A DNA stretch of 64,000 bases from Treponema sp. (GTDB lineage: Bacteria; Spirochaetota; Spirochaetia; Treponematales; Treponemataceae): the NCBI GenBank assembly GCA_016283615.1, contig JAEENG010000032.1, positions 1 to 64,000 on the forward strand, given 5' to 3'. Below the pieces are notes generated by a model. It was not told where the DNA came from, ran no database searches, and was given only the letters and a program-made list of their open reading frames with translations. The position numbers were made by a program, and so were the translations under genes. Below are positions 1-64,000 of the stretch, one piece after another (positions within the stretch are counted from its first letter, which is position 1; each line of letters opens with the position of its first letter).

Positions 1-713
1 AGTCCTTCGGCTCTTGCCTCTACTCTCGCTTCGGCCTTTGCTTCTTCAAGTTCTTCCCAGTACTGTTCTCTAAATGTCATAAACTGATTCCTCCATTCCA
101 GGTTTTTCTTAGCAAGAAGAAGTTTTTCAGAAAGCCGCCTCGTAAAATTTGTATCTGCGCTTTTTCCTTTAAGGAAATTAAAAAAGGCTCTTTCTTCTGC
201 TGATTCTATTTTATCACAGGCAGAAGAATTAAAAAAGATTTTATACGTACCGTCATCAAGATTTACTGTTCTGTCTTCCTTACAGTTATTTTCGAAACTG
301 TAGACCGGAAGCCCCCTTCCAAAAAGGTCGTTCAGACAGATAAAGATTATGTAAGTGTCTTTAAGTTCCGTGTAGTTCATTCCGGCGTTTAAATTACTCA
401 CATCTATTATTGACTGGTAATACCGCGCCCTCTTGGGAAGATTGGATTTATTTACAGTCTGCATTTCTATGTCAAAAATCCGATTGTCGTCTTTTGTATA
501 AACGTCAAACCTTACGGATTTTGAAGAAATAGACGCCTGCATGGTTCTTTCTGCGGCGGGCTTTTCAAGATGGTCAATTTTAATGTGCAGCAAAAGTTCC
601 AAAAGCTGCTTGCAAAGGTCAGGATTTGATTCCATGATTTTGCAGAATAAAAAGTTGTTTGCCAGGGTAAGGTTTTCCCAGCGGTCCGAGTAAGTTGATT
701 TGTAGTCACTCAT
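1..713 (-). CDS. Rpn family / PD-(D/E)XK nuclease-family protein (C-terminus cut by window edge)
   Basis: Minus-strand reading from ATG at 713: [52 protein letters not shown]...VRFDVYTKDDNRIFDIEMQTVNKSNLPKRARYYQSIIDVSNLNAG; core D...ExQ motif; open to position 1. Closely similar to the 55608-56429 product. Not in the ORF track as such. Confidence 0.88.
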   Translation of the reverse strand, partial: MSDYKSTYSDRWENLTLANNFLFCKIMESNPDLCKQLLELLLHIKIDHLEKPAAERTMQASISSKSVRFDVYTKDDNRIFDIEMQTVNKSNLPKRARYYQSIIDVSNLNAGMNYTELKDTYIIFICLNDLFGRGLPVYSFENNCKEDRTVNLDDGTYKIFFNSSACDKIESAEERAFFNFLKGKSADTNFTRRLSEKLLLAKKNLEWRNQFMTFREQYWEELEEAKAEARVEARAEG

Positions 714-765
714 AGTTTTCTCCATTTAATTTCTTTTTCACGAGAGCAGACAAAACTCTCCATCA

Positions 766-799
766 TATATATAGACACTGAAATTCAAAAACCGGCAAA
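766..799 (-). promoter_or_regulatory. Putative promoter element of Rpn-family gene (TTTGCCGGTTTTT-N13-TATATATA)
   Basis: Reverse complement reads TTTGCCGGTTTTTGAATTTCAGTGTCTATATATA; the same element precedes the paralog at 55520-55554. Confidence 0.55.
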
Positions 800-881
800 G
801 AATGAAGAAAAAAAGTTAAAAAAAATTACATTTTGTTTTTTATTTGCCTATATTCTTAAAAAGGTTTATTCTGAACTTACT

Positions 882-1928
882 ATGAGAAAATCAATTATTT
901 CTATATTTTTTGTTTTGATGGTTTTGCCTCTTGCTTTTGCAGGCGGTAAAAAAGACAAGGCTGCTGAAGTTCCTGCACAGGAAACAGCAGAAGTTCAGGA
1001 AGCGGCTCCTGCAGAAGAGGCTGTAAAAGAAGCGCTCGTTGTTCATTCTGCCGTTCTTAACGGACCAACAGGTATTCCAAGCGCATACTTTTTTGAAAAC
1101 AAGCCTGACCTCGGTGGCGCTGACCTTGAGATTGAAGTTTTGAACGGTGCAAACCTTGAACTTCCAAAGCTTTTGAAGGGCGAAGTTCAGATTGGTGTAC
1201 TGCCTGTAAACGTTGCCGCAAAAGCATTCAATTCAAGCCGGGCTGTAACTGCACTTGCTGTTATCGGTTACGGAAATGTTTACCTGATTACAACTGATTC
1301 AAACTATAAATCACTTGCTGACCTTAAAGGAAAGACTGTTGCTGTGGCAGGGCAGGGTGCAACTCCTGACTATATCTTCCAGTACATTCTCGGTAAAAAC
1401 AATCTGAACATTGGCGAAGATGCTGACAGTGTAAAGCTTGATTATTCAACTCCGAATGCTGAATTAGCAGCTGCCGTAATTTCGGGCAAGTTCCTGTACG
1501 CTGTTGTTCCGGAGCCTTTTGCAACTGTTGCAACTTCTAAAACCGCCTCTGTAAAACGCGCCCTCAACCTTTCGGATGAATACGGCAAATTCAACAACGG
1601 AAAAAATTATCCGCTTTCCCTTCTTGTTGCAAACACAAAATTTGCTTCAGAAAACAAGGAAATCGTAAACGCTTACATCGACGCTTACGCACAGGCTGTT
1701 GAATGGACAAACAAAAATCCGAACAAGGCAGGTGTTCTCGTTCAGAAAAACACTCTCGGTCTTATGGCTCCAATCGCCGCAAAAGCAATTCCAAACTGTG
1801 CATTCGTTTGCCAGGAAATTGCAGGTGAACGTCAGTCAATCGAAGACTTTTTGAATATTTACCTTTCTTTTGCAGCTCAGGCAATCGGCGGTAAATTACC
1901 ATCTGATGAATTTTATTACTCGCGTTAA
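882..1928 (+). CDS. ABC transporter substrate-binding protein (NMT1/SsuA/ThiY-like)
   Basis: Signal peptide MRKSIISIFFVLMVLPLAFA; SBP-type fold sequence (LADLKGKTVAVAGQGATPDYIFQYIL); immediately followed by permease/ATPase gene. Confidence 0.8.
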   Translation: MRKSIISIFFVLMVLPLAFAGGKKDKAAEVPAQETAEVQEAAPAEEAVKEALVVHSAVLNGPTGIPSAYFFENKPDLGGADLEIEVLNGANLELPKLLKGEVQIGVLPVNVAAKAFNSSRAVTALAVIGYGNVYLITTDSNYKSLADLKGKTVAVAGQGATPDYIFQYILGKNNLNIGEDADSVKLDYSTPNAELAAAVISGKFLYAVVPEPFATVATSKTASVKRALNLSDEYGKFNNGKNYPLSLLVANTKFASENKEIVNAYIDAYAQAVEWTNKNPNKAGVLVQKNTLGLMAPIAAKAIPNCAFVCQEIAGERQSIEDFLNIYLSFAAQAIGGKLPSDEFYYSR

Positions 1929-3431
1929 TTGGATTTAAAACGAATTAAACCCGCAGTAATTTTTATTCTTTCTCTGCTCATAATTCTTTTTATCTGGCAG
2001 GCATTAAGTTCCCTCGTAAACAGTGAACTTATCCTGCCGGACTTTTTTACTGTGGCAAAAAGTTTTGCCTCTCTTTTTACGGACAAAGCTTTTTATCTGG
2101 CTGTCGGCGCAAGTTTTTGCCGTGTTCTTGCGGCCTTTTTTCTGTCTGCTGCTGCCGGTCTTGTATTAGGTGTTTTGTGCGGACTTTCACCTGAAATTCA
2201 ACAGCTGTTGAATTTTCCAATTTCCTTTATCCGCTCAACGCCGGTTGTTTCCCTGATTTTGATTGCGGTTTTCTGGTTCCGCACAACTACGATTCCGGTC
2301 TTTGCTGCATTTTTGATGGCAGTTCCTGTAATCATAAGCGCCGTGAGTCAGGGGATTTTGAACACAAGTCCAAAACTTTTAGACATGGCCCGGGTTTACG
2401 GCTTTTCTAAAAAACAGAAACTTTTATACATCTATTTTGACAGCCTCCGCCCGTTTTTTACCGGAAGCCTGATTTCTTCTTTTGGAATGTGCTGGAAGGT
2501 GGTTGCTGCGGGCGAAGTGCTCGTTTTTCCGCGCCAAGGCCTTGGAACCCTGCTTCAGAGTGCCCGCATTCACCTTGAAACCCAGCGCGTTATGGCTTTG
2601 ACTGCCTGCATTGTTGTTTTGAGTTTTATTTTTGAACGCCTTCTTGCTTTTGTGCTTTCTCATATTCATTTTTCATCTGCTCAAATCCGGGGACCTGGCA
2701 AAAAATCAATTCAACAAAGAGAAACTCCTGCAGTTGAGTGTCCTTCGATAACTGTCAAAAATCTTTTTATGGAACGCGGCGGAAAGGTTTTGTACCGTAA
2801 TTTTGAAACTCAATTTGAAAGTGCTTCTGTTACGGCTCTGATTGCTTCCAGCGGAACCGGTAAAACTTCACTGCTTGATTATATAAGTTCAATTTTAAAA
2901 GCTGACGGCAGAATCAGCGGAAAAGTTGAATTTGACAGACAGCCTGAGATTGCATATATCTTCCAGGACGGAAGGCTTCTTGAAAACATGACTGTGCTTC
3001 AAAACGTAATGATTCCCCTGGTAAACAAATTTGACGAAGTGACTGCGAAAAATCGCGCCGGTAATTTTATAAATAAATGCGGTTTATCAGAAAAAGCTCA
3101 AAGCCCTGTCAAAAACCTGAGCGGCGGACAAAAGCAGAGGGTTTGCCTTGCCCGCTCCTTTGCATACGGCTGTAACATTCTGCTGATGGACGAGCCTTTT
3201 AATTCGCTGGATTTACCTTCAAAAATAAATTTAATTCAATTATTAAAAAGCCTTCTTAAAGACGACCCCAAAACCGTCATTTTTGTAAGCCACAATATCA
3301 GGGAAATTTCTCTTCTTTGCGATAAGGTAAAAGTTCTTTCCGGCTCTCCGCTTGAAGAAAAAGTGAATTCAAATACCGCTGAATTCAAGAATGTGGACGC
3401 GCTTGAAAAGGCTGTTTTACAAAACCTTTAG
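1929..3431 (+). CDS. ABC transporter permease-ATPase fusion protein
   Basis: TTG start abutting the upstream TAA; N-terminal multi-TM BPD-type permease; C-terminal ATPase with Walker A-like ASSGTGKTS, signature LSGGQKQRV, Walker B ILLMDEPF. Confidence 0.85.
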   Translation: MDLKRIKPAVIFILSLLIILFIWQALSSLVNSELILPDFFTVAKSFASLFTDKAFYLAVGASFCRVLAAFFLSAAAGLVLGVLCGLSPEIQQLLNFPISFIRSTPVVSLILIAVFWFRTTTIPVFAAFLMAVPVIISAVSQGILNTSPKLLDMARVYGFSKKQKLLYIYFDSLRPFFTGSLISSFGMCWKVVAAGEVLVFPRQGLGTLLQSARIHLETQRVMALTACIVVLSFIFERLLAFVLSHIHFSSAQIRGPGKKSIQQRETPAVECPSITVKNLFMERGGKVLYRNFETQFESASVTALIASSGTGKTSLLDYISSILKADGRISGKVEFDRQPEIAYIFQDGRLLENMTVLQNVMIPLVNKFDEVTAKNRAGNFINKCGLSEKAQSPVKNLSGGQKQRVCLARSFAYGCNILLMDEPFNSLDLPSKINLIQLLKSLLKDDPKTVIFVSHNIREISLLCDKVKVLSGSPLEEKVNSNTAEFKNVDALEKAVLQNL

Positions 3432-3442
3432 TCCTCATTTTG

Positions 3443-3471
3443 TTGTAAAAATGCGCATTGTGCGGTAAAAT
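3443..3471 (+). promoter_or_regulatory. Putative sigma70-type promoter TTGTAA-N17-TAAAAT upstream of phosphoribosyltransferase
   Basis: Hexamers with exact 17-nt spacing in the intergenic gap before 3493. Confidence 0.4.
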
Positions 3472-3492
3472 AATAGAAATAAGGACAACAAT

Positions 3493-4095
3493 ATGATTAA
3501 AGAATTCTTACCATACGATCAGGTTCGTAACGATGCAATTAAACTTGGACACAAAATTTTGCAGGATGGATTTGTTCCTGACATCATTTATTCTTCGCTT
3601 CGCGGCGGAGCCTACATGTCAAATGTTATCAGCGAGTATTTTAAACTTGCCCTCAAGGACAAAAAACCTGTTTTGTATGCGGCAGTTGTTGCCCGCTCTT
3701 ATACTGACGTTCAGCAGCATGATGCCATCAGAATTGACGGCTGGACATACAGCCCTGAGTATCTGCGTCCGGGTGACAAAATCCTCCTCGTAGACGATAT
3801 TTATGACTCAGGCCGCACTTTGAACTACCTCGTAGAAGTTCTTCTCCAGAAAGGAATTCCGCGCTCTGACATCAAGGTTGTAGTTCATGACTTTAAGAAT
3901 TTTACATTCAGAAAAACTCTTCCAATCAAACCTGACTACTGGTGCCGTAAATTTGATATTACAAAACCGGAAGAAGACAGATGGATTCATTACATGAGCC
4001 ACGAACTTGTCGGTTTAAAAAAAGAAGAACTCGAAGAATACTATTACAAACAGGACGGAGAACTCCGCGACATTCTGGGACCGTTCTTTAAGTAA
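3493..4095 (+). CDS. Phosphoribosyltransferase (hypoxanthine/xanthine PRT-like)
   Basis: PRPP-binding motif ILLVDDIYDSGRTL. Confidence 0.8.
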   Translation: MIKEFLPYDQVRNDAIKLGHKILQDGFVPDIIYSSLRGGAYMSNVISEYFKLALKDKKPVLYAAVVARSYTDVQQHDAIRIDGWTYSPEYLRPGDKILLVDDIYDSGRTLNYLVEVLLQKGIPRSDIKVVVHDFKNFTFRKTLPIKPDYWCRKFDITKPEEDRWIHYMSHELVGLKKEELEEYYYKQDGELRDILGPFFK

Positions 4096-4115
4096 GGAAT
4101 AACAGAGAGATTTTT

Positions 4116-6215
4116 ATGATAAAAAAGTTACTGATTGCTGTTTTAGCTTCCTTTTTAACCTCTGCAGTTTTTGCCCAGAGAATCATTTCTCCGGTGGCAG
4201 GAAACTTTTCCAATAAACAGACCCTCGTACTTGATACAAGCGACGGGGCAGAGTGTTTTTATTCATTTACAGGAAGTGATCCTTTAACTTCGGGGTTTGC
4301 ATACGACGGCCCGATTTTAATTGACGCAATCGGCCGGGTAACTGTCAGAATCGCTGTCGTTTTTGGCGAAAACCACTCGGAAGAAGCGGAAGTTATTTTT
4401 AACGTTCAGGAAAACAATCCTTACAACGAAGACTCCGCAGAAAGTTATTTTATCAAAAATGTAGCCAATAAAGGAATTTTTACTTACACCGAAGACAATC
4501 CCTTAAAAATTCCAAATTCGTTTTCGTACTTCCTCGGTGACGGCGAAAAACCGCAGCTGCAGGGCAAAACACTTACAATGGACAGCGCAAACGTTTTATC
4601 GCGTTTTGTAAGCTGCAGTGTTGCCGAAGGAAACAACCTCTGGCGCTTTGTAATCTTTGTTCCGGGCGGGGCTGTCGGAGTCCTGTCAAAACAGTCAGTT
4701 CCATTTAAAATCCAGGACTGGAACACATTTATTTTTGAAGGTGAAAAATTAATTTATTCAATTGACGGCGGTGAATGGTCGGCTTCAAAAGTGCCTGTAA
4801 CGCTGGACCGTTCCGTAAAACACAAGATTTCATGGCAGTCAGTAGCCTACGAAAAGGGAAATCCGGTTCACAACTTTGTTCTGCCGGTTGAACCTAAACT
4901 TGTTTCTTCAAAAAACAGCCGCGGCGCCGCAACTTTCCGGATTGACGGTGACGTACGCTACAGAATGAGCGTAGTGTCTTCAAATGCGGCCGGTACAAAT
5001 TCAACAAATAAGGGACTTCTTTCAAGTGCAGTTTTTGACACTTTTGAAGGTGACAATATCCGTGGAGAAGCAGTATTTGAACTTTTCTGTGACGGGGTTA
5101 GCCAGGGCTTAAAGCGCGCTTACTACGATGTAGACAGACAGCCGCCTCTTCCTCCGAAGTTCAATCCGTCCAACAGGGGATTTTACTCACGCGGCAAGGT
5201 TGATCTCCAGATTAACAGCGAGCGCGACACTCAGATTTCTTATTCAATCAGCGCTCCGCTAAAAATAAGCGACACTGACTTTGAAGTACGCTCCCCGGAA
5301 CTGGACAAGGTTCAGACCGGAAGTTTTGTTCCGTACACTGATACAATCACACTTTTGAGCAGCAGCGAAACTCCTGTTTTTTATAAGGTAAAGGCTTTTG
5401 CAAAAGACAATGCCGGCAATACAAGCCTTATGAGCGAGTACCGCGTTATCATTGATGAATTTAATTATTACCTGGATTCAAGTTCAACTTCTGTGTCACC
5501 TGACGGAAGCCGCAAAAATCCGTTCAATTCTTTTGAGCAGGCTGTCGGAATTATCAACCAGGGACGCTTTGCACACTTTTTTGTAAAGGGTGAATTTATC
5601 CTTCCTGCAAAGGAGATTTTGATCAATTCCAACTGTGCTTTTACGGCAGTCGCTGAAAGCAAAATTATAATTCCGCCTCAGGGAAGCATTCTGCTCCGCG
5701 GCGCAAGCCTTGAAGCGCACAATTTGATAATTCAAAAAGAAAGAAGCCAGGCGTTTAATTCAAATACAAAGATGGTCACTCTGGAAAACGCAACTGCAAG
5801 TTTTTACGACTGCGAAATTATTTCTCTCTTTGATGAATCCGGAACTGCCTTTTCGGCACTCAATTCTGTAATTGAACTCAATTCGACCGGACTTACCGGA
5901 CAGGCTGATTCATACATTTGTGCGGTAAGCGGCCAGGATTCAAAAGTATTCTGTAAAAACGGACGTGTTTCCTGCGTGGCTCAGACAGCCGTAAACTTCA
6001 GTGTAAACGGCGGTTTGTTTGAATGCCGATCATCCAGCCTCAGAGTAACGGCTCATCTTGGCCGTATCGCTGAACTGTCAGGTACAAACTCACGCATGAC
6101 TGACAACGAAATGACGGGAACCTTTGAAAAGAAAGTGCGCGGAGTAGTGCCGGTCTGGTCTGACAGAGACACTTTGATTCTGGAAGATAAAAATAATTCC
6201 AGCACGGGCTTTTAA
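4116..6215 (+). CDS. Secreted protein with chitobiase C-terminal-like N-terminal repeats and a right-handed beta-helix-like C-terminal region
   Basis: Signal peptide MIKKLLIAVLASFLTSAVFAQ; ISPVAGNFSNKQTLVLDTSDGAECFYSFTGSDPLTSG; later YYLDSSSTSVSPDGSRKNPFNSFEQAVGII. Confidence 0.6.
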   Translation: MIKKLLIAVLASFLTSAVFAQRIISPVAGNFSNKQTLVLDTSDGAECFYSFTGSDPLTSGFAYDGPILIDAIGRVTVRIAVVFGENHSEEAEVIFNVQENNPYNEDSAESYFIKNVANKGIFTYTEDNPLKIPNSFSYFLGDGEKPQLQGKTLTMDSANVLSRFVSCSVAEGNNLWRFVIFVPGGAVGVLSKQSVPFKIQDWNTFIFEGEKLIYSIDGGEWSASKVPVTLDRSVKHKISWQSVAYEKGNPVHNFVLPVEPKLVSSKNSRGAATFRIDGDVRYRMSVVSSNAAGTNSTNKGLLSSAVFDTFEGDNIRGEAVFELFCDGVSQGLKRAYYDVDRQPPLPPKFNPSNRGFYSRGKVDLQINSERDTQISYSISAPLKISDTDFEVRSPELDKVQTGSFVPYTDTITLLSSSETPVFYKVKAFAKDNAGNTSLMSEYRVIIDEFNYYLDSSSTSVSPDGSRKNPFNSFEQAVGIINQGRFAHFFVKGEFILPAKEILINSNCAFTAVAESKIIIPPQGSILLRGASLEAHNLIIQKERSQAFNSNTKMVTLENATASFYDCEIISLFDESGTAFSALNSVIELNSTGLTGQADSYICAVSGQDSKVFCKNGRVSCVAQTAVNFSVNGGLFECRSSSLRVTAHLGRIAELSGTNSRMTDNEMTGTFEKKVRGVVPVWSDRDTLILEDKNNSSTGF

Positions 6216-6808
6216 TGAACTTGATTTGCGGACTTGATGAAGCAGGGCGCGGACCTCTTGCAGGCCCTGTCGTTGCAGGCTGTGTAATTCTGCCTGAAAA
6301 CTTTCCTGTAGAAATTTTAAACGATTCAAAAAAACTTTCGGAAAAAAAACGGATCGCAGCAGAAAAAATAATTAAAGAAAAGGCCTGCTGGGGAATCGGA
6401 ATTATCGACCACGAAACAATCGATAAAATCAACATCCTTCAGGCAAGCATGCAGGCTATGAAAAATGCATATGAAATGATGATGATAAAACTTCCGGACT
6501 GGCTTAAAGAAAATAAAATGCAGTTCAACCCTGAAGACATTGTTTTGTCAGCCATCACCGACGGAACTACATGCCCGCCTGTTTCATGCGAAGTACGCGC
6601 TGAGCCAAAGGCAGACGGTAAGTATCCGTGTGTTATGGCCGCAAGCATTCTTGCAAAAGTGTGCCGTGACAACATGATGACCGAATACGATAAACTCTAC
6701 CCGCAGTACGGATATGCAAAACACAAGGGCTATCCGACACCGGCCCATAAAAAAATATGCCGCGAGATCGGACCAAGTCCAATCCAGCGGCTTTCGTTCA
6801 GTTACTGA
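6215..6808 (+). CDS. rnhB: Ribonuclease HII
   Basis: CGLDEAGRGPLAGPVVAGCV motif; TAATG start/stop overlap with the upstream gene. Confidence 0.93.
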   Translation: MNLICGLDEAGRGPLAGPVVAGCVILPENFPVEILNDSKKLSEKKRIAAEKIIKEKACWGIGIIDHETIDKINILQASMQAMKNAYEMMMIKLPDWLKENKMQFNPEDIVLSAITDGTTCPPVSCEVRAEPKADGKYPCVMAASILAKVCRDNMMTEYDKLYPQYGYAKHKGYPTPAHKKICREIGPSPIQRLSFSY

Positions 6809-7212
6809 TTGTCATCTGAAGCAGGCTTTGATTTGATGTGAATCACTTTGCCTGTGCGTTTGATTCCGTCAGGTTTGCGTTTGTCATCATCACCTTTTTT
6901 GCGGTAGATGCGCTTTTCAGAACCTGCTCCGTATTTTGCTTCCTTTGCAGCCTTCTTTTCTGCGCGGGCCTTTTTACGGTTTTTCTGTTCCTTATCGATA
7001 AATTTGAGCGCTGTATCAAGTCCGCCCAGAACTTTCTGCATGTCTTCTGCAAAAATTGCAATCTGGTGACGGTCAAAATCTGCTCCGTCGCCTTTTTTAC
7101 TCTCTACAATCTGGAGAAAAACATCACCGGTACGGTTTTCTTTTACGTTGAAAAAATACGAACGGTTTTCCAAAACTACTTCTGTTGTATAAAGTTCACC
7201 GCGAATTCCCAT
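6802..7212 (-). CDS. PUR-family DNA/RNA-binding protein (BpuR-like, DUF3276)
   Basis: MGIRGELYTTEVVLENRSYFFNVKENRTGDVFLQIVESK; basic C-terminal tail. Confidence 0.8.
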   Translation of the reverse strand: MGIRGELYTTEVVLENRSYFFNVKENRTGDVFLQIVESKKGDGADFDRHQIAIFAEDMQKVLGGLDTALKFIDKEQKNRKKARAEKKAAKEAKYGAGSEKRIYRKKGDDDKRKPDGIKRTGKVIHIKSKPASDDNQ

Positions 7213-7287
7213 ATCATCCTTCCTTAAAAATGTAATATGATTTTATAAAAACTTTTGTGTGCGAAGTTAACTATACTTGTATTTGAA

Positions 7288-8469
7288 CTAAATTTCAAGC
7301 GAAAAATCTTTGCACACTTCAAGTACTGCACTAAAAAGCGCGTCTAAATCCCGGGCAGAAGTTTCCCTTCCAAAACTGAATCTTACCGCTGTTTCCTGCA
7401 GGTCGGGCCGTACTCCCATTGCGCTCAGAATCGGGCGTGACTGTTTTTTTGCCGAACACGCACTTCCTGTAGAAATACTGAATCCTTTGCTGTCCAGTGC
7501 GCGTACCATCACATTGCCAGGAATTCCTTTAAAAGCTGCCTGCACCACATACGGACTGAATTTATCAAGGTTTTCTTTCTGGCTTCTGCATTCAGGAATC
7601 AAAGTGCAGTCCTTGATTGAATTTAATTTTGTTACAAAGTCAAAAGATTTCTGCTGTTCGTCAGCTGTGTTTTCATCTTTTTTGATAAAGTATCTGGTAA
7701 GACATTTTGAAAAGGCGAGTGCTCCAAACAGGTTTTCGGTTCCGCTTCTGACAGATTTTTCCTGTCCGCCTCCGAGTAAAAACGGTTTTATCGGGCGGCG
7801 CAAAACGAGAATGCCGGTTCCGCGCGGTCCGCGAAGCTTGTGGGCGCTTAAGGCGGCGCTGTCGATGCCCGGATAATTTAAATCCAGCGGAATTTTTCCT
7901 GCTGCCTGTACGCAGTCTACGTGAAAGTGCGGCCGGCGCTTTCCGCTGCTCGCCTTTGTAATTGCGTCAGAAATTGCATAAATATCCTGCACACAGCCTG
8001 TTTCGTTATTGACTGCCATGACGGTTACATAGACTGTATCCGGTGTAATTTTTGCGGCAACAGAGTTCGGATCAATAAAACCGCTGCTGTCGGGATTGAT
8101 GGATTCAACTGTAAAACCAAGTTTTTTGAGGGCGTGAGCCTGCTCGCGGATGGCAGGGTGTTCAATTGAACTTATCAATATTTTTCCGCGTTTGCCTTCT
8201 GAGTCTGCTTCACGGCTTAAAAGCGCAAGCAGGGGAATCTGGTCGCTTTCCGTGCCGCCTGATGTAAAATACACTTCTTCTGCTTTAACACCGATTGCCT
8301 TTGCACAGTCTGCGCGGGCTTTTTCAAAAATATCGCGGGCTTTTTTTCCTTCGCTGTGATTTGCCGATGGATTTGCAAAGTTTGCACACGCTTCATTTAA
8401 TGAGTCCTGTAAAATTTCTTCGTCAGACGGCGTGGTTGCGGCCCAGTCAAAATATTTTGAAAAATCCAT
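7288..8469 (-). CDS. Cysteine desulfurase (NifS/IscS family)
   Basis: PLP lysine in SAHKLRGPRGTG; catalytic Cys in STGSACSAKK. Confidence 0.88.
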   Translation of the reverse strand: MDFSKYFDWAATTPSDEEILQDSLNEACANFANPSANHSEGKKARDIFEKARADCAKAIGVKAEEVYFTSGGTESDQIPLLALLSREADSEGKRGKILISSIEHPAIREQAHALKKLGFTVESINPDSSGFIDPNSVAAKITPDTVYVTVMAVNNETGCVQDIYAISDAITKASSGKRRPHFHVDCVQAAGKIPLDLNYPGIDSAALSAHKLRGPRGTGILVLRRPIKPFLLGGGQEKSVRSGTENLFGALAFSKCLTRYFIKKDENTADEQQKSFDFVTKLNSIKDCTLIPECRSQKENLDKFSPYVVQAAFKGIPGNVMVRALDSKGFSISTGSACSAKKQSRPILSAMGVRPDLQETAVRFSFGRETSARDLDALFSAVLEVCKDFSLEI

Positions 8470-8474
8470 GATTA

Positions 8475-9659
8475 TTATTCCTCAAGCACTGCGAGAACTT
8501 CTTTTCCGTCAACTTCCGTGATTACAGTCTCGCCGATATCTTCCTGTAAAACAAATCTTACTTTGTCGGACGCATTCTTTTTGTCTTTTTTCATTGCGTC
8601 AAAGAGTATTTTTGCGGCTTCTCTTGAATCAGGATATTTATTTTTGATTGCAAAGTGGAGCGGGGTGGTTTCCCAGCCAAAATCTGCAAGAGTTTTTAAC
8701 ACTTTGTCTGTGTAGGCGCTTGTACAGATTCCAAGACGTTTTGAAAGTTCTGCGGCGCGTCCCATACCCCAGGCAACTGCGTCTCCGTGAGTTACAACTC
8801 CAAGGCCGGAACATGTTTCGAGCGCGTGCCCGAACGTGTGACCGAGGTTTAACTGCATGCGGATGTTTTTTTCTGTCAGGTCCTGCTCAACAACTGCGGC
8901 TTTTGCGTTTACGCAGATTTTAATCATTTTATCTACAAGGGGATCTTTTCTGTCATGGAGAATCTGCGGTTTTGCTGAAAGTTCTTCAAAAAGTTCCTTT
9001 GAGTAAAGCATTGCGGTTTTAACAACTTCTGCCATTCCGCTCTTGTATTCGTGGTCCGGAAGTGTCTGTATAAATGATGGAATTATGTGAATTTTCTGTG
9101 CCGGGAAAAATGAGCCGATCATGTTTTTGTAGCTGTCAAAGTCACAACCGGTTTTTCCTCCGACTGCAGCATCTACCATGCTCAAAAGTGTTGTCGGAAC
9201 AAGTTCGCAGCGGGCTCCTCGTTTAAAAATTGATGCGGCAAAGGCTGTCATGTCGGTGATAACACCTCCGCCGATTCCGATAAAGACAGTGTCGCGTTTT
9301 GCGTTGGTTTCTACGGCAACACGGCAGATATTCAATACGCTTTCGATTGTCTTGTAAGGTTCTCCGCTGCCCAAAATCAGAAGAATGTCTTTGCCTCGGC
9401 GACCTGTGTAGCCTTCCTTAATCTGTGGTTTTGAATAGTCGCTTCCACGGAAAAAGTCTACAAATGAATGCATTTCTTTTATTGAAGCAACGTTTGTGTC
9501 TGTAACAAAAATGCGCTGCGGCATATTATCTGCGCCTGAAGGATAAAAAATTGAATTTAAATCCGGCTGTCCGCTGTAAAATCTTATAAATGTTCTGTCT
9601 GTCCCCGGGTGTACCGGCGGATAGGCGATGTCTTTTTCTTCAAACTCCATAATATCCAA
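8475..9659 (-). CDS. aroB: 3-dehydroquinate synthase
   Basis: GIGGGVITDMTAFAASIFKRGARCELVPTTLLSMVDAAVGGKTG; LNLGHTFGHALE. Confidence 0.92.
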   Translation of the reverse strand: MDIMEFEEKDIAYPPVHPGTDRTFIRFYSGQPDLNSIFYPSGADNMPQRIFVTDTNVASIKEMHSFVDFFRGSDYSKPQIKEGYTGRRGKDILLILGSGEPYKTIESVLNICRVAVETNAKRDTVFIGIGGGVITDMTAFAASIFKRGARCELVPTTLLSMVDAAVGGKTGCDFDSYKNMIGSFFPAQKIHIIPSFIQTLPDHEYKSGMAEVVKTAMLYSKELFEELSAKPQILHDRKDPLVDKMIKICVNAKAAVVEQDLTEKNIRMQLNLGHTFGHALETCSGLGVVTHGDAVAWGMGRAAELSKRLGICTSAYTDKVLKTLADFGWETTPLHFAIKNKYPDSREAAKILFDAMKKDKKNASDKVRFVLQEDIGETVITEVDGKEVLAVLEE

Positions 9660-9763
9660 TTTTACTAAAAAACAGTTTTTTATACAAACAAAATATGATA
9701 ATTCAATCTGTTTTAAGGCTTTTTGGCAAATGTATGTTATAATTATAGAATAAGAGGGAAAAA

Positions 9764-10903
9764 ATGGAACAGGAAGTTGTTACTTCGCGTAGCCCAGATG
9801 TTCAGTCAGCTGTTTCGGAACTTTGTTCCAAGTTAAAGAGAGACTTATCATCTTACAACGCAGTATTTTTTATGGCTGCCATCAATTATGATTTTGACAG
9901 CCTTTCAGTTGCGCTCAAGGAAAAATTTCCTAAGGCGCAGATTATCGGTTCAAGCACAGCAGGAGAAATTACTCCACAGGGCTTTACAGAAAACTCAGTG
10001 GTTTTAACTACTATGTATTCGCCGGATACAAGGGTAAGCGCAGTTCTTGTAGAAAACGGAAGCAAATATCCGGTTTCGTGCAAGGCTCAGATTGAACAGG
10101 CTCTTTCCAGCGCCGGAATCCGCTGCAACGATAAAGATTCTCATAAGGATGCCTTTGCAATCGCCTTTATCAACGGTGTTTTTAATGCTGAAGAAACTAT
10201 TCTTACAAACTTTTATTCAATAATCAAAAACGACAATTTTAAACTTGCAGGCGGAACTGCTGGTTTTACCGGAAACACAGCTAAAACTTTTGTTTGCTGC
10301 AACGGAAAAACTACCCAGGACGGCGCTGCAATGATGTTTGTAAAAACACGGGCTAAGTTTGATATCCGTCAGGAAGATATTTTTAACCCGACTGGAAAAA
10401 CCTTCTTTGTAGGTTCTTCTGACCCGGTTAACCGAATCATCAATTCTCTTGACGGCAAGACTCCAAAAGCCGCTTATGCCCAGAAACTCGGTGTTTCTGA
10501 AAGCCAGGCCGAAGGAATGACTTTTGAAAACCCGTTCGGACGCTTTTTGAACGGTGCCGAACACATCGCAGCTCTTGCAGGCTTTACTCCGGAAGGCAAA
10601 ATCACAACTTTTGCCCGCGTTGTGCCTAATTCAACCCTGGAACTTATGCATATCGGTGACCCTTTGCAGAAAGCTGACGAAACATGCCGCCTGATTAAGG
10701 AAAACGTTCCTAATCCGAAATTTGTTCTTTTGATGACCTGTATTACCCGTACCGTTGCATTTGCAAACATGGGAATCAGCAGCAAAATTATCGACAAATA
10801 CAATGCTACCTTCCCGACATTTGCGGGCTTTTCATGCTACGGCGAGCAGCTTGGCCGCATTCACTGTAACCAGACACTTGTAGCACTTGCAATCGGAGAC
10901 TAA
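9764..10903 (+). CDS. FIST-domain sensory protein (FIST N + FIST C)
   Basis: [42 protein letters not shown]-terminal [27 protein letters not shown]. Confidence 0.82.
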
Positions 10904-10905
10904 TT

Positions 10906-11796
10906 ATGGAATCAATTGAATTAATAAAAAGCGGACTTGATACTGTCCAGACACTTATTGAATATCTTGCAAAGGACGCAATTGGTTCTTCATTTTTGAA
11001 TGAATATCTGATGAGCCGCAGTGCCCAGTCAGAACAGGCCAAGGCGCAGCAGCTGTCTCTTCAGAAGCTCATTGATTCATCGCAGGCGATGGAACAGAGT
11101 ACAAAAGAAATTGCCACACGCGCTACTGACAACTCAAATCACATCGATATCATTTACGGTGCGATTGCCGCCCTGCGTTCTTCTGTAGACAAAATCGAAC
11201 AGGAACATAAAACTTACATGGACCAGTTCCAGAGGCTTTCGACACAAATCAGTGATATTACAAAACTGATTGGTGATATCCAGAATATTTCGGAACAGAC
11301 AAACCTTCTTTCGTTCAACGCGTCTATCGAGGCGGCACATGCAGGAGCTGCCGGTGCGGGCTTCCGTATTATCGCAAACGAAGTTAAAAAGCTTTCCGAA
11401 AACACACACAAAACTACAGAACAGATTTTGAACAACGTTAATCTTCTTCATAATTCGATTACAGAACTTGAAGATGATACAAAACGCAACAGCAAAAACC
11501 TGAGTGATTTGACAAAAGAAACGGACAACGCCCTCGAGCGCTTTAACGAAGTAAAAGACATGAACGCCGGAAACGACGCGAGTGTTCAGAAAATCACAGA
11601 CAGCATTAACCATAACGTTCAGGAAATCAATTCAATTATTGAACAGATTAAACAGAGCGAAGAAATGAATAAGGATAATGTCAATCTGTTTGCCGATTGT
11701 GCTTCGCGAAACCAGATGCTGTTCAACGACCTTTATTCACTCGTTTATGAGGTTAAGGCCGTTCTCCAGGATTTGCGTACAAATCAGAATCAGTAA
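10906..11796 (+). CDS. Cytoplasmic methyl-accepting chemotaxis protein (no TM segment, no HAMP)
   Basis: MCP signalling hairpin [43 protein letters not shown]; no hydrophobic TM stretch in 296 aa. Confidence 0.85.
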
Positions 11797-12407
11797 GTGT
11801 CCTTATCCATCTTCTGGAATCGGGCAATTACATCCTCAACCCGGCTGATTTCGCGGTTGAGGATTTTTTTATAATCAAGGTCTTTTGTCGCAATTCTTTC
11901 CCGCTCATCTTCCCAGTACTGCACGTCTGTCAGAATACGGAACTGGAATTCCGTTACATTGGCTTTTTCTGCCCACAGCTGTGCTTCCTGCCAGTAATAG
12001 AGGCCTGCCTTGTAGCAGGCGAGGGTCTTGTTCAGGTTTTCGATGTATAAATCTTTCCACGGTGCGTCGTAAAAATGAGCCACCTTTTTGTCGTAGGTTC
12101 TTCCGAGGCGCAGATGCTGTTCAATGAGTTTAAGATTTATATGCATCATAAAGAGATAGCGGTATTTTTCCCAGTCTTTTTCGTCTTCAATTTTGCACGG
12201 AGCGTAAAGCGGATTGCAGAAATCTGCCTTAACTGACTGCTCAAGCCAGTAGATGTTTTCCATAACGTCGTCCGGATACTGCTGGTAATGAACATGAAAA
12301 AGGCGGTAATAATCTTCCTTGTATTTAACCATGTAGGCAGAGGAAGTCTGGGTATTTATAAAAATAAATGCAGCTGCAAAAAGCGCAGAAAAAAGTTTCT
12401 TTTTCAC
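11790..12407 (-). CDS. Conserved hypothetical secreted protein
   Basis: Signal peptide-like [24 protein letters not shown]; long uninterrupted ORF. Confidence 0.6.
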
Positions 12408-12447
12408 AATCTGATTATCGGAAAAAGAGACCTGCAGATTAAGATTT

Positions 12448-13074
12448 TTATCTCAAAAAGACAGGTTCAAGAACGTTGAGAATCTGTTTTTCTACTTCGT
12501 CAGGGCTCTTTGTGGCATCGATTATGATTATGTTCATCCCGGTGTTTTTGTCCTGATACTCTTTGACAATGTCTTCGTAACGTTTTTCTGTGGCCTGGAG
12601 AAAGTCCAGCTTTTCGTAGATTTCGATTACGTCGCGGTTCTGGATTCGCTTAAGGCTGATTTGAGGGTCAATTTTAAAAAAGAATAAGAATTCGGGGAGG
12701 GGAAACTGGCCGTTCAAAATGCGGGGAAGTTCTTCGCCGCAGGTTACTCCCTGATAGGCCAGGCTTGAAAAAAGAAATCTGTCGCTTATAACGACTTTGC
12801 CTTCAGAACATTTCTGTTCGATTAAGCAGTCTGATGAAGAAGAGCCCCATAAGTGTTCGGCGCGGTCTGCGGCAAAAAGATATGCGCATGTGCGTGCATC
12901 AACCTTAACGGAACCGCTTAAAACCTGCCGTAAAAATTTTCCTGTAACGCTTTCTGTCGGTTCAGCAGAAACTTCAAGTCTGTCACTGTATTTTCCTGCT
13001 AAAAGCCGCTTTAACTGGGTCGAAGTTCCGGCACCGTCAATGCCTTCAAACACTACAAAGTTTTTTAATATCAT
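12448..13074 (-). CDS. tmk: Thymidylate kinase (atypical P-loop)
   Basis: MILKNFVVFEGIDGAGTSTQLKRLL; DRFLFSSLAYQGV; 13092 is an alternative upstream start. Confidence 0.85.
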   Translation of the reverse strand: MILKNFVVFEGIDGAGTSTQLKRLLAGKYSDRLEVSAEPTESVTGKFLRQVLSGSVKVDARTCAYLFAADRAEHLWGSSSSDCLIEQKCSEGKVVISDRFLFSSLAYQGVTCGEELPRILNGQFPLPEFLFFFKIDPQISLKRIQNRDVIEIYEKLDFLQATEKRYEDIVKEYQDKNTGMNIIIIDATKSPDEVEKQILNVLEPVFLR

Positions 13075-13200
13075 ATTATTATATCCCCTCAATCTGACTA
13101 CTATATTTTCCGATAATAAACTAGAATTGTATCCATCTCTTGGCTACGGTTGTTTTTTTAGGAATTCCATTTTGCCACGAAATGAAGACAATTTAAAGTC

Positions 13201-16200
13201 ATGAAGTCTCGTTTTTTAAAGACAAGTATCGCAGGAATTATTTTTCTCACTCTTGTAATCGGCGTGATTGCACTTATTCAGCCGGTTTATAAAAACGTGC
13301 TCAAATTCATGAACGGCGAGCAGAACCGCATTGTCCGTATGATTAACGAACGCACCGGCCTGAGTGTTTCTTACGAATCCCTGTCTCCGTCAGTTTTTTC
13401 GGGTATCAACATCCGCGGAATTTTACTGCAGAGTTCTGACAACACAAAGACCTTCCTCGAAGTAAAGCATGCTTCAATTTCGTACCGGATTCTGGACTTT
13501 TTGCGCGCAAATGCAATATCTGCCATCAAAAAGGTTGAACTTGACGGTGTTTCACTTGAATATGACTCGGTAAAAGACAGTGAAGCCCTTGAAACCCTGA
13601 TGAATCTGATTAATTCAAAACCGGAAAAATCAAAACAGAAAAACAGCACTTCGCTTTCAGAAATTGAACTTCCATTTGATGTTGAATTAAAAAATCTGAG
13701 CCTTCATTATGCGGACAGCATCAATGATTTTCGTGCCGGAATCAAAACTGTCCTTTTTGAACGCAGTTTAAGAAAAGAAGACGGAATCAAAATCAAAACA
13801 AACGGCCGCCTCGATTACACAAACGAGCTTCTGAAGGCTGACGGAAAACGCGCCCTTGTTTCTTCTGCACTTGAAATCACAGGAACCGTTTTTCACAACT
13901 GGGACGGAAGTTCTGTTGTTGTTAGAATTTTTGAAAACCCGCGCGCAGACTTTACATTGAGCCGCACGGACTTTCACCTGAACTACGGTTCAAAAAAATT
14001 GAATTTTAAAACCGCCCGCGGAAGCCTTCCGTTTTCTGTAAATGCAGAAGCCGATTTTAATTCAAATATTGTGAGCGCTCACGCAAATGCCGACAAACTC
14101 GATTTATTCAAGCTGGTAAAGGTTAAAAACTCCTCATACGCTGTATCTGATTTTGCCGGAACAAATGTTACGGCGCGTGCAGGCCTTGAAGCAAAAATCA
14201 ACCCGGACACAAAGTCGCTCAATTCAATTGAATATGCGCTTGATCTGGACACCCGTGTATTTAATAAAAAACTGCGGGGACCTGTCCTTGTAAAGGCAGA
14301 TGTACTCGGAAACCAGAATAATGTTACTGTCAGAAACTTTTCTGCAGCAGGAAAGCAGATTGACGCAAAGTTTACGGGGTCTTACGACATAAAAAACATG
14401 CAGCCTTCGGGCGTTCTTGAACTTCCGCGACTTGAACTTTTAAACGGCGGCGTGCTTCAGACAGAAGTTTATATCGATCCTCTCAAAAAAGGCTTTATGT
14501 GCTTTGCTCCACAGCTTTTTATGGATGACAGAAGTCTGACTGCGATTGCACTTACTGTTTTACCGTCGACAAATTCCGTGGATTTTAGTTTTGAATTTGA
14601 CGATTACTCCCACTCAGACTATGAAAAGAGCGGACACGTAAAAATTGACGGAAGTTATCTTGCAGGAAAAAACAAATCGGTTCAGATTTCTGCATCGATG
14701 AACGACATCTTCCTGGACAGCGTCGTTTTGTCGTCAGCTTTTTTTATGCAGGGCGGTTTAAGTTCAACACTCAAAAACAGTGCATCATCCTTAAGTTCAT
14801 ACATTTTTTCCAACGAAATTTATTTTACTTCTGATTTTAACAGCTTCAGCTTTAACGCTCCGTTCTTCCTCTTTGCCAACACAAAGCAGGAACGACAGCT
14901 CATTTCTTTTTCGGCCGACGGTTCAAATCAGACTGCCAGCCTTTCAAACCTGGACATTCAGTTTGGTGCCCATACGGCACATGCAAGCGCCGGAATTGAT
15001 TTTTCTGACGGCTTTAATAACTTTAACTTTTTCTCAGACATCACAGTCAACTCCCTGCCATACCGCCTGAACGGCTCGTACGGTTCAAACTGGCTGAGCG
15101 TGAGCGGCGATTATAATTTTGACGCAACCGTGCAGTTCAATGATTCAATTACGGGATCCGTACAGTTTGCTTCGCTGCCTTTTTCTGCAGGCAGGTCGAT
15201 TTTTGCATTTTCTACTGCCACAACTTTTGCATTTAATAAAGAAGACGGCATTTCTCTTGAAATCGGCGATTTTGAAGTTGACGAGCCTTCCGGACTTATT
15301 CCGTTTAAGCCGCATCTTGCCTTTTCCGGCCGCGCAAACCGTTACGGCTTTGTTTTTGACAATCTTGTTTATTCTGACACTGTGTCTGCACTCGATGGAA
15401 AGGCAGATCTTTTGTGGAATCTCAACGACGGAATCTTTGATTCCATTATTTTTGACCTCAACGCAAAGAGCATTCTCGGAAAAGAAACAATCGTTTTAAA
15501 CGCAAGCTTTAAAAATCCACAGTCCCTGCCGTTTTCTCTCGAGGCGGTTAAAAATGACTTTTACCTGTCGTCAGAGGGCAGTGTAAAGGCCTTTAACACT
15601 GGGCACTTTATGAGCGACCAGAATGCAGACAACAGTTTGAACGGAGAATTTTCTGCCTCTGGAACTTTGAGCAATCCGTTTATCACTTTGACCGTAGGAA
15701 AGTCTTCCGTAAACTTTGGCGGCTATCCTGCAGTTTTTTACGGTGGAATCGTTTACGATGACTCAGGACTTAACGCCAGCGACATTAATCTTAAATGGGG
15801 CAAGTTCAGTGCAAAAGATGTTGTTGTAAACTTTGACACCAGGTCTCTTGAAGGCTCTCTTGAAGGCGATTTATCCGGTGAACTGATTGAATACGGCTTT
15901 AACATTCCGTTAAAGGCAAGTATCGGAGGCATTTCTTCCCTAAAAAAACTTGATACATTTGTAATCAGCGCTTCTTCAGACAAAATGAGCGGAACATTCT
16001 TTCCGACAGACCAGAAATTCAATCTTGTGGCAACCAAAACGCCGGGCCAGACGGATATAGTCTGTGACGGACCGCTCGGCTTTAACGCAAATATTCTGGA
16101 CGGGGGCATAATCAGCGCCAAATCTTCACAGTCTTCTGTAATCGACTTTGTAGTGAACGGAATGATTGCAAACAACAACCTGGACATAAACGTAACCGGA

Positions 16201-17607
16201 ATCAATGCAAACCTCAAAAAGTTCTCAAGCGCAATCCAGATTCCGTACGTGACATTTATCGAAGGTACATTGAACGGAGCCGTTAAAATTACAGGCATTA
16301 CATCCGATCCTGAATTTACAGGCGCTGTTACCGTCACCAAACCTGAATTCTATGTTCCGTATGTTTCAAAAAGACTTTTCAGAAGTGACAGGGTTTTTGC
16401 CGTGGCAGGCCAGAACCAGTTTACCGTAAAACCGACAAAATTCACCCTTGATAAAAACCCGGTCGATGTGGGACTTAATATCGTTTTTGACCGCTGGGGA
16501 ATCGACACACTCGACGTAAGCGTAGTAACTGACAAAAACCAGTACGTGCCGGTCGATATGCAGTTTCCGTTCGTACATTATAAAGGCAACGCAGGATTTG
16601 GCCTGAATATTAATCTTGTTTCTGGAACTGCAAGTATAACCGGAGAGATCCGCGGACAAAAGGCAGATATTGAATTTGTCGTTGATAACTCAATTCAGGC
16701 AGAAGAGACAGATAATATCGATTCAATGGAATATCTTGTTGATCTTGACCTTCATGTCGGAAACCGCGTTCAGGTTCTGTTCAATCCGCTGCTGCGCGGG
16801 GTAGTTGTTCCTGATACGGATTTAAAGCTTTCTCTTGATACAAAGACAGAAAGCATTGCCTTTAAGGGCGACATCAGTCTGCGCGGAGGAGAAATCGTAT
16901 GGTTGAACCGAAACTTCTACATGAAAGAAGGTATGATGGTGTTCAACGAGACTCAGGACAACTTTGACCCGCGCCTTACGGTACGTGCCGAAACACGCGA
17001 GCGCGATGATGCGGGCAACCAGGTTACAATTACACTGAGTGCAATCAATCAGACAATCAGTCAGTTCAACCCGAGATTTACTGCAACTCCTGCAAAGAGC
17101 GAAAAAGAAATTTATGAACTTCTGGGGCAGGTAGTGTCTGCCGATTCAGAAAATGCTGCTATCCTTGCGATGGCAGGCGGAGATTATCTTGTTCAGGCAA
17201 CGGTTATGCGCGGATTAGAAAATGCGTTGCGTGAACTGACGAATTTTGATATATTTTCAATTAGAACGAATATTCTTCAGAATGCCGTTAAGCAGAGTTT
17301 TGATAAAAATTCGACTAATAATCAGCTTACAGTTGGTAACTTTTTTGACAACTCGGCTGTTTATGTAGGTAAGTACTTTGGTAGTGCAATGTATGTTGAT
17401 GCGCTGATGCACTGGACTTACGACGAAACAAAACTTGGAGATGACACTTCAGTCAGCGGACTGGTATTCCAGCCGGAATTTGGTCTTGAAATGGCTTCGC
17501 CTTATGTTAATATTCGTCTCGGTGTTGCACCGGATTTGGAAGCAATTCAAAAAAGTTTGTGGATGCCTTCAACCTCTATAACACTATCATGGAAACATTC
17601 TTTCTGA
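13201..17607 (+). CDS. TamB/DUF490-type translocation and assembly module protein
   Basis: 1468 aa; N-terminal membrane anchor; C-terminal TamB-like region (NPRFTATPAKSEKEIYELLGQVVS); directly upstream of bamA. Confidence 0.82.
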   Translation: MKSRFLKTSIAGIIFLTLVIGVIALIQPVYKNVLKFMNGEQNRIVRMINERTGLSVSYESLSPSVFSGINIRGILLQSSDNTKTFLEVKHASISYRILDFLRANAISAIKKVELDGVSLEYDSVKDSEALETLMNLINSKPEKSKQKNSTSLSEIELPFDVELKNLSLHYADSINDFRAGIKTVLFERSLRKEDGIKIKTNGRLDYTNELLKADGKRALVSSALEITGTVFHNWDGSSVVVRIFENPRADFTLSRTDFHLNYGSKKLNFKTARGSLPFSVNAEADFNSNIVSAHANADKLDLFKLVKVKNSSYAVSDFAGTNVTARAGLEAKINPDTKSLNSIEYALDLDTRVFNKKLRGPVLVKADVLGNQNNVTVRNFSAAGKQIDAKFTGSYDIKNMQPSGVLELPRLELLNGGVLQTEVYIDPLKKGFMCFAPQLFMDDRSLTAIALTVLPSTNSVDFSFEFDDYSHSDYEKSGHVKIDGSYLAGKNKSVQISASMNDIFLDSVVLSSAFFMQGGLSSTLKNSASSLSSYIFSNEIYFTSDFNSFSFNAPFFLFANTKQERQLISFSADGSNQTASLSNLDIQFGAHTAHASAGIDFSDGFNNFNFFSDITVNSLPYRLNGSYGSNWLSVSGDYNFDATVQFNDSITGSVQFASLPFSAGRSIFAFSTATTFAFNKEDGISLEIGDFEVDEPSGLIPFKPHLAFSGRANRYGFVFDNLVYSDTVSALDGKADLLWNLNDGIFDSIIFDLNAKSILGKETIVLNASFKNPQSLPFSLEAVKNDFYLSSEGSVKAFNTGHFMSDQNADNSLNGEFSASGTLSNPFITLTVGKSSVNFGGYPAVFYGGIVYDDSGLNASDINLKWGKFSAKDVVVNFDTRSLEGSLEGDLSGELIEYGFNIPLKASIGGISSLKKLDTFVISASSDKMSGTFFPTDQKFNLVATKTPGQTDIVCDGPLGFNANILDGGIISAKSSQSSVIDFVVNGMIANNNLDINVTGINANLKKFSSAIQIPYVTFIEGTLNGAVKITGITSDPEFTGAVTVTKPEFYVPYVSKRLFRSDRVFAVAGQNQFTVKPTKFTLDKNPVDVGLNIVFDRWGIDTLDVSVVTDKNQYVPVDMQFPFVHYKGNAGFGLNINLVSGTASITGEIRGQKADIEFVVDNSIQAEETDNIDSMEYLVDLDLHVGNRVQVLFNPLLRGVVVPDTDLKLSLDTKTESIAFKGDISLRGGEIVWLNRNFYMKEGMMVFNETQDNFDPRLTVRAETRERDDAGNQVTITLSAINQTISQFNPRFTATPAKSEKEIYELLGQVVSADSENAAILAMAGGDYLVQATVMRGLENALRELTNFDIFSIRTNILQNAVKQSFDKNSTNNQLTVGNFFDNSAVYVGKYFGSAMYVDALMHWTYDETKLGDDTSVSGLVFQPEFGLEMASPYVNIRLGVAPDLEAIQKSLWMPSTSITLSWKHSF

Positions 17608-17657
17608 AATTGAATGCATGGTAAATTAAAAATTTTTATCAATGCCCAGGAGTAATT

Positions 17658-20090
17658 ATGTCCTTTCGACGCCTAAAATTTGCGTTTGTTTTATGTGCTG
17701 CTTTTTTAGCATGCGCACCTTCCTTTGTTTCTGCACAGGATAAATCATCAACAGAATCTGATTCTGACTGGTATTACGGCAAGTTAATCAAATCTGTTAC
17801 TTTTAAAAATCTCAAACACGTAGATGCAAAAGAAGTGGACGGCGTTACTTCAAGTTATATTGGCCGCCGATTTTCTGACGAAATCTTCAGCGAACTCCTC
17901 GACAGAATCTATGCAATGGATTTGTTTGAAGAAGTTAACCCGGAAGCTCTTCCAGGAGATGCAAGAAAAAACACGGTTGCAATCGTATTTTCTGTAACTG
18001 AACGCCCGTCTGTAACAAAAGTTACTTTCCGCGGCAACAAGCAGATTCGTACGACAGAACTTAAAGAAGCAACTTCCCTCAAGGAAAAGGATGTATTTGT
18101 AGAAAGCAAGGTTTTAATTGATGAACGCGCCGTACGCGATGTTTACCTTGAAAAAGGTTATACCAACGCCAAAGTTGTTGCAGAAACAAAACGTACTGAA
18201 AAGGGCGTAGAAATCAATTTTAAAATTGACGAAGGCCGTTCAACTGTAATTTCTTCGATTAAGTTCCGCGGAAACAAGGTTGTGTCTGCAAAGACTCTCA
18301 AAGGCAAACTCAAGCTCAAGGAAGTTGGTCTTATTCATAAGGGTGCCTTCCAGGAATCTGAACTCGAAGCCGACAAGCAGGCAATTCTTTCATACTATCA
18401 GAATATCGGTTATATCGATGCTGAAATCCTCGACGTTACAAAAGAGATGTCAGTCAACGAAAAGAAAAACCGTGATGAACTTTCAATTACCTTTATCATT
18501 CAGGAAGGTTCCCAGTACACATTCGGCGGAATGGACTTTAAGGGAAACATCATCTTCTCTGATGAAAAACTTAATTCACTTGTAAAACTCAAGACGGGCG
18601 GCGTATTCAACCAGTCTAAATATCAGGAAACTGTAATGGCTATCGCCGACCTCTACTATGAAAACGGTTATACTTCAAACCGCTTCCAGCCGATGCCTTC
18701 AAAAGACGCCGACAACAAGGTAATTTCCTTTACCTTTAACATTGTAGAAAGCGTACGAAGCCATGTTGAAAGCGTTGTAATCAAGGGAAATTCAAAAACC
18801 AGGGAATATGTTATCCGTCGCGAAATCCCGATTGAAGCCGGTGACATTTTTTCCAAGGCAAAAATCACTACCGGTTTGAGAAACCTTTATAACCTTCAGT
18901 ACTTTAGTGCGGTAGTTCCGGATGTTGTTGCAGGTTCAGAAGAAAACCTCGTAAATCTTGTTTTTTCTGTTGATGAACAGTCAACTACTTCAATTGAATT
19001 CGGTGTTACTTTTTCAGGCGTTTCTGACCCTGACGACCTCCCGTTCGCATTGTTTGTAAAATGGCAGGATTCAAACTTCCGCGGAACCGGTAAGTCTGTC
19101 AGCCTCGGTTCAACTATTGCAACGGACGAACAGTCTGTAACCCTGAGTTACGGCGAAAACTGGCTCTGGGGACTTCCGATTTCAACTTCTATCAGCACAA
19201 GTTTTTCACACGCAAATATGAGTGCCCTCCGTCTTAAAGTATTCCCTGACGGAAAAATTGATGATTCAAACTATTACATGGACTACGAACAGTGGCAGTG
19301 GAGCCTTGGTCTTTCCCTTGGTCACCGCTGGACTCCAGTATGGGCAATTATCTCGCTTTCCGGCGGTATTTCGGGCAGTTTGCTGAACAACCAGTATGAT
19401 ACAGATTTGCTTACACCGGTTGATTCAACAATCAGTGATTATGCAAATGAATGGGGATTCCAGAACTCTGTATGGGCCGCCTTCTCAATCGATGACCGTG
19501 ACATCAACTACGATCCTTCAAACGGATGGTTTGCAAGCCAGAGACTTACATGGTACGGTCTTACACCAATCGAAACTGAATTCTTCCTCCGTTCCGATAC
19601 CAAACTCGAAAAATACTTTACTTTGTTTGATCTTCCTGTTACGGATACATGGAACTGGAAACTCGTTCTTGCGGGCTATTCAGGACTCAGCATGCTCTTC
19701 CCGAAACCTGACAGCGGAATCGGTAACTCAAGCAAACTCTACATCGACGGTATGTTCAACGGCCGCGGATGGACAAATATTTACAATAAAAACCGCGGCA
19801 AGGCAATGTGGTCAAACTACCTCGAACTGCGTATGCCGATTGTTCCGGGCGTAATTGCTCTGGACTGGTTTGGAGACGCAGCGGTTGTTAAAGATACACC
19901 GCACGCCCTGTTCAACGATCTGACAGTTCAGGATTTCTACTTCAGTACAGGTCCGGGCCTGCGCTTCTCAATTCCGCAGTTCCCGCTCAGACTTTTGTTT
20001 GCCAACACCTTCCGTGTTAACGAAAATGATAATATTGAAAGATACAAGAACTGGAAGTTCGTACTTTCATTTAACATTACAAACAAATAA
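17658..20090 (+). CDS. bamA: Outer membrane protein assembly factor BamA
   Basis: POTRA repeats (ITFIIQEGSQYTFGGMDFKGN, VVIKGNSKTREYVIRREIPIEAGD) and C-terminal beta-barrel (NSNFRGTGK-type region, FSIDDRDINYDPSNGW). Confidence 0.9.
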   Translation: MSFRRLKFAFVLCAAFLACAPSFVSAQDKSSTESDSDWYYGKLIKSVTFKNLKHVDAKEVDGVTSSYIGRRFSDEIFSELLDRIYAMDLFEEVNPEALPGDARKNTVAIVFSVTERPSVTKVTFRGNKQIRTTELKEATSLKEKDVFVESKVLIDERAVRDVYLEKGYTNAKVVAETKRTEKGVEINFKIDEGRSTVISSIKFRGNKVVSAKTLKGKLKLKEVGLIHKGAFQESELEADKQAILSYYQNIGYIDAEILDVTKEMSVNEKKNRDELSITFIIQEGSQYTFGGMDFKGNIIFSDEKLNSLVKLKTGGVFNQSKYQETVMAIADLYYENGYTSNRFQPMPSKDADNKVISFTFNIVESVRSHVESVVIKGNSKTREYVIRREIPIEAGDIFSKAKITTGLRNLYNLQYFSAVVPDVVAGSEENLVNLVFSVDEQSTTSIEFGVTFSGVSDPDDLPFALFVKWQDSNFRGTGKSVSLGSTIATDEQSVTLSYGENWLWGLPISTSISTSFSHANMSALRLKVFPDGKIDDSNYYMDYEQWQWSLGLSLGHRWTPVWAIISLSGGISGSLLNNQYDTDLLTPVDSTISDYANEWGFQNSVWAAFSIDDRDINYDPSNGWFASQRLTWYGLTPIETEFFLRSDTKLEKYFTLFDLPVTDTWNWKLVLAGYSGLSMLFPKPDSGIGNSSKLYIDGMFNGRGWTNIYNKNRGKAMWSNYLELRMPIVPGVIALDWFGDAAVVKDTPHALFNDLTVQDFYFSTGPGLRFSIPQFPLRLLFANTFRVNENDNIERYKNWKFVLSFNITNK

Positions 20091-20101
20091 TGGAGTTTTG
20101 T

Positions 20102-20617
20102 ATGAAAAAGATTATTTTAGCAGTCAGCCTTGCTTTGTTTCTGGCTCCTTTAAGTTTTGCCCAGCAGATTACACGTTTTGGAGTAGTGGACACAGCACGT
20201 GTTTATCAGGCTTACTTTAGAAATTCAGCTCCGGTTCGTAATTATGAATCTAAAAAGGCCGAATTCCAGAATGAAATCAACAAAAAAACAGAAGAAATTC
20301 AGAACCTAAAAAATCAGAAAGTTGATTATCAGAAAAACGGCAATGACGCAGCTGTTGTACGTCTGGAAGGTGAAATTACACGCAAAACCGATCTTCTGAC
20401 AGAATACGCAAACGCAAAGAATGTGGAACTTGAATCCCTTAAAAAGACTTTGCAGAACTCAGATTCATTTTATAAAAAACTTTACAACGTGCTTGAACGC
20501 GTTGCCGAAAACGAAGGATATTCAATGATTATGAGCCTCCAGCAGGCAAATGCCGTACTCTGGTACAGTCCTTCCGTAGACATCACAGAAAAAGTAATCG
20601 CTGAATTAGGAATGTAA
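20102..20617 (+). CDS. OmpH/Skp-family periplasmic chaperone
   Basis: MKKIILAVSLALFLAPLSFAQQITRFGVVDTARVYQAYF; coiled-coil body; located after bamA. Internal Met of the tracked ORF chosen as start. Confidence 0.82.
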   Translation: MKKIILAVSLALFLAPLSFAQQITRFGVVDTARVYQAYFRNSAPVRNYESKKAEFQNEINKKTEEIQNLKNQKVDYQKNGNDAAVVRLEGEITRKTDLLTEYANAKNVELESLKKTLQNSDSFYKKLYNVLERVAENEGYSMIMSLQQANAVLWYSPSVDITEKVIAELGM

Positions 20618-20623
20618 TTTTTT

Positions 20624-23278
20624 ATGGCTAAAGATAAACTCGTTGCGGGTAGTGTTGCATCACGTACTCAAAGTGCAGAAGCAACACCATTGATGATTCA
20701 ATATCAGAAAATCAAGGATGAACACCGTAACGAAGTTTTGTTTTTCCGCCTCGGCGACTTTTACGAAATGTTCAACGAGGACGCAGTAGAAGTAAGCCGT
20801 CTTTTAAATCTCACCCTCACACACCGCGCAAACCAGCCAATGTGCGGAATCCCTTATCACGCTTCCAAAGTTTATATTGCCCGTCTTTTGCGTGCAGGTA
20901 AAAAAATTGCAATCTGTGAACAGGTCGGAGAAATTGCAAAGGGAAACGGCCTTACAGAACGCAAGGTAATCGAAATCATCACTCCTGGAACCGCAGTCGA
21001 AAGTGAATACCTTGACGGAGGCGCAAACAACTTTCTCTCTTCATGTTTTGTAAGTAAAAATGGAGTCGGTTTTGCCTACATCGATGTTACGACAGCAGAC
21101 TTTTTTGCAAGTTCGTGGGGTAAAGATGAATTATACGACCGTTTTGCAAAAGAACTCGGCCGCGCAAACCCCAGGGAACTTCTGCTCCCGGATTCCCTCA
21201 AAAATGACGGACAAATTCAGCAGATACTTTCGCTGCACACAAATCTTTCAGTTTCATATTATCCTGACTGGAATTTTGACAACAGCCTTTCTTACGGAAG
21301 GCTTACAAAACAGTTTGGAACCGTTAACCTGAGACCGTTTTCCCTGACAGAAAACTCACCGGAAGTTGCCCCGGCAGGCTTTCTTCTGGATTATATTTTA
21401 CGCACAACAGCCGTTAAGCCACAGCACATCACAGGAATCAAGCTTTACAAAGACTGTGACTATGTGATTATCGACGACTCATCAAGGCGAAACCTTGAAA
21501 TTACAGCAAACCTCCGCGACGGAACATATAAATATTCACTTCTGGAGTGCCTTGCTTTTACTCAGACAGCCATGGGAAGACGACTCCTTTCTTTCTGGCT
21601 TAATTATCCGCTTACGGACAGTAAAAAAATCAGCACCCGGCAGGAACACGTTCAGCTCTTTTTTGACAACAAAAGACTTCTGAACGCAGTCCGCCAGGAG
21701 TTTTCTTCAGTTCTTGATATTGAACGTCTTGCAGGCCGGGTCGCAATGGCAAAGGCCCACGCAAAGGATCTTCAGGCCTTAAGGCAGTCCCTTGAGTCGT
21801 GGCTCAAAGTCCGCTCCCTTATTTCCAGATACGGACTTGCAGGCGGGGAAGCAGAACAGGCTCAGAATATTATTGAATTGATTGCCTCTTCAATTCTTGA
21901 TGAACCTGCGACTTCTTTGACGGAAGGCCGTATCATTAAGGAAGGCTGGTCAGAAGAACTCGACCACTGGCGCGATATTCAGACAAACTTTAATAAAATT
22001 CTTGAAGAATACTGCGAAGAAGAAAAGCAGAAGACAGGAATCTCAAACCTCAGGATAAAAAGCAATAATAACGCAGGTTATTATATTGAAATTACAAAGG
22101 GTAAACTCCAGCAGGTGCCTGAGCATTTTATCATGCGCCGCTCACTCATCAATGCAGAACGGTATACAACTGCGCGCCTTCAGGAGCTTGAGCGGGAACT
22201 CAACGAAGCCGGTACCAGAATTATTGAACTTGAACGCGATCTTTTTATCGAGGTGCGCAATAAAATAAACGAAAACCTTGCATATCTTTTACAGGTGAGC
22301 CGCGAAGTTGCGTATGCGGATGTTACATCTTCCCTTGCGTATGCGGCTGTAATGCACAACTGGGTAAGACCTGTCGTTGATGATTCAACAATGTTTAATA
22401 TCAAGGATGGCCGTCATCCTGTAGTTGAACTGCACCTGCCTGCCGGAGAATTTGTTCCGAACGATATTTCGATCAGGGGTCCTGAAGATTTTGACTCAGA
22501 AAATTCAACTTCCTTTGCGCTTATAACAGGCCCGAATATGGCCGGAAAGAGCACTTATCTGAGGCAGAACGCACTGATTGCCCTTATGGCGCAGATCGGC
22601 TCCTTTGTTCCTGCGACAAGCGCTCATATAGGTGTTGTGGACCGCATTTTCTGCCGCGTCGGAGCAAGCGACAATCTTGCCCGCGGAGAATCTACCTTCC
22701 TTGTAGAAATGACCGAAACTGCAAACATTTTGAGAAGTGCAACCGAAAAATCCCTTGTAATCATGGATGAAGTAGGTCGCGGAACTTCAACGGAAGACGG
22801 CCTTTCGATTGCGTGGGCAATCAGCGAACACCTCCTTAATTCAATTAAGTGCCGGACCCTTTTTGCAACGCATTACCACGAACTTACGCGTATAGAAAAC
22901 AGCGCTCTCAAACTTTTGTGCATGGCTGTAAGTGAAGAAAGCGGAAAAGTTGTATTCCTCCGCCGGATTAAGGAAGGAGCAAGCGAAAACAGCTACGGTA
23001 TTCATGTAGCACGCCTTGCAGGAATTCCTGACTCTGTAATAAACCGTGCAAATTCAATTCTTGCCCATCTGCAGAAACTTGCAGGAGACCGCCCTGTTCT
23101 TGCAGAAAACCTTCCGCAGGCCCCTGTTGAACAAAAAGCGCCTCCTCAGGTGCCGGGACTTTTCAGCGATGAAGAATTAATTCTCGACGAGATTTTGTCA
23201 TCTGACCCTGAAAATATGACTCCGATGCAGGCACTCCAGCTTGTTTCGCGCTGGAAGAATTCCCTCTCGGGCCGGTAA
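20624..23278 (+). CDS. mutS: DNA mismatch repair protein MutS
   Basis: FFRLGDFYEMFNEDA; GPNMAGKSTYLRQNALI; DEVGRGTSTEDGLSIAWA. Confidence 0.95.
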   Translation: MAKDKLVAGSVASRTQSAEATPLMIQYQKIKDEHRNEVLFFRLGDFYEMFNEDAVEVSRLLNLTLTHRANQPMCGIPYHASKVYIARLLRAGKKIAICEQVGEIAKGNGLTERKVIEIITPGTAVESEYLDGGANNFLSSCFVSKNGVGFAYIDVTTADFFASSWGKDELYDRFAKELGRANPRELLLPDSLKNDGQIQQILSLHTNLSVSYYPDWNFDNSLSYGRLTKQFGTVNLRPFSLTENSPEVAPAGFLLDYILRTTAVKPQHITGIKLYKDCDYVIIDDSSRRNLEITANLRDGTYKYSLLECLAFTQTAMGRRLLSFWLNYPLTDSKKISTRQEHVQLFFDNKRLLNAVRQEFSSVLDIERLAGRVAMAKAHAKDLQALRQSLESWLKVRSLISRYGLAGGEAEQAQNIIELIASSILDEPATSLTEGRIIKEGWSEELDHWRDIQTNFNKILEEYCEEEKQKTGISNLRIKSNNNAGYYIEITKGKLQQVPEHFIMRRSLINAERYTTARLQELERELNEAGTRIIELERDLFIEVRNKINENLAYLLQVSREVAYADVTSSLAYAAVMHNWVRPVVDDSTMFNIKDGRHPVVELHLPAGEFVPNDISIRGPEDFDSENSTSFALITGPNMAGKSTYLRQNALIALMAQIGSFVPATSAHIGVVDRIFCRVGASDNLARGESTFLVEMTETANILRSATEKSLVIMDEVGRGTSTEDGLSIAWAISEHLLNSIKCRTLFATHYHELTRIENSALKLLCMAVSEESGKVVFLRRIKEGASENSYGIHVARLAGIPDSVINRANSILAHLQKLAGDRPVLAENLPQAPVEQKAPPQVPGLFSDEELILDEILSSDPENMTPMQALQLVSRWKNSLSGR

Positions 23279-23348
23279 AAATTCAAAAATAACAGAATAT
23301 TACATTTTTTACTGCCTCGTTTTAAACAATCTGAGCAATATATATAAT

Positions 23349-24122
23349 GTGTACAGGGTAGCGATATTCAGATTTGTTTTTGTTATTATCAACTGTTTAC
23401 GGTACATCCAGAGTTTTTTCCTCGGAGGTGAAGAGTGTGTGTGCTGCGGCAGACCTACATTTTTTGTTCCGATGTGCAAGGACTGCTTAAAAGGTTTTAC
23501 GGAAATATCTCCTGAAAGCTCAAACTGTAAAATCTGCGGCAAACCTTTGATTTCTGAAAATGATGTCTGTACCGGCTGCAGAACGGCTCCGGTAATCAGT
23601 AGTCTTGACGGCGTTTTTGCCCTTCATACCTACAGATTGTGGAAAAAGAACCTTCTTTTTTCATGGAAAACTGAAGAAAAACGCGTCCTGTCACCCGTTT
23701 TTGCCCGTGCAGTCTGGAATAAACTTTCCACTCTGCAGGAGCAGAACGGAATTCTTGAGCCGGTCATAATTCCTATACCGCCCCGGCCCGGAAAAATTAA
23801 GAAAAAGGGCTGGGATCAGATTGAAGAATTGTGTTTTTATTTAAAAAATCTGTACGGAGTTAATGTATGCCCCGTTCTGAAAAGACTGTCTGTAAGGCAG
23901 CAGAAAAAACTGGACCGCTTGCACCGTATGGAACAGGCAAAAATGTCTTATTCGATGCAGAAGGAAAGGATTGTAAGGAGGTATTTTAAGCAGATTCCTG
24001 AGACTGTCTTTCTTGTGGATGATGTCATGACCACAGGCAGTACCCTCGAAGCCTGCGCCCGGTCTTTAAAAGCTTACGGAATAAAAACAGTTTACGCAAT
24101 TACGCTCTTTATTGTCGATTAG
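23349..24122 (+). CDS. ComF-family phosphoribosyltransferase-like protein (start uncertain, GTG assumed)
   Basis: Zinc-finger cysteines CVCCGRP...CKDC...CKICGKP...CTGC; C-terminal PRT motif VFLVDDVMTTGSTLEACARSLK. Confidence 0.78.
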   Translation: MYRVAIFRFVFVIINCLRYIQSFFLGGEECVCCGRPTFFVPMCKDCLKGFTEISPESSNCKICGKPLISENDVCTGCRTAPVISSLDGVFALHTYRLWKKNLLFSWKTEEKRVLSPVFARAVWNKLSTLQEQNGILEPVIIPIPPRPGKIKKKGWDQIEELCFYLKNLYGVNVCPVLKRLSVRQQKKLDRLHRMEQAKMSYSMQKERIVRRYFKQIPETVFLVDDVMTTGSTLEACARSLKAYGIKTVYAITLFIVD

Positions 24123-24195
24123 ATTTGATTTTATCGCTTATTGTCGATATACTATATAGAAACATTATTATAAAAAATAAAGAGGTATTTTCGTT

Positions 24196-25485
24196 ATGGA
24201 AGAAGAGATTCCAGGTTACACAATAGCTGAAGCAGTAACAGAGGCACGCAGATGTTTAAACTGTCCAAAGCCTTTGTGTAGAACAGGCTGTCCGATCGAA
24301 AATGAAATTCCACAGTTCAACCATGCTCTTGCACAGGGCAATATGGGCGAAGCTTACAGAATCATTTCGCAGAAGAGTAACCTTCCTGCAATTTGTGGAC
24401 GCGTATGTCCTCATGAAAATCAGTGTGAAGGTCACTGTGTTCTTGCAAAAGCAGGTAAGGGAATTAAAATTGGTCGTATCGAACGCTTTATTGCAGACTT
24501 TTACTCAGAGAATAATCTTTCAAGCGAAAAGGTAGTTGCAAAGACAAACGGTAAAGTTGCCGTTATCGGTTCTGGTCCTGCAGGTTTGACTGTAGCAGGC
24601 GACCTTGCACGAAAAGGCTACAATGTAGTTGTTTACGAAGGTGAAAGCGAACCGGGTGGAGTTCTCCTTTACGGTATTCCTGACTTCCGTTTGCCGAAAG
24701 AAATTGTTAGACGCGAAACAAAAAATATTGAAGCACTTGGTGTTACATTCATCACAAACACAATGGTCGGTAAAGACATTACAATCGACAAAATGTTTGA
24801 AGAAGGATTTGACGCTATCTTTATCGGAACCGGTACCGCAATTGCAAAGGGCCTTGGAATTCCTGGTGAAGACCTGAAGGGTGTAATTCAGTCAAGTTAC
24901 CTTCTGCGCATGACACGACTTTACCGCGACGGAAACGTAGGCCGCGAAGAAGTTCCTGTTGAAGAAGGGGATGAAGTAATCGTTATCGGTGCCGGAAACG
25001 TTGCTATGGATGCCTGCCGTACTGCAGTTTTGATGAAGGCTAAAAAAGTAACTGTCTGCTACCGTAAAACAATTGAATTTATGCGTGCAGCCCGCGCTGA
25101 ATACGACGGAGCTGTAAAAGACGGTGTAGACTTTAAGTGGGAACACACACCTCTCGAAGTTGTCGGCAAGGACGGTAAGGTAACCGGTCTCAAAGTCAGC
25201 ACTCCGGAAGGAGAAAAGGTAATTCCTGCTGACAAGGTTCTTCTTGCAGTTGGTTCTAAACCTGCCGGACGCGTAATTTCTTCAACAGAAGGAATCGACG
25301 CTGACGAAAGCGGTTATGTAATTACACAGCAGACTCCTTATGGTATGACAACAAAGAAGGGTGTGTTTGCCGGTGGTGACGTAGTTCACAAACCTGCCAC
25401 TGTCGTTCTTGCAATGAAAGAAGCTAAAAAGGTTGCCCAGGGAATCGCGGATTATATTCAGGCCCGCAGACTTCTTGGAGTTTGA
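24196..25485 (+). CDS. NADPH-dependent glutamate synthase small-subunit-like oxidoreductase
   Basis: N-terminal Cys cluster RCLNCPKPLCRTGCPIENEIP and NLPAICGRVCPHENQCEGHC; VIGSGPAGLTVAGDLA; VIGAGNVAMDACRTA. Confidence 0.88.
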   Translation: MEEEIPGYTIAEAVTEARRCLNCPKPLCRTGCPIENEIPQFNHALAQGNMGEAYRIISQKSNLPAICGRVCPHENQCEGHCVLAKAGKGIKIGRIERFIADFYSENNLSSEKVVAKTNGKVAVIGSGPAGLTVAGDLARKGYNVVVYEGESEPGGVLLYGIPDFRLPKEIVRRETKNIEALGVTFITNTMVGKDITIDKMFEEGFDAIFIGTGTAIAKGLGIPGEDLKGVIQSSYLLRMTRLYRDGNVGREEVPVEEGDEVIVIGAGNVAMDACRTAVLMKAKKVTVCYRKTIEFMRAARAEYDGAVKDGVDFKWEHTPLEVVGKDGKVTGLKVSTPEGEKVIPADKVLLAVGSKPAGRVISSTEGIDADESGYVITQQTPYGMTTKKGVFAGGDVVHKPATVVLAMKEAKKVAQGIADYIQARRLLGV

Positions 25486-25510
25486 TAAAAAACAAACTAA
25501 ATAAAAGTTT

Positions 25511-25552
25511 TGACACGTAATGTTTAATTATTTTCGTGTCACAGCTTTTTTT
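25511..25552 (+). terminator. Putative intrinsic terminator of the oxidoreductase gene
   Basis: TGACACG-N17-CGTGTCA stem followed by CAGC and a run of seven T. Confidence 0.45.
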
Positions 25553-25582
25553 ATGCTGTATAATTAAGGTGACAGCATAAAA
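25549..25582 (+). promoter_or_regulatory. Dyad (TTTTATGCTGT-N12-ACAGCATAAAA) centred on a TATAAT box upstream of cheW
   Basis: Perfect 11-bp inverted repeat; TATAAT at 25559-25564 overlaps the left arm and loop; SD GGAGGAG follows. Confidence 0.5.
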
Positions 25583-25601
25583 CTTTTGGAGGAGATAATA
25601 T

Positions 25602-26075
25602 ATGGCAGAAGGAACACAGATTCAGCTTGTAACTTTTCAACTGGGTGAAGAACTCTATGGCGTTGATATCATGGACGTAAAAGAAATCGTCAAGGTATGC
25701 CAGGTTCGTCAAATTCCAAATGCTCCTTATTATGTCGAAGGTATTTTTAATCTCCGTAGCGAAATCATTCCTGTAATGAACCTTCATAAGCGTTTCCAGA
25801 TTAAAAAGCTTGAAGTTTCTGAGGACGAAGATTTTGAAGGCGGATTTATTATCCTCAATATTGATAACAACAAAATCGGTATTATCATTGATAAAATCTC
25901 ACGCGTTGTAACAATCAATATGGAAGACGTAAAGGCACCGCCTCAGATGATCAGCGGTATCGGAACAGAATACATTCAGGGGGTTATCCGCCAGGATGAA
26001 CATTACCTGATTATGCTCGATATCCGCAAACTGTTTAACGCTAAAGAACTCCAGAAGATATTTGACAACGAATAG
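25602..26075 (+). CDS. cheW: Chemotaxis coupling protein CheW
   Basis: QLVTFQLGEELYGVDIMDVKEIVKVCQVRQIPNAPYYVEGIFNLRSEIIPVMNL. Confidence 0.92.
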   Translation: MAEGTQIQLVTFQLGEELYGVDIMDVKEIVKVCQVRQIPNAPYYVEGIFNLRSEIIPVMNLHKRFQIKKLEVSEDEDFEGGFIILNIDNNKIGIIIDKISRVVTINMEDVKAPPQMISGIGTEYIQGVIRQDEHYLIMLDIRKLFNAKELQKIFDNE

Positions 26076-26089
26076 TCTTTTAGAATTTA

Positions 26090-26119
26090 TGGACATCACG
26101 GTTTTTCCGGCGATGTCCA
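26090..26119. other. Intergenic stem-loop without T-tract
   Basis: TGGACATC A CGG TTTTT CCG GC GATGTCCA. Confidence 0.45.
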
Positions 26120-26142
26120 GAATAGCTTAGGTAAAAAATATA

Positions 26143-27219
26143 ATGATACAGACTTTCAGTTCTACAATCCGCAGAAAGGAAATGGATGCTGTTCTGACTT
26201 GCATGGTGGACGAAAAAATCGGTCCAGGTGAGTTGAACAGCCGTTTTATTCAAACATTAAAGGAATTTACAGGGTGCGACGGAGCAGTTGCTTTCAGAAC
26301 TCCCACACTCGCACTTTCTTACGCCTTAAAGGCCCTCGGAATCGAAAAAGATACAGTAATCATGATTTCTGCCCTTGCACCGGCATGGCAGTATTCTTCT
26401 ATCCTTGAACTTGGATGCAAGCCTCTCGTTCTTGATGTTGATGAACAGACAGGTGTTTTAAACAGTCAGATTGTCAGTGACGGCATTCACGCAGGCGGAA
26501 GACTTTTGATCCTTCATGAATCAATGGGAATTATTTCTGACATTGACCAGATTATTGCACTTGGAATTCCCGTAATCGAAGATATTTCTCATTCAATCGG
26601 TGCAGTCGTAAAAGCTCCTGAGAGTGAAGAAAATACTGAGGAAACTCCGGATAAAAAAGCTCCTTCACGCAAGGCAGGCTCATTCGGTGTATTTACAATT
26701 CTCGGCCTTGAAGAATTTGATACAGTTACAGGCGGCGGTGGAGCCGTTTTGATGGCAGGTCAGAGACGCGACTGGATTCCACTCAAAAAATACACTGACG
26801 AAGCCCCTGTTACAGACATTCTTCCTGACTTGAACTGCGCCCTTGCATGGATTCAGTTAAAAGAATTTGCACGCAATGAAGAGGCACGCAAAAAACTTTT
26901 TGCCGTTTACAACAGTGCAATTATCAAGGGCAAAAATAAAACCTTCCTCCGCGACACTGAAGAAGGGTCTACAATCTGGTCTTTCCCGGTTGTGCTGAAT
27001 GGAAGTTTTAAAGATGTAAAACAGTATGCACAGCGCAAAGAAATTGAAATTCAGCTGGCATATTCAAACAGTGTAATTTCTATTCTGGACGAAGATGAAA
27101 GTTCAAAATTAAAGGTTGCAAAATCTCTCAGTCTGAGAACCGTTCTCTTTCCGCTCTATCCGCGTCTGGGATCGGACAGTGCAACCAAGATTGTAAAAGT
27201 ATTGAGTACATTGCCGTAA
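26143..27219 (+). CDS. DegT/DnrJ/EryC1/StrS-like protein, apparently lacking the PLP lysine
   Basis: PLVLDVDEQTG, VIEDISHSIGA, AGSFGVFTILGLEEFDTVTGGGGAVLMAG. Confidence 0.65.
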   Translation: MIQTFSSTIRRKEMDAVLTCMVDEKIGPGELNSRFIQTLKEFTGCDGAVAFRTPTLALSYALKALGIEKDTVIMISALAPAWQYSSILELGCKPLVLDVDEQTGVLNSQIVSDGIHAGGRLLILHESMGIISDIDQIIALGIPVIEDISHSIGAVVKAPESEENTEETPDKKAPSRKAGSFGVFTILGLEEFDTVTGGGGAVLMAGQRRDWIPLKKYTDEAPVTDILPDLNCALAWIQLKEFARNEEARKKLFAVYNSAIIKGKNKTFLRDTEEGSTIWSFPVVLNGSFKDVKQYAQRKEIEIQLAYSNSVISILDEDESSKLKVAKSLSLRTVLFPLYPRLGSDSATKIVKVLSTLP

Positions 27220-27240
27220 TAACAGCGTCGGAGAACTAAA

Positions 27241-28083
27241 ATGGTAAGATGTCTGATAATTGTTAATACATATAAAGAAGAGTCTCAGAAAATGGGTTCC
27301 GAAATCTGTGCCTACCTTGAACAGATTGGAATCAGCGGCGACATCTTCCGTTTTAACGGTTTTTCAGAACAGTATCCCTTCAGCGGTTATGATTTTGTAA
27401 TTACTCTCGGCGGAGACGGTACGGTGCTTTTTGCGGCCCGCGGCTGTGCTCCTCTCGGGATTCCGATCATTCCTATTAATTTTGGTACATTCGGTTTTAT
27501 TGCATCTGTTCAGAAAAAAGAATGGAAAACAGAAATCCATCGCTTTCTGGACGGAAAATCACTTCTCGTAAAAAGAAGTATGCTTAATACGGAAATCATC
27601 CGCGACGGAATGCGCCGTTTCAGTGCAAGCAGTTTAAACGATGTGGTAATCAGTGCAAAAAACTCAGCCCATACAATTCATTACCGCGTTAAATACGGCA
27701 CAACTGCACTCGGAAACTTTACTGCCGACGGAATGATTCTTTCTACTTCTACAGGTTCAACCGCGTACTCTGCAAGCGCAGGCGGCCCGATTATCGACCC
27801 GTACCTGGACGCAATGTGTTTGACTTTGATTAATCCGTTCAGTCTTTCAAGCCGTCCTGTTGTCTTAAGCCCTAAATGTGAACTTGAAGTTGAAATCCTT
27901 CCGTCCCGAGTAAGTGACGTAATTGTTACTGTTGACGGTCAGATTCCGATTGATTTGCACGTAGGTGACGTTGTTAAAATCAAGCAGGCTGAAGACAAGG
28001 CTCTTTTAGTCGGCTGTACACAGAAAAAATTCTACAAGGCATTGCGCCAGAAACTTCACTGGTCTGGAGGTCCAAATGCTTGA
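27241..28083 (+). CDS. nadK: NAD kinase
   Basis: FVITLGGDGTVLFAAR; TADGMILSTSTGSTAYSASAGGPI. Confidence 0.93.
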   Translation: MVRCLIIVNTYKEESQKMGSEICAYLEQIGISGDIFRFNGFSEQYPFSGYDFVITLGGDGTVLFAARGCAPLGIPIIPINFGTFGFIASVQKKEWKTEIHRFLDGKSLLVKRSMLNTEIIRDGMRRFSASSLNDVVISAKNSAHTIHYRVKYGTTALGNFTADGMILSTSTGSTAYSASAGGPIIDPYLDAMCLTLINPFSLSSRPVVLSPKCELEVEILPSRVSDVIVTVDGQIPIDLHVGDVVKIKQAEDKALLVGCTQKKFYKALRQKLHWSGGPNA

Positions 28084-29815
28084 AGACCTTCGCATTAAAG
28101 ATTTTGCCCTGATTGAAAAGTGCGAAATTGAATTTAAAAACGGTTTTACTGTGTTGAGCGGTGAGACCGGTGCCGGTAAGTCTCTTTTAATCGGAGCCCT
28201 CACATTCCTTCTTGGCGGAAAGGGCGGAGTAGAGCAGATCAGGACCGGGACCGAAATGGCCCAGGTCAGCGGAACTTTTTACATCAAAGGTTTGTCTTCT
28301 CCAGTTAAAGGCGATATCGAAGAAGCAAAAAACGCTTCAGAGTGGCTCTACCTTCACGGAATTACTTCCGAAGATGACAGAATTCTTTTGCGCCGTGCCG
28401 TGCGTTCAAACGGAAAATCTGCGGCCTGGATTGGTGACACTGTAGTAACAAGAAGTGATCTTGCCTCTTTTTCTGCCTTCCTCGTTGATATTCACGGGCA
28501 GCATGAACATCAGTCTCTGATGCGCGTCAGCGAACACAGACGGTTCCTGGATTCATTTGCGGATTTAAACGACACGGTTGCTGATTTTACACAATTGTAT
28601 TCAACCCTGGTAGAAAAACGAAAGCAGCTTCAGGATTTGATGAGCGATGACAAAACACGCAGTCAGAAAATTGAAGTTCTTACTTTTGCCGTAAAAGAAA
28701 TCACAGAAGCAAAGCTTAAAAAGGGCGAAGATATTGAACTAGATGAAGAAGAAACAAAGCTTTCTTCATTTGAAAAACTTTTTTCTGATATTGAATCCAT
28801 CAATAATGTTTTGTCGGGCGCGCCTTCAGAAAACTCAGGCGTTGTCGGCGAACTTAAAAAGCTCCGCTCTGTTTCTTCTCACAGCGCAGCCTTTGACAAG
28901 GAACTGCAGAACCTGGACACAAGACTTGAAAGCGCCTTTTATGAATTGAATGATATTGCAGAAGAATATTCTTCTTATGCAGACAAACTGGTTTTTGATC
29001 CTGAGCGCCTTGCTTTTGTTCAGGAAAGACAGACTTTAATTTACAATCTTAAGAAAAAGTACGCTTCTTCTGTTGACGCAAGTCTTGATGAAGTTATACA
29101 GTTTGCTGTAGATGCACAGAATCGTCTGGAAGAACTTTCAAACGGACAGGTAAATAAGGATTCAATCCAGAAAGAAATTGCGGAACTTGAAAAAGCTGTT
29201 TACGCAAAGGCAAAAGAGATTTCTGCCGTTCGTAAGCAGGCTGCGCTCAAAATGAGTGAGCAGGTTGCAGCAATTCTGCGTACTCTCGGAATGAAAGATT
29301 CGAGATTTGCGGTAAATGTTACTGAAAAGAATGGTACCGAACTTGAACAGAAGTGCGGACCATACGGAATGGACGATGTTGAATTCTTAATTGCGGCCAA
29401 TCCAGGCAATCCTCTGCAGAGCCTTGCCAGAATCGCTTCCGGCGGTGAATTGAGCCGTGTCATGCTTGCATTAAAAACTGTTCTTGCGGGTGCTGATAAT
29501 GTCGAAACTCTTGTATTTGACGAAATTGACACCGGTATTGGCGGCGAAGTTGCAGTCAGTGTAGGACAACATTTAAAAAATCTTGCTAAAAATCATCAAA
29601 TTTTCTGCATTACACATCTAGCGAGTATCGCAGTTTATGCCGATAATCAGATGAAGATATCCAAAAGTGTAAATGCAGGGACAACTTCTACTTCTGTTGC
29701 ACTCATTGAAGGAGATGCAAGGGTTGAGGAGATTGCACGAATGCTTTCGGGTGATGCCGCGAGCCAGGAGTCATTGGAGCACGCTAAGGCTATGCTATCT
29801 AAGTTCGCAGATTAA
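28076..29815 (+). CDS. recN: DNA repair protein RecN
   Basis: MLEDLRIKDFALIEKCEIEFKNGFTVLSGETGAGKSLLIGAL; ASGGELSRVMLALK; VFDEIDTGIGGEVA. Confidence 0.93.
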   Translation: MLEDLRIKDFALIEKCEIEFKNGFTVLSGETGAGKSLLIGALTFLLGGKGGVEQIRTGTEMAQVSGTFYIKGLSSPVKGDIEEAKNASEWLYLHGITSEDDRILLRRAVRSNGKSAAWIGDTVVTRSDLASFSAFLVDIHGQHEHQSLMRVSEHRRFLDSFADLNDTVADFTQLYSTLVEKRKQLQDLMSDDKTRSQKIEVLTFAVKEITEAKLKKGEDIELDEEETKLSSFEKLFSDIESINNVLSGAPSENSGVVGELKKLRSVSSHSAAFDKELQNLDTRLESAFYELNDIAEEYSSYADKLVFDPERLAFVQERQTLIYNLKKKYASSVDASLDEVIQFAVDAQNRLEELSNGQVNKDSIQKEIAELEKAVYAKAKEISAVRKQAALKMSEQVAAILRTLGMKDSRFAVNVTEKNGTELEQKCGPYGMDDVEFLIAANPGNPLQSLARIASGGELSRVMLALKTVLAGADNVETLVFDEIDTGIGGEVAVSVGQHLKNLAKNHQIFCITHLASIAVYADNQMKISKSVNAGTTSTSVALIEGDARVEEIARMLSGDAASQESLEHAKAMLSKFAD

Positions 29816-29827
29816 CGGAGGACTGAT

Positions 29828-30631
29828 ATGGCTAAAATTTCTGCAGAAAACAGAGAACTTTTTAACAGCAAGATTGCCCCATACAAAGAAAGCGTAAAAG
29901 CATCTCTTGAAAAAGAGAAGTCGATGCTTAACCTGATTCAGAAAGACAGTTCAGGAGTTGGTTATAAAAAGCTTTTGCTTTGTGAAGAGCAGATTTTTGT
30001 GGCAACAACCTGGATTACAATCAATAATCTTTCTGTTGAACTTCTTGATACCAAAAACAACGATGCCCTGAACGACGCCCGTAAAGCCCTTTATAAGGCA
30101 ATTATCTACCTTGAAGACATTGTTACAAGTTTTATCGATGTTCAGTATACGGAAATTGAAGACAAGGTAGCTGAAATTTCAAACACTCCGCTCGAAAAGC
30201 GCTTTTATTTAGTCAGAAAACTCGGCCTTGCAATCAAACTTTTGATTGATGCATTCGGCGAAAATACAAAATGGAAGTGGTCTTTTGTTGAATTACAGGG
30301 CCGCTTTACAACAGTTGCAAAAAATCTTCTTGATATGAAGCAGGCATGCAAGGATTATTTTGATCCGCGCTCACCTGATTATGATAATACAGTAATGTAT
30401 GTAAGACTTTTGCTCCGTCTTCTGGACCAGTCTTCAATTCAATATCGTGACCGTTACGAACTTTCAACACACCGTATCGACGATATGCGCTCTGCAATTC
30501 ATTATCTTTTAGCCTTGAGACGCCTTCAGATTTTAATTAATATGAAGGACGAAGCCGAAGATATCAAGAAAAAGGCTCAGGTCTGGAAAGAAAAAATGGA
30601 AGCAGACCACAAAAAAGGAATTGCAAGTTAA
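29828..30631 (+). CDS. Hypothetical all-helical protein, co-directional with HD-domain gene
   Basis: 267-aa ORF, 2 bp upstream of the next gene; no recognised motif. Confidence 0.65.
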   Translation: MAKISAENRELFNSKIAPYKESVKASLEKEKSMLNLIQKDSSGVGYKKLLLCEEQIFVATTWITINNLSVELLDTKNNDALNDARKALYKAIIYLEDIVTSFIDVQYTEIEDKVAEISNTPLEKRFYLVRKLGLAIKLLIDAFGENTKWKWSFVELQGRFTTVAKNLLDMKQACKDYFDPRSPDYDNTVMYVRLLLRLLDQSSIQYRDRYELSTHRIDDMRSAIHYLLALRRLQILINMKDEAEDIKKKAQVWKEKMEADHKKGIAS

Positions 30632-30633
30632 TT

Positions 30634-31872
30634 ATGCTTAATAAAAATTTTATCCTCAGACTTTTTGAAGGTTTCTCCATCCAGAGATGGACTGACCTTG
30701 TCCGCCCTTTTGAACTTGTCGAAATGGACAAGGCTGCTGAACGTATGGTTGTTGCCTACATCATCGGTAAATACGAAGAACAGGCTGGTAAAAAGGTTGA
30801 ATGGTCATGGATGATTTATGCCTCGATTTTTGAACTATTAAAAAAGATTGCACTTTGTGATATCAAAAGTCCTGTTCAGCGAATGATTAAAAATCAGTTC
30901 CCGAAGGAATATATCAAGCTCAACGAATGGGTTTTAAAACAGTACAAAGACATTATCAACGACAACGACTTTTTTTCTGAATTTACAATTTATATCGGTC
31001 GTACTGCCGGAAACTTTCCGATGCCTGAAAACGTAAAACTTGCCGAACGGATTCTCCGGGCAGCACATAAGTTTTCTACTTTGCGCGAACTTCAGATGAT
31101 TGAATGCGTAAATGAAGAAACACGTCTTACAAAAATCAGACACGACTTAAACGAAGATATCCAGGAATTTCTTGATCTGCGCGGAATGCAGCTTCTTGTA
31201 ACAAAGCAGAAGCCTTTTGATTTTCTGCTGAGCATTGAACAACTCCGCTTTCAGACAAGATGGAACCAGACACCACGTGTACCGCACACAAGCGTCTTAG
31301 GACACTGTTATTTTGTTGCGGTGATGACAATCCTTCTGATGCGCGAAACAGGCGTTAAAATGAGCCCTAAACGCTTATTCAACGACTTTTTCTCTGGGCT
31401 CTTCCATGATCTTCCGGAATCTGTAACCCGCGATATCATTTCTCCGGTTAAACAGGCCACCGACGAACTTCCAAATATCGTTAAAAAGATTGAAGATGAA
31501 ATTGTCCGCAACGAACTTGTTCCTCTTATGGATAAATCTTACGTTGACGAAATCATGTATTTTACAAATGATGAATTTTCAAATAAGATCCAGGAAAAGG
31601 ACAGTGACGGCAATACTGCCGCAAGGGTCGTTGACTGGAACGATTTGAATTCAAAATACAACTCTGATGAATATAATCCTGTTGACGGACGAACAGTCCG
31701 CCTGGCTGACCATCTTTCTGCCTTAATCGAAGCAGACAGTTCCATTAAGTACGGTATTACAAGTGAGCACCTGCGCTCAGGAAAGGTAAACACACTCAAC
31801 GGATACAAACACGGTCAGGTAATTAACGGAATAGAAATCCGTAAAATCTTTGACGACATCGTTAACGAATAA
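30634..31872 (+). CDS. HD-domain hydrolase (YfbR/HD_3-like)
   Basis: HTSVLGHCYF...SGLFHDLPESVTRDIISPVK...RLADHLSALIEA. Confidence 0.78.
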   Translation: MLNKNFILRLFEGFSIQRWTDLVRPFELVEMDKAAERMVVAYIIGKYEEQAGKKVEWSWMIYASIFELLKKIALCDIKSPVQRMIKNQFPKEYIKLNEWVLKQYKDIINDNDFFSEFTIYIGRTAGNFPMPENVKLAERILRAAHKFSTLRELQMIECVNEETRLTKIRHDLNEDIQEFLDLRGMQLLVTKQKPFDFLLSIEQLRFQTRWNQTPRVPHTSVLGHCYFVAVMTILLMRETGVKMSPKRLFNDFFSGLFHDLPESVTRDIISPVKQATDELPNIVKKIEDEIVRNELVPLMDKSYVDEIMYFTNDEFSNKIQEKDSDGNTAARVVDWNDLNSKYNSDEYNPVDGRTVRLADHLSALIEADSSIKYGITSEHLRSGKVNTLNGYKHGQVINGIEIRKIFDDIVNE

Positions 31873-31947
31873 TCCTTAACTTTACAGCCATTAAAACATC
31901 AAATAACTCTAATAGCACGCTGAAATTCTGCCGAAAATAATTGAAGT

Positions 31948-32874
31948 ATGAAACTATCTTTTTTTAATATTGTCAGAAGAACTATTGTAATTACTACTCT
32001 TGCTGTGATTCCTGCCGCTCTCTTTTGCGATACTACTCACGTAGTTGCAAAGGGCGACACATTGTATTCAATCAGTAAAAAATACGGCAGCAGCGTTCAG
32101 GCTATTTGTGACGCAAACAAAATCGGCGGAAGCGATATTAAAGTCGGACAAAAACTTGTAATTCCAACCGGAGGAGAAGCGGCTAAACCTTCTTTACCTG
32201 TTGAAACGGCTCCGGCTGCAACAAAGCCTGCTGTATCAACTGCTGCTGAAAGCGGATGGTACACTGTTAAAAAAGGCGACACCTGGTATGCAATTTCGCG
32301 CCTGTACTCGGTTAACGTAAAGGAATTGTACGCCCTGAACAATGCGGACGCAAATACAGGCCTTAAAGCAGGGCAGAAGGTTAAAGTTCCTGCAAAGACA
32401 GTTGTTGCTTCAACAAAAAAAGATAATTCAAATACAAATAATAACCCGACTGCAAAGGGCGGAACGGTTACAACTCCTGTAATCGACGTTCATAATTATT
32501 CAAATAAAAAGGGAGATTCGTCTCTTGTATGGCCTGTTGATAAACCAAGCGTAACTTACGTAAACGGAAAGGTAAGCGGAGTAAGCCTGAGTGCAAAACA
32601 GGACGAAGCCGTAAGCGCAATCAAATCAGGAACAGTAATGTTCAGCGGAATGTACCGCGGGTTTGGAAATGTTGTGTTTATCCAGAGCAAGACCGGTCAC
32701 ATTTATGCGTATACGGGACTCGGCAAGGTTCTGGTAAGCAAGGGCGAATACATTGATTTTAAGAGTCAGATAGGCACTGCGGGAATCGACAGTTATTCTT
32801 CAAAACCTCAGATTAGTCTGATGGTCTTCCAGAACGGACTTCCAATCGACCCTGCAAAAGCACCGAGAGGCTAA
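31948..32874 (+). CDS. Two-LysM protein with degenerate M23/LytM domain
   Basis: LysM units THVVAKGDTLYSISKKYGSSVQAICDANKI and YTVKKGDTWYAISRLYSVNVKELYALNN; C-terminal LytM-like region. Confidence 0.82.
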   Translation: MKLSFFNIVRRTIVITTLAVIPAALFCDTTHVVAKGDTLYSISKKYGSSVQAICDANKIGGSDIKVGQKLVIPTGGEAAKPSLPVETAPAATKPAVSTAAESGWYTVKKGDTWYAISRLYSVNVKELYALNNADANTGLKAGQKVKVPAKTVVASTKKDNSNTNNNPTAKGGTVTTPVIDVHNYSNKKGDSSLVWPVDKPSVTYVNGKVSGVSLSAKQDEAVSAIKSGTVMFSGMYRGFGNVVFIQSKTGHIYAYTGLGKVLVSKGEYIDFKSQIGTAGIDSYSSKPQISLMVFQNGLPIDPAKAPRG

Positions 32875-32875
32875 A

Positions 32876-33490
32876 TTATTCGAACAAACCCGGCTGTTTA
32901 GGCTGGGTTTTCTTTTTCTTAGGAACTTCCATTGTGACAAAGCGCTGGAAAAGTTGCATGCAGACATTTGCATCGTCTGTGGCGCGGTGTGCGTGTCCTG
33001 TATCGATGTTGAACTGTGCTGCAAGGCTTGTCTGCTTCCAGGAAGTGTTGTCCGGCAAAAGCATACGGCTCATGCGGAGTGTATCGATAACAGGATTTAA
33101 AAGCTGTCTGTAGCCAAGGCGTTCGCATTCCATGTCGATAAAACGAACGTCAAACTGGGCGTTGTGTGCAAGAAGAATTGTGTCCTTGCAAAATTCCCTG
33201 AACTTTGGAATTATCGTCCGGGCAGTTTCGCAGTTGCAGACCATTTGTGGAGTAATTCCGGTCAGTGTAGTGATTTCGGGCGGAATATCGTAGTAAGGCT
33301 TAATCAGAGTCCCGAACCTGTCAATGATTCCGTTTTTGTTGAATTTAATGGCACCAATCTCGATTACACAGCAGTTAAGGGGATTGATGCCTGTTGTTTC
33401 TGTATCAAACGCACATAAGACAGCTCCATTGTTATACAAATCCACGATTCGTTTGTGTGAAGTGAGCAGTCTTATTGTTGCGTTTGCCAT
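32876..33490 (-). CDS. 3'-5' exonuclease, DnaQ/DNA polymerase III epsilon-like
   Basis: CAFDTETTGINPLNCCVIEIGAIKF; AHNAQFDVRFIDMECERLG; HRATDDA. Confidence 0.9.
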   Translation of the reverse strand: MANATIRLLTSHKRIVDLYNNGAVLCAFDTETTGINPLNCCVIEIGAIKFNKNGIIDRFGTLIKPYYDIPPEITTLTGITPQMVCNCETARTIIPKFREFCKDTILLAHNAQFDVRFIDMECERLGYRQLLNPVIDTLRMSRMLLPDNTSWKQTSLAAQFNIDTGHAHRATDDANVCMQLFQRFVTMEVPKKKKTQPKQPGLFE

Positions 33491-33505
33491 CAGTGTTTCC
33501 TAAAG

Positions 33506-35287
33506 TTATGCGTTTTTGAGCACGTTCTGAATGTCTGCTGTGATTGCGTCACAAACTTTTGCACTGTCAGCCTTTGCTGATGCAAGACATCCGTCACATT
33601 TTGCTCCGCCAACTTCTGTTCTGGCGTTGATGTAGAACTTGATTTTTGGTTCTGTTCCGCTTGGACGGGCAGAAACAATTGTTCCGCCTTCGAGTACAAA
33701 CTGAAGAACGTTTGACTTTGGAAGATCGATTGGCTTTTTAACTGACGGATTTGCAGGATCATAGCTTACGCTTGTTCCGATGTCCCTGATTTCAAGAACT
33801 TTTTTGCCGCCCAGAGTTTTAAGACCTTCGCTGCGGAGTTTTGTCATAATTCCTGCCATTACTTCTTTTCCGGCAGAACCTGGGAAGTTCTGGCTGATTG
33901 CGCGGTCTTCAAAGTAGCCGTATTCTTTCCACATATCAGCGAGGTGTTCAAGAATTGACTTGCCCTTAGAAGCCCAGTACAAGGTCATTTCTGCACACAT
34001 TGCAGCGGCAGAAACACCGTCCTTGTCCATAACTTCTTTTTCAACCTTGTATCCGTAGCTTTCTTCGAGACCGAATACATAGTTTTCACTTCCGTCCTTT
34101 TCAAATTCATCTTCTACGGCTGCAATCCATTTAAATCCTGTCAAACATTCGTGCATTTTAACACCGTATTTTTTACAGATGTAATCTGTGAATGGTGATG
34201 TTACGATTGAGCGGATTGCGGCTGGATTTGAAGGCATAGTTCCGAGTTCCTTGCGGCTCAGAAGTACGTATTCGCAGAGGAGTGCTCCCATCTGGTTGCC
34301 TGAAACGAGTACGAAGTTTCCGTCCTTGTCCGGGAAGGCTGTTCCAAAGCGGTCTGCGTCAGGGTCTGTTGCCATTACACAGTCTGCCTTTTCTTTTGAA
34401 CCAAGTTCAACTGCGAGCTTGAGTGCAGGTGCTTCTTCCGGATTTGGTTTTTCAACAGTAGGGAAGGCTCCGTCAGGTTCTCTCTGTGAAGGAACTGTGA
34501 TTACCTTAAGTCCGAGGTCTCCGAGAACTTTTTCTACGTGCATTGCACCTGTTCCGTGGAGTGGTGTGTAAACGATTTTTACCGAACCGGCCTTGTCTTT
34601 AATCAGGTCCGGGCGGAAGAGCTGGGCCTTACACATTGCCCAGTATTTTTCATCGATTTCTTTGTCGATTAAAACAAGTTTGCCTGATTTTAATGCTTCT
34701 TCTTTTGAAATTGTTTTAACTTCTTTTACAGCGTTAACTTCTTTGATGATTCCTGCATCGTGCGGTTCAATAACCTGTGCACCGTTATCCCAGTATGCTT
34801 TGTAACCGTTGTACTGTGGCGGGTTGTGGCTTGCTGTAACTACAACACCGGTCTGAGCTTTAAGTTCACGGATTGCAAAAGAAAGTTCAGGTGTCGGGCG
34901 GAGGCCTGTGAACAGGTATGCTTTGATTCCGTTTGCGGCAAGGATAAGGGCTGTTGCTTCTGCAAATACGTCTGAGTTTTTGCGGCTGTCGTATGCTACA
35001 ACTGCGCTCAATGTGCCGTCCTTTGCCTTTTCTGGAAATGCTTTAAGAACGTAATTTGCAAGTCCCTGGGTTGCGAGGTTGATTTCGAGGGTGTTCATGC
35101 GGTTTGTACCGCCGCCCATTACACCTCGCAAACCGCCTGTACCGAATTCAAGTGTCTGGTAAAAACGGTCTTCCAGTTCTTTTATATCCTCTTTTGCAAC
35201 GAGGTCTTCTACTTCTTTTCTGAAACGTTCATCTTTTTCGTCGGCAATGTATTTTTTTGCACGAGCCAAAATTTCTGATTTGTCCAT
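33506..35287 (-). CDS. Phosphoglucomutase/phosphomannomutase family
   Basis: GVVVTASHNPPQYNGYK; ATDPDADRFG; RPSGTEPKIKFY. Confidence 0.92.
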   Translation of the reverse strand: MDKSEILARAKKYIADEKDERFRKEVEDLVAKEDIKELEDRFYQTLEFGTGGLRGVMGGGTNRMNTLEINLATQGLANYVLKAFPEKAKDGTLSAVVAYDSRKNSDVFAEATALILAANGIKAYLFTGLRPTPELSFAIRELKAQTGVVVTASHNPPQYNGYKAYWDNGAQVIEPHDAGIIKEVNAVKEVKTISKEEALKSGKLVLIDKEIDEKYWAMCKAQLFRPDLIKDKAGSVKIVYTPLHGTGAMHVEKVLGDLGLKVITVPSQREPDGAFPTVEKPNPEEAPALKLAVELGSKEKADCVMATDPDADRFGTAFPDKDGNFVLVSGNQMGALLCEYVLLSRKELGTMPSNPAAIRSIVTSPFTDYICKKYGVKMHECLTGFKWIAAVEDEFEKDGSENYVFGLEESYGYKVEKEVMDKDGVSAAAMCAEMTLYWASKGKSILEHLADMWKEYGYFEDRAISQNFPGSAGKEVMAGIMTKLRSEGLKTLGGKKVLEIRDIGTSVSYDPANPSVKKPIDLPKSNVLQFVLEGGTIVSARPSGTEPKIKFYINARTEVGGAKCDGCLASAKADSAKVCDAITADIQNVLKNA

Positions 35288-35311
35288 AACATTCTCCTTC
35301 TGATTCTTATT

Positions 35312-37156
35312 TTACATTTTGTCTGCTTCCATGAGCATATTTGTTTCCCATTCAAGAAGTTCTGCTTCCTGCTGGGGATTGTCACCTTTTACATCACACA
35401 TTATGCGGAATACAGGTTCTGTTCCGCTGCCGCGCATCCAGATAAATGCGAGCGGTGCGCCTTCTTTATCCTTGAATATAATTTTGAGGCCGCCTTTTCC
35501 GCTTTTTGAATAATCATCAACATTGCGTGTTTCTTTAGTTCCGTTTGTGATGACTGCTTCGTATGAGCAGATTCCGCAGCGTCCGGCAAGACTATCTTTC
35601 TTTTGAGCCCATTCGCGTTCAAAAATCTTCTGAAAGTTTGCCTTGAGTGCTGCGTGTGATTCTGTCCTGATGTGAAGAACAGCGCGTTTTTCGCTTACAC
35701 CTGTAGTTGTGTACTTTGGCAGTGTCTGAATTATATCGCGTAAAGTAAAGTTTTCCTTGTATTTGTCGCTCTGACCGCTTGCGTCGCACCACAAGTGGAA
35801 AAGTCCCTTGTGTTCGGTGCCGGCGATTGTCTCGTCGCGAAGTGCAAGGAGTTTAACGAGGGCAAATATAGTACAGATCGGGTCGCGGACTGCAGACGGG
35901 TGGGTAATGTTACCGCCGTTTGAGCCTTCGCCCAGAATCCGCACTTCATATCCTTCGGCGCGCTTTTCGCGGGCAAGGTTTACTACGTTTGCTTCTCCGA
36001 CTTCTGCACGGAAAACTTTTGCGCCAAAACTTTCTGCAATTTCGTCTATGCGCATCGAAGTAGGTCCGTTTACAGCTACACCGATTTTATTGAGGCTTTG
36101 CTGCTGCAAAAGCTGCTGTGCCTTGTTTACAAGCCCGTGAACTTCTGACGGAGCGGCCGAGTATACGCTGAATGCAACTTCTGAAAGAACTGAAAGTGCA
36201 AATACTTCCTGTGCCTTTAAAACCTTTGCCTTTTCTTCAAGTTCGTCCCAGTAAACGATGTTGCCACGGTCACCGTCACAGTCAGGCATGTAGCCCAGGA
36301 TACAGTGCTCGTCGCCGTGAGCGTGGCAGTTTTCCATTTCTTTTGCACACCAGATTAAGTTTTCCGGTTCCGGGATGATGCCGTGGGCAATCTGGCCCGG
36401 CTTTCCGTAAATTGTGTTGAATGTGATTCCGCACTCATCGAGGAAAGACGAATCAATCGACATTGTGCGTGCCGAACCGTTCATATCGCAAATGATGGAA
36501 ATCGGATTTGAAATTATTGCCTGTCTCAGGCGGGCAAAGAATGCGTTCTGTTTAGGGATATAATCAGTGCCAGAAATTACCTGTTTGGCAAAGTTTCTGT
36601 ACACTGTAAGTGAAGTTCTTTTTGAAGCGACACTTTCTGCAAAAACCCAGTCAAGGTCGATATCAGAAGCACCTTCGATGAGGGATTTTGCGTGTTCAAG
36701 AGCATCCGGGCTGTGACATTTCTGTTCAAAAACTGCAACGAGTTTTGCGTTTTCCTGGCCATTTAAAACACCGCCGTCATTGAGACCGAATTTGATTCCG
36801 TTGTGTCCGATCGGGTTGTGGGATGCTGAAATATAAACAAAGGCGTCTACTGAGTGAGAGTAGGCCATGATTTCCGGGGATGCGATAATTCCTGTGTATG
36901 AAACTGCAACTTTTTTTGCATCAAATACACGGAGCATGATGTTTGCGATGGCAGGACCTGTTGGTCTTGTGTCCATACCAAGCGCGATAAAAGGGGATTT
37001 GTTTTTTGAAAGAATGTATTCGGCAAAGGTCTCGGCTGCAAGGGCTGCAATGATTCTGTTTTCCTGTCCGATTTCGCCGTTTGTATCGTTCTCGTCTCCT
37101 GACTCGGCAAATACCTTTCGCCAGCCGGAAGCGGATGTAATCATATTATGTTCCAT
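35312..37156 (-). CDS. Second phosphohexomutase-family protein (divergent)
   Basis: YISASHNPIGHNGIKFG; PDCDGDRGNIVYWD; RGSGTEPVFRIM. ATG at 37144 is an alternative start. Confidence 0.85.
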   Translation of the reverse strand: MEHNMITSASGWRKVFAESGDENDTNGEIGQENRIIAALAAETFAEYILSKNKSPFIALGMDTRPTGPAIANIMLRVFDAKKVAVSYTGIIASPEIMAYSHSVDAFVYISASHNPIGHNGIKFGLNDGGVLNGQENAKLVAVFEQKCHSPDALEHAKSLIEGASDIDLDWVFAESVASKRTSLTVYRNFAKQVISGTDYIPKQNAFFARLRQAIISNPISIICDMNGSARTMSIDSSFLDECGITFNTIYGKPGQIAHGIIPEPENLIWCAKEMENCHAHGDEHCILGYMPDCDGDRGNIVYWDELEEKAKVLKAQEVFALSVLSEVAFSVYSAAPSEVHGLVNKAQQLLQQQSLNKIGVAVNGPTSMRIDEIAESFGAKVFRAEVGEANVVNLAREKRAEGYEVRILGEGSNGGNITHPSAVRDPICTIFALVKLLALRDETIAGTEHKGLFHLWCDASGQSDKYKENFTLRDIIQTLPKYTTTGVSEKRAVLHIRTESHAALKANFQKIFEREWAQKKDSLAGRCGICSYEAVITNGTKETRNVDDYSKSGKGGLKIIFKDKEGAPLAFIWMRGSGTEPVFRIMCDVKGDNPQQEAELLEWETNMLMEADKM

Positions 37157-37229
37157 AATTGAATTTAATTATAATACTGAATGGACAAAATCGCAATCTA
37201 AAGAGGCTCCGGCTTGTGTTAATTCAATA

Positions 37230-38087
37230 CTAAAAAGCGTCGATCGTGTAGGTCAACGATTTTTCTTTTCCGAGAATGTCGCCTGCGATAATTGTGATTT
37301 TATTGTGTCCCTTTGGAATCGTAACTTCGGCCAGAAGCTGTCTTTTGAGGTTCGGGTACACCTGTTTTGAAGTGTAACTTTTCTTTCCGGATGTTGAAAT
37401 CTGACCTTTCTGCTGAATCAGTGTATCGTAAGTGATTGAATCCACCGCGGCTCCGTTTATTAAAACTGTGGTTTTGTACGGAGTTGCGTTTGACTGGCGG
37501 TCCATGTAAAGCTTGTAAGTGCCTGACTGAAGAAGTTTTTGTGTGTTCAAATCAAAGTTCTGGCCTTTTGAATTCAACGCGCTGACATTTCTTATAAAAA
37601 GCTGTGTTTCGTTTCCGAATCTCGGCATCAGGATACGCGGGTTTACATAGTTTTTTGCCGCAACGTCAACAACCTGAAATTCAAGAAGGGCGTTTCCTTC
37701 CTGCCAGCCTGAGTTTCCGCAGCTGCCAAGGGGAGTTCCGCTTTGAACAGATTTTAATTCATAACGCATGTCCTGTTCTTCAGCTGAAAGGTTTGCGTAA
37801 ACTGTGAGCATATTGTCTTCGTGGGCAATGATTACGGTGTTTCCGAGAGTGCTTTCAAAAAGGTCGTCTTCGTCATGTTCGCTCAAAACGCAGGTAACAT
37901 AACCTTTTTCTGCCGCCTTGATTTCTTCGCTTCCGGAAAATACAAGGGAAGGGCTTAAAAGTTCTCCGCGCGGCTGCCCGAAATACACGGAAAAAGTGTC
38001 GGACATAATTTCGTTCTGGGGCCAGTCAAAGGCAAAAACTGCTGATGTGATGAGTGAGAGAATCAGAATTGAATTTAATTTTTTCAT
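37230..38087 (-). CDS. Secreted protein with degenerate M23/LytM-like domain
   Basis: Signal peptide MKKLNSILILSLITSAVFA; EEIKAAEKGYVTCV...GNTVIIAHEDNMLTVYANL...GTPLGSCGNSGWQEGNALLEFQVV. Confidence 0.62.
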   Translation of the reverse strand: MKKLNSILILSLITSAVFAFDWPQNEIMSDTFSVYFGQPRGELLSPSLVFSGSEEIKAAEKGYVTCVLSEHDEDDLFESTLGNTVIIAHEDNMLTVYANLSAEEQDMRYELKSVQSGTPLGSCGNSGWQEGNALLEFQVVDVAAKNYVNPRILMPRFGNETQLFIRNVSALNSKGQNFDLNTQKLLQSGTYKLYMDRQSNATPYKTTVLINGAAVDSITYDTLIQQKGQISTSGKKSYTSKQVYPNLKRQLLAEVTIPKGHNKITIIAGDILGKEKSLTYTIDAF

Positions 38088-38099
38088 TTTTTGCCCCGT

Positions 38100-39173
38100 T
38101 TATTTATATTGAAATTCCATGCAGCTGATTGAAGAATCTTTTCCGACAAACAGTTTGTTTGAGTGTACCTTGATAAAGGCGTGGTCTGCCTTAAAACTGA
38201 AGCTTCCTGTGTACACAGAGTATTTTTCAAGGACAGAAACAGTGTACTGTCCGTCAGTCTTGCTCAGAATAAAAACAGTGTCGCTGTCGTCAGAGAGTTG
38301 AATCGAAAGAATCGCGCCGTTGATTTTTATGTGCGTGATTTTGAGTCTGCTGATATCAACAACTCCAAGTCCGTCTTTATATGCAAAAAAACATCTGCTT
38401 GAGTCTTCAGAAAACACGACCGGAACCTGACGGCTGGTAGAACTTTTTAAAAACTCGTGGAATTCGATTGTGCCCGTTCCGTTTTTGCGGCTTGCAAGGA
38501 CAAAGCGCTGTCCGTCCTGTCCGCTTACGGTTGCGTAATATTTTGCGTCTTTGGAAATTGCGGCGCCGAGAATTACTTCGTATTTACTTCCGCCCGGAGA
38601 GTATTTGTCGAGAATTGTTCCGTTGTTGTCAAAGGTGATTACTGTTCCGTCGGCGTAGCCTGCGATAACTCCGTTTTCTGAAGAAGAAAATGCTGTAATC
38701 GGGGCGTAGTTTTCAAAACTCCAGTGTACGGTTCCGTCGTCATTCAAGGCAGAAAAGGCGTTTCCGCCCGGAAGCATCAGATACTTGCGGTCCTGCTGAA
38801 AGAAAGGAAAGCCTTCAAGTTCAATCTGGCCTGCCTGTGAGCCGTCCGGATTGTTGAATTTGATAGGTTTTCCGTTTGAGCCGTAAACTGCGTAGGAAGA
38901 CGGGCTGATGGTGACCTTATACGGAAAAGTAAATACGTTGGAAATGATTCCGTCTTCGGTAAAATAACCTGCGTTCTGTCCGATTTTGAATGGAATTTTG
39001 TTTTTGTCAGCGGCCTGTTCTGCGTTTGCCGAAACACGGTTTGCGTCTACCGTCCATTTTGAAATAAAGTGTGCTTCTTTTGAAAGTGGTCTTGCGGCCA
39101 GAATTATATACAAAACTGAAAGTGTTATTCCGAGCGGAATTGCGATATTTGCCTTTTTTTCCATGAAAACCAT
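38100..39173 (-). CDS. Membrane-anchored putative beta-propeller (WD40/PQQ-like) protein
   Basis: N-terminal TM helix; repeated blade-like segments (DGTVHWSFENYAPITAFSSSENGVIAGYADGTVITFDNNG). Confidence 0.55.
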   Translation of the reverse strand: MVFMEKKANIAIPLGITLSVLYIILAARPLSKEAHFISKWTVDANRVSANAEQAADKNKIPFKIGQNAGYFTEDGIISNVFTFPYKVTISPSSYAVYGSNGKPIKFNNPDGSQAGQIELEGFPFFQQDRKYLMLPGGNAFSALNDDGTVHWSFENYAPITAFSSSENGVIAGYADGTVITFDNNGTILDKYSPGGSKYEVILGAAISKDAKYYATVSGQDGQRFVLASRKNGTGTIEFHEFLKSSTSRQVPVVFSEDSSRCFFAYKDGLGVVDISRLKITHIKINGAILSIQLSDDSDTVFILSKTDGQYTVSVLEKYSVYTGSFSFKADHAFIKVHSNKLFVGKDSSISCMEFQYK

Positions 39174-39227
39174 GTTATAATGTTAAAAATAAGAAGTCAA
39201 TAAATGCAGTTGAATAGAGGTGGCAAA

Positions 39228-39641
39228 ATGGATATCAAAAAAGAAAAACTTGAAGAATTATTTTTGCATGCACTTCAGGCATCAAAAAACTCATATTCGC
39301 CGTACTCAAAGTTTCCGGTAGGAGCAGCGATTCTTACCGAGGACGGAGTTGAATACACCGGCTGTAATGTGGAAAACCGCTCATACGGTTTGACAAACTG
39401 TGCCGAAAGAACTGCTGTGTTTAAAGCTGCTTCTGAAGGTCACCGGCGTATTGCCGCTGTAGCGATTGCAGCTCCAAAGGCAGATTATCCTGTCGGGCCA
39501 TGCGGTGCCTGCCGTCAGGTTCTTACTGAATTCGCTCAGAATGATGTGCCTGTAATTTTTGGTTCAAAAATCGAAAACTGTCAGATCAGGACCCTCGGAG
39601 AGCTTTATCCTTTTGACTCCCTGCACGAACTTGCAGATTAA
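39228..39641 (+). CDS. cdd: Cytidine deaminase
   Basis: GCNVENRSYGLTNCAERTAVFKA; GPCGACRQVLTEF. Confidence 0.93.
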   Translation: MDIKKEKLEELFLHALQASKNSYSPYSKFPVGAAILTEDGVEYTGCNVENRSYGLTNCAERTAVFKAASEGHRRIAAVAIAAPKADYPVGPCGACRQVLTEFAQNDVPVIFGSKIENCQIRTLGELYPFDSLHELAD

Positions 39642-39736
39642 ACGATGTCGGAAAAATCTTCCTTGACAAAATACCGCAAGAAATGCAAAATACAGTAATA
39701 AACAACATAAAAAAAGAATAATCAGAGGGATAAATC

Positions 39737-40390
39737 ATGGAAGATGATATTCTTACTATCGAAGAAGTGGCAAAATATCTCAGGGTATCTGAACGCACAG
39801 TTTACGACTGGGCTCAGAAAGGGGAAATTCCATCAGGAAAGATTGGAACCGTTTGGAGATTCAAAAAATCAGAAATCGAAAAATGGGTTAACGAACGTCT
39901 TTCTTCAAACCAGAAAAAAGAAGAACCAAATCCGACAGTACTCGTAAAAAACATTCTCGCTCCGGAGAGAATCGTATTTATTGATCATACAACAAAACGC
40001 GATGCAATCGTTGAACTTGCAAATAACCTGAGCACAGCTCCTCAGGTAAAATACAAGGACGAACTTGTAAGCGAAATTCTCAAGCGCGAAGAATTGATGT
40101 CTACAGCAATCGGCCGCGGAATTGCAATTCCTCACGTAAGGCTTTCTTCAGTTACTGACCTTGTAATGAGCGTTGGTATCTGCCGCAACGACATCATTGA
40201 CTTTCAGACAATCGATGAAATCCCGGTTCGCATTCTTATTATGATTGCAGCGGCTTATAACCAGCACACATATTATCTTCAGACCCTGAGTTTCTTCAGT
40301 TCAAAACTCAAGGAAAAACAGCTCCGCGATGCACTGCTCGCCGCTAAAACTTCTGAAGAAGCATACGAACTCTTAACAAAAGATAACTAA
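39737..40390 (+). CDS. Excisionase-type HTH fused to PTS EIIA (PtsN/fructose-like)
   Basis: ILTIEEVAKYLRVSERTVYDWAQKGEIPSGKIGTVWRFKKSEIEKWV + EIIA active-site region STAIGRGIAIPHVRL. Confidence 0.87.
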   Translation: MEDDILTIEEVAKYLRVSERTVYDWAQKGEIPSGKIGTVWRFKKSEIEKWVNERLSSNQKKEEPNPTVLVKNILAPERIVFIDHTTKRDAIVELANNLSTAPQVKYKDELVSEILKREELMSTAIGRGIAIPHVRLSSVTDLVMSVGICRNDIIDFQTIDEIPVRILIMIAAAYNQHTYYLQTLSFFSSKLKEKQLRDALLAAKTSEEAYELLTKDN

Positions 40391-41568
40391 TCATATAATT
40401 CGACAGGAATCCACTTGCTTCTGTCCTGCATGTTGGCGCTTATCATGCCCCATGTAAGGTCTTTGGCGGTGGTTTCTCCTGTCAGATATTTTTTTCCGTC
40501 CAGTTCAAAATACTGTCCCTGTTTTCCTTCCAGATAAACACCTGCCATCGCATGGCTGTATTCAACAGAAATGTACATAACGCTGTCTATATTCATGTTT
40601 TTGAATAATGTCATTAAAAGCATCGAACGGCTGTCACAGTCGCTTCCACTTCCTGCAAGAACTGCCGGTATGTTTGTAAAATCTGCTTTATCCGGTGTTG
40701 CAGAAGCCCTTTCGTAGCCGAATCCCTGTGTCCAGGTTAAAAGAGCCTGTGCGACTGTAAGTTCGTCGGCTTCCGAATTGAAGAGGGCTGAAGAAATGTC
40801 AAAGGCCGGCTTTTTAACGCGTCCCATTGCGTCTTTTGCAATAAGGCGGTAAAAACGTTGCCACGCTTCTTTCCAAAGGTTTGTGCTTGCAAAGATTTTG
40901 AATACGGCAAATTCGCGGTCTACGACAAACTGATTTGCCTGGCTGTCGTCTTTATCGATTTGAGTTTTGATTTTTTGTCCCGCGATATTGAGTGTAATGT
41001 CTACAGGACTTGTTTTTGGGAATGCGAATGTTGTGATAATGCCTGCTTCGCGTCTGCTTGCGCGGTCAATCATTATTGAATCCATTATCGAAAGCAGAAA
41101 CTGTTCGAGGTCGTAAAACTTGTCTTTGGGGCAGTAGCTTATAACGCACAGATAGTCTGTCTCTGACGGAAGCGGAATGCAGACTGCCCAGCCCTGCATT
41201 TCCTGTCCGAGTACATTTTGAGGAACAGAGATTTTGCTTAAACTGCAGTCCCGGTTGCGCCAGCGCACTTCGGAAACTTCTCCTGATGCGGAGAGTTTTT
41301 TCAGGGTTGAATTCAAACAGTCTGCGCTGTTTTTTGTTGAATCTGACGGCCAAACCCTGATAACAGCCTGCACTGGAACCATTGTGTGTTCAAATAAAAC
41401 GGAGCGTTCGTCCTGTGTACAGTCTGCGATGGAAAATCCTTCAGGAAAGTCAATCGAGTATCCGTAAATATCGCTTGAAATAACTTCTGCATTGAGCGGT
41501 GTAAAAAGCAATAAAGTTATTGCAATAAAGAAAAGTCCAAAAAGATTATTTTTTCTTTCAGTTTTCAT
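40387..41568 (-). CDS. Secreted protein with transglutaminase-like cysteine motif
   Basis: Signal peptide; GSGSDCDSRSMLLMTLFKNMNIDSVMYISVEYSHAMAGVYL resembles a Cys...His transglutaminase-like core. Confidence 0.55.
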   Translation of the reverse strand: MKTERKNNLFGLFFIAITLLLFTPLNAEVISSDIYGYSIDFPEGFSIADCTQDERSVLFEHTMVPVQAVIRVWPSDSTKNSADCLNSTLKKLSASGEVSEVRWRNRDCSLSKISVPQNVLGQEMQGWAVCIPLPSETDYLCVISYCPKDKFYDLEQFLLSIMDSIMIDRASRREAGIITTFAFPKTSPVDITLNIAGQKIKTQIDKDDSQANQFVVDREFAVFKIFASTNLWKEAWQRFYRLIAKDAMGRVKKPAFDISSALFNSEADELTVAQALLTWTQGFGYERASATPDKADFTNIPAVLAGSGSDCDSRSMLLMTLFKNMNIDSVMYISVEYSHAMAGVYLEGKQGQYFELDGKKYLTGETTAKDLTWGMISANMQDRSKWIPVELYD

Positions 41569-41598
41569 ATTTCCTCTTGTTCGCTATAATATCTTCGG

Positions 41599-42384
41599 AT
41601 GAAAGACACTCTTATTATATACGAAAATTCCGAGATTCTCATTGTTTACAAAGAAGCCGGTGTCTCTGTGCAGGGCGGTCAGGGAATCAAATATCCGCTG
41701 GATGAAGAACTTTCAAAACAGCTCGGATACAAGATTTACCTTGTTCACCGCCTTGATAAGGAAACGTCCGGGCTCCTTGTGGTTGCAAAAAATCCCGCAG
41801 CCGCAAACAAATGGACTAAACTTATTGCGACAAAAAAAGTTACAAAAAATTACCTCGCAGTCTGCTTTGGAAATCCTTTTGTCAACGGAAAGGAAAGCTT
41901 GAGCGGAGTCCTGTCCGATTCAATAAAAAAAGACGGGCGCGATTTGGAAGCAAGTACTCATTTTAAAGTCCTTTCTTCCAGAACTGTTGAACTTCCGCCT
42001 CCCGCTGAACAGGGGCCCGCCGCAGACACAGCCGCTCCCGCCGCACAGAGGCCCGCCGCCGCACAGGGGCCCGCCGCAGACACAGCCGCTCCGGAATTCC
42101 TCAGACTCAGTGCACTTTCTTTAACCCTTGATACCGGCAGAATGCACCAGATCCGTATACATCTTGGCAGGGCGAATGCACCGATTGCAGGCGATGACAA
42201 GCACGGAAACTTTAAGTTCAATAAACTTGCCCGTAAACTCGGCATTAAAAAACTCTGCCTTATAGCTTATGAACTGACAATTAACGATGCGGGCAAAAAG
42301 ATGACTTTCCGGTCGCCGGTTCCTGAGCACATGAAAGAAGCGATGGCGCTCTGCGGGTTTGAAGAAGGGCAGTTAGGCAAGTAA
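41599..42384 (+). CDS. RluA-family rRNA pseudouridine synthase with Pro/Ala-rich insertion
   Basis: VHRLDKETSGLLVVAKN; LTLDTGRMHQIRIHLGRANAPIAGDDKHG. Confidence 0.9.
   Translation: MKDTLIIYENSEILIVYKEAGVSVQGGQGIKYPLDEELSKQLGYKIYLVHRLDKETSGLLVVAKNPAAANKWTKLIATKKVTKNYLAVCFGNPFVNGKESLSGVLSDSIKKDGRDLEASTHFKVLSSRTVELPPPAEQGPAADTAAPAAQRPAAAQGPAADTAAPEFLRLSALSLTLDTGRMHQIRIHLGRANAPIAGDDKHGNFKFNKLARKLGIKKLCLIAYELTINDAGKKMTFRSPVPEHMKEAMALCGFEEGQLGK
42009..42092 (+). repeat. GC-rich direct repeats inside the RluA-family gene
   Basis: Identical 30-mer acaggggcccgccgcagacacagccgctcc at 42009-42038 and 42063-42092, with a partial copy (acagaggcccgccgc) at 42045-42059. Confidence 0.9.
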
Positions 42385-42396
42385 AATCAAAGGTTG

Positions 42397-42425
42397 TTGA
42401 CACTTTTTTGCCAAAGAGTTATATT
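42397..42425 (+). promoter_or_regulatory. Strong sigma70-type promoter TTGACA-N17-TATATT
   Basis: Hexamers with exact 17-nt spacer, upstream of rimP. Confidence 0.7.
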
Positions 42426-42451
42426 AGATGTACATTTTAATAGAAATATTT

Positions 42452-42489
42452 AAATGGATCCGCGCAAACGGGTCCATTTTTGTTTTGCA
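42452..42489 (+). terminator. Terminator-like leader hairpin between the rimP promoter and rimP
   Basis: AAATGGATCCG-CGCAAA-CGGGTCCATTT (11 bp, one G-U) followed by TTGTTTTG. Confidence 0.55.
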
Positions 42490-42507
42490 GGAAAGTCAGA
42501 GAAAATT

Positions 42508-42981
42508 ATGGATTATATTGCACTTGATACTATCCCTCATTATTCAGAGTGCGAAAGCATTGTCAGTGAGCTTGGTTATCATCTTGTAGAATTAAAACTC
42601 TCAAGACAGGGAAAAACTACCCATATTCTTGCCACCATTACTGCAGAAGATCCTTCTGTGAGTATCGGTGTAAATGACTGCTCCAAAGTGCATAAGATTC
42701 TTCTTCCAAAAATTGAAGAAATACTTGGAACTGATGACACCTACATGGAACTTTCTTCACCTGGAATGGAGCGAAACTTTAAGAATGCGGCTGAATTTGC
42801 TCTTTTTAAGGGCAGACAGGTTCGTGTGTGGGACAAAACTGTAACAGACTGGGTCGGCGGAATCGTTGTTGATTCTGACGATAAGTCAATTACTCTGGAA
42901 ATTACGCAGGACGACGGTTCTTCCGTACAAAAGACCGTAGCCTACGTTGATATAGCAAAAGCAAAATTTATTCATTTGTAG
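42508..42981 (+). CDS. rimP: Ribosome maturation factor RimP
   Basis: Located upstream of nusA; DPSVSIGVNDCSKVHKILLPKIEE...YMELSSPGMERNFKNAAEFALFKGRQVRV. Internal Met of the tracked ORF chosen as start. Confidence 0.88.
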   Translation: MDYIALDTIPHYSECESIVSELGYHLVELKLSRQGKTTHILATITAEDPSVSIGVNDCSKVHKILLPKIEEILGTDDTYMELSSPGMERNFKNAAEFALFKGRQVRVWDKTVTDWVGGIVVDSDDKSITLEITQDDGSSVQKTVAYVDIAKAKFIHL

Positions 42982-42993
42982 GAGGCTTGAAAT

Positions 42994-44448
42994 ATGTCAG
43001 AAATGGCAGAGGCAATCCGTGAACTCATGCAGGAAAAAGGAGTTACGGAAGATTCTATCAAGCAGACTGTGGAAAGCGCCATCAAGGCGGCTTATAAAAA
43101 AACATTTGGTACAGCAGATAACTGTGTTGTAAAATTTGCAGACGATTTGTCAGATGTTTCTGTTTATTCAAGAAAGACAATCGTAGACGGCGTTTACGAC
43201 CCTGTAACCGAAATTGAACTCGAAGAAGCTCTTAAAATGAGCGATGAATGCGAAGAAGGCGACGAAATCGACATTCTTGTTGACCCTAAAGATTTTGAAC
43301 GTTCAGCTGTTTCTACAGGTAAGCAGGCTGCTCACCAGGGCCTGAACGAAAGCTTTAAGGACAATCTTTACAACGAATACAAGGATAAGACCGGAGAAGT
43401 TATCATCGGTTATTATCAGCGTGAACACAACGGCAACATTTATCTCGACCTCGGAAAGGTTGAAGGTATCCTGCCTGTTAAGTTCCAGAGCCCGAGAGAA
43501 GAATATCACAAAAATGACCGCATCAAGGCTGTTATTGTTGATATCAAAAAGACAAATTCAGGACTCCAGCTCGTATTGAGCCGTTCGGATCCAAGACTTG
43601 TACAGTCAATTGTAAGCCTTGAAGTTCCTGAAATTGAAGACAAAACTATTTCTATTCATAAAATCGTACGCGAAGCAGGTTACAGAACCAAGATTGCCGT
43701 GTACTCAGATAAAGAAGATGTTGATCCTGTAGGAGCATGTGTTGGTCTTAAGGGTGTTCGTATCCAGAACGTTATCCGCGAACTTGAAGGCGAAAAAATC
43801 GACGTTCTCAAATATGATCCGGATCCTGTTGAATTCATCAAAAACGCTCTTTCTCCGGCAGAAGTTGAAAAAGTTCTCATCACTGACGAAGAAAAACGTA
43901 CTGCTCTTGCAATCGTTAACGAAAGCCAGTTCTCACTTGCCATCGGTAAACAGGGACAGAACGTACGCCTCGCAAACCGTTTGTGCGACTGGAGTATCGA
44001 CGTTAAGACAGAAGAACAGGCTGCAGAAATGGATTTGAGCGAATTTACTTCACGCCGTGCCGCAGAAGAACTGTTCAATACATCTGAAGAAACACCTGCT
44101 TCCGGCGAAGAAGAAATTTCAACAATCAGCGATCTTCCTGGTGTTGACGCTGACGTTGCTGCAAAACTTAAGGCTGCAGACCTTGATGATATCCAGGCAT
44201 TCGTAGATGCTTACGATGACGGAAACCTTTCTGTAGAAGGTGTTACTCAGGAACAGCTCGACGCAGTTAACAAAATTATCAGAGATGTAGTAGAATTCGT
44301 TGAAGAAGACGAAGAAACTGCTGAATCTGAAGCTCCGGCCGAAGAAGAAGCCGACGATGAAGAATATCATTGTCCGGAATGCGGAGCAAAGATTACACTT
44401 GATATGACAAAGTGTCCTAATTGTGGTGTAGAATTCGAATTTGAATAA
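42994..44448 (+). CDS. nusA: Transcription termination/antitermination factor NusA with C-terminal zinc ribbon
   Basis: S1/KH regions (DPVGACVGLKGVRIQNVIRELEGEKIDVL; SLAIGKQGQNVRLANRL); C-terminal CPECGAKITLDMTKCPNC. Confidence 0.94.
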   Translation: MSEMAEAIRELMQEKGVTEDSIKQTVESAIKAAYKKTFGTADNCVVKFADDLSDVSVYSRKTIVDGVYDPVTEIELEEALKMSDECEEGDEIDILVDPKDFERSAVSTGKQAAHQGLNESFKDNLYNEYKDKTGEVIIGYYQREHNGNIYLDLGKVEGILPVKFQSPREEYHKNDRIKAVIVDIKKTNSGLQLVLSRSDPRLVQSIVSLEVPEIEDKTISIHKIVREAGYRTKIAVYSDKEDVDPVGACVGLKGVRIQNVIRELEGEKIDVLKYDPDPVEFIKNALSPAEVEKVLITDEEKRTALAIVNESQFSLAIGKQGQNVRLANRLCDWSIDVKTEEQAAEMDLSEFTSRRAAEELFNTSEETPASGEEEISTISDLPGVDADVAAKLKAADLDDIQAFVDAYDDGNLSVEGVTQEQLDAVNKIIRDVVEFVEEDEETAESEAPAEEEADDEEYHCPECGAKITLDMTKCPNCGVEFEFE

Positions 44449-44469
44449 TAAGAGGTAAAACTGAATAAT

Positions 44470-47235
44470 ATGTCTGACGAATCAGAGAAAAAGCCCGGAT
44501 TTGTATTAAACAAAAAAAAGTCAGAGCCTTCAGAAAATAAGGCTCCGGCTAATCCAGAAAAAAAGAAAGTTATTGTTGTACGCAAAAAGAATCCTGCTCC
44601 AGAGGCAAAGGCTGGCCAGAACAATGGCGAGCAAAAGAATTTGCGCCCTGTAGTAAAAAAGGCTTCTCCATCAGCAGCAGCTCCTCAAAATAACGGCCAG
44701 CGCCCGCAGCAGAAAACAGGCGGTCAGGGTAGAACTACTTTCGAAATCAATACTGCCCGCCCTAACGTAAAAGCCGGAAACCTCTCGGACAGAGGCCGCC
44801 CGAATTATCGCGGCAACGGTACCGGCGGTTACGGAAACCGCGAGGGCTACAATGGCCAAAACCGTCCTGGTTACGGTTCACAGCGTCGTGATGGTTCAGG
44901 ATTTTCCGGGGCTCAGGCACGCGAAAATTATCAGAACAATAAAGACCGTGGTTTTGGCAACAATAACCAGGGTGGTTTCCGTGGCGGCCAGAATGGTGGT
45001 CGTCCGGGCTTTGGAAACCGTCCGGGCTTTGGTGCTAATCGTCCTCAGGGTGCAGGCGGAAGACCTGGCTTTGGCGGCGGAAGACCTGGTTTTGGCAGTA
45101 AACCTGGCTTTGGCGGTGCACCAGCCGCAAGTGCAATTCCTGAAAAGGCTAACACTAAAAAGCAGTTCAAGGGCAAAAAACAGGTTTATAACCGAAAGGA
45201 CAAAGAAGAATTATTTGACGAAGAAGAACTTTACAAGAAGAAGCAGGTTACTCCTGCAAGCGTAGTTCCTAAGTCAATTGATATTATGGAAAGCGTATCG
45301 GTTTCTGACCTTGCCAGAAAGATGAACCTTAAGGCAGGCGAAATTATCGGTAAACTCATGTCGATGGGCATGATGGTTACAATCAACCAGTCAATCGACT
45401 CTGATACAGCAACTCTTCTCGCAAGCGAATACGGCTGTGAAGTTCACCTGGTATCTCTCTACGACGAAACTGTTATCGAAAGTGATGCAGGTAAAGAAGG
45501 CGATGAAGAATTCCGACCGCCAATCGTTACCGTTATGGGTCACGTTGACCACGGTAAAACAAAGACACTCGATGCCATCCGTAAGACAAACGTTGCCGCA
45601 GGCGAAGCCGGCGGTATTACACAGAAAATCGGTGCTTACCAGGTTAAGACAGACAAGGGCGTAATTACCTTCCTCGATACACCTGGTCACGAAGCCTTTA
45701 CAATGATGCGTGCACGTGGTGCTCAGATTACAGACGTCTGTGTTCTCGTAGTTGCGGCTGACGACGGCGTAATGCCTCAGACTCTCGAAGCCTTGAGCCA
45801 CGCAAAAGATGCAAAGGTACCGATTATCGTTGCAGTTAACAAAATTGATAAACCTGATGCAAACCCTGATAAGGTAATGACTCAGCTTTCTGAACAGGGA
45901 CTTACTCCTGAAGAATGGGGTGGAGATACTCAGTACGTTAAGATTTCGGCTCTCAAGGGCCAGGGAATCGATGACCTTCTCGATGCAATCCTCCTCCAGG
46001 CAGAAATGCTCGAACTCAAAACACAGTATAACTGTCGTGCAGAAGGTAAGATTATCGAATCCCGCGTTGACCAGGGCCGTGGTGTAGTATCATCGGTTGT
46101 AATCCAGCGCGGTACATTAAAAATCGGAGATCCTTTTGTTGCAGGTATTTATTCCGGCAAAGTCCGCGCCATGTTCAATGACAGGGGCGAAAAGGTAACA
46201 GAAGCTCTCCCGAGTATGCCTGTCGAAGTTCTCGGTATGGACGAAATGCCGAACGCAGGTGATCCGTTCCAGGTAACAGAAACTGAACGCGATGCACGCG
46301 ACATTTCTTCTAAACGCCAGGAACTCAAACGATTTGAAGCAGCCAAGGCAGTCCGCAAAGTTACCCTTGATAACCTTGTTTCTACAATCGAAGCAAGCGA
46401 AGTTAAAGAACTCAAAGTTATTATCAAGGCAGATTTGCAGGGTTCTGCAGAAGCCCTCAAACAGAGTCTCGAAAAACTTTCTACATCAGAAATCCGCCTG
46501 AATGTTATTCATTCATCGGCAGGTGCCATCAACGAAAGTGACGTTACTCTCGCAAGTGCTGACGAAAACGCAATTATCATCGGATTTAACGTTCGTCCTA
46601 CTCCAAAGGCAAAACTTCTTGCCGAAACAGAAAAGGTCGAAATCCGCAAATACAATATCATCTACAAGTGTGTTGAAGAAATTCAGCAGGCTATGGAAGG
46701 TATGCTCCGTCCGGACACAATCGAACAGAACATCGGTACTGTCGAAGTACGCAACACATTCCGCGTACCAAAAGTTGGTGTTATCGCAGGATGTTACGTT
46801 ACAGACGGTATGGTTAAAAGGTCTTGTACAGTTAACCTTATCCGCGACGGCATCGTAAAATGGTCTGGAAGCATTTCTTCCCTCAAGCGCTTTAAGGATG
46901 ATGCAAAAGAAGTTAAAGCCGGATTTGAATGTGGTATCGGTCTTGAAAACTGGCAGGATATCCAGGTTGGCGACCAGCTCGAATGTATCGAATACGTAGA
47001 AGTTGCCCGCAAACTCGGTGAATCCCTCATTGACGAAAAGGCCGAAGCAGAAAAACAGGCAAGTCTCCGTGAAGAAGCAGCTAAGGCAGAAGCTCTTGCT
47101 GCCGCAGAAGCAGAGGCCGCTGCAGAAGCAGAAGCAAAGGCAAAGGGTAAGGCAGAAAAGGCCGCTAAACGTGCCGCTGCCGGAAAGTCTAAGGCTAAAA
47201 AGCCTGCAGCTGATTCAACAGAAGGCGCAAACTAA
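44470..47235 (+). CDS. infB: Translation initiation factor IF-2
   Basis: RPPIVTVMGHVDHGKTKTLDAIRKTNVAAGEAGGITQKIGAY. Confidence 0.96.
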   Translation: MSDESEKKPGFVLNKKKSEPSENKAPANPEKKKVIVVRKKNPAPEAKAGQNNGEQKNLRPVVKKASPSAAAPQNNGQRPQQKTGGQGRTTFEINTARPNVKAGNLSDRGRPNYRGNGTGGYGNREGYNGQNRPGYGSQRRDGSGFSGAQARENYQNNKDRGFGNNNQGGFRGGQNGGRPGFGNRPGFGANRPQGAGGRPGFGGGRPGFGSKPGFGGAPAASAIPEKANTKKQFKGKKQVYNRKDKEELFDEEELYKKKQVTPASVVPKSIDIMESVSVSDLARKMNLKAGEIIGKLMSMGMMVTINQSIDSDTATLLASEYGCEVHLVSLYDETVIESDAGKEGDEEFRPPIVTVMGHVDHGKTKTLDAIRKTNVAAGEAGGITQKIGAYQVKTDKGVITFLDTPGHEAFTMMRARGAQITDVCVLVVAADDGVMPQTLEALSHAKDAKVPIIVAVNKIDKPDANPDKVMTQLSEQGLTPEEWGGDTQYVKISALKGQGIDDLLDAILLQAEMLELKTQYNCRAEGKIIESRVDQGRGVVSSVVIQRGTLKIGDPFVAGIYSGKVRAMFNDRGEKVTEALPSMPVEVLGMDEMPNAGDPFQVTETERDARDISSKRQELKRFEAAKAVRKVTLDNLVSTIEASEVKELKVIIKADLQGSAEALKQSLEKLSTSEIRLNVIHSSAGAINESDVTLASADENAIIIGFNVRPTPKAKLLAETEKVEIRKYNIIYKCVEEIQQAMEGMLRPDTIEQNIGTVEVRNTFRVPKVGVIAGCYVTDGMVKRSCTVNLIRDGIVKWSGSISSLKRFKDDAKEVKAGFECGIGLENWQDIQVGDQLECIEYVEVARKLGESLIDEKAEAEKQASLREEAAKAEALAAAEAEAAAEAEAKAKGKAEKAAKRAAAGKSKAKKPAADSTEGAN

Positions 47236-47615
47236 TGGGTGAGTATCGTCTTGCAAAACTCGGTGAGCAGATAAGGGAAGAAATTGCGTCCCTTATCGCC
47301 ACCCAGAAAATTAAAGATCCTCGTGTTTCTACATTTTTGTCAATCAATCGTGTAGATGTAGTTGCTGATTTAGCCTACGCAAAAGTTTATGTATCAAGCT
47401 TTCTTCCGGAAGGTCAGATAAACAAGGGCGTTGCAGGCTTAAACAGTGCCGCAGGATTTATTCAGAGCACAATTGCTAAAAAACTTACAATTCGTAAATT
47501 TCCCAAACTTACTTTTATTGCAGATAATTCGATAAAAGAAGGTTTTGAAATGGTTCATAAATTGAATCAGCTTCAAGCGGAGGAAAATGGAAGCGGGCAG
47601 ACAACCGGAGAATAA
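47235..47615 (+). CDS. rbfA: Ribosome-binding factor A
   Basis: RLAKLGEQIREEIASLIATQKIKDPRV...AYAKVYVSSFL; operon position. Confidence 0.9.
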   Translation: MGEYRLAKLGEQIREEIASLIATQKIKDPRVSTFLSINRVDVVADLAYAKVYVSSFLPEGQINKGVAGLNSAAGFIQSTIAKKLTIRKFPKLTFIADNSIKEGFEMVHKLNQLQAEENGSGQTTGE

Positions 47616-49425
47616 AACTCAGTCGTCCTGCGGGATTCTGCTTCTTGCAAAGCAGTCCGGCAAGACGAGTTTTGCTTCTCTTTCAAAAGTTAAACGCTCT
47701 CTTGGAACAAGCAGGGTCGGCCACACTGGAACACTGGATTCTTTTGCGGACGGCCTTCTTGTAGTTTTAACCGGGCCTCTTACACGCCTGGTTCCTCACA
47801 TTACAAATTTTGACAAATCTTATACAGCTTTAATCGAATTTGGAAAAGAAACCGACACCCTTGATCCAACAGGAACAGTAATCAGGGAAAGTGGCCTTCC
47901 GTCAAAAGAGCAGGTCCTCAAGGCTCTCACAAAGTTTACAGGCACGATTGAACAGGTTCCGCCGGCTTTCAGTGCGATACATGTAGACGGCAAACGGGCA
48001 AGTGATTTGATGCGCTCGGGCGAAAAGGTTGAATTAAAGCCACGTACAATTACCATAAGTTCAATTGAATTAATCGATTTTGACGGACAGTACGCACTTG
48101 TAAAAGTGGATTGTTCAAAAGGAACTTACATCCGCTCCCTTGCACGCGACATTGCCCGTGAATGCGGCTGTGCGGCACATTTAAAGGCACTGCGCCGTAC
48201 CAGGGTAGGCCCGTTTGAATTAAAGGACGCAGCCGGAGCAGGTCTTTTAAAAGAGTTTACGATTCAAAACTTAAAGAATCAGAAGACTGCGCTTTGTGAA
48301 GACGCAGAAATTGCTGAAGACAAAATAAGCGGCGAAGATATTAAAAAAGCGTTGTACCCGATGACTGTGCCCGTTGCAAAATTGTGCGGTTTTACTCCTG
48401 CAATTTTGAGCCAGGCCTATATTCAGGACTTTAACAGCGGAAGAAAACTTAAAAACCACTCATTTTATTATGAGGAAAAACCGCCTGAGAACTGTGAATT
48501 TGCAGTTTTCTATCCGGACATGAAGTTTGCGGGCGTTGTAAAAAAAGAAAAACGCTCCCTTTCGTACGGTTTTGTAATTCCATGCGAGCAGAAGTTAAAG
48601 GTTTACTCATGGGAGCAGATTACAGGCGGAAGATTCAGTGAAGAATTCAGGAAAAAAGGTGTAGCCCTTTCAATCGGAAGTTTTGACGGAACCCATATCG
48701 GCCATGATTCAATTTTTGATTCACTTATTGAACATAAGGACCTTGCGCCAGGCATTGTAACTTTCAGAAAGTCAACGAGAGGCCTCAAAGCCGGTGACTC
48801 TTATATGGGCGATGTTTCTACCCTTGACCAGAGAATGGAATTCTTTATGCAGAAAGGATTTGCATTTGTTATCGTCATTGACTTTTCTGCCGATTTCGTT
48901 AAAATTAAAGGTGAAACATTTTTGTCTGTTTTAAACGACAACTGTAATATCAGATACCTTGCCGAAGGCGAAGACTTCCGCTGCGGTTACAAGGGAGCCT
49001 GTGATATCAACTGTGTCCGCGAATTCTGTCAGGCACATGATATTGAACTCAATGTCGTTAATTATGTAGATTACCTTGGAAAGAGGGTAAGTTCATCAAG
49101 AATCAGACAGGACGTTCTTGATAAAGAGTTTTCTGCAATTCAAATCATGCTCAGAAAACCTTTTGAAATTGACCCGGCGGGTTTTGAGTGGCAGTACACT
49201 CAGGAAGCCGGTCAAAATTATTTAGTTGCAAAACGCCGCGGAATTCAAGTATTTCCGCCTGACGGTTTGTACAATGTAACTTTGGAAATTTCTGGTAGCG
49301 AAGGATTTTCCGTTACAAAGGCTGCAGTTATTAAATTAGATTCCGGTTTACTTCGCGTGCTGGATTCTGATGGGTCACTCAGAGGATTTGTACGGTCTAT
49401 TCAATTTTGTATCCCAGGGAAATAA
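47587..49425 (+). CDS. truB: TruB-RibF fusion: tRNA pseudouridine-55 synthase + FMN adenylyltransferase-like domain
   Basis: TruB: VGHTGTLDSFADGLLVVLTG; RibF: KVYSWEQITGGRFSEEFRKKGVALSIGSFDGTHIGHDSIF and VSSSRIRQ, in one uninterrupted frame. Confidence 0.88.
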   Translation: MEAGRQPENKTQSSCGILLLAKQSGKTSFASLSKVKRSLGTSRVGHTGTLDSFADGLLVVLTGPLTRLVPHITNFDKSYTALIEFGKETDTLDPTGTVIRESGLPSKEQVLKALTKFTGTIEQVPPAFSAIHVDGKRASDLMRSGEKVELKPRTITISSIELIDFDGQYALVKVDCSKGTYIRSLARDIARECGCAAHLKALRRTRVGPFELKDAAGAGLLKEFTIQNLKNQKTALCEDAEIAEDKISGEDIKKALYPMTVPVAKLCGFTPAILSQAYIQDFNSGRKLKNHSFYYEEKPPENCEFAVFYPDMKFAGVVKKEKRSLSYGFVIPCEQKLKVYSWEQITGGRFSEEFRKKGVALSIGSFDGTHIGHDSIFDSLIEHKDLAPGIVTFRKSTRGLKAGDSYMGDVSTLDQRMEFFMQKGFAFVIVIDFSADFVKIKGETFLSVLNDNCNIRYLAEGEDFRCGYKGACDINCVREFCQAHDIELNVVNYVDYLGKRVSSSRIRQDVLDKEFSAIQIMLRKPFEIDPAGFEWQYTQEAGQNYLVAKRRGIQVFPPDGLYNVTLEISGSEGFSVTKAAVIKLDSGLLRVLDSDGSLRGFVRSIQFCIPGK

Positions 49426-49448
49426 AATTTATAAGGAGTAAGTAGAAA

Positions 49449-49718
49449 ATGGCACTTACAAAAGAAGAATCAGCTGCAGTAATCAGCAAATTCGGCGCAA
49501 ACGAAGCCGACACAGGAAACACAAAAGTTCAGATTGCAATCATGACTGAACGCATCAAACAGCTTACAGCACACGTACAGCAGTTCCCGAAAGACACTGG
49601 AGCTAGTCGTGGTCTGCTCAAAATCATTGGTCAGAGACGCAAGATGCTCAAGTATCTTCAGAGAACTGATTTGAACACATATCGTCAGCTTATTAAAGAC
49701 CTCGGCCTCCGCAAATAG
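49449..49718 (+). CDS. rpsO: 30S ribosomal protein S15
   Basis: DTGNTKVQIAIMTERIKQLTAHVQQFPKDTGASRGLLKIIGQRRKMLKYLQ. Confidence 0.97.
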   Translation: MALTKEESAAVISKFGANEADTGNTKVQIAIMTERIKQLTAHVQQFPKDTGASRGLLKIIGQRRKMLKYLQRTDLNTYRQLIKDLGLRK

Positions 49719-49735
49719 TTTCTGGAGGTTAAAGA

Positions 49736-51841
49736 ATGGTAAATAGAGTAAGTTATAAAATCGGCGACAACGAGCTCATCCTTGAAACCGGCAAAATCGG
49801 TAAACAGGCAAACGGCTGTATTTATGCACAGTATGCCGGAACTGCCGTAATTGCTACGGTTTGTGCTTCAAAAGAAGTAAAAGAAGGATTGGACTTTGTT
49901 CCAGTTACCGTTGAATACAACGAAAAGTACTATGCTGCAGGTAAAATTCCTGGCGGCTTTATCAAACGTGAAGGTCGTCCAAAGGATAAAGAAATCCTGG
50001 TTTCTCGTCTTATTGACCGCCCGATGCGTCCTTTGTTTGAAGTAAGTTTCGGCCGCGAAATTCAGATTGTACCAACATGTGTATCTTCTGACGGTGTAAA
50101 CCCGCCGGATATTCTCGCTGTAATTGCATCATCAGCTGCAGTAAGCATTTCTGACATTCCGTTCCACGGACCAGTTGCTGCTGCCCGTGTTGCTTACATC
50201 GACGGTGAATACGTAATTAACCCGACATTCCAGCAGCAGGAAAAAGCTCAGCTCGAAATCGTAGTTGCCGGTACAAAAGACGGCTTTACTATGGTTGAAG
50301 GCGGTGCAAACGAAGTAAGCGAAGAAGTTATGCTCGGCGCTTTGGACAAGGCACAGGGCTTTATCACAGCAATGTGTGAACTTCAGGAAGAACTTGTTGC
50401 AAAATGCGGCAAAGAAAAACTCCCTCTCGCTCCACTTACTGTAGAACTCGAAAACAAAGACGCTCTCATTGCAGAAGCTACTCCGCTTTTGGAAAAAGCA
50501 TGCTTCCAGAACGGTAAAGACAACCGCGGAAGTGCAATCAGCGCAGCTAAAAAACAGATTGTTGAAGCTCATGCAGAACAGTTCGAAGATGAAATTCAGA
50601 AAAAACTCTTTGACGCATGTTTTGATGACATTCAGTACAACCTCCTGCGCAAGAGCATTTTGGACAAGGGACTTCGTATCGACGGACGCAAATGCGACGA
50701 AATCCGCCCGATTACATGTGAAGTAAACGTTCTCCCTCGCCCGCACGGATCTGCTCTGTTCACCCGTGGTGAAACTCAGTCACTTGCTGTTACAACACTC
50801 GGAACAACACTTGACGCTCAGGTTTACGACGATATCGACGGCGAACGCAGTGAAAACTTTATTCTTCACTACAACTTCCCGCCATACTCGGTTGGTGAAA
50901 CAGGCCGTCTTACAACAGGACGCCGCGAAATCGGTCACGGAAACCTTGCACGCCGTTCACTAGCTCCAATGATTCCGCCGGTAAGCGAATTCCCTTACAC
51001 AGTACGTGTAGTTTCAGAAATCATGGAATCTAACGGTTCTTCTTCACAGGCTTCTACCTGTGGCGGCTGTTTGAGTCTTCTTGCAGCTGGCGTTCCAATG
51101 AAAAAGATGGTTGCCGGAATCGCAATGGGACTTATTACAGAACCGGAAGGAAACAATCCTTACGGACGTTATAAGATTCTTTCTGATATTCTTGGAGAAG
51201 AAGATCACCTCGGTGATATGGACTTTAAGGTAGCCGGAACTAAAGACGGTATTACCGGATTCCAGATGGATATTAAGATTGCAGGTGTTACAACTCAGAT
51301 TATGAAGGAAGCACTTGCACAGGCTAAAGCTGGTCGTCTCCACATTCTTTCAATCATGGAAAAATGTATCGACAAACCACAGCCAATCAGTCCGTTTGCT
51401 CCAAAAATTCTTACACTCAAAATCAGTCCGGACAAAATCGGTGCCTTGATTGGACCAGGCGGAAAGAACATTAAGGCTCTCTGCGCCCAGTACAATGTTA
51501 CAATCAACACAGAAGACGACGGAACTGTTCAGATTTACGGTAAAACAGGTAAATCTGCAGAAGAAGCAAAACTGGCTGTAAAAGGCATCTGTGAAGATCC
51601 TGAAGTAGGAACAATTTACAATGGTACAGTAAAGCGCATTATGGACTTTGGTGCCTTTGTAGAAATCCTCCCTGGAAAAGAAGGGCTCTGCCACATTTCC
51701 AAATTGTCACGTGCAAGAGTAGAAAAGGTAACAGACGTTCTTTCTGAAGGACAGCAGATTCCTGTAAAACTCCTCGAAGTTGACAAGATGGGACGCTTGA
51801 ATTTGAGCTACATCGACGCACTCGAAGAACAGAAAAAATAA
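49736..51841 (+). CDS. pnp: Polyribonucleotide nucleotidyltransferase
   Basis: FVPVTVEYNEKYYAAGKIPGGFIKREGRPKDKEILVSRLIDRP; C-terminal KH and S1 domains. Confidence 0.97.
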   Translation: MVNRVSYKIGDNELILETGKIGKQANGCIYAQYAGTAVIATVCASKEVKEGLDFVPVTVEYNEKYYAAGKIPGGFIKREGRPKDKEILVSRLIDRPMRPLFEVSFGREIQIVPTCVSSDGVNPPDILAVIASSAAVSISDIPFHGPVAAARVAYIDGEYVINPTFQQQEKAQLEIVVAGTKDGFTMVEGGANEVSEEVMLGALDKAQGFITAMCELQEELVAKCGKEKLPLAPLTVELENKDALIAEATPLLEKACFQNGKDNRGSAISAAKKQIVEAHAEQFEDEIQKKLFDACFDDIQYNLLRKSILDKGLRIDGRKCDEIRPITCEVNVLPRPHGSALFTRGETQSLAVTTLGTTLDAQVYDDIDGERSENFILHYNFPPYSVGETGRLTTGRREIGHGNLARRSLAPMIPPVSEFPYTVRVVSEIMESNGSSSQASTCGGCLSLLAAGVPMKKMVAGIAMGLITEPEGNNPYGRYKILSDILGEEDHLGDMDFKVAGTKDGITGFQMDIKIAGVTTQIMKEALAQAKAGRLHILSIMEKCIDKPQPISPFAPKILTLKISPDKIGALIGPGGKNIKALCAQYNVTINTEDDGTVQIYGKTGKSAEEAKLAVKGICEDPEVGTIYNGTVKRIMDFGAFVEILPGKEGLCHISKLSRARVEKVTDVLSEGQQIPVKLLEVDKMGRLNLSYIDALEEQKK

Positions 51842-51863
51842 TCTCACCGTTAAGGTGATATAT

Positions 51864-51898
51864 GACCGGTCTTCCGAAAGGGGACCGGTCTTTTTTTT
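51864..51898 (+). terminator. Intrinsic terminator after pnp
   Basis: GACCGGTCTTC-CGAAA-GGGGACCGGTC followed by eight T. Confidence 0.88.
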
Positions 51899-52039
51899 AT
51901 GTTTTCAAGTTACACCATATAATAACTTTATGTTATATATCACTATTCTTTCAGGCCTCAAATAAATATAACAAGCGGCATTCTTAAAGCTATGTTAATA
52001 TAAATATAATATTATTTTATAACTAAAACGGAGTGTCCT

Positions 52040-54982
52040 ATGTCTATTTCAAAAAGTTGGTTTTCTTATTTAACACGTGCCTTTGCACTGTCACTCTGCA
52101 CCGCCTTTTTATTGAACTTTGTATCCTGCAGCGATTCATCTACAAGCCAGGACCCCAAGGTAAAAATCATCCTTGATGCAAACGGCGGTTCTTTCTCAGA
52201 AACAACAGGAAAAACTGAAACGACACATACCCTTTTAATCAAAAAGAACCAGACATCTAAACTTTCAACAGCTGATGAACTTGGCCTTTCATACGCAAAT
52301 CATGAATTTAAAGGCTGGGCAAAAAGTCAGCAGGGCACGGTTGAATTCGACGATGGAGCTGACATAACTTCTTCTACAGATTTAACACTTTATGCACAGT
52401 GGGAAGCTGTAAATTCTACATACACAGTAAGACACCTTCTGCAAAACCTTCAAGATGACGAATACACCGAGGACGAAGAAGCCACAGAACAAAAAACAGG
52501 CACTTACGGCACTCAGACAGCTGCGGTCGCAAAAACCTATGAGGGTTTTACAGCCAAAACCATTGAACAGAAAACAATCCAGGCCGACGCCTCAACAGTT
52601 GTAGAAATCAAATACGACAGAAACACTTACACCCTTTCTTACAGTTCAACTTATGGAGATACACCTCAAGCTAAGACTGTTAAATACGAATATGTACTCA
52701 CCGCAGAAGATTTACCGGATCTGACACAAGCAAATTACAGTTTTAAAGGCTGGCTCTTTGAGGGAGCTTCAATTAAAGCAGGGTACACAGTTAAAAAAGC
52801 CATAACTCTTACAGCACAGTGGGATGAAATCATCGCATCTTACACAGTAAAACACCTTCTACAGAACCTTCAAGATAACAACTACACCGAGGATTCTACC
52901 GAGCAAAAATCGGGCAAATCAGGAACAAAGACAAGTGCCGCAGCCAAAACCTACGAAGGCTTTACAGCAAAAACCTTTGCACAGGAAACAATCCGGGACG
53001 ACGGCTCGACAGTTGTAGAAATCCACTACGACAGAAACACTTACACACTTTCTTACAGTTCAACATACGGGGAACCTCCTGTATCAAAAACTGTTAAATA
53101 CGGATATGTCCTCACCGCAGCCGACCTCCCTAATCTGACACAGACAAATTACAGCTTTAAAGGCTGGCTCCTTGACGGTACTTCAATTGCAGCAGGATAC
53201 ACAGTTAAAAAAGACATAACTCTTACAGCACAGTGGGAGGAAATCATTGCAACTTACACAGTAAAACACCTTCTCCAGAACCTTCAAGATGACGGCTACA
53301 CCGAGAAAGCCACAGAGCAAAAGTCGGGCAAATCCGGCACTAAGACTGTTGCCGCCGCAAAATCCTACGAAGGCTTTACTGCAAAAAGTTTTACGCAGGC
53401 CACAATCCAGGCTGCCGGCTCAACAGTTGTAGAAATCTACTACGACAGAAACAATTACACAATTTCTTACAGTTCAACTTATGGAGATACACCTCAAGCT
53501 AAGACTGTTAAGTACGGATACATTCTTACCGCAACCGACCTCCCAGATCTGACACAGACAAATTACAGCTTTAAAGGCTGGCTCATTGACGGGGCTTCAA
53601 TTGAAGCAGAATTCACAGTTAAAAAGGATATAACTCTTACAGCCCAGTGGGAGGTAGCCGCTTCAACTTATTTTGTTACAAAGGAAAACATCAGTGCTGT
53701 TATAGCAGCATTGACAGAAAACTCAACAATCGTAGTAACCGGGGAACTGTCAGACAGTGATTTAACAGCAATAGCATCTGCGATTGAGAATTCAACATAC
53801 AATGTAAATCTTGATTTATCACAGACAACAGGACTTACATCTATTCCAAAGCAGGCATTTATCAGTTGTTCAAAGCTTTCAGGAATCACTATTCCTGCCT
53901 CCGTTACTACTATTGGCATTTATGCTTTCGACGGCTGCATTTCTCTTTCTTCTGTCACTATTGCTGACTCTGTTACTACTATTGGCAACTACGCTTTCCA
54001 ACACTGCACTTTCCTTTCTTCTGTCACTATTCCTGACTCTGTTACTACTATTGGCAACTACGCTTTCCTTGGCTGCAAATTCCTTTCTTCTGTCACTATC
54101 CCTGACTCCGTTACTTCTATTGGTTACGACGCTTTCGGTGGCTGCTCTTCACTTGCTTCGGTCACTATTCCTGACTCCGTTACTTCTATAGGCAAAAATG
54201 CTTTCGTAAACTGCACTTCTCTTTCTTCTGTCACTATCCCTGACTCCGTTACTTCTATTGGTTACAACGCTTTCGGTGGCTGCACAAGTTTAACAGAAAT
54301 TTGTGTGAATTCAAATAGCACTAAATATTCTAGTATAGATGGAGTTCTGTTTAACAAAGGCGAAAAAACTTTAATTCAATACCCGGCAGGTAAACAATCT
54401 AATACATATACTATTCCTGACTCCGTTACTTCTATTGACAGATCTGCTTTCTGGAACTGCACTTCCCTTTCTTCTGTCACTATCCCTGACTCCGTTACTT
54501 CTATTGGTTACGACGCTTTCAGTGGATGCTCTTCACTTGCTTCGGTCACTATTCCTGACTCCGTTACTTCTATTCGTGACAACACTTTCGATGGCTGCTC
54601 AACCCTTTCTTCTGTCACTATCGGAGGCTCTGTTACTTATATTGACACCGCAGCTTTCCATGACTGCACTTCACTTTCTTCTGTCACTATTCCTGACTCA
54701 GTTACTTCTATTGGGGACAGTGTTTTCTCTGACTGTACTTCACTTACTTCTGTCACCATTGGCAACTCTGTTACTTCTATGGGTTGGTGTGCTTTTGCAG
54801 GCTGCACTGCACTCACATCACTCACCTTTAAGGATCCTACAACCTGGTATATAACAACAGACTTTATTGACTGGAACAACAAAACCGGCGGTACTGAAAC
54901 TGACGTAAGCGCCCCGGCAGCAAACGCCACTTATTTTAAGGACACCTACAAAGAGTACCACTGGTACAAGCTGGACGAGTAG
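52040..54982 (+). CDS. BspA-like surface lipoprotein: InlB/Flg_new-type repeats + LRR_5 leucine-rich repeats
   Basis: Lipobox LLNFVSC; three long repeats (YTVKHLLQNLQD...LTAQW) and about 12 LRRs (SSVTIPDSVTSIGYDAFGGCTSL). Confidence 0.88.
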   Translation: MSISKSWFSYLTRAFALSLCTAFLLNFVSCSDSSTSQDPKVKIILDANGGSFSETTGKTETTHTLLIKKNQTSKLSTADELGLSYANHEFKGWAKSQQGTVEFDDGADITSSTDLTLYAQWEAVNSTYTVRHLLQNLQDDEYTEDEEATEQKTGTYGTQTAAVAKTYEGFTAKTIEQKTIQADASTVVEIKYDRNTYTLSYSSTYGDTPQAKTVKYEYVLTAEDLPDLTQANYSFKGWLFEGASIKAGYTVKKAITLTAQWDEIIASYTVKHLLQNLQDNNYTEDSTEQKSGKSGTKTSAAAKTYEGFTAKTFAQETIRDDGSTVVEIHYDRNTYTLSYSSTYGEPPVSKTVKYGYVLTAADLPNLTQTNYSFKGWLLDGTSIAAGYTVKKDITLTAQWEEIIATYTVKHLLQNLQDDGYTEKATEQKSGKSGTKTVAAAKSYEGFTAKSFTQATIQAAGSTVVEIYYDRNNYTISYSSTYGDTPQAKTVKYGYILTATDLPDLTQTNYSFKGWLIDGASIEAEFTVKKDITLTAQWEVAASTYFVTKENISAVIAALTENSTIVVTGELSDSDLTAIASAIENSTYNVNLDLSQTTGLTSIPKQAFISCSKLSGITIPASVTTIGIYAFDGCISLSSVTIADSVTTIGNYAFQHCTFLSSVTIPDSVTTIGNYAFLGCKFLSSVTIPDSVTSIGYDAFGGCSSLASVTIPDSVTSIGKNAFVNCTSLSSVTIPDSVTSIGYNAFGGCTSLTEICVNSNSTKYSSIDGVLFNKGEKTLIQYPAGKQSNTYTIPDSVTSIDRSAFWNCTSLSSVTIPDSVTSIGYDAFSGCSSLASVTIPDSVTSIRDNTFDGCSTLSSVTIGGSVTYIDTAAFHDCTSLSSVTIPDSVTSIGDSVFSDCTSLTSVTIGNSVTSMGWCAFAGCTALTSLTFKDPTTWYITTDFIDWNNKTGGTETDVSAPAANATYFKDTYKEYHWYKLDE
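52421..53660 (+). repeat. Three in-frame tandem repeats of about 414-420 bp
   Basis: tacacagtaa anchor of each repeat at 52421, 52841 and 53255 (420 and 414 bp apart). Confidence 0.85.
53860..54830 (+). repeat. 69-bp LRR repeat array
   Basis: Roughly 12 units of tctgtcactatycctgactcygttacttctattgg..., interrupted near 54290-54410. Confidence 0.88.
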
Positions 54983-54991
54983 CAGTGACAA

Positions 54992-55017
54992 GGGCCCGGC
55001 GCATCAGCGCCAGGCCC
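54992..55017. other. GC-rich stem-loop downstream of the BspA-like gene
   Basis: GGGCCCGGCGC-ATCA-GCGCCAGGCCC, one mismatch, no following T-tract. Confidence 0.55.
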
Positions 55018-55091
55018 GGCTCCCTGGCATTCCCGCGCTGATAACAACTGCTTTGAAGCTTTGCTAGGCGTTATTAATTCACTTTATCATA

Positions 55092-55373
55092 ATGAGTCCA
55101 CATTCGAATAATTTTTACAGTTCCAATAATATTTATTTGCCATCTTATATGACAATCAATATTTCAAGTGAACTTACTGCCATCACAGATTCAAATAAAC
55201 CTGTAATTACACCGCAAAGTTATTCAGAAGGTGTACAGATTCTTGAAGTAGCTGATACTGTATTACTGAATGATGCTGCTCCAAAATTTGCTGTAACACC
55301 TCAGACTGATGGCGATGGTAATCAGATTACCTGGGAAATAACCACTGAAGGAAAGTTACATCAAGTAGAGTAG
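55092..55373 (+). pseudogene. Probable C-terminal remnant of a larger Treponema-type surface protein
   Basis: 93-aa ORF without signal peptide; SELTAITDSNKPVITPQSYSEGVQILEVADTVLLNDAAPKFAVTPQTDGDGNQITWEITTEGKLHQVE looks like a domain end; followed by a good terminator. Confidence 0.45.
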
Positions 55374-55380
55374 TTTTTCA

Positions 55381-55409
55381 CAGGCTCAGGTAAAAATGAG
55401 CCTGTTTTT
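55381..55409 (+). terminator. Intrinsic terminator
   Basis: CAGGCTCA-GGTAAAAA-TGAGCCTG-TTTTT. Confidence 0.85.
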
Positions 55410-55422
55410 CCCATCCTCACGT

Positions 55423-55471
55423 ATCAGTGTTTATCTGTGTCTCATTTATTCCATCTGTGTTCATCTGTGTC
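55423..55471. repeat. Imperfect direct repeat with ATCTGTGT motif
   Basis: atcagtgtttatctgtgtc (55423-55441) and atctgtgttcatctgtgtc (55453-55471), 17/19 identical. Confidence 0.7.
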
Positions 55472-55519
55472 AAAAAACTGCTATATTTATTCTAAAATAA
55501 CAGAAAATTATCCCTGTTT

Positions 55520-55554
55520 TTTGCCGGTTTTTAAAAATCAAAACAATATATATA
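55520..55554 (+). promoter_or_regulatory. Putative promoter element of Rpn-family gene (TTTGCCGGTTTTT-N14-TATATATA)
   Basis: Matches the element upstream of the minus-strand paralog at 766-799. Confidence 0.55.
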
Positions 55555-55607
55555 GTGTACGTAAAAGCTAACGCAATCCGTTAATTCAATATTATTGTGG
55601 AGAAAAA

Positions 55608-56429
55608 ATGTCCGAATTTAATATAACCTATGACGAGCGCTGGGAAAATCTTACACTGGCGAATAATTTTATTTTTTACATAGTAATGCGTCATCACCCG
55701 GACGCATGCAAGCATTTGATTGAACTTTTACTTGGCATTAAAATCGACAAAATAGAAATGCGCGGAGAGGAAACTGTTTCTGTTGATTTGACTTCTCATA
55801 GTATTCGGCTGGACGTTTATGTAAAAGATACTGACAGAATCTATGACATTGAAATGCAGACAATTAATACATACGACTTGCCTGAACGGGCACGTTATTA
55901 TCAGGGTGTAATTGATATTGATAACTTAAAATCTGGAGAAAAATATACAAAGTTAAAAAATTCACATATTATTTTTATATGTCTGGATGATATTTTTAAG
56001 AATGGTCTGCCTTTTTATACTTTTGAAAATCTGTGTCTTGAGGATAATTCAATCAGACTGAATGATCGTGCCTTTAAACACTTTTTTATAGCAGAAAATT
56101 GTGTTAAAATTACAAGTAATAAAGAGATGCAGGAATTTTTTGAATTTTTACTTTCTAATAAAAGTTCAAATGGTTTTACTTCAGATTTGGGAAATTATGT
56201 TGAGGATGCAAAACATAATACCCGATGGAGGCAGCAGTATATGACATGGGAAAGAATGCAGACTTACGCAAGAGACGAAGGTTCGTTAGAAAAGGCAATT
56301 GAAACTGCCGAAAACCTCCTCAAAATGAACTTAGGTACTCCCGAACAGATTGCAAAGGCTGTAAATCTCCCCCTTGAACAGATCCTTTCCATAAAAGAGA
56401 ATCTACTCGCAGAGCCGGCTGAAAAATAA
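55608..56429 (+). CDS. Rpn family / PD-(D/E)XK nuclease-family protein
   Basis: [43 protein letters not shown]...[44 protein letters not shown]. Confidence 0.88.
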
Positions 56430-56529
56430 ACATCCGCGCCTCATTCACACGTATCTGTGCCTTTATAAATTCGTCTCCTGCAAAATATTCCTGTTTCTAT
56501 TTATCTCGTTTTTATGTATAATAATCATC

Positions 56530-56970
56530 ATGAATACATGTAAAATAAAAATCCTTGCAGAAGAAGGCGTAAAACTTCCTGCTTACCAGACTCCAGGCTC
56601 TGCCGGCTGTGATATCTGTGCTTTTTTGTCTGAAGAAATTGTATTAAAGCCGGGCGAAAAGGCTCTTGTTCCGACCGGAATTAAAATGGCCATTGAAGAA
56701 GGTTATGAAGTTCAGGTGCGTCCGCGCTCAGGACTTGCTGCTAAAAACGGAGTAACTGTTTTAAACACTCCGGGAACCATAGACAGCGATTACCGCGGCG
56801 AAGTAAAAGTTATTCTTATAAATCTTGGAAAAGAAGACTTTGTAATTAAAAACGGAGAAAGAATTGCCCAGCTTGTCTGCGCCCCTGTTACTCAGGCAGT
56901 TTTTGAAAAGGCTTTGAGCCTCGACGAAACTGAACGCGGCGCCGGTGGATTTGGAAGCACAGGAAAATAG
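56530..56970 (+). CDS. dut: dUTP diphosphatase
   Basis: [57 protein letters not shown]. Confidence 0.96.
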
Positions 56971-56978
56971 TTTTTTAT

Positions 56979-58427
56979 ATGTTCCATTTGTCTGATAAAA
57001 TCATCGAATTCAACAGGAAAGTTGATGAATTTTATAAAAAAATCAGATCTAAATTCTCTTCAAAATATAAAGATTCAAAAGTACATAAATCTGTACGCCA
57101 TATTGAAGCCCTGGGTTATTATTACTATCGTCTTGTTCATAAAAGTAAGGCTTCAAGGCTTGTACGCGAATTTATCAATTCAACAATAAAGCCTTTCTTT
57201 AAGGACTTTAACCTTTTAAATAAAATTTTTGAACTTTTATCGCTTTTGATGGTCAAACTGGGATACAAAAAACAGGGCGAATATTTATCAACTGCGATGC
57301 AGGAAAAATCCGGCCTTAACCGCCACGTTTTGTACCGCTACCTTTTAAAAGAATTGTTTTTGTATTTCTTTGTAGCATTTCTCTTTTTCTTTTTTATTTT
57401 CTTTGTAAACCAGATTCTTCTGATTATTCAGAAAATCCTTGAAAAAAAGGTTCCTCTCTGGGACGTAATGCGCCTTATGACTTACGCTTTGCCTTCAATC
57501 ATTGCGCAGTCGGCTCCTTTTGCAACCCTCGTAGGCTTTTTAATGTGTCTCGGACGACTTGTAAGCGAAAACGAAATCCTTATTCTCCGCGCTTCAGGGC
57601 AGGGCTATAAAACTATTTTGATTCCTGTTGTTTCTCTCGGTCTTGCAATTTCGTGCGTATCATTTTTTGTAAATGACTACATGCTTCCGCTCGGAACAAT
57701 TAAATACAATGAACTTTACCGTTCAATCCTCCAATCCAATCCTGCAGTTGAACTTGAACCAAATTCCGTAAAAAAAGCCGTCGACAAAACTCTTGTAATC
57801 GGCCAGGTCAAGGACGAAAACGTAAGCGATCTTCTTTTCTTTGATACGGGCACTGACTCGCAGCAGCGTATTATCGTTGCAGATGCTTCTGTCGTAAAAA
57901 AAGCCAGTGAGCCGGGCGTTTTGATGGCTATCCAGATGAATAATGCGACTGTGCTTCTTTTTGACAAGGCCCGCCGGGATAAATACGATGTTCTGACTTC
58001 TGACTCAATGCTTTTGAATGTTTTTGAATCTTCTATCAGTTCAACTTCCAACCGTGTTAGTCCGCGCGAAATGACCAGCTATGACCTTCATAAACGAATC
58101 AAGGCCTTTGAAAAAATGGAAGGTCATTCTAAAAAGCAGCTCAATTCATACAAACTTGAATACAATAAAAAGTTCTCCCTCCCGTTTGGTTCAATCTTTT
58201 TTGCCTTCCTTGCACTGCCTCTTGCGCTGATGTTCGGAAAGCACAACGGACAGACCATCGGTTTGATTATTGGTATTGTTATCAGCGTTTTGTACTGGAC
58301 GATGATGATTCTGGGACAGATTTTTGGTAACCGCGGAGGATACTCAGGCTTCTGGATGATGTGGGCTCCGAATATTACAATTTTTATAGTCGGGTCGTGC
58401 TTTTACGTGGGGCTTTTAAGAAAATGA
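56979..58427 (+). CDS. LptF/LptG-family permease (first copy), N-terminally extended
   Basis: YjgP/YjgQ-type TM segments (ALPSIIAQSAPFATLVGFLMCLGRLVSENEILILRASG). Confidence 0.86.
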   Translation: MFHLSDKIIEFNRKVDEFYKKIRSKFSSKYKDSKVHKSVRHIEALGYYYYRLVHKSKASRLVREFINSTIKPFFKDFNLLNKIFELLSLLMVKLGYKKQGEYLSTAMQEKSGLNRHVLYRYLLKELFLYFFVAFLFFFFIFFVNQILLIIQKILEKKVPLWDVMRLMTYALPSIIAQSAPFATLVGFLMCLGRLVSENEILILRASGQGYKTILIPVVSLGLAISCVSFFVNDYMLPLGTIKYNELYRSILQSNPAVELEPNSVKKAVDKTLVIGQVKDENVSDLLFFDTGTDSQQRIIVADASVVKKASEPGVLMAIQMNNATVLLFDKARRDKYDVLTSDSMLLNVFESSISSTSNRVSPREMTSYDLHKRIKAFEKMEGHSKKQLNSYKLEYNKKFSLPFGSIFFAFLALPLALMFGKHNGQTIGLIIGIVISVLYWTMMILGQIFGNRGGYSGFWMMWAPNITIFIVGSCFYVGLLRK

Positions 58428-59494
58428 CGCTTGTTAAATATCTTGTCAGAAAATTTATTCCTCTTTTAATCGGCTCCGTATTCTTTTTTGCCTTTGTACT
58501 GGTTCTTGTGGATTTATTCATGAATCTCTGGAATTTTATTTCCAACGCGGTGCCGGCAGGAACTGTATTTAAAATCATGGCCCTTTACGTTCCAAAAACT
58601 TTGTGGTACGCGGCCCCGCTTGGAATTCTTTTTGCAGTTTCCTACACGCTTTCTGATTTTTACGCAAATAATGAACTCATTGCAATTTTTGCTTCGGGAG
58701 TTCCGCTCATTAAGTTTACAGCTCCTCTTCTTGTGATTTCTGTAATTTTGAGTTTTGGTCTTTTTTATTTTGAAGACAAGGTTGTTGTTCCGACCTACGC
58801 AAAAAAAGTTGAACTTCAGGATTTTGCCTTAAATCAGGAAAAGACCCTTAACAACGATAAAATTGTCGTCATGAGCGAAAAGGGTAACGTTGTTTATAAG
58901 GCAGACTTTTTTGACAATGCCGCCCTCCGCCTTTACACAGTTTATATCATTATCAGAAACGAAGACAAAACTTTGAACTGCGTTGTCCGTGCAGACAGTG
59001 CGCTCTGGGTAGAAGACCACTGGAAACTCAGCGGTGCAACCAAATACACTCTCAACGGCGACACTCTCGAAACAAGCGATGTTGATTCACAGACACTTGA
59101 GCGTCTGACAGAAATCCCGGAAACTTTCCGTAACAACACAATCAGCGTTGAAACTGTAAATACAAAAGAAGCCAGGGCATATATCCGGCACTTAAAAAAA
59201 GCGGGCCTTCCTTACGGGGAGCCTTTGAGCGTTTATTATAAAAAGTATTCATTTCCGTTCATTCTTTTTATCGTCGTATTTCTGTCGATTGGTTTGAGCG
59301 GAAAAACCCGTAAAAACGTAATGCTTATCAGTCTTGCGTCCTGTATCACCGCGGCTGTAGTTTATTATGTTTTCCAGATGGTAACCATGCTTATGGCAAA
59401 ATTCGGTGTCCTCACTCCGTTCCTGGGAGCATGGCTTCCTGTCGCGCTCTTTGTCGCGATAAGTGTAGTTCTGCTCAAACACGCACGCACTTAA
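58424..59494 (+). CDS. LptF/LptG-family permease (second copy)
   Basis: ATGA overlap with the previous gene; VPKTLWYAAPLGILFAVSYTLSDFYANNELIAIFASGVPL. Confidence 0.86.
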   Translation: MTLVKYLVRKFIPLLIGSVFFFAFVLVLVDLFMNLWNFISNAVPAGTVFKIMALYVPKTLWYAAPLGILFAVSYTLSDFYANNELIAIFASGVPLIKFTAPLLVISVILSFGLFYFEDKVVVPTYAKKVELQDFALNQEKTLNNDKIVVMSEKGNVVYKADFFDNAALRLYTVYIIIRNEDKTLNCVVRADSALWVEDHWKLSGATKYTLNGDTLETSDVDSQTLERLTEIPETFRNNTISVETVNTKEARAYIRHLKKAGLPYGEPLSVYYKKYSFPFILFIVVFLSIGLSGKTRKNVMLISLASCITAAVVYYVFQMVTMLMAKFGVLTPFLGAWLPVALFVAISVVLLKHART

Positions 59495-59526
59495 TTTAAG
59501 CCTTTTGAATTTTATAAGGATTTACA

Positions 59527-60666
59527 ATGATTGAAAAGATTTTTGATATTGAACACGAATCAACTGACGGAAAAAGCCGCCGCGGAATTCTTCATCTGCC
59601 GCACGGAGATGTAAAAACTCCTGTCTTTATGCCTGTCGGAACCAATGCGACCGTAAAGGCTTTGACAAAGGACGACCTTGAAGAAATCGGTTTTGAAATT
59701 ATTCTTGCAAATACCTATCACCTTTATTTAAGGCCCGGAAGCGATATTATTGAACAGGCAGGCGGACTGCACGGCTTTTCCATGTGGAAAAAAAACTTTT
59801 TGACTGACTCGGGCGGCTTTCAGGTATGGTCACTTTCAAAACTCCGTAAAATTACCGAAGAAGGCGCCTATTTTGCTTCAAACATTGACGGAAGCCGCCA
59901 CATGTTTACCCCGGAAAAAGTTGTAGACGTTCAGGCACAGTTTAATTCGGACGTTCAGATGCAGCTGGACGTGTGCACCGGTTTTGGAATTGAAAAAAAA
60001 GAAGCCCTCAAGGCTCTGGAAATTACAGAAAACTGGGCAAAACGTGCCAAATCAGAATGGCTCATTCAGAAGGACAGAGGCTATAAAGGAATTCTTCTTC
60101 CGATTGTTCAGGGAAACTTTTTTGAAGACTTACGAAAGCGCAGTGCAGAGTTTGTAAGTGAACTTGATCTTCCTGCAATTGCAATCGGCGGGCTTAGTGT
60201 AGGGGAGCCTGCAGAAGAATTTGCTTCAATGCTTGAATACACTGTCGAACACCTTCCTAAAGAAAAATGCAAATACGTTATGGGAATCGGAACTCCTGAT
60301 TATATTCTCGAGGCTGTACACGCCGGAATCGATATGTTTGACTGCGTGCTTCCGACACGCAATGCCCGCAATGGAAGCTATTTTACTCACGACGGCAACC
60401 TTTCGATAAAACAGGAACGCTTTGCAAAAGATTTTAGTCCGGTTGACCGAGAATGTAACTGTAAGGTTTGCAGAACTTACAGCCGCGCTTACCTCCGTCA
60501 TCTTTTTAAGAGTCAGGAAATATTGAGCAGTACGCTTGCAAGTTATCACAATCTTTACTTTCTGCATAATATGATGGCAGAAATCCGTAACGCAATCGAC
60601 GAAAACAGGTTTGAAGAATATAGGACAAACTTTTTAACGCGATACCGGGGAGGTAACATAGTATGA
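59527..60666 (+). CDS. tgt: Queuine tRNA-ribosyltransferase
   Basis: NTYHLYLRPG; LTDSGGFQVWSL; DCVLPTRNARNG; zinc motif CNCKVC. Confidence 0.96.
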   Translation: MIEKIFDIEHESTDGKSRRGILHLPHGDVKTPVFMPVGTNATVKALTKDDLEEIGFEIILANTYHLYLRPGSDIIEQAGGLHGFSMWKKNFLTDSGGFQVWSLSKLRKITEEGAYFASNIDGSRHMFTPEKVVDVQAQFNSDVQMQLDVCTGFGIEKKEALKALEITENWAKRAKSEWLIQKDRGYKGILLPIVQGNFFEDLRKRSAEFVSELDLPAIAIGGLSVGEPAEEFASMLEYTVEHLPKEKCKYVMGIGTPDYILEAVHAGIDMFDCVLPTRNARNGSYFTHDGNLSIKQERFAKDFSPVDRECNCKVCRTYSRAYLRHLFKSQEILSSTLASYHNLYFLHNMMAEIRNAIDENRFEEYRTNFLTRYRGGNIV

Positions 60667-62294
60667 AAAAGCTGATTGTTTTTTGTGCAGTTTTATCCTT
60701 CTTTTTATTGAATTCATATTCTCAGGACGCTGATACTGCTTCTTCTGAGCCGGTGATTGAAAAATCTGCGTGTGCCGCTACATCTTCCGAGCATACTAAT
60801 TTTTTTGACAGTGATGAACTTCATAAACCGGGTGTAAGCGATGTTCCAGATGCTAAAAGACCTAAAGAGCAGGACAAGGACAAAATCGCAGAACTCGATG
60901 CAAACGATAAAGACGGCCGCAAAGAAAACAGCGAAACCCTCAAATACGGAATGGAAGATGACATTTATGAAGTAATCGATAAACTCGTAAAAGACGAAGA
61001 CGTACGCTTTGTTGACGATGTTTACGATTTGTTTCAGGAAACAAAAAATCCTTCTGTCCGCGAAAAAATCCTCGAATACTTTACTAAACTCGAGGACCCG
61101 TGTCTTGAAGACTATGCGGTTATGGTTTTAAACGACCCTTACGAAGAAAAGAATTCAACTGTAAATGCAGTATTCAGATATGTTCAGGCGGTTAAGACAA
61201 AACAGGCAATTCCTGCCGTACTTACTTTAATCGAAAACGAAGAAGAAGATTATTTTAACGGCGCCCTTACCACAATCGGCGAAATCGGCGGTCCAAAAGA
61301 AGCTCTTTATCTGAGCGAATATATTGACCGTGAAGATTTGTCTGTCGGACAAAAACAGCAGCTTGTAAAAGTGCTCGGTAAAATCAAGGCACTCGAAACT
61401 TACGACAAACTTGTTGAACTTGCAGAAGACGAAGACGAAAATACCTTTATCCGTATGTACAGTGCCGAATCTATCGGTGCGATGGAAAAGAAAGAGGCGG
61501 TTCCTGTTCTGGTTAAACTCTACGAAGACCAGGATCCGAAACTCCGCGCCTATGTAATCAAGGGACTTGCTCACTTTAAGGATGATGAAGAGGCAAAAAA
61601 TCTTGTAATTCAGGCGGTGCGCGATACCCACGTTTCTGTCCGCCTTGAAGCAATTGAAGCGTGCAGGGCAAACGGTTATAAGGAAGCCGTTCCTTACATG
61701 ATTTACCGCCTCCAGAAAGACAAGGAAGACTCTGTTAAAAAGAAGTGTTTTCCTGCAATTGCCGAATTAAACACGGATGAAGGAAACGAATACCTGGTCA
61801 GACAGATTACGGACAAAAAAGTTGCCGACACTCCAAAGAGCCGTGCCGCTTCAGCCCTGCTTGAATTCAACAATGTGGGTACAGATGAAATTATTGCCCT
61901 TGCACGGGAAACCCTTAAGGACGACCGCAGAAAGGCACTTCGCTATGCCCTTGGAAAAGAGTTTGCAAAATACAAGCGTGATGAATTTGCCACGGTCTGC
62001 CGTGAGTATATTCAATCCAAAGATACATCTACCCAGGGAACAGGTCTTGATATTTATTCAAAAGGCCGTTACCCGGATGTAACGCAGGATGTTCGTGATC
62101 TTGTTATCAGTGCGGCAAAGGATACAGGCAAAAAAAATGCTAACGCCAAAAAGGCAGAACGCATCCTCGGAAGCGACGATAACGCTGTAAAAGAAGCAGA
62201 AAAAATCCGCGAAGAAGAAGAGGCTAAAAAAGAAGCAAAGAAGAACGCTTTAAAAAAGCCTGCTGCAAAACAAGACAGCTCAAACGCAAAATAA
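60663..62294 (+). CDS. Secreted HEAT-repeat protein with Lys/Ala-rich tail
   Basis: Signal peptide MKKLIVFCAVLSFFLLNSYS; helical repeats (AIPAVLTLIENEEEDYFNGALTTIGEIG; PVLVKLYEDQDPKLRAYVIKGLAHF). Confidence 0.75.
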   Translation: MKKLIVFCAVLSFFLLNSYSQDADTASSEPVIEKSACAATSSEHTNFFDSDELHKPGVSDVPDAKRPKEQDKDKIAELDANDKDGRKENSETLKYGMEDDIYEVIDKLVKDEDVRFVDDVYDLFQETKNPSVREKILEYFTKLEDPCLEDYAVMVLNDPYEEKNSTVNAVFRYVQAVKTKQAIPAVLTLIENEEEDYFNGALTTIGEIGGPKEALYLSEYIDREDLSVGQKQQLVKVLGKIKALETYDKLVELAEDEDENTFIRMYSAESIGAMEKKEAVPVLVKLYEDQDPKLRAYVIKGLAHFKDDEEAKNLVIQAVRDTHVSVRLEAIEACRANGYKEAVPYMIYRLQKDKEDSVKKKCFPAIAELNTDEGNEYLVRQITDKKVADTPKSRAASALLEFNNVGTDEIIALARETLKDDRRKALRYALGKEFAKYKRDEFATVCREYIQSKDTSTQGTGLDIYSKGRYPDVTQDVRDLVISAAKDTGKKNANAKKAERILGSDDNAVKEAEKIREEEEAKKEAKKNALKKPAAKQDSSNAK

Positions 62295-62302
62295 TCCGCT
62301 GA

Positions 62303-64000
62303 TTATTCGTACATTCCGTTGAGTGTGCGGTAAAGCATATTTACCTTTGCCTTCTGTGCCTTTGAAAGCAGGGTGTTTGTTTCGTCAATTAATGTTTCCA
62401 GGCTCGAAAGGCTTTCGTTGAGCGCCGTCGTAAAGCCACGGCTTACCTTAAACCAGTAAGTTGTTTTTCCGTCTGTAAAGAGTGTGATAAAACCAAATTC
62501 GCGTGTACGGCTTTTTGCAATTGTTGCGCGAAGAACGTACTGCAGACTGTCTATCAGAGTTTTGTTTTCTTCTTCGCTTCCAATCTTAACGTTCATGCCG
62601 CGCGGCCAGTCCTTTTCTCCCACAGGAGTTATATTGAGGTTCTGGACAACCTTCATGATAAGTTCAATTTTTTCGCCTTCAAGAAGTGTGCCGCCCTTAA
62701 GAATCAGTTTTCCCCGCAAAGCGGCTGCCACTGCAAGCTTGTTTGTATCCTTTTCGCGTTTGAGCGCTTCAGCGAATCTGTCCACCGGAAGAACTGCAAT
62801 CTTTTTGCCTTTGACCTTGATAATGTCAAATAATTCTCCGCCCAGTGAGAGCACGTTTTCGTCTTTTGATTTTTCGAGTTTTCCGCCAAATCGTCTGTCA
62901 TCGCGGCCGACCTTACTCTTAAGGTTTTTGAATGTGCTGCCTTTGTATTCAAGATTACCGGTAAGGCTTTTTCCTCCTTCACCGCGTGCCCTGATAAGTT
63001 CTTTTTCGAGGGCCGGATCGATTTTATTCAAAAGGGCTTTTGTCAACGGGCTTACGCTCATTGCGAACATTCTGCTGGTACGTACGATTTCGCCTGCCAC
63101 GATAAAAAGCGGGGCAGTACGGAACATTCCGCTTCCCGGATGAATTGAAATATGTTCCTGGGTAAGGCTTCTGTAATTTTCCTTACCGTCTCTGATACAC
63201 ACAAATTGAATCATTCCCGCTGCGATACAACAAAGGTAATTGTCCATGTTGCCGCCGCCTGTGATTGGAATTCCAAGGCCGTTGATTTCTTCTTCGAGCT
63301 GTTTTTTGATACTGCTGATTTCTATCATTACCTTTTCGTCAAGGAAGTTGTTCTGACAGAAACGGCTCTGGTTTTCCATCGACTGATAGCGTCTGAAAAG
63401 TTTTACATAAGAAACAAAGTCGCCCTGCATATCACGGAAGGCGTGATGGGCGGCACGTGCGTCCATTTCCTGTCCCGGAGGAAGAACAAAAGGAGACTGG
63501 GTGCTTAAAAAGGCAGTCGCAATTACAACTTCTTCCAGAACGTCCGGGTAGTGCAGGATGCTTTCTACGAGAATACGGCTTACCCGCGGCTCCAGCGGGA
63601 ATTCAACCATGAGCTTTCCGATTGGAGAAAGTGTTCTGTCAGGATTGAGCGCCTTGAGCATCTGGAGGGTTTCTATTGCGCCTACAATATTATTGTGTTC
63701 AGGTTTTGAAATAAAATCGAATCCTTCAAAGTCTGTAATTCCGAGCTCGGCCATGCGCAAAAGTACTTCGCTCAAGTCCGTGCGGAAGATTTCTTCTGTC
63801 GTGTATTCGGCGCGCATGTTAAAGTCTGAGCGGCTGTAGAGACGGTAACAGGTTCCAGGGCAGGTTCGTCCTGCGCGTCCGCGGCGCTGGTTGCAGCTTG
63901 CGCGGCTGACCGGGCTTTCTATCAGGCTCGATGTAAAGGTTTTTGGATTGTAAAAATTCAACTTGGCAAGACCTGAGTCGATGACGGTTGTTATTCCGTT
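62303..64000 (-). CDS. ATP-dependent RNA helicase HrpA-like, C-terminal part (continues past window)
   Basis: NGITTVIDSGLAKLNFYNPKTFTSSLIESPVSRASCNQRRGRAGRTCPGTCYRLYS; frame open to 64000. Confidence 0.9.
   Translation of the reverse strand, partial: NGITTVIDSGLAKLNFYNPKTFTSSLIESPVSRASCNQRRGRAGRTCPGTCYRLYSRSDFNMRAEYTTEEIFRTDLSEVLLRMAELGITDFEGFDFISKPEHNNIVGAIETLQMLKALNPDRTLSPIGKLMVEFPLEPRVSRILVESILHYPDVLEEVVIATAFLSTQSPFVLPPGQEMDARAAHHAFRDMQGDFVSYVKLFRRYQSMENQSRFCQNNFLDEKVMIEISSIKKQLEEEINGLGIPITGGGNMDNYLCCIAAGMIQFVCIRDGKENYRSLTQEHISIHPGSGMFRTAPLFIVAGEIVRTSRMFAMSVSPLTKALLNKIDPALEKELIRARGEGGKSLTGNLEYKGSTFKNLKSKVGRDDRRFGGKLEKSKDENVLSLGGELFDIIKVKGKKIAVLPVDRFAEALKREKDTNKLAVAAALRGKLILKGGTLLEGEKIELIMKVVQNLNITPVGEKDWPRGMNVKIGSEEENKTLIDSLQYVLRATIAKSRTREFGFITLFTDGKTTYWFKVSRGFTTALNESLSSLETLIDETNTLLSKAQKAKVNMLYRTLNGMYE

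Follow-up and report, generated by a model that had tools for sequence, protein, structure and literature searches.

Is the hairpin that stands between a promoter and the rimP-nusA-infB genes of a Treponema genome an attenuator, and is it set by NusA, the product of the second gene? The window, i.e. the whole stretch of DNA analysed, comprises 64,000 nucleotides. A sequence-only reading of it had described a near-consensus promoter and an 11-bp hairpin with a U-rich run 18 nt before rimP, and had suggested that NusA regulates its own operon at this hairpin. The features concerned are the following.

42397–42425, + strand: promoter, TTGACA (42397–42402), a 17-nt spacer and TATATT (42420–42425), with 11 of 12 consensus bases
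42432–42441, + strand: conserved box ACATTTTAAT at the predicted transcription start, also the 5′ strand of P1
42433–42456, + strand: P1, a weak 5′ hairpin of CAUUUUAA (42433–42440) with UUUAAAUG (42449–42456), adjoining the terminator and alternative to its foot
42452–42479, + strand: P2, the terminator hairpin, AAATGGATCCG-CGCAAA-CGGGTCCATTT, 11 pairs, 5 of them G-C
42477–42487, + strand: U-rich run TTTTTGTTTTG, from the sequence the predicted 3′ end of a short leader RNA
42489–42495, + strand: Shine-Dalgarno-like AGGAAAG of rimP, by sequence
42508–42981, + strand: rimP (Pfam RimP_N)
42994–44448, + strand: nusA (Pfam NusA_N, S1, KH_5)
44470–47235, + strand: infB (Pfam IF-2, GTP_EFTU, IF2_N)
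51864–51890, + strand: terminator beyond pnp at the far end of the gene cluster, 22 nt past the pnp stop codon, the strongest terminator-like site of the window

The promoter lay where the sequence-only reading had put it and ranked first among the 29 promoter-like sites of the 12 kb scanned. For comparison, a set of ~230 spirochaete genomes was used; rimP leaders were drawn from 78 loci found through NusA and, via a RimP profile, from genomes of the genus, the family and the phylum. The promoter score was 10–11 of 12 at the same place in 113 of 139 family-level leaders, and shuffled controls peaked at 7–8. These 139 are the leaders with a recognisable start-site box, and nearly all of them come from the family. 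In 117 of the 139, the box began 6–8 nt past the −10 element, i.e. at the predicted transcription start. Read from the promoter, +1 is predicted at 42432 or within 1–2 nt of it, and because of this start, the short leader RNA is predicted to be ~53–56 nt long.

The box reads ACATTTTAAT in this genus, GTCAGTTTAAT in a subgroup and GAACA in other genera. As part of a 21-mer, it was unique in this genome. In the leaders of the GAACA class (L110, L113, L275–L277 and other loci, from genera outside this one), the predicted transcript starts with GAACA, often followed ~10 nt later by AUCCU, and P1 is not supported. GAACA and AUCCU are possibly a protein site in these genera. GAACA resembles the mycobacterial NusA site, but the likeness is too short to count.

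The hairpin and its U-rich run were likewise present between the promoter and rimP as described, except that the gap from the U-run to the ATG measured 20 nt rather than 18. Among terminator-like sites on both strands of the 64 kb, the hairpin ranked second. None of six first-order Markov versions of the window gave a terminator-like site as good. The folding z-score of the leader alone was modest (−1.98); conservation is the decisive support for the hairpin being real.

A terminator was counted when a leader of at least 150 nt held, upstream of rimP, a hairpin of four or more G-C pairs together with a U-run. It was found in 206 of 213 leaders, a count that ignores kinship and is not independent of ancestry. 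Conservation of the element extends through most of the phylum. The stem is conserved in sequence as well as in structure, in clade-specific forms within the spirochaetes: GGAUCCG...CGGGUCC in the window, GGACUCG...CGGGUCY in much of the genus and GAGUCG...CGGCUC in other genera, where GAGUCG was kept in the stem of all 29 GAACA-class leaders. Across 40 leaders of the genus, the six core stem pairs were 96.7% paired, and three pairs (30–48, 31–47 and 33–45 of alignment A2) had changed on both sides, which is the covariation in other Treponema that had been proposed as a check.

One 1.1-Mb, T. pallidum-like genome (G056, locus L111) differs from nearly all its relatives in that no terminator-like hairpin precedes rimP, and the leader seems to have been lost. 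Several distant members of the phylum also lack a terminator before rimP. Control at this site is therefore dispensable in some lineages.

We also sought further copies that would make up a regulon, using a covariance model of P1 and the terminator. The rimP leader was the sole strong match in this genome (E=5e-15; the next match had 0.3), and in relatives the top match was nearly always the rimP leader. In one genome, G392 (79% complete, 4% contamination), there was a second strong match (G392:C35:864–917, E=5.5e-13) besides the one at C60. This is possibly a duplicate, a strain mixture or contamination.

The spacing of the element tells which process the hairpin serves. In 138 leaders, the predicted start (the box) was 33.3 ± 1.8 nt from the hairpin apex, and the apex was 54 ± 24 nt from the rimP start codon, with a range of 28–186 nt. 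In other families and orders of the class, genomes of 1.0–1.8 Mb included, the apex mostly lay 36–43 nt beyond the end of the −10 element. As the distance to the promoter is near-fixed and that to the gene is variable, the hairpin follows the promoter in its position rather than the ribosome-binding site. This speaks for termination and against translational control. An action on translation or mRNA stability instead of termination is thus hardly credible to us: the hairpin does lie near the rimP ribosome-binding site in this genome, but that distance drifts among relatives, and a U-run follows the hairpin in nearly all leaders. A start site downstream of the hairpin, an arrangement that the sequence-only reading held to be incompatible with its attenuator, was excluded by geometry in many relatives. 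The hairpin-to-ATG distance is ≤30 nt in 48 of the 138 leaders, which leaves no space for a promoter.

The gene cluster runs rimP, nusA, infB, rbfA, truB-FAD synthetase, rpsO, pnp, with rpsO named from sequence and position only. Relatives align from residue 1, in support of the rimP start at 42508. The C-terminus of NusA carries a zinc-ribbon-like segment, CPECGAKITLDMTKCPNCG (Zn_ribbon_3). The 612-aa ORF at 47587–49425 (+ strand) joins TruB_N (E=1.6e-48) to FAD_syn (E=4.6e-29) and is, by these domain matches, a TruB/FAD synthetase gene fusion inside the rimP-pnp cluster.

Upstream of rimP, the gene varies by species: a pseudouridine synthase, a transporter, a histidyl-tRNA synthetase, a tRNA-modifying enzyme and others. 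These names are sequence readings, and the window's own upstream gene is the one checked by profile (PseudoU_synth_2). In at least five loci, the upstream gene is divergent from rimP. Given this variety between species and the divergent cases, the hairpin was rejected as the terminator of the upstream rluA-like gene.

The same observations bear on the idea that the hairpin is an unregulated partial terminator, which simply damps a strong promoter or keeps upstream transcription out of the operon. A strong terminator placed directly behind a strong promoter would suffice for this. A block to read-through, however, needs no fixed distance to a promoter, some upstream genes are divergent, and the stem is conserved in sequence along with structure. 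We regard this explanation as very unlikely.

Could the RNA itself set termination? Taken alone, the 5′ segment folds into P1 at −3.8 kcal/mol, at a stage when the terminator has yet to be transcribed. The complete terminator P2 of the window has −15.0 kcal/mol, compared with −8.1 kcal/mol for P1 plus a short stem (the core), i.e. the alternative is 7 kcal/mol weaker. P1 was accordingly rejected as a strong antiterminator in the window. Folding of the leader in the window yielded no antiterminator able to beat the terminator. This favours a protein setting termination; the unregulated terminator, too, draws support from it.

A weaker role of P1 as a partial antiterminator is a separate matter. 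The leader RNA might have two states, in which its first 10 nt resemble the 3′ half of the terminator and pair with the A-rich foot as P1, tuning termination at ~+53, perhaps together with NusA binding. P1 was predicted in 58 of 110 leaders of the genus, mainly in those with short terminator stems. It exceeded dinucleotide shuffles in 73% of ACATT-class leaders (mean z of −5.3) and in 59% of GTCAG-class leaders; in the GAACA class the share was only 11%, so that other genera lend it no support. In 40 leaders of the genus, P1 was 93% paired, and changes in the foot mostly kept the pairing (U-A to U-G). Against this, its covariation is weak and tells little because the 5′ strand hardly varies, and pairing with the U-run would account just as well for the purine bias of the foot. 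Together with the energy deficit in the window, this makes such a switch improbable in our judgement. If it were real, the reason for keeping the ~33-nt spacing would be that start site, 5′ segment and hairpin are recognised as a single unit. We regard P1 as a genus-level feature with a possible influence on timing, not as the core of the mechanism.

This leaves the reading that we prefer and hold to be probable: the site is the leader attenuator of rimP-nusA-infB, with partial termination raised by NusA. RNA polymerase would start at ~42432 and meet the intrinsic terminator ~53 nt on, with the hairpin apex held ~33 nt from the start. A fraction of the polymerases would stop there and release the short leader RNA; the remaining ones would read through into rimP, nusA and infB, and probably on to pnp. 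NusA would bind the polymerase and aid hairpin formation in the exit channel. Abundant NusA would then lead to more termination and less NusA synthesis. What we infer is termination in the cell, its partial extent and its control by NusA. As for attenuation, the original proposal is well supported by a terminator that is conserved and covarying, sits at a fixed spacing from the promoter and is independent of the upstream gene.

In Bacillus subtilis, a stem foot of weak A-U pairs and a U-run with interruptions have been linked to NusG- and NusA-stimulated terminators (PMC8060035). The terminator of this leader shows both features. The U-run also holds TTGTTT, a match to TTNTTT, the pause motif that NusG binds in B. 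subtilis (PMC8060035). This is one reason to consider an attenuator set not by NusA but by NusG, RimP, a ribosomal protein or general polymerase speed. RimP and IF2 are further products of this operon, and sequence data cannot name the factor. NusA feedback, on the other hand, is the mode reported in B. subtilis and Escherichia coli, and we consider another signal possible but unlikely. NusA feedback is likely at the Treponema leader by analogy, because it has been reported for such leaders in these two species and proposed for Streptococcus agalactiae.

Antitermination of the boxA type was also considered. No convincing match was found between the rimP leader and the rRNA leaders of relatives. 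The 16S rRNA leaders (L131, L135, L144, L150, L152, L154) carry GATMTTTGAMA and then a purine-rich GGGAAGGGAAAG run, which by sequence looks like a spirochaete boxA. With this motif, the rimP box of the genus shares only A/T-rich positions, and in other genera the box is GAACA.

Known families of leaders were compared as well. No Rfam family scored above threshold for the leader. RF01770, the gammaproteobacterial rimP leader, has the same gene and position as the Treponema leader, but neither the window at E up to 10 nor a wider stretch at E up to 1 matched it. The L20 leader (RF00558) was rejected at 26.2 bits against a gathering threshold of 58.7, in a rimP-nusA context.

The closest published systems are rimP leaders of other bacteria. 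In B. subtilis, experiments established that NusA stimulates intrinsic termination within the 5′ leader of the nusA operon (Mondal et al. 2016, as related in PMC12288461). The mechanism was shown there, according to that account, and for the Treponema leader we infer it. The B. subtilis leader is ~180 nt long (PMC2965389), compared with the predicted ~53 nt of leader RNA here. In S. agalactiae, a firmicute, RNA-seq placed termination 31 nt from the start of gbs0413-0418 (rimP-nusA-infB), and feedback by NusA was proposed, supported by genetic work in E. coli (PMC4448216). Both leaders are very short, the Treponema one by prediction. NusA-operon attenuation, known from experiments in E. coli and B. 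subtilis and from RNA-seq of a streptococcus, is thereby extended to another phylum on strong comparative evidence. A constraint not stressed in the cited papers is that the terminator keeps a near-fixed distance to the start site and a varying one to the gene. The leader also offers a compact natural substrate for testing NusA action at a terminator met very early.

The NusA proposal is not new, since rimP-leaders with NusA as suggested regulator were described in 2010. They were named the most widespread attenuators, and NusA was the favoured regulator because of the conserved stem sequence and because no antiterminator was seen (Naville and Gautheret 2010, PMC2965389). Spirochaetes are not mentioned in the main text of that paper. 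The window leader shares with these attenuators the position of the terminator, past the promoter and ahead of rimP as the first gene of rimP-nusA-infB, as well as a conserved stem sequence and the lack of a competing antiterminator. It differs in the stem itself, which has the published signature GGGc...gCCC in the species of that study and the forms given above in the window and other spirochaetes. On these sequence features, the leader is filed as an attenuator of the same kind, and the published stem signature is not claimed for it. It is clearly a new case of the already described rimP-leader attenuators, and a modest surprise as such.
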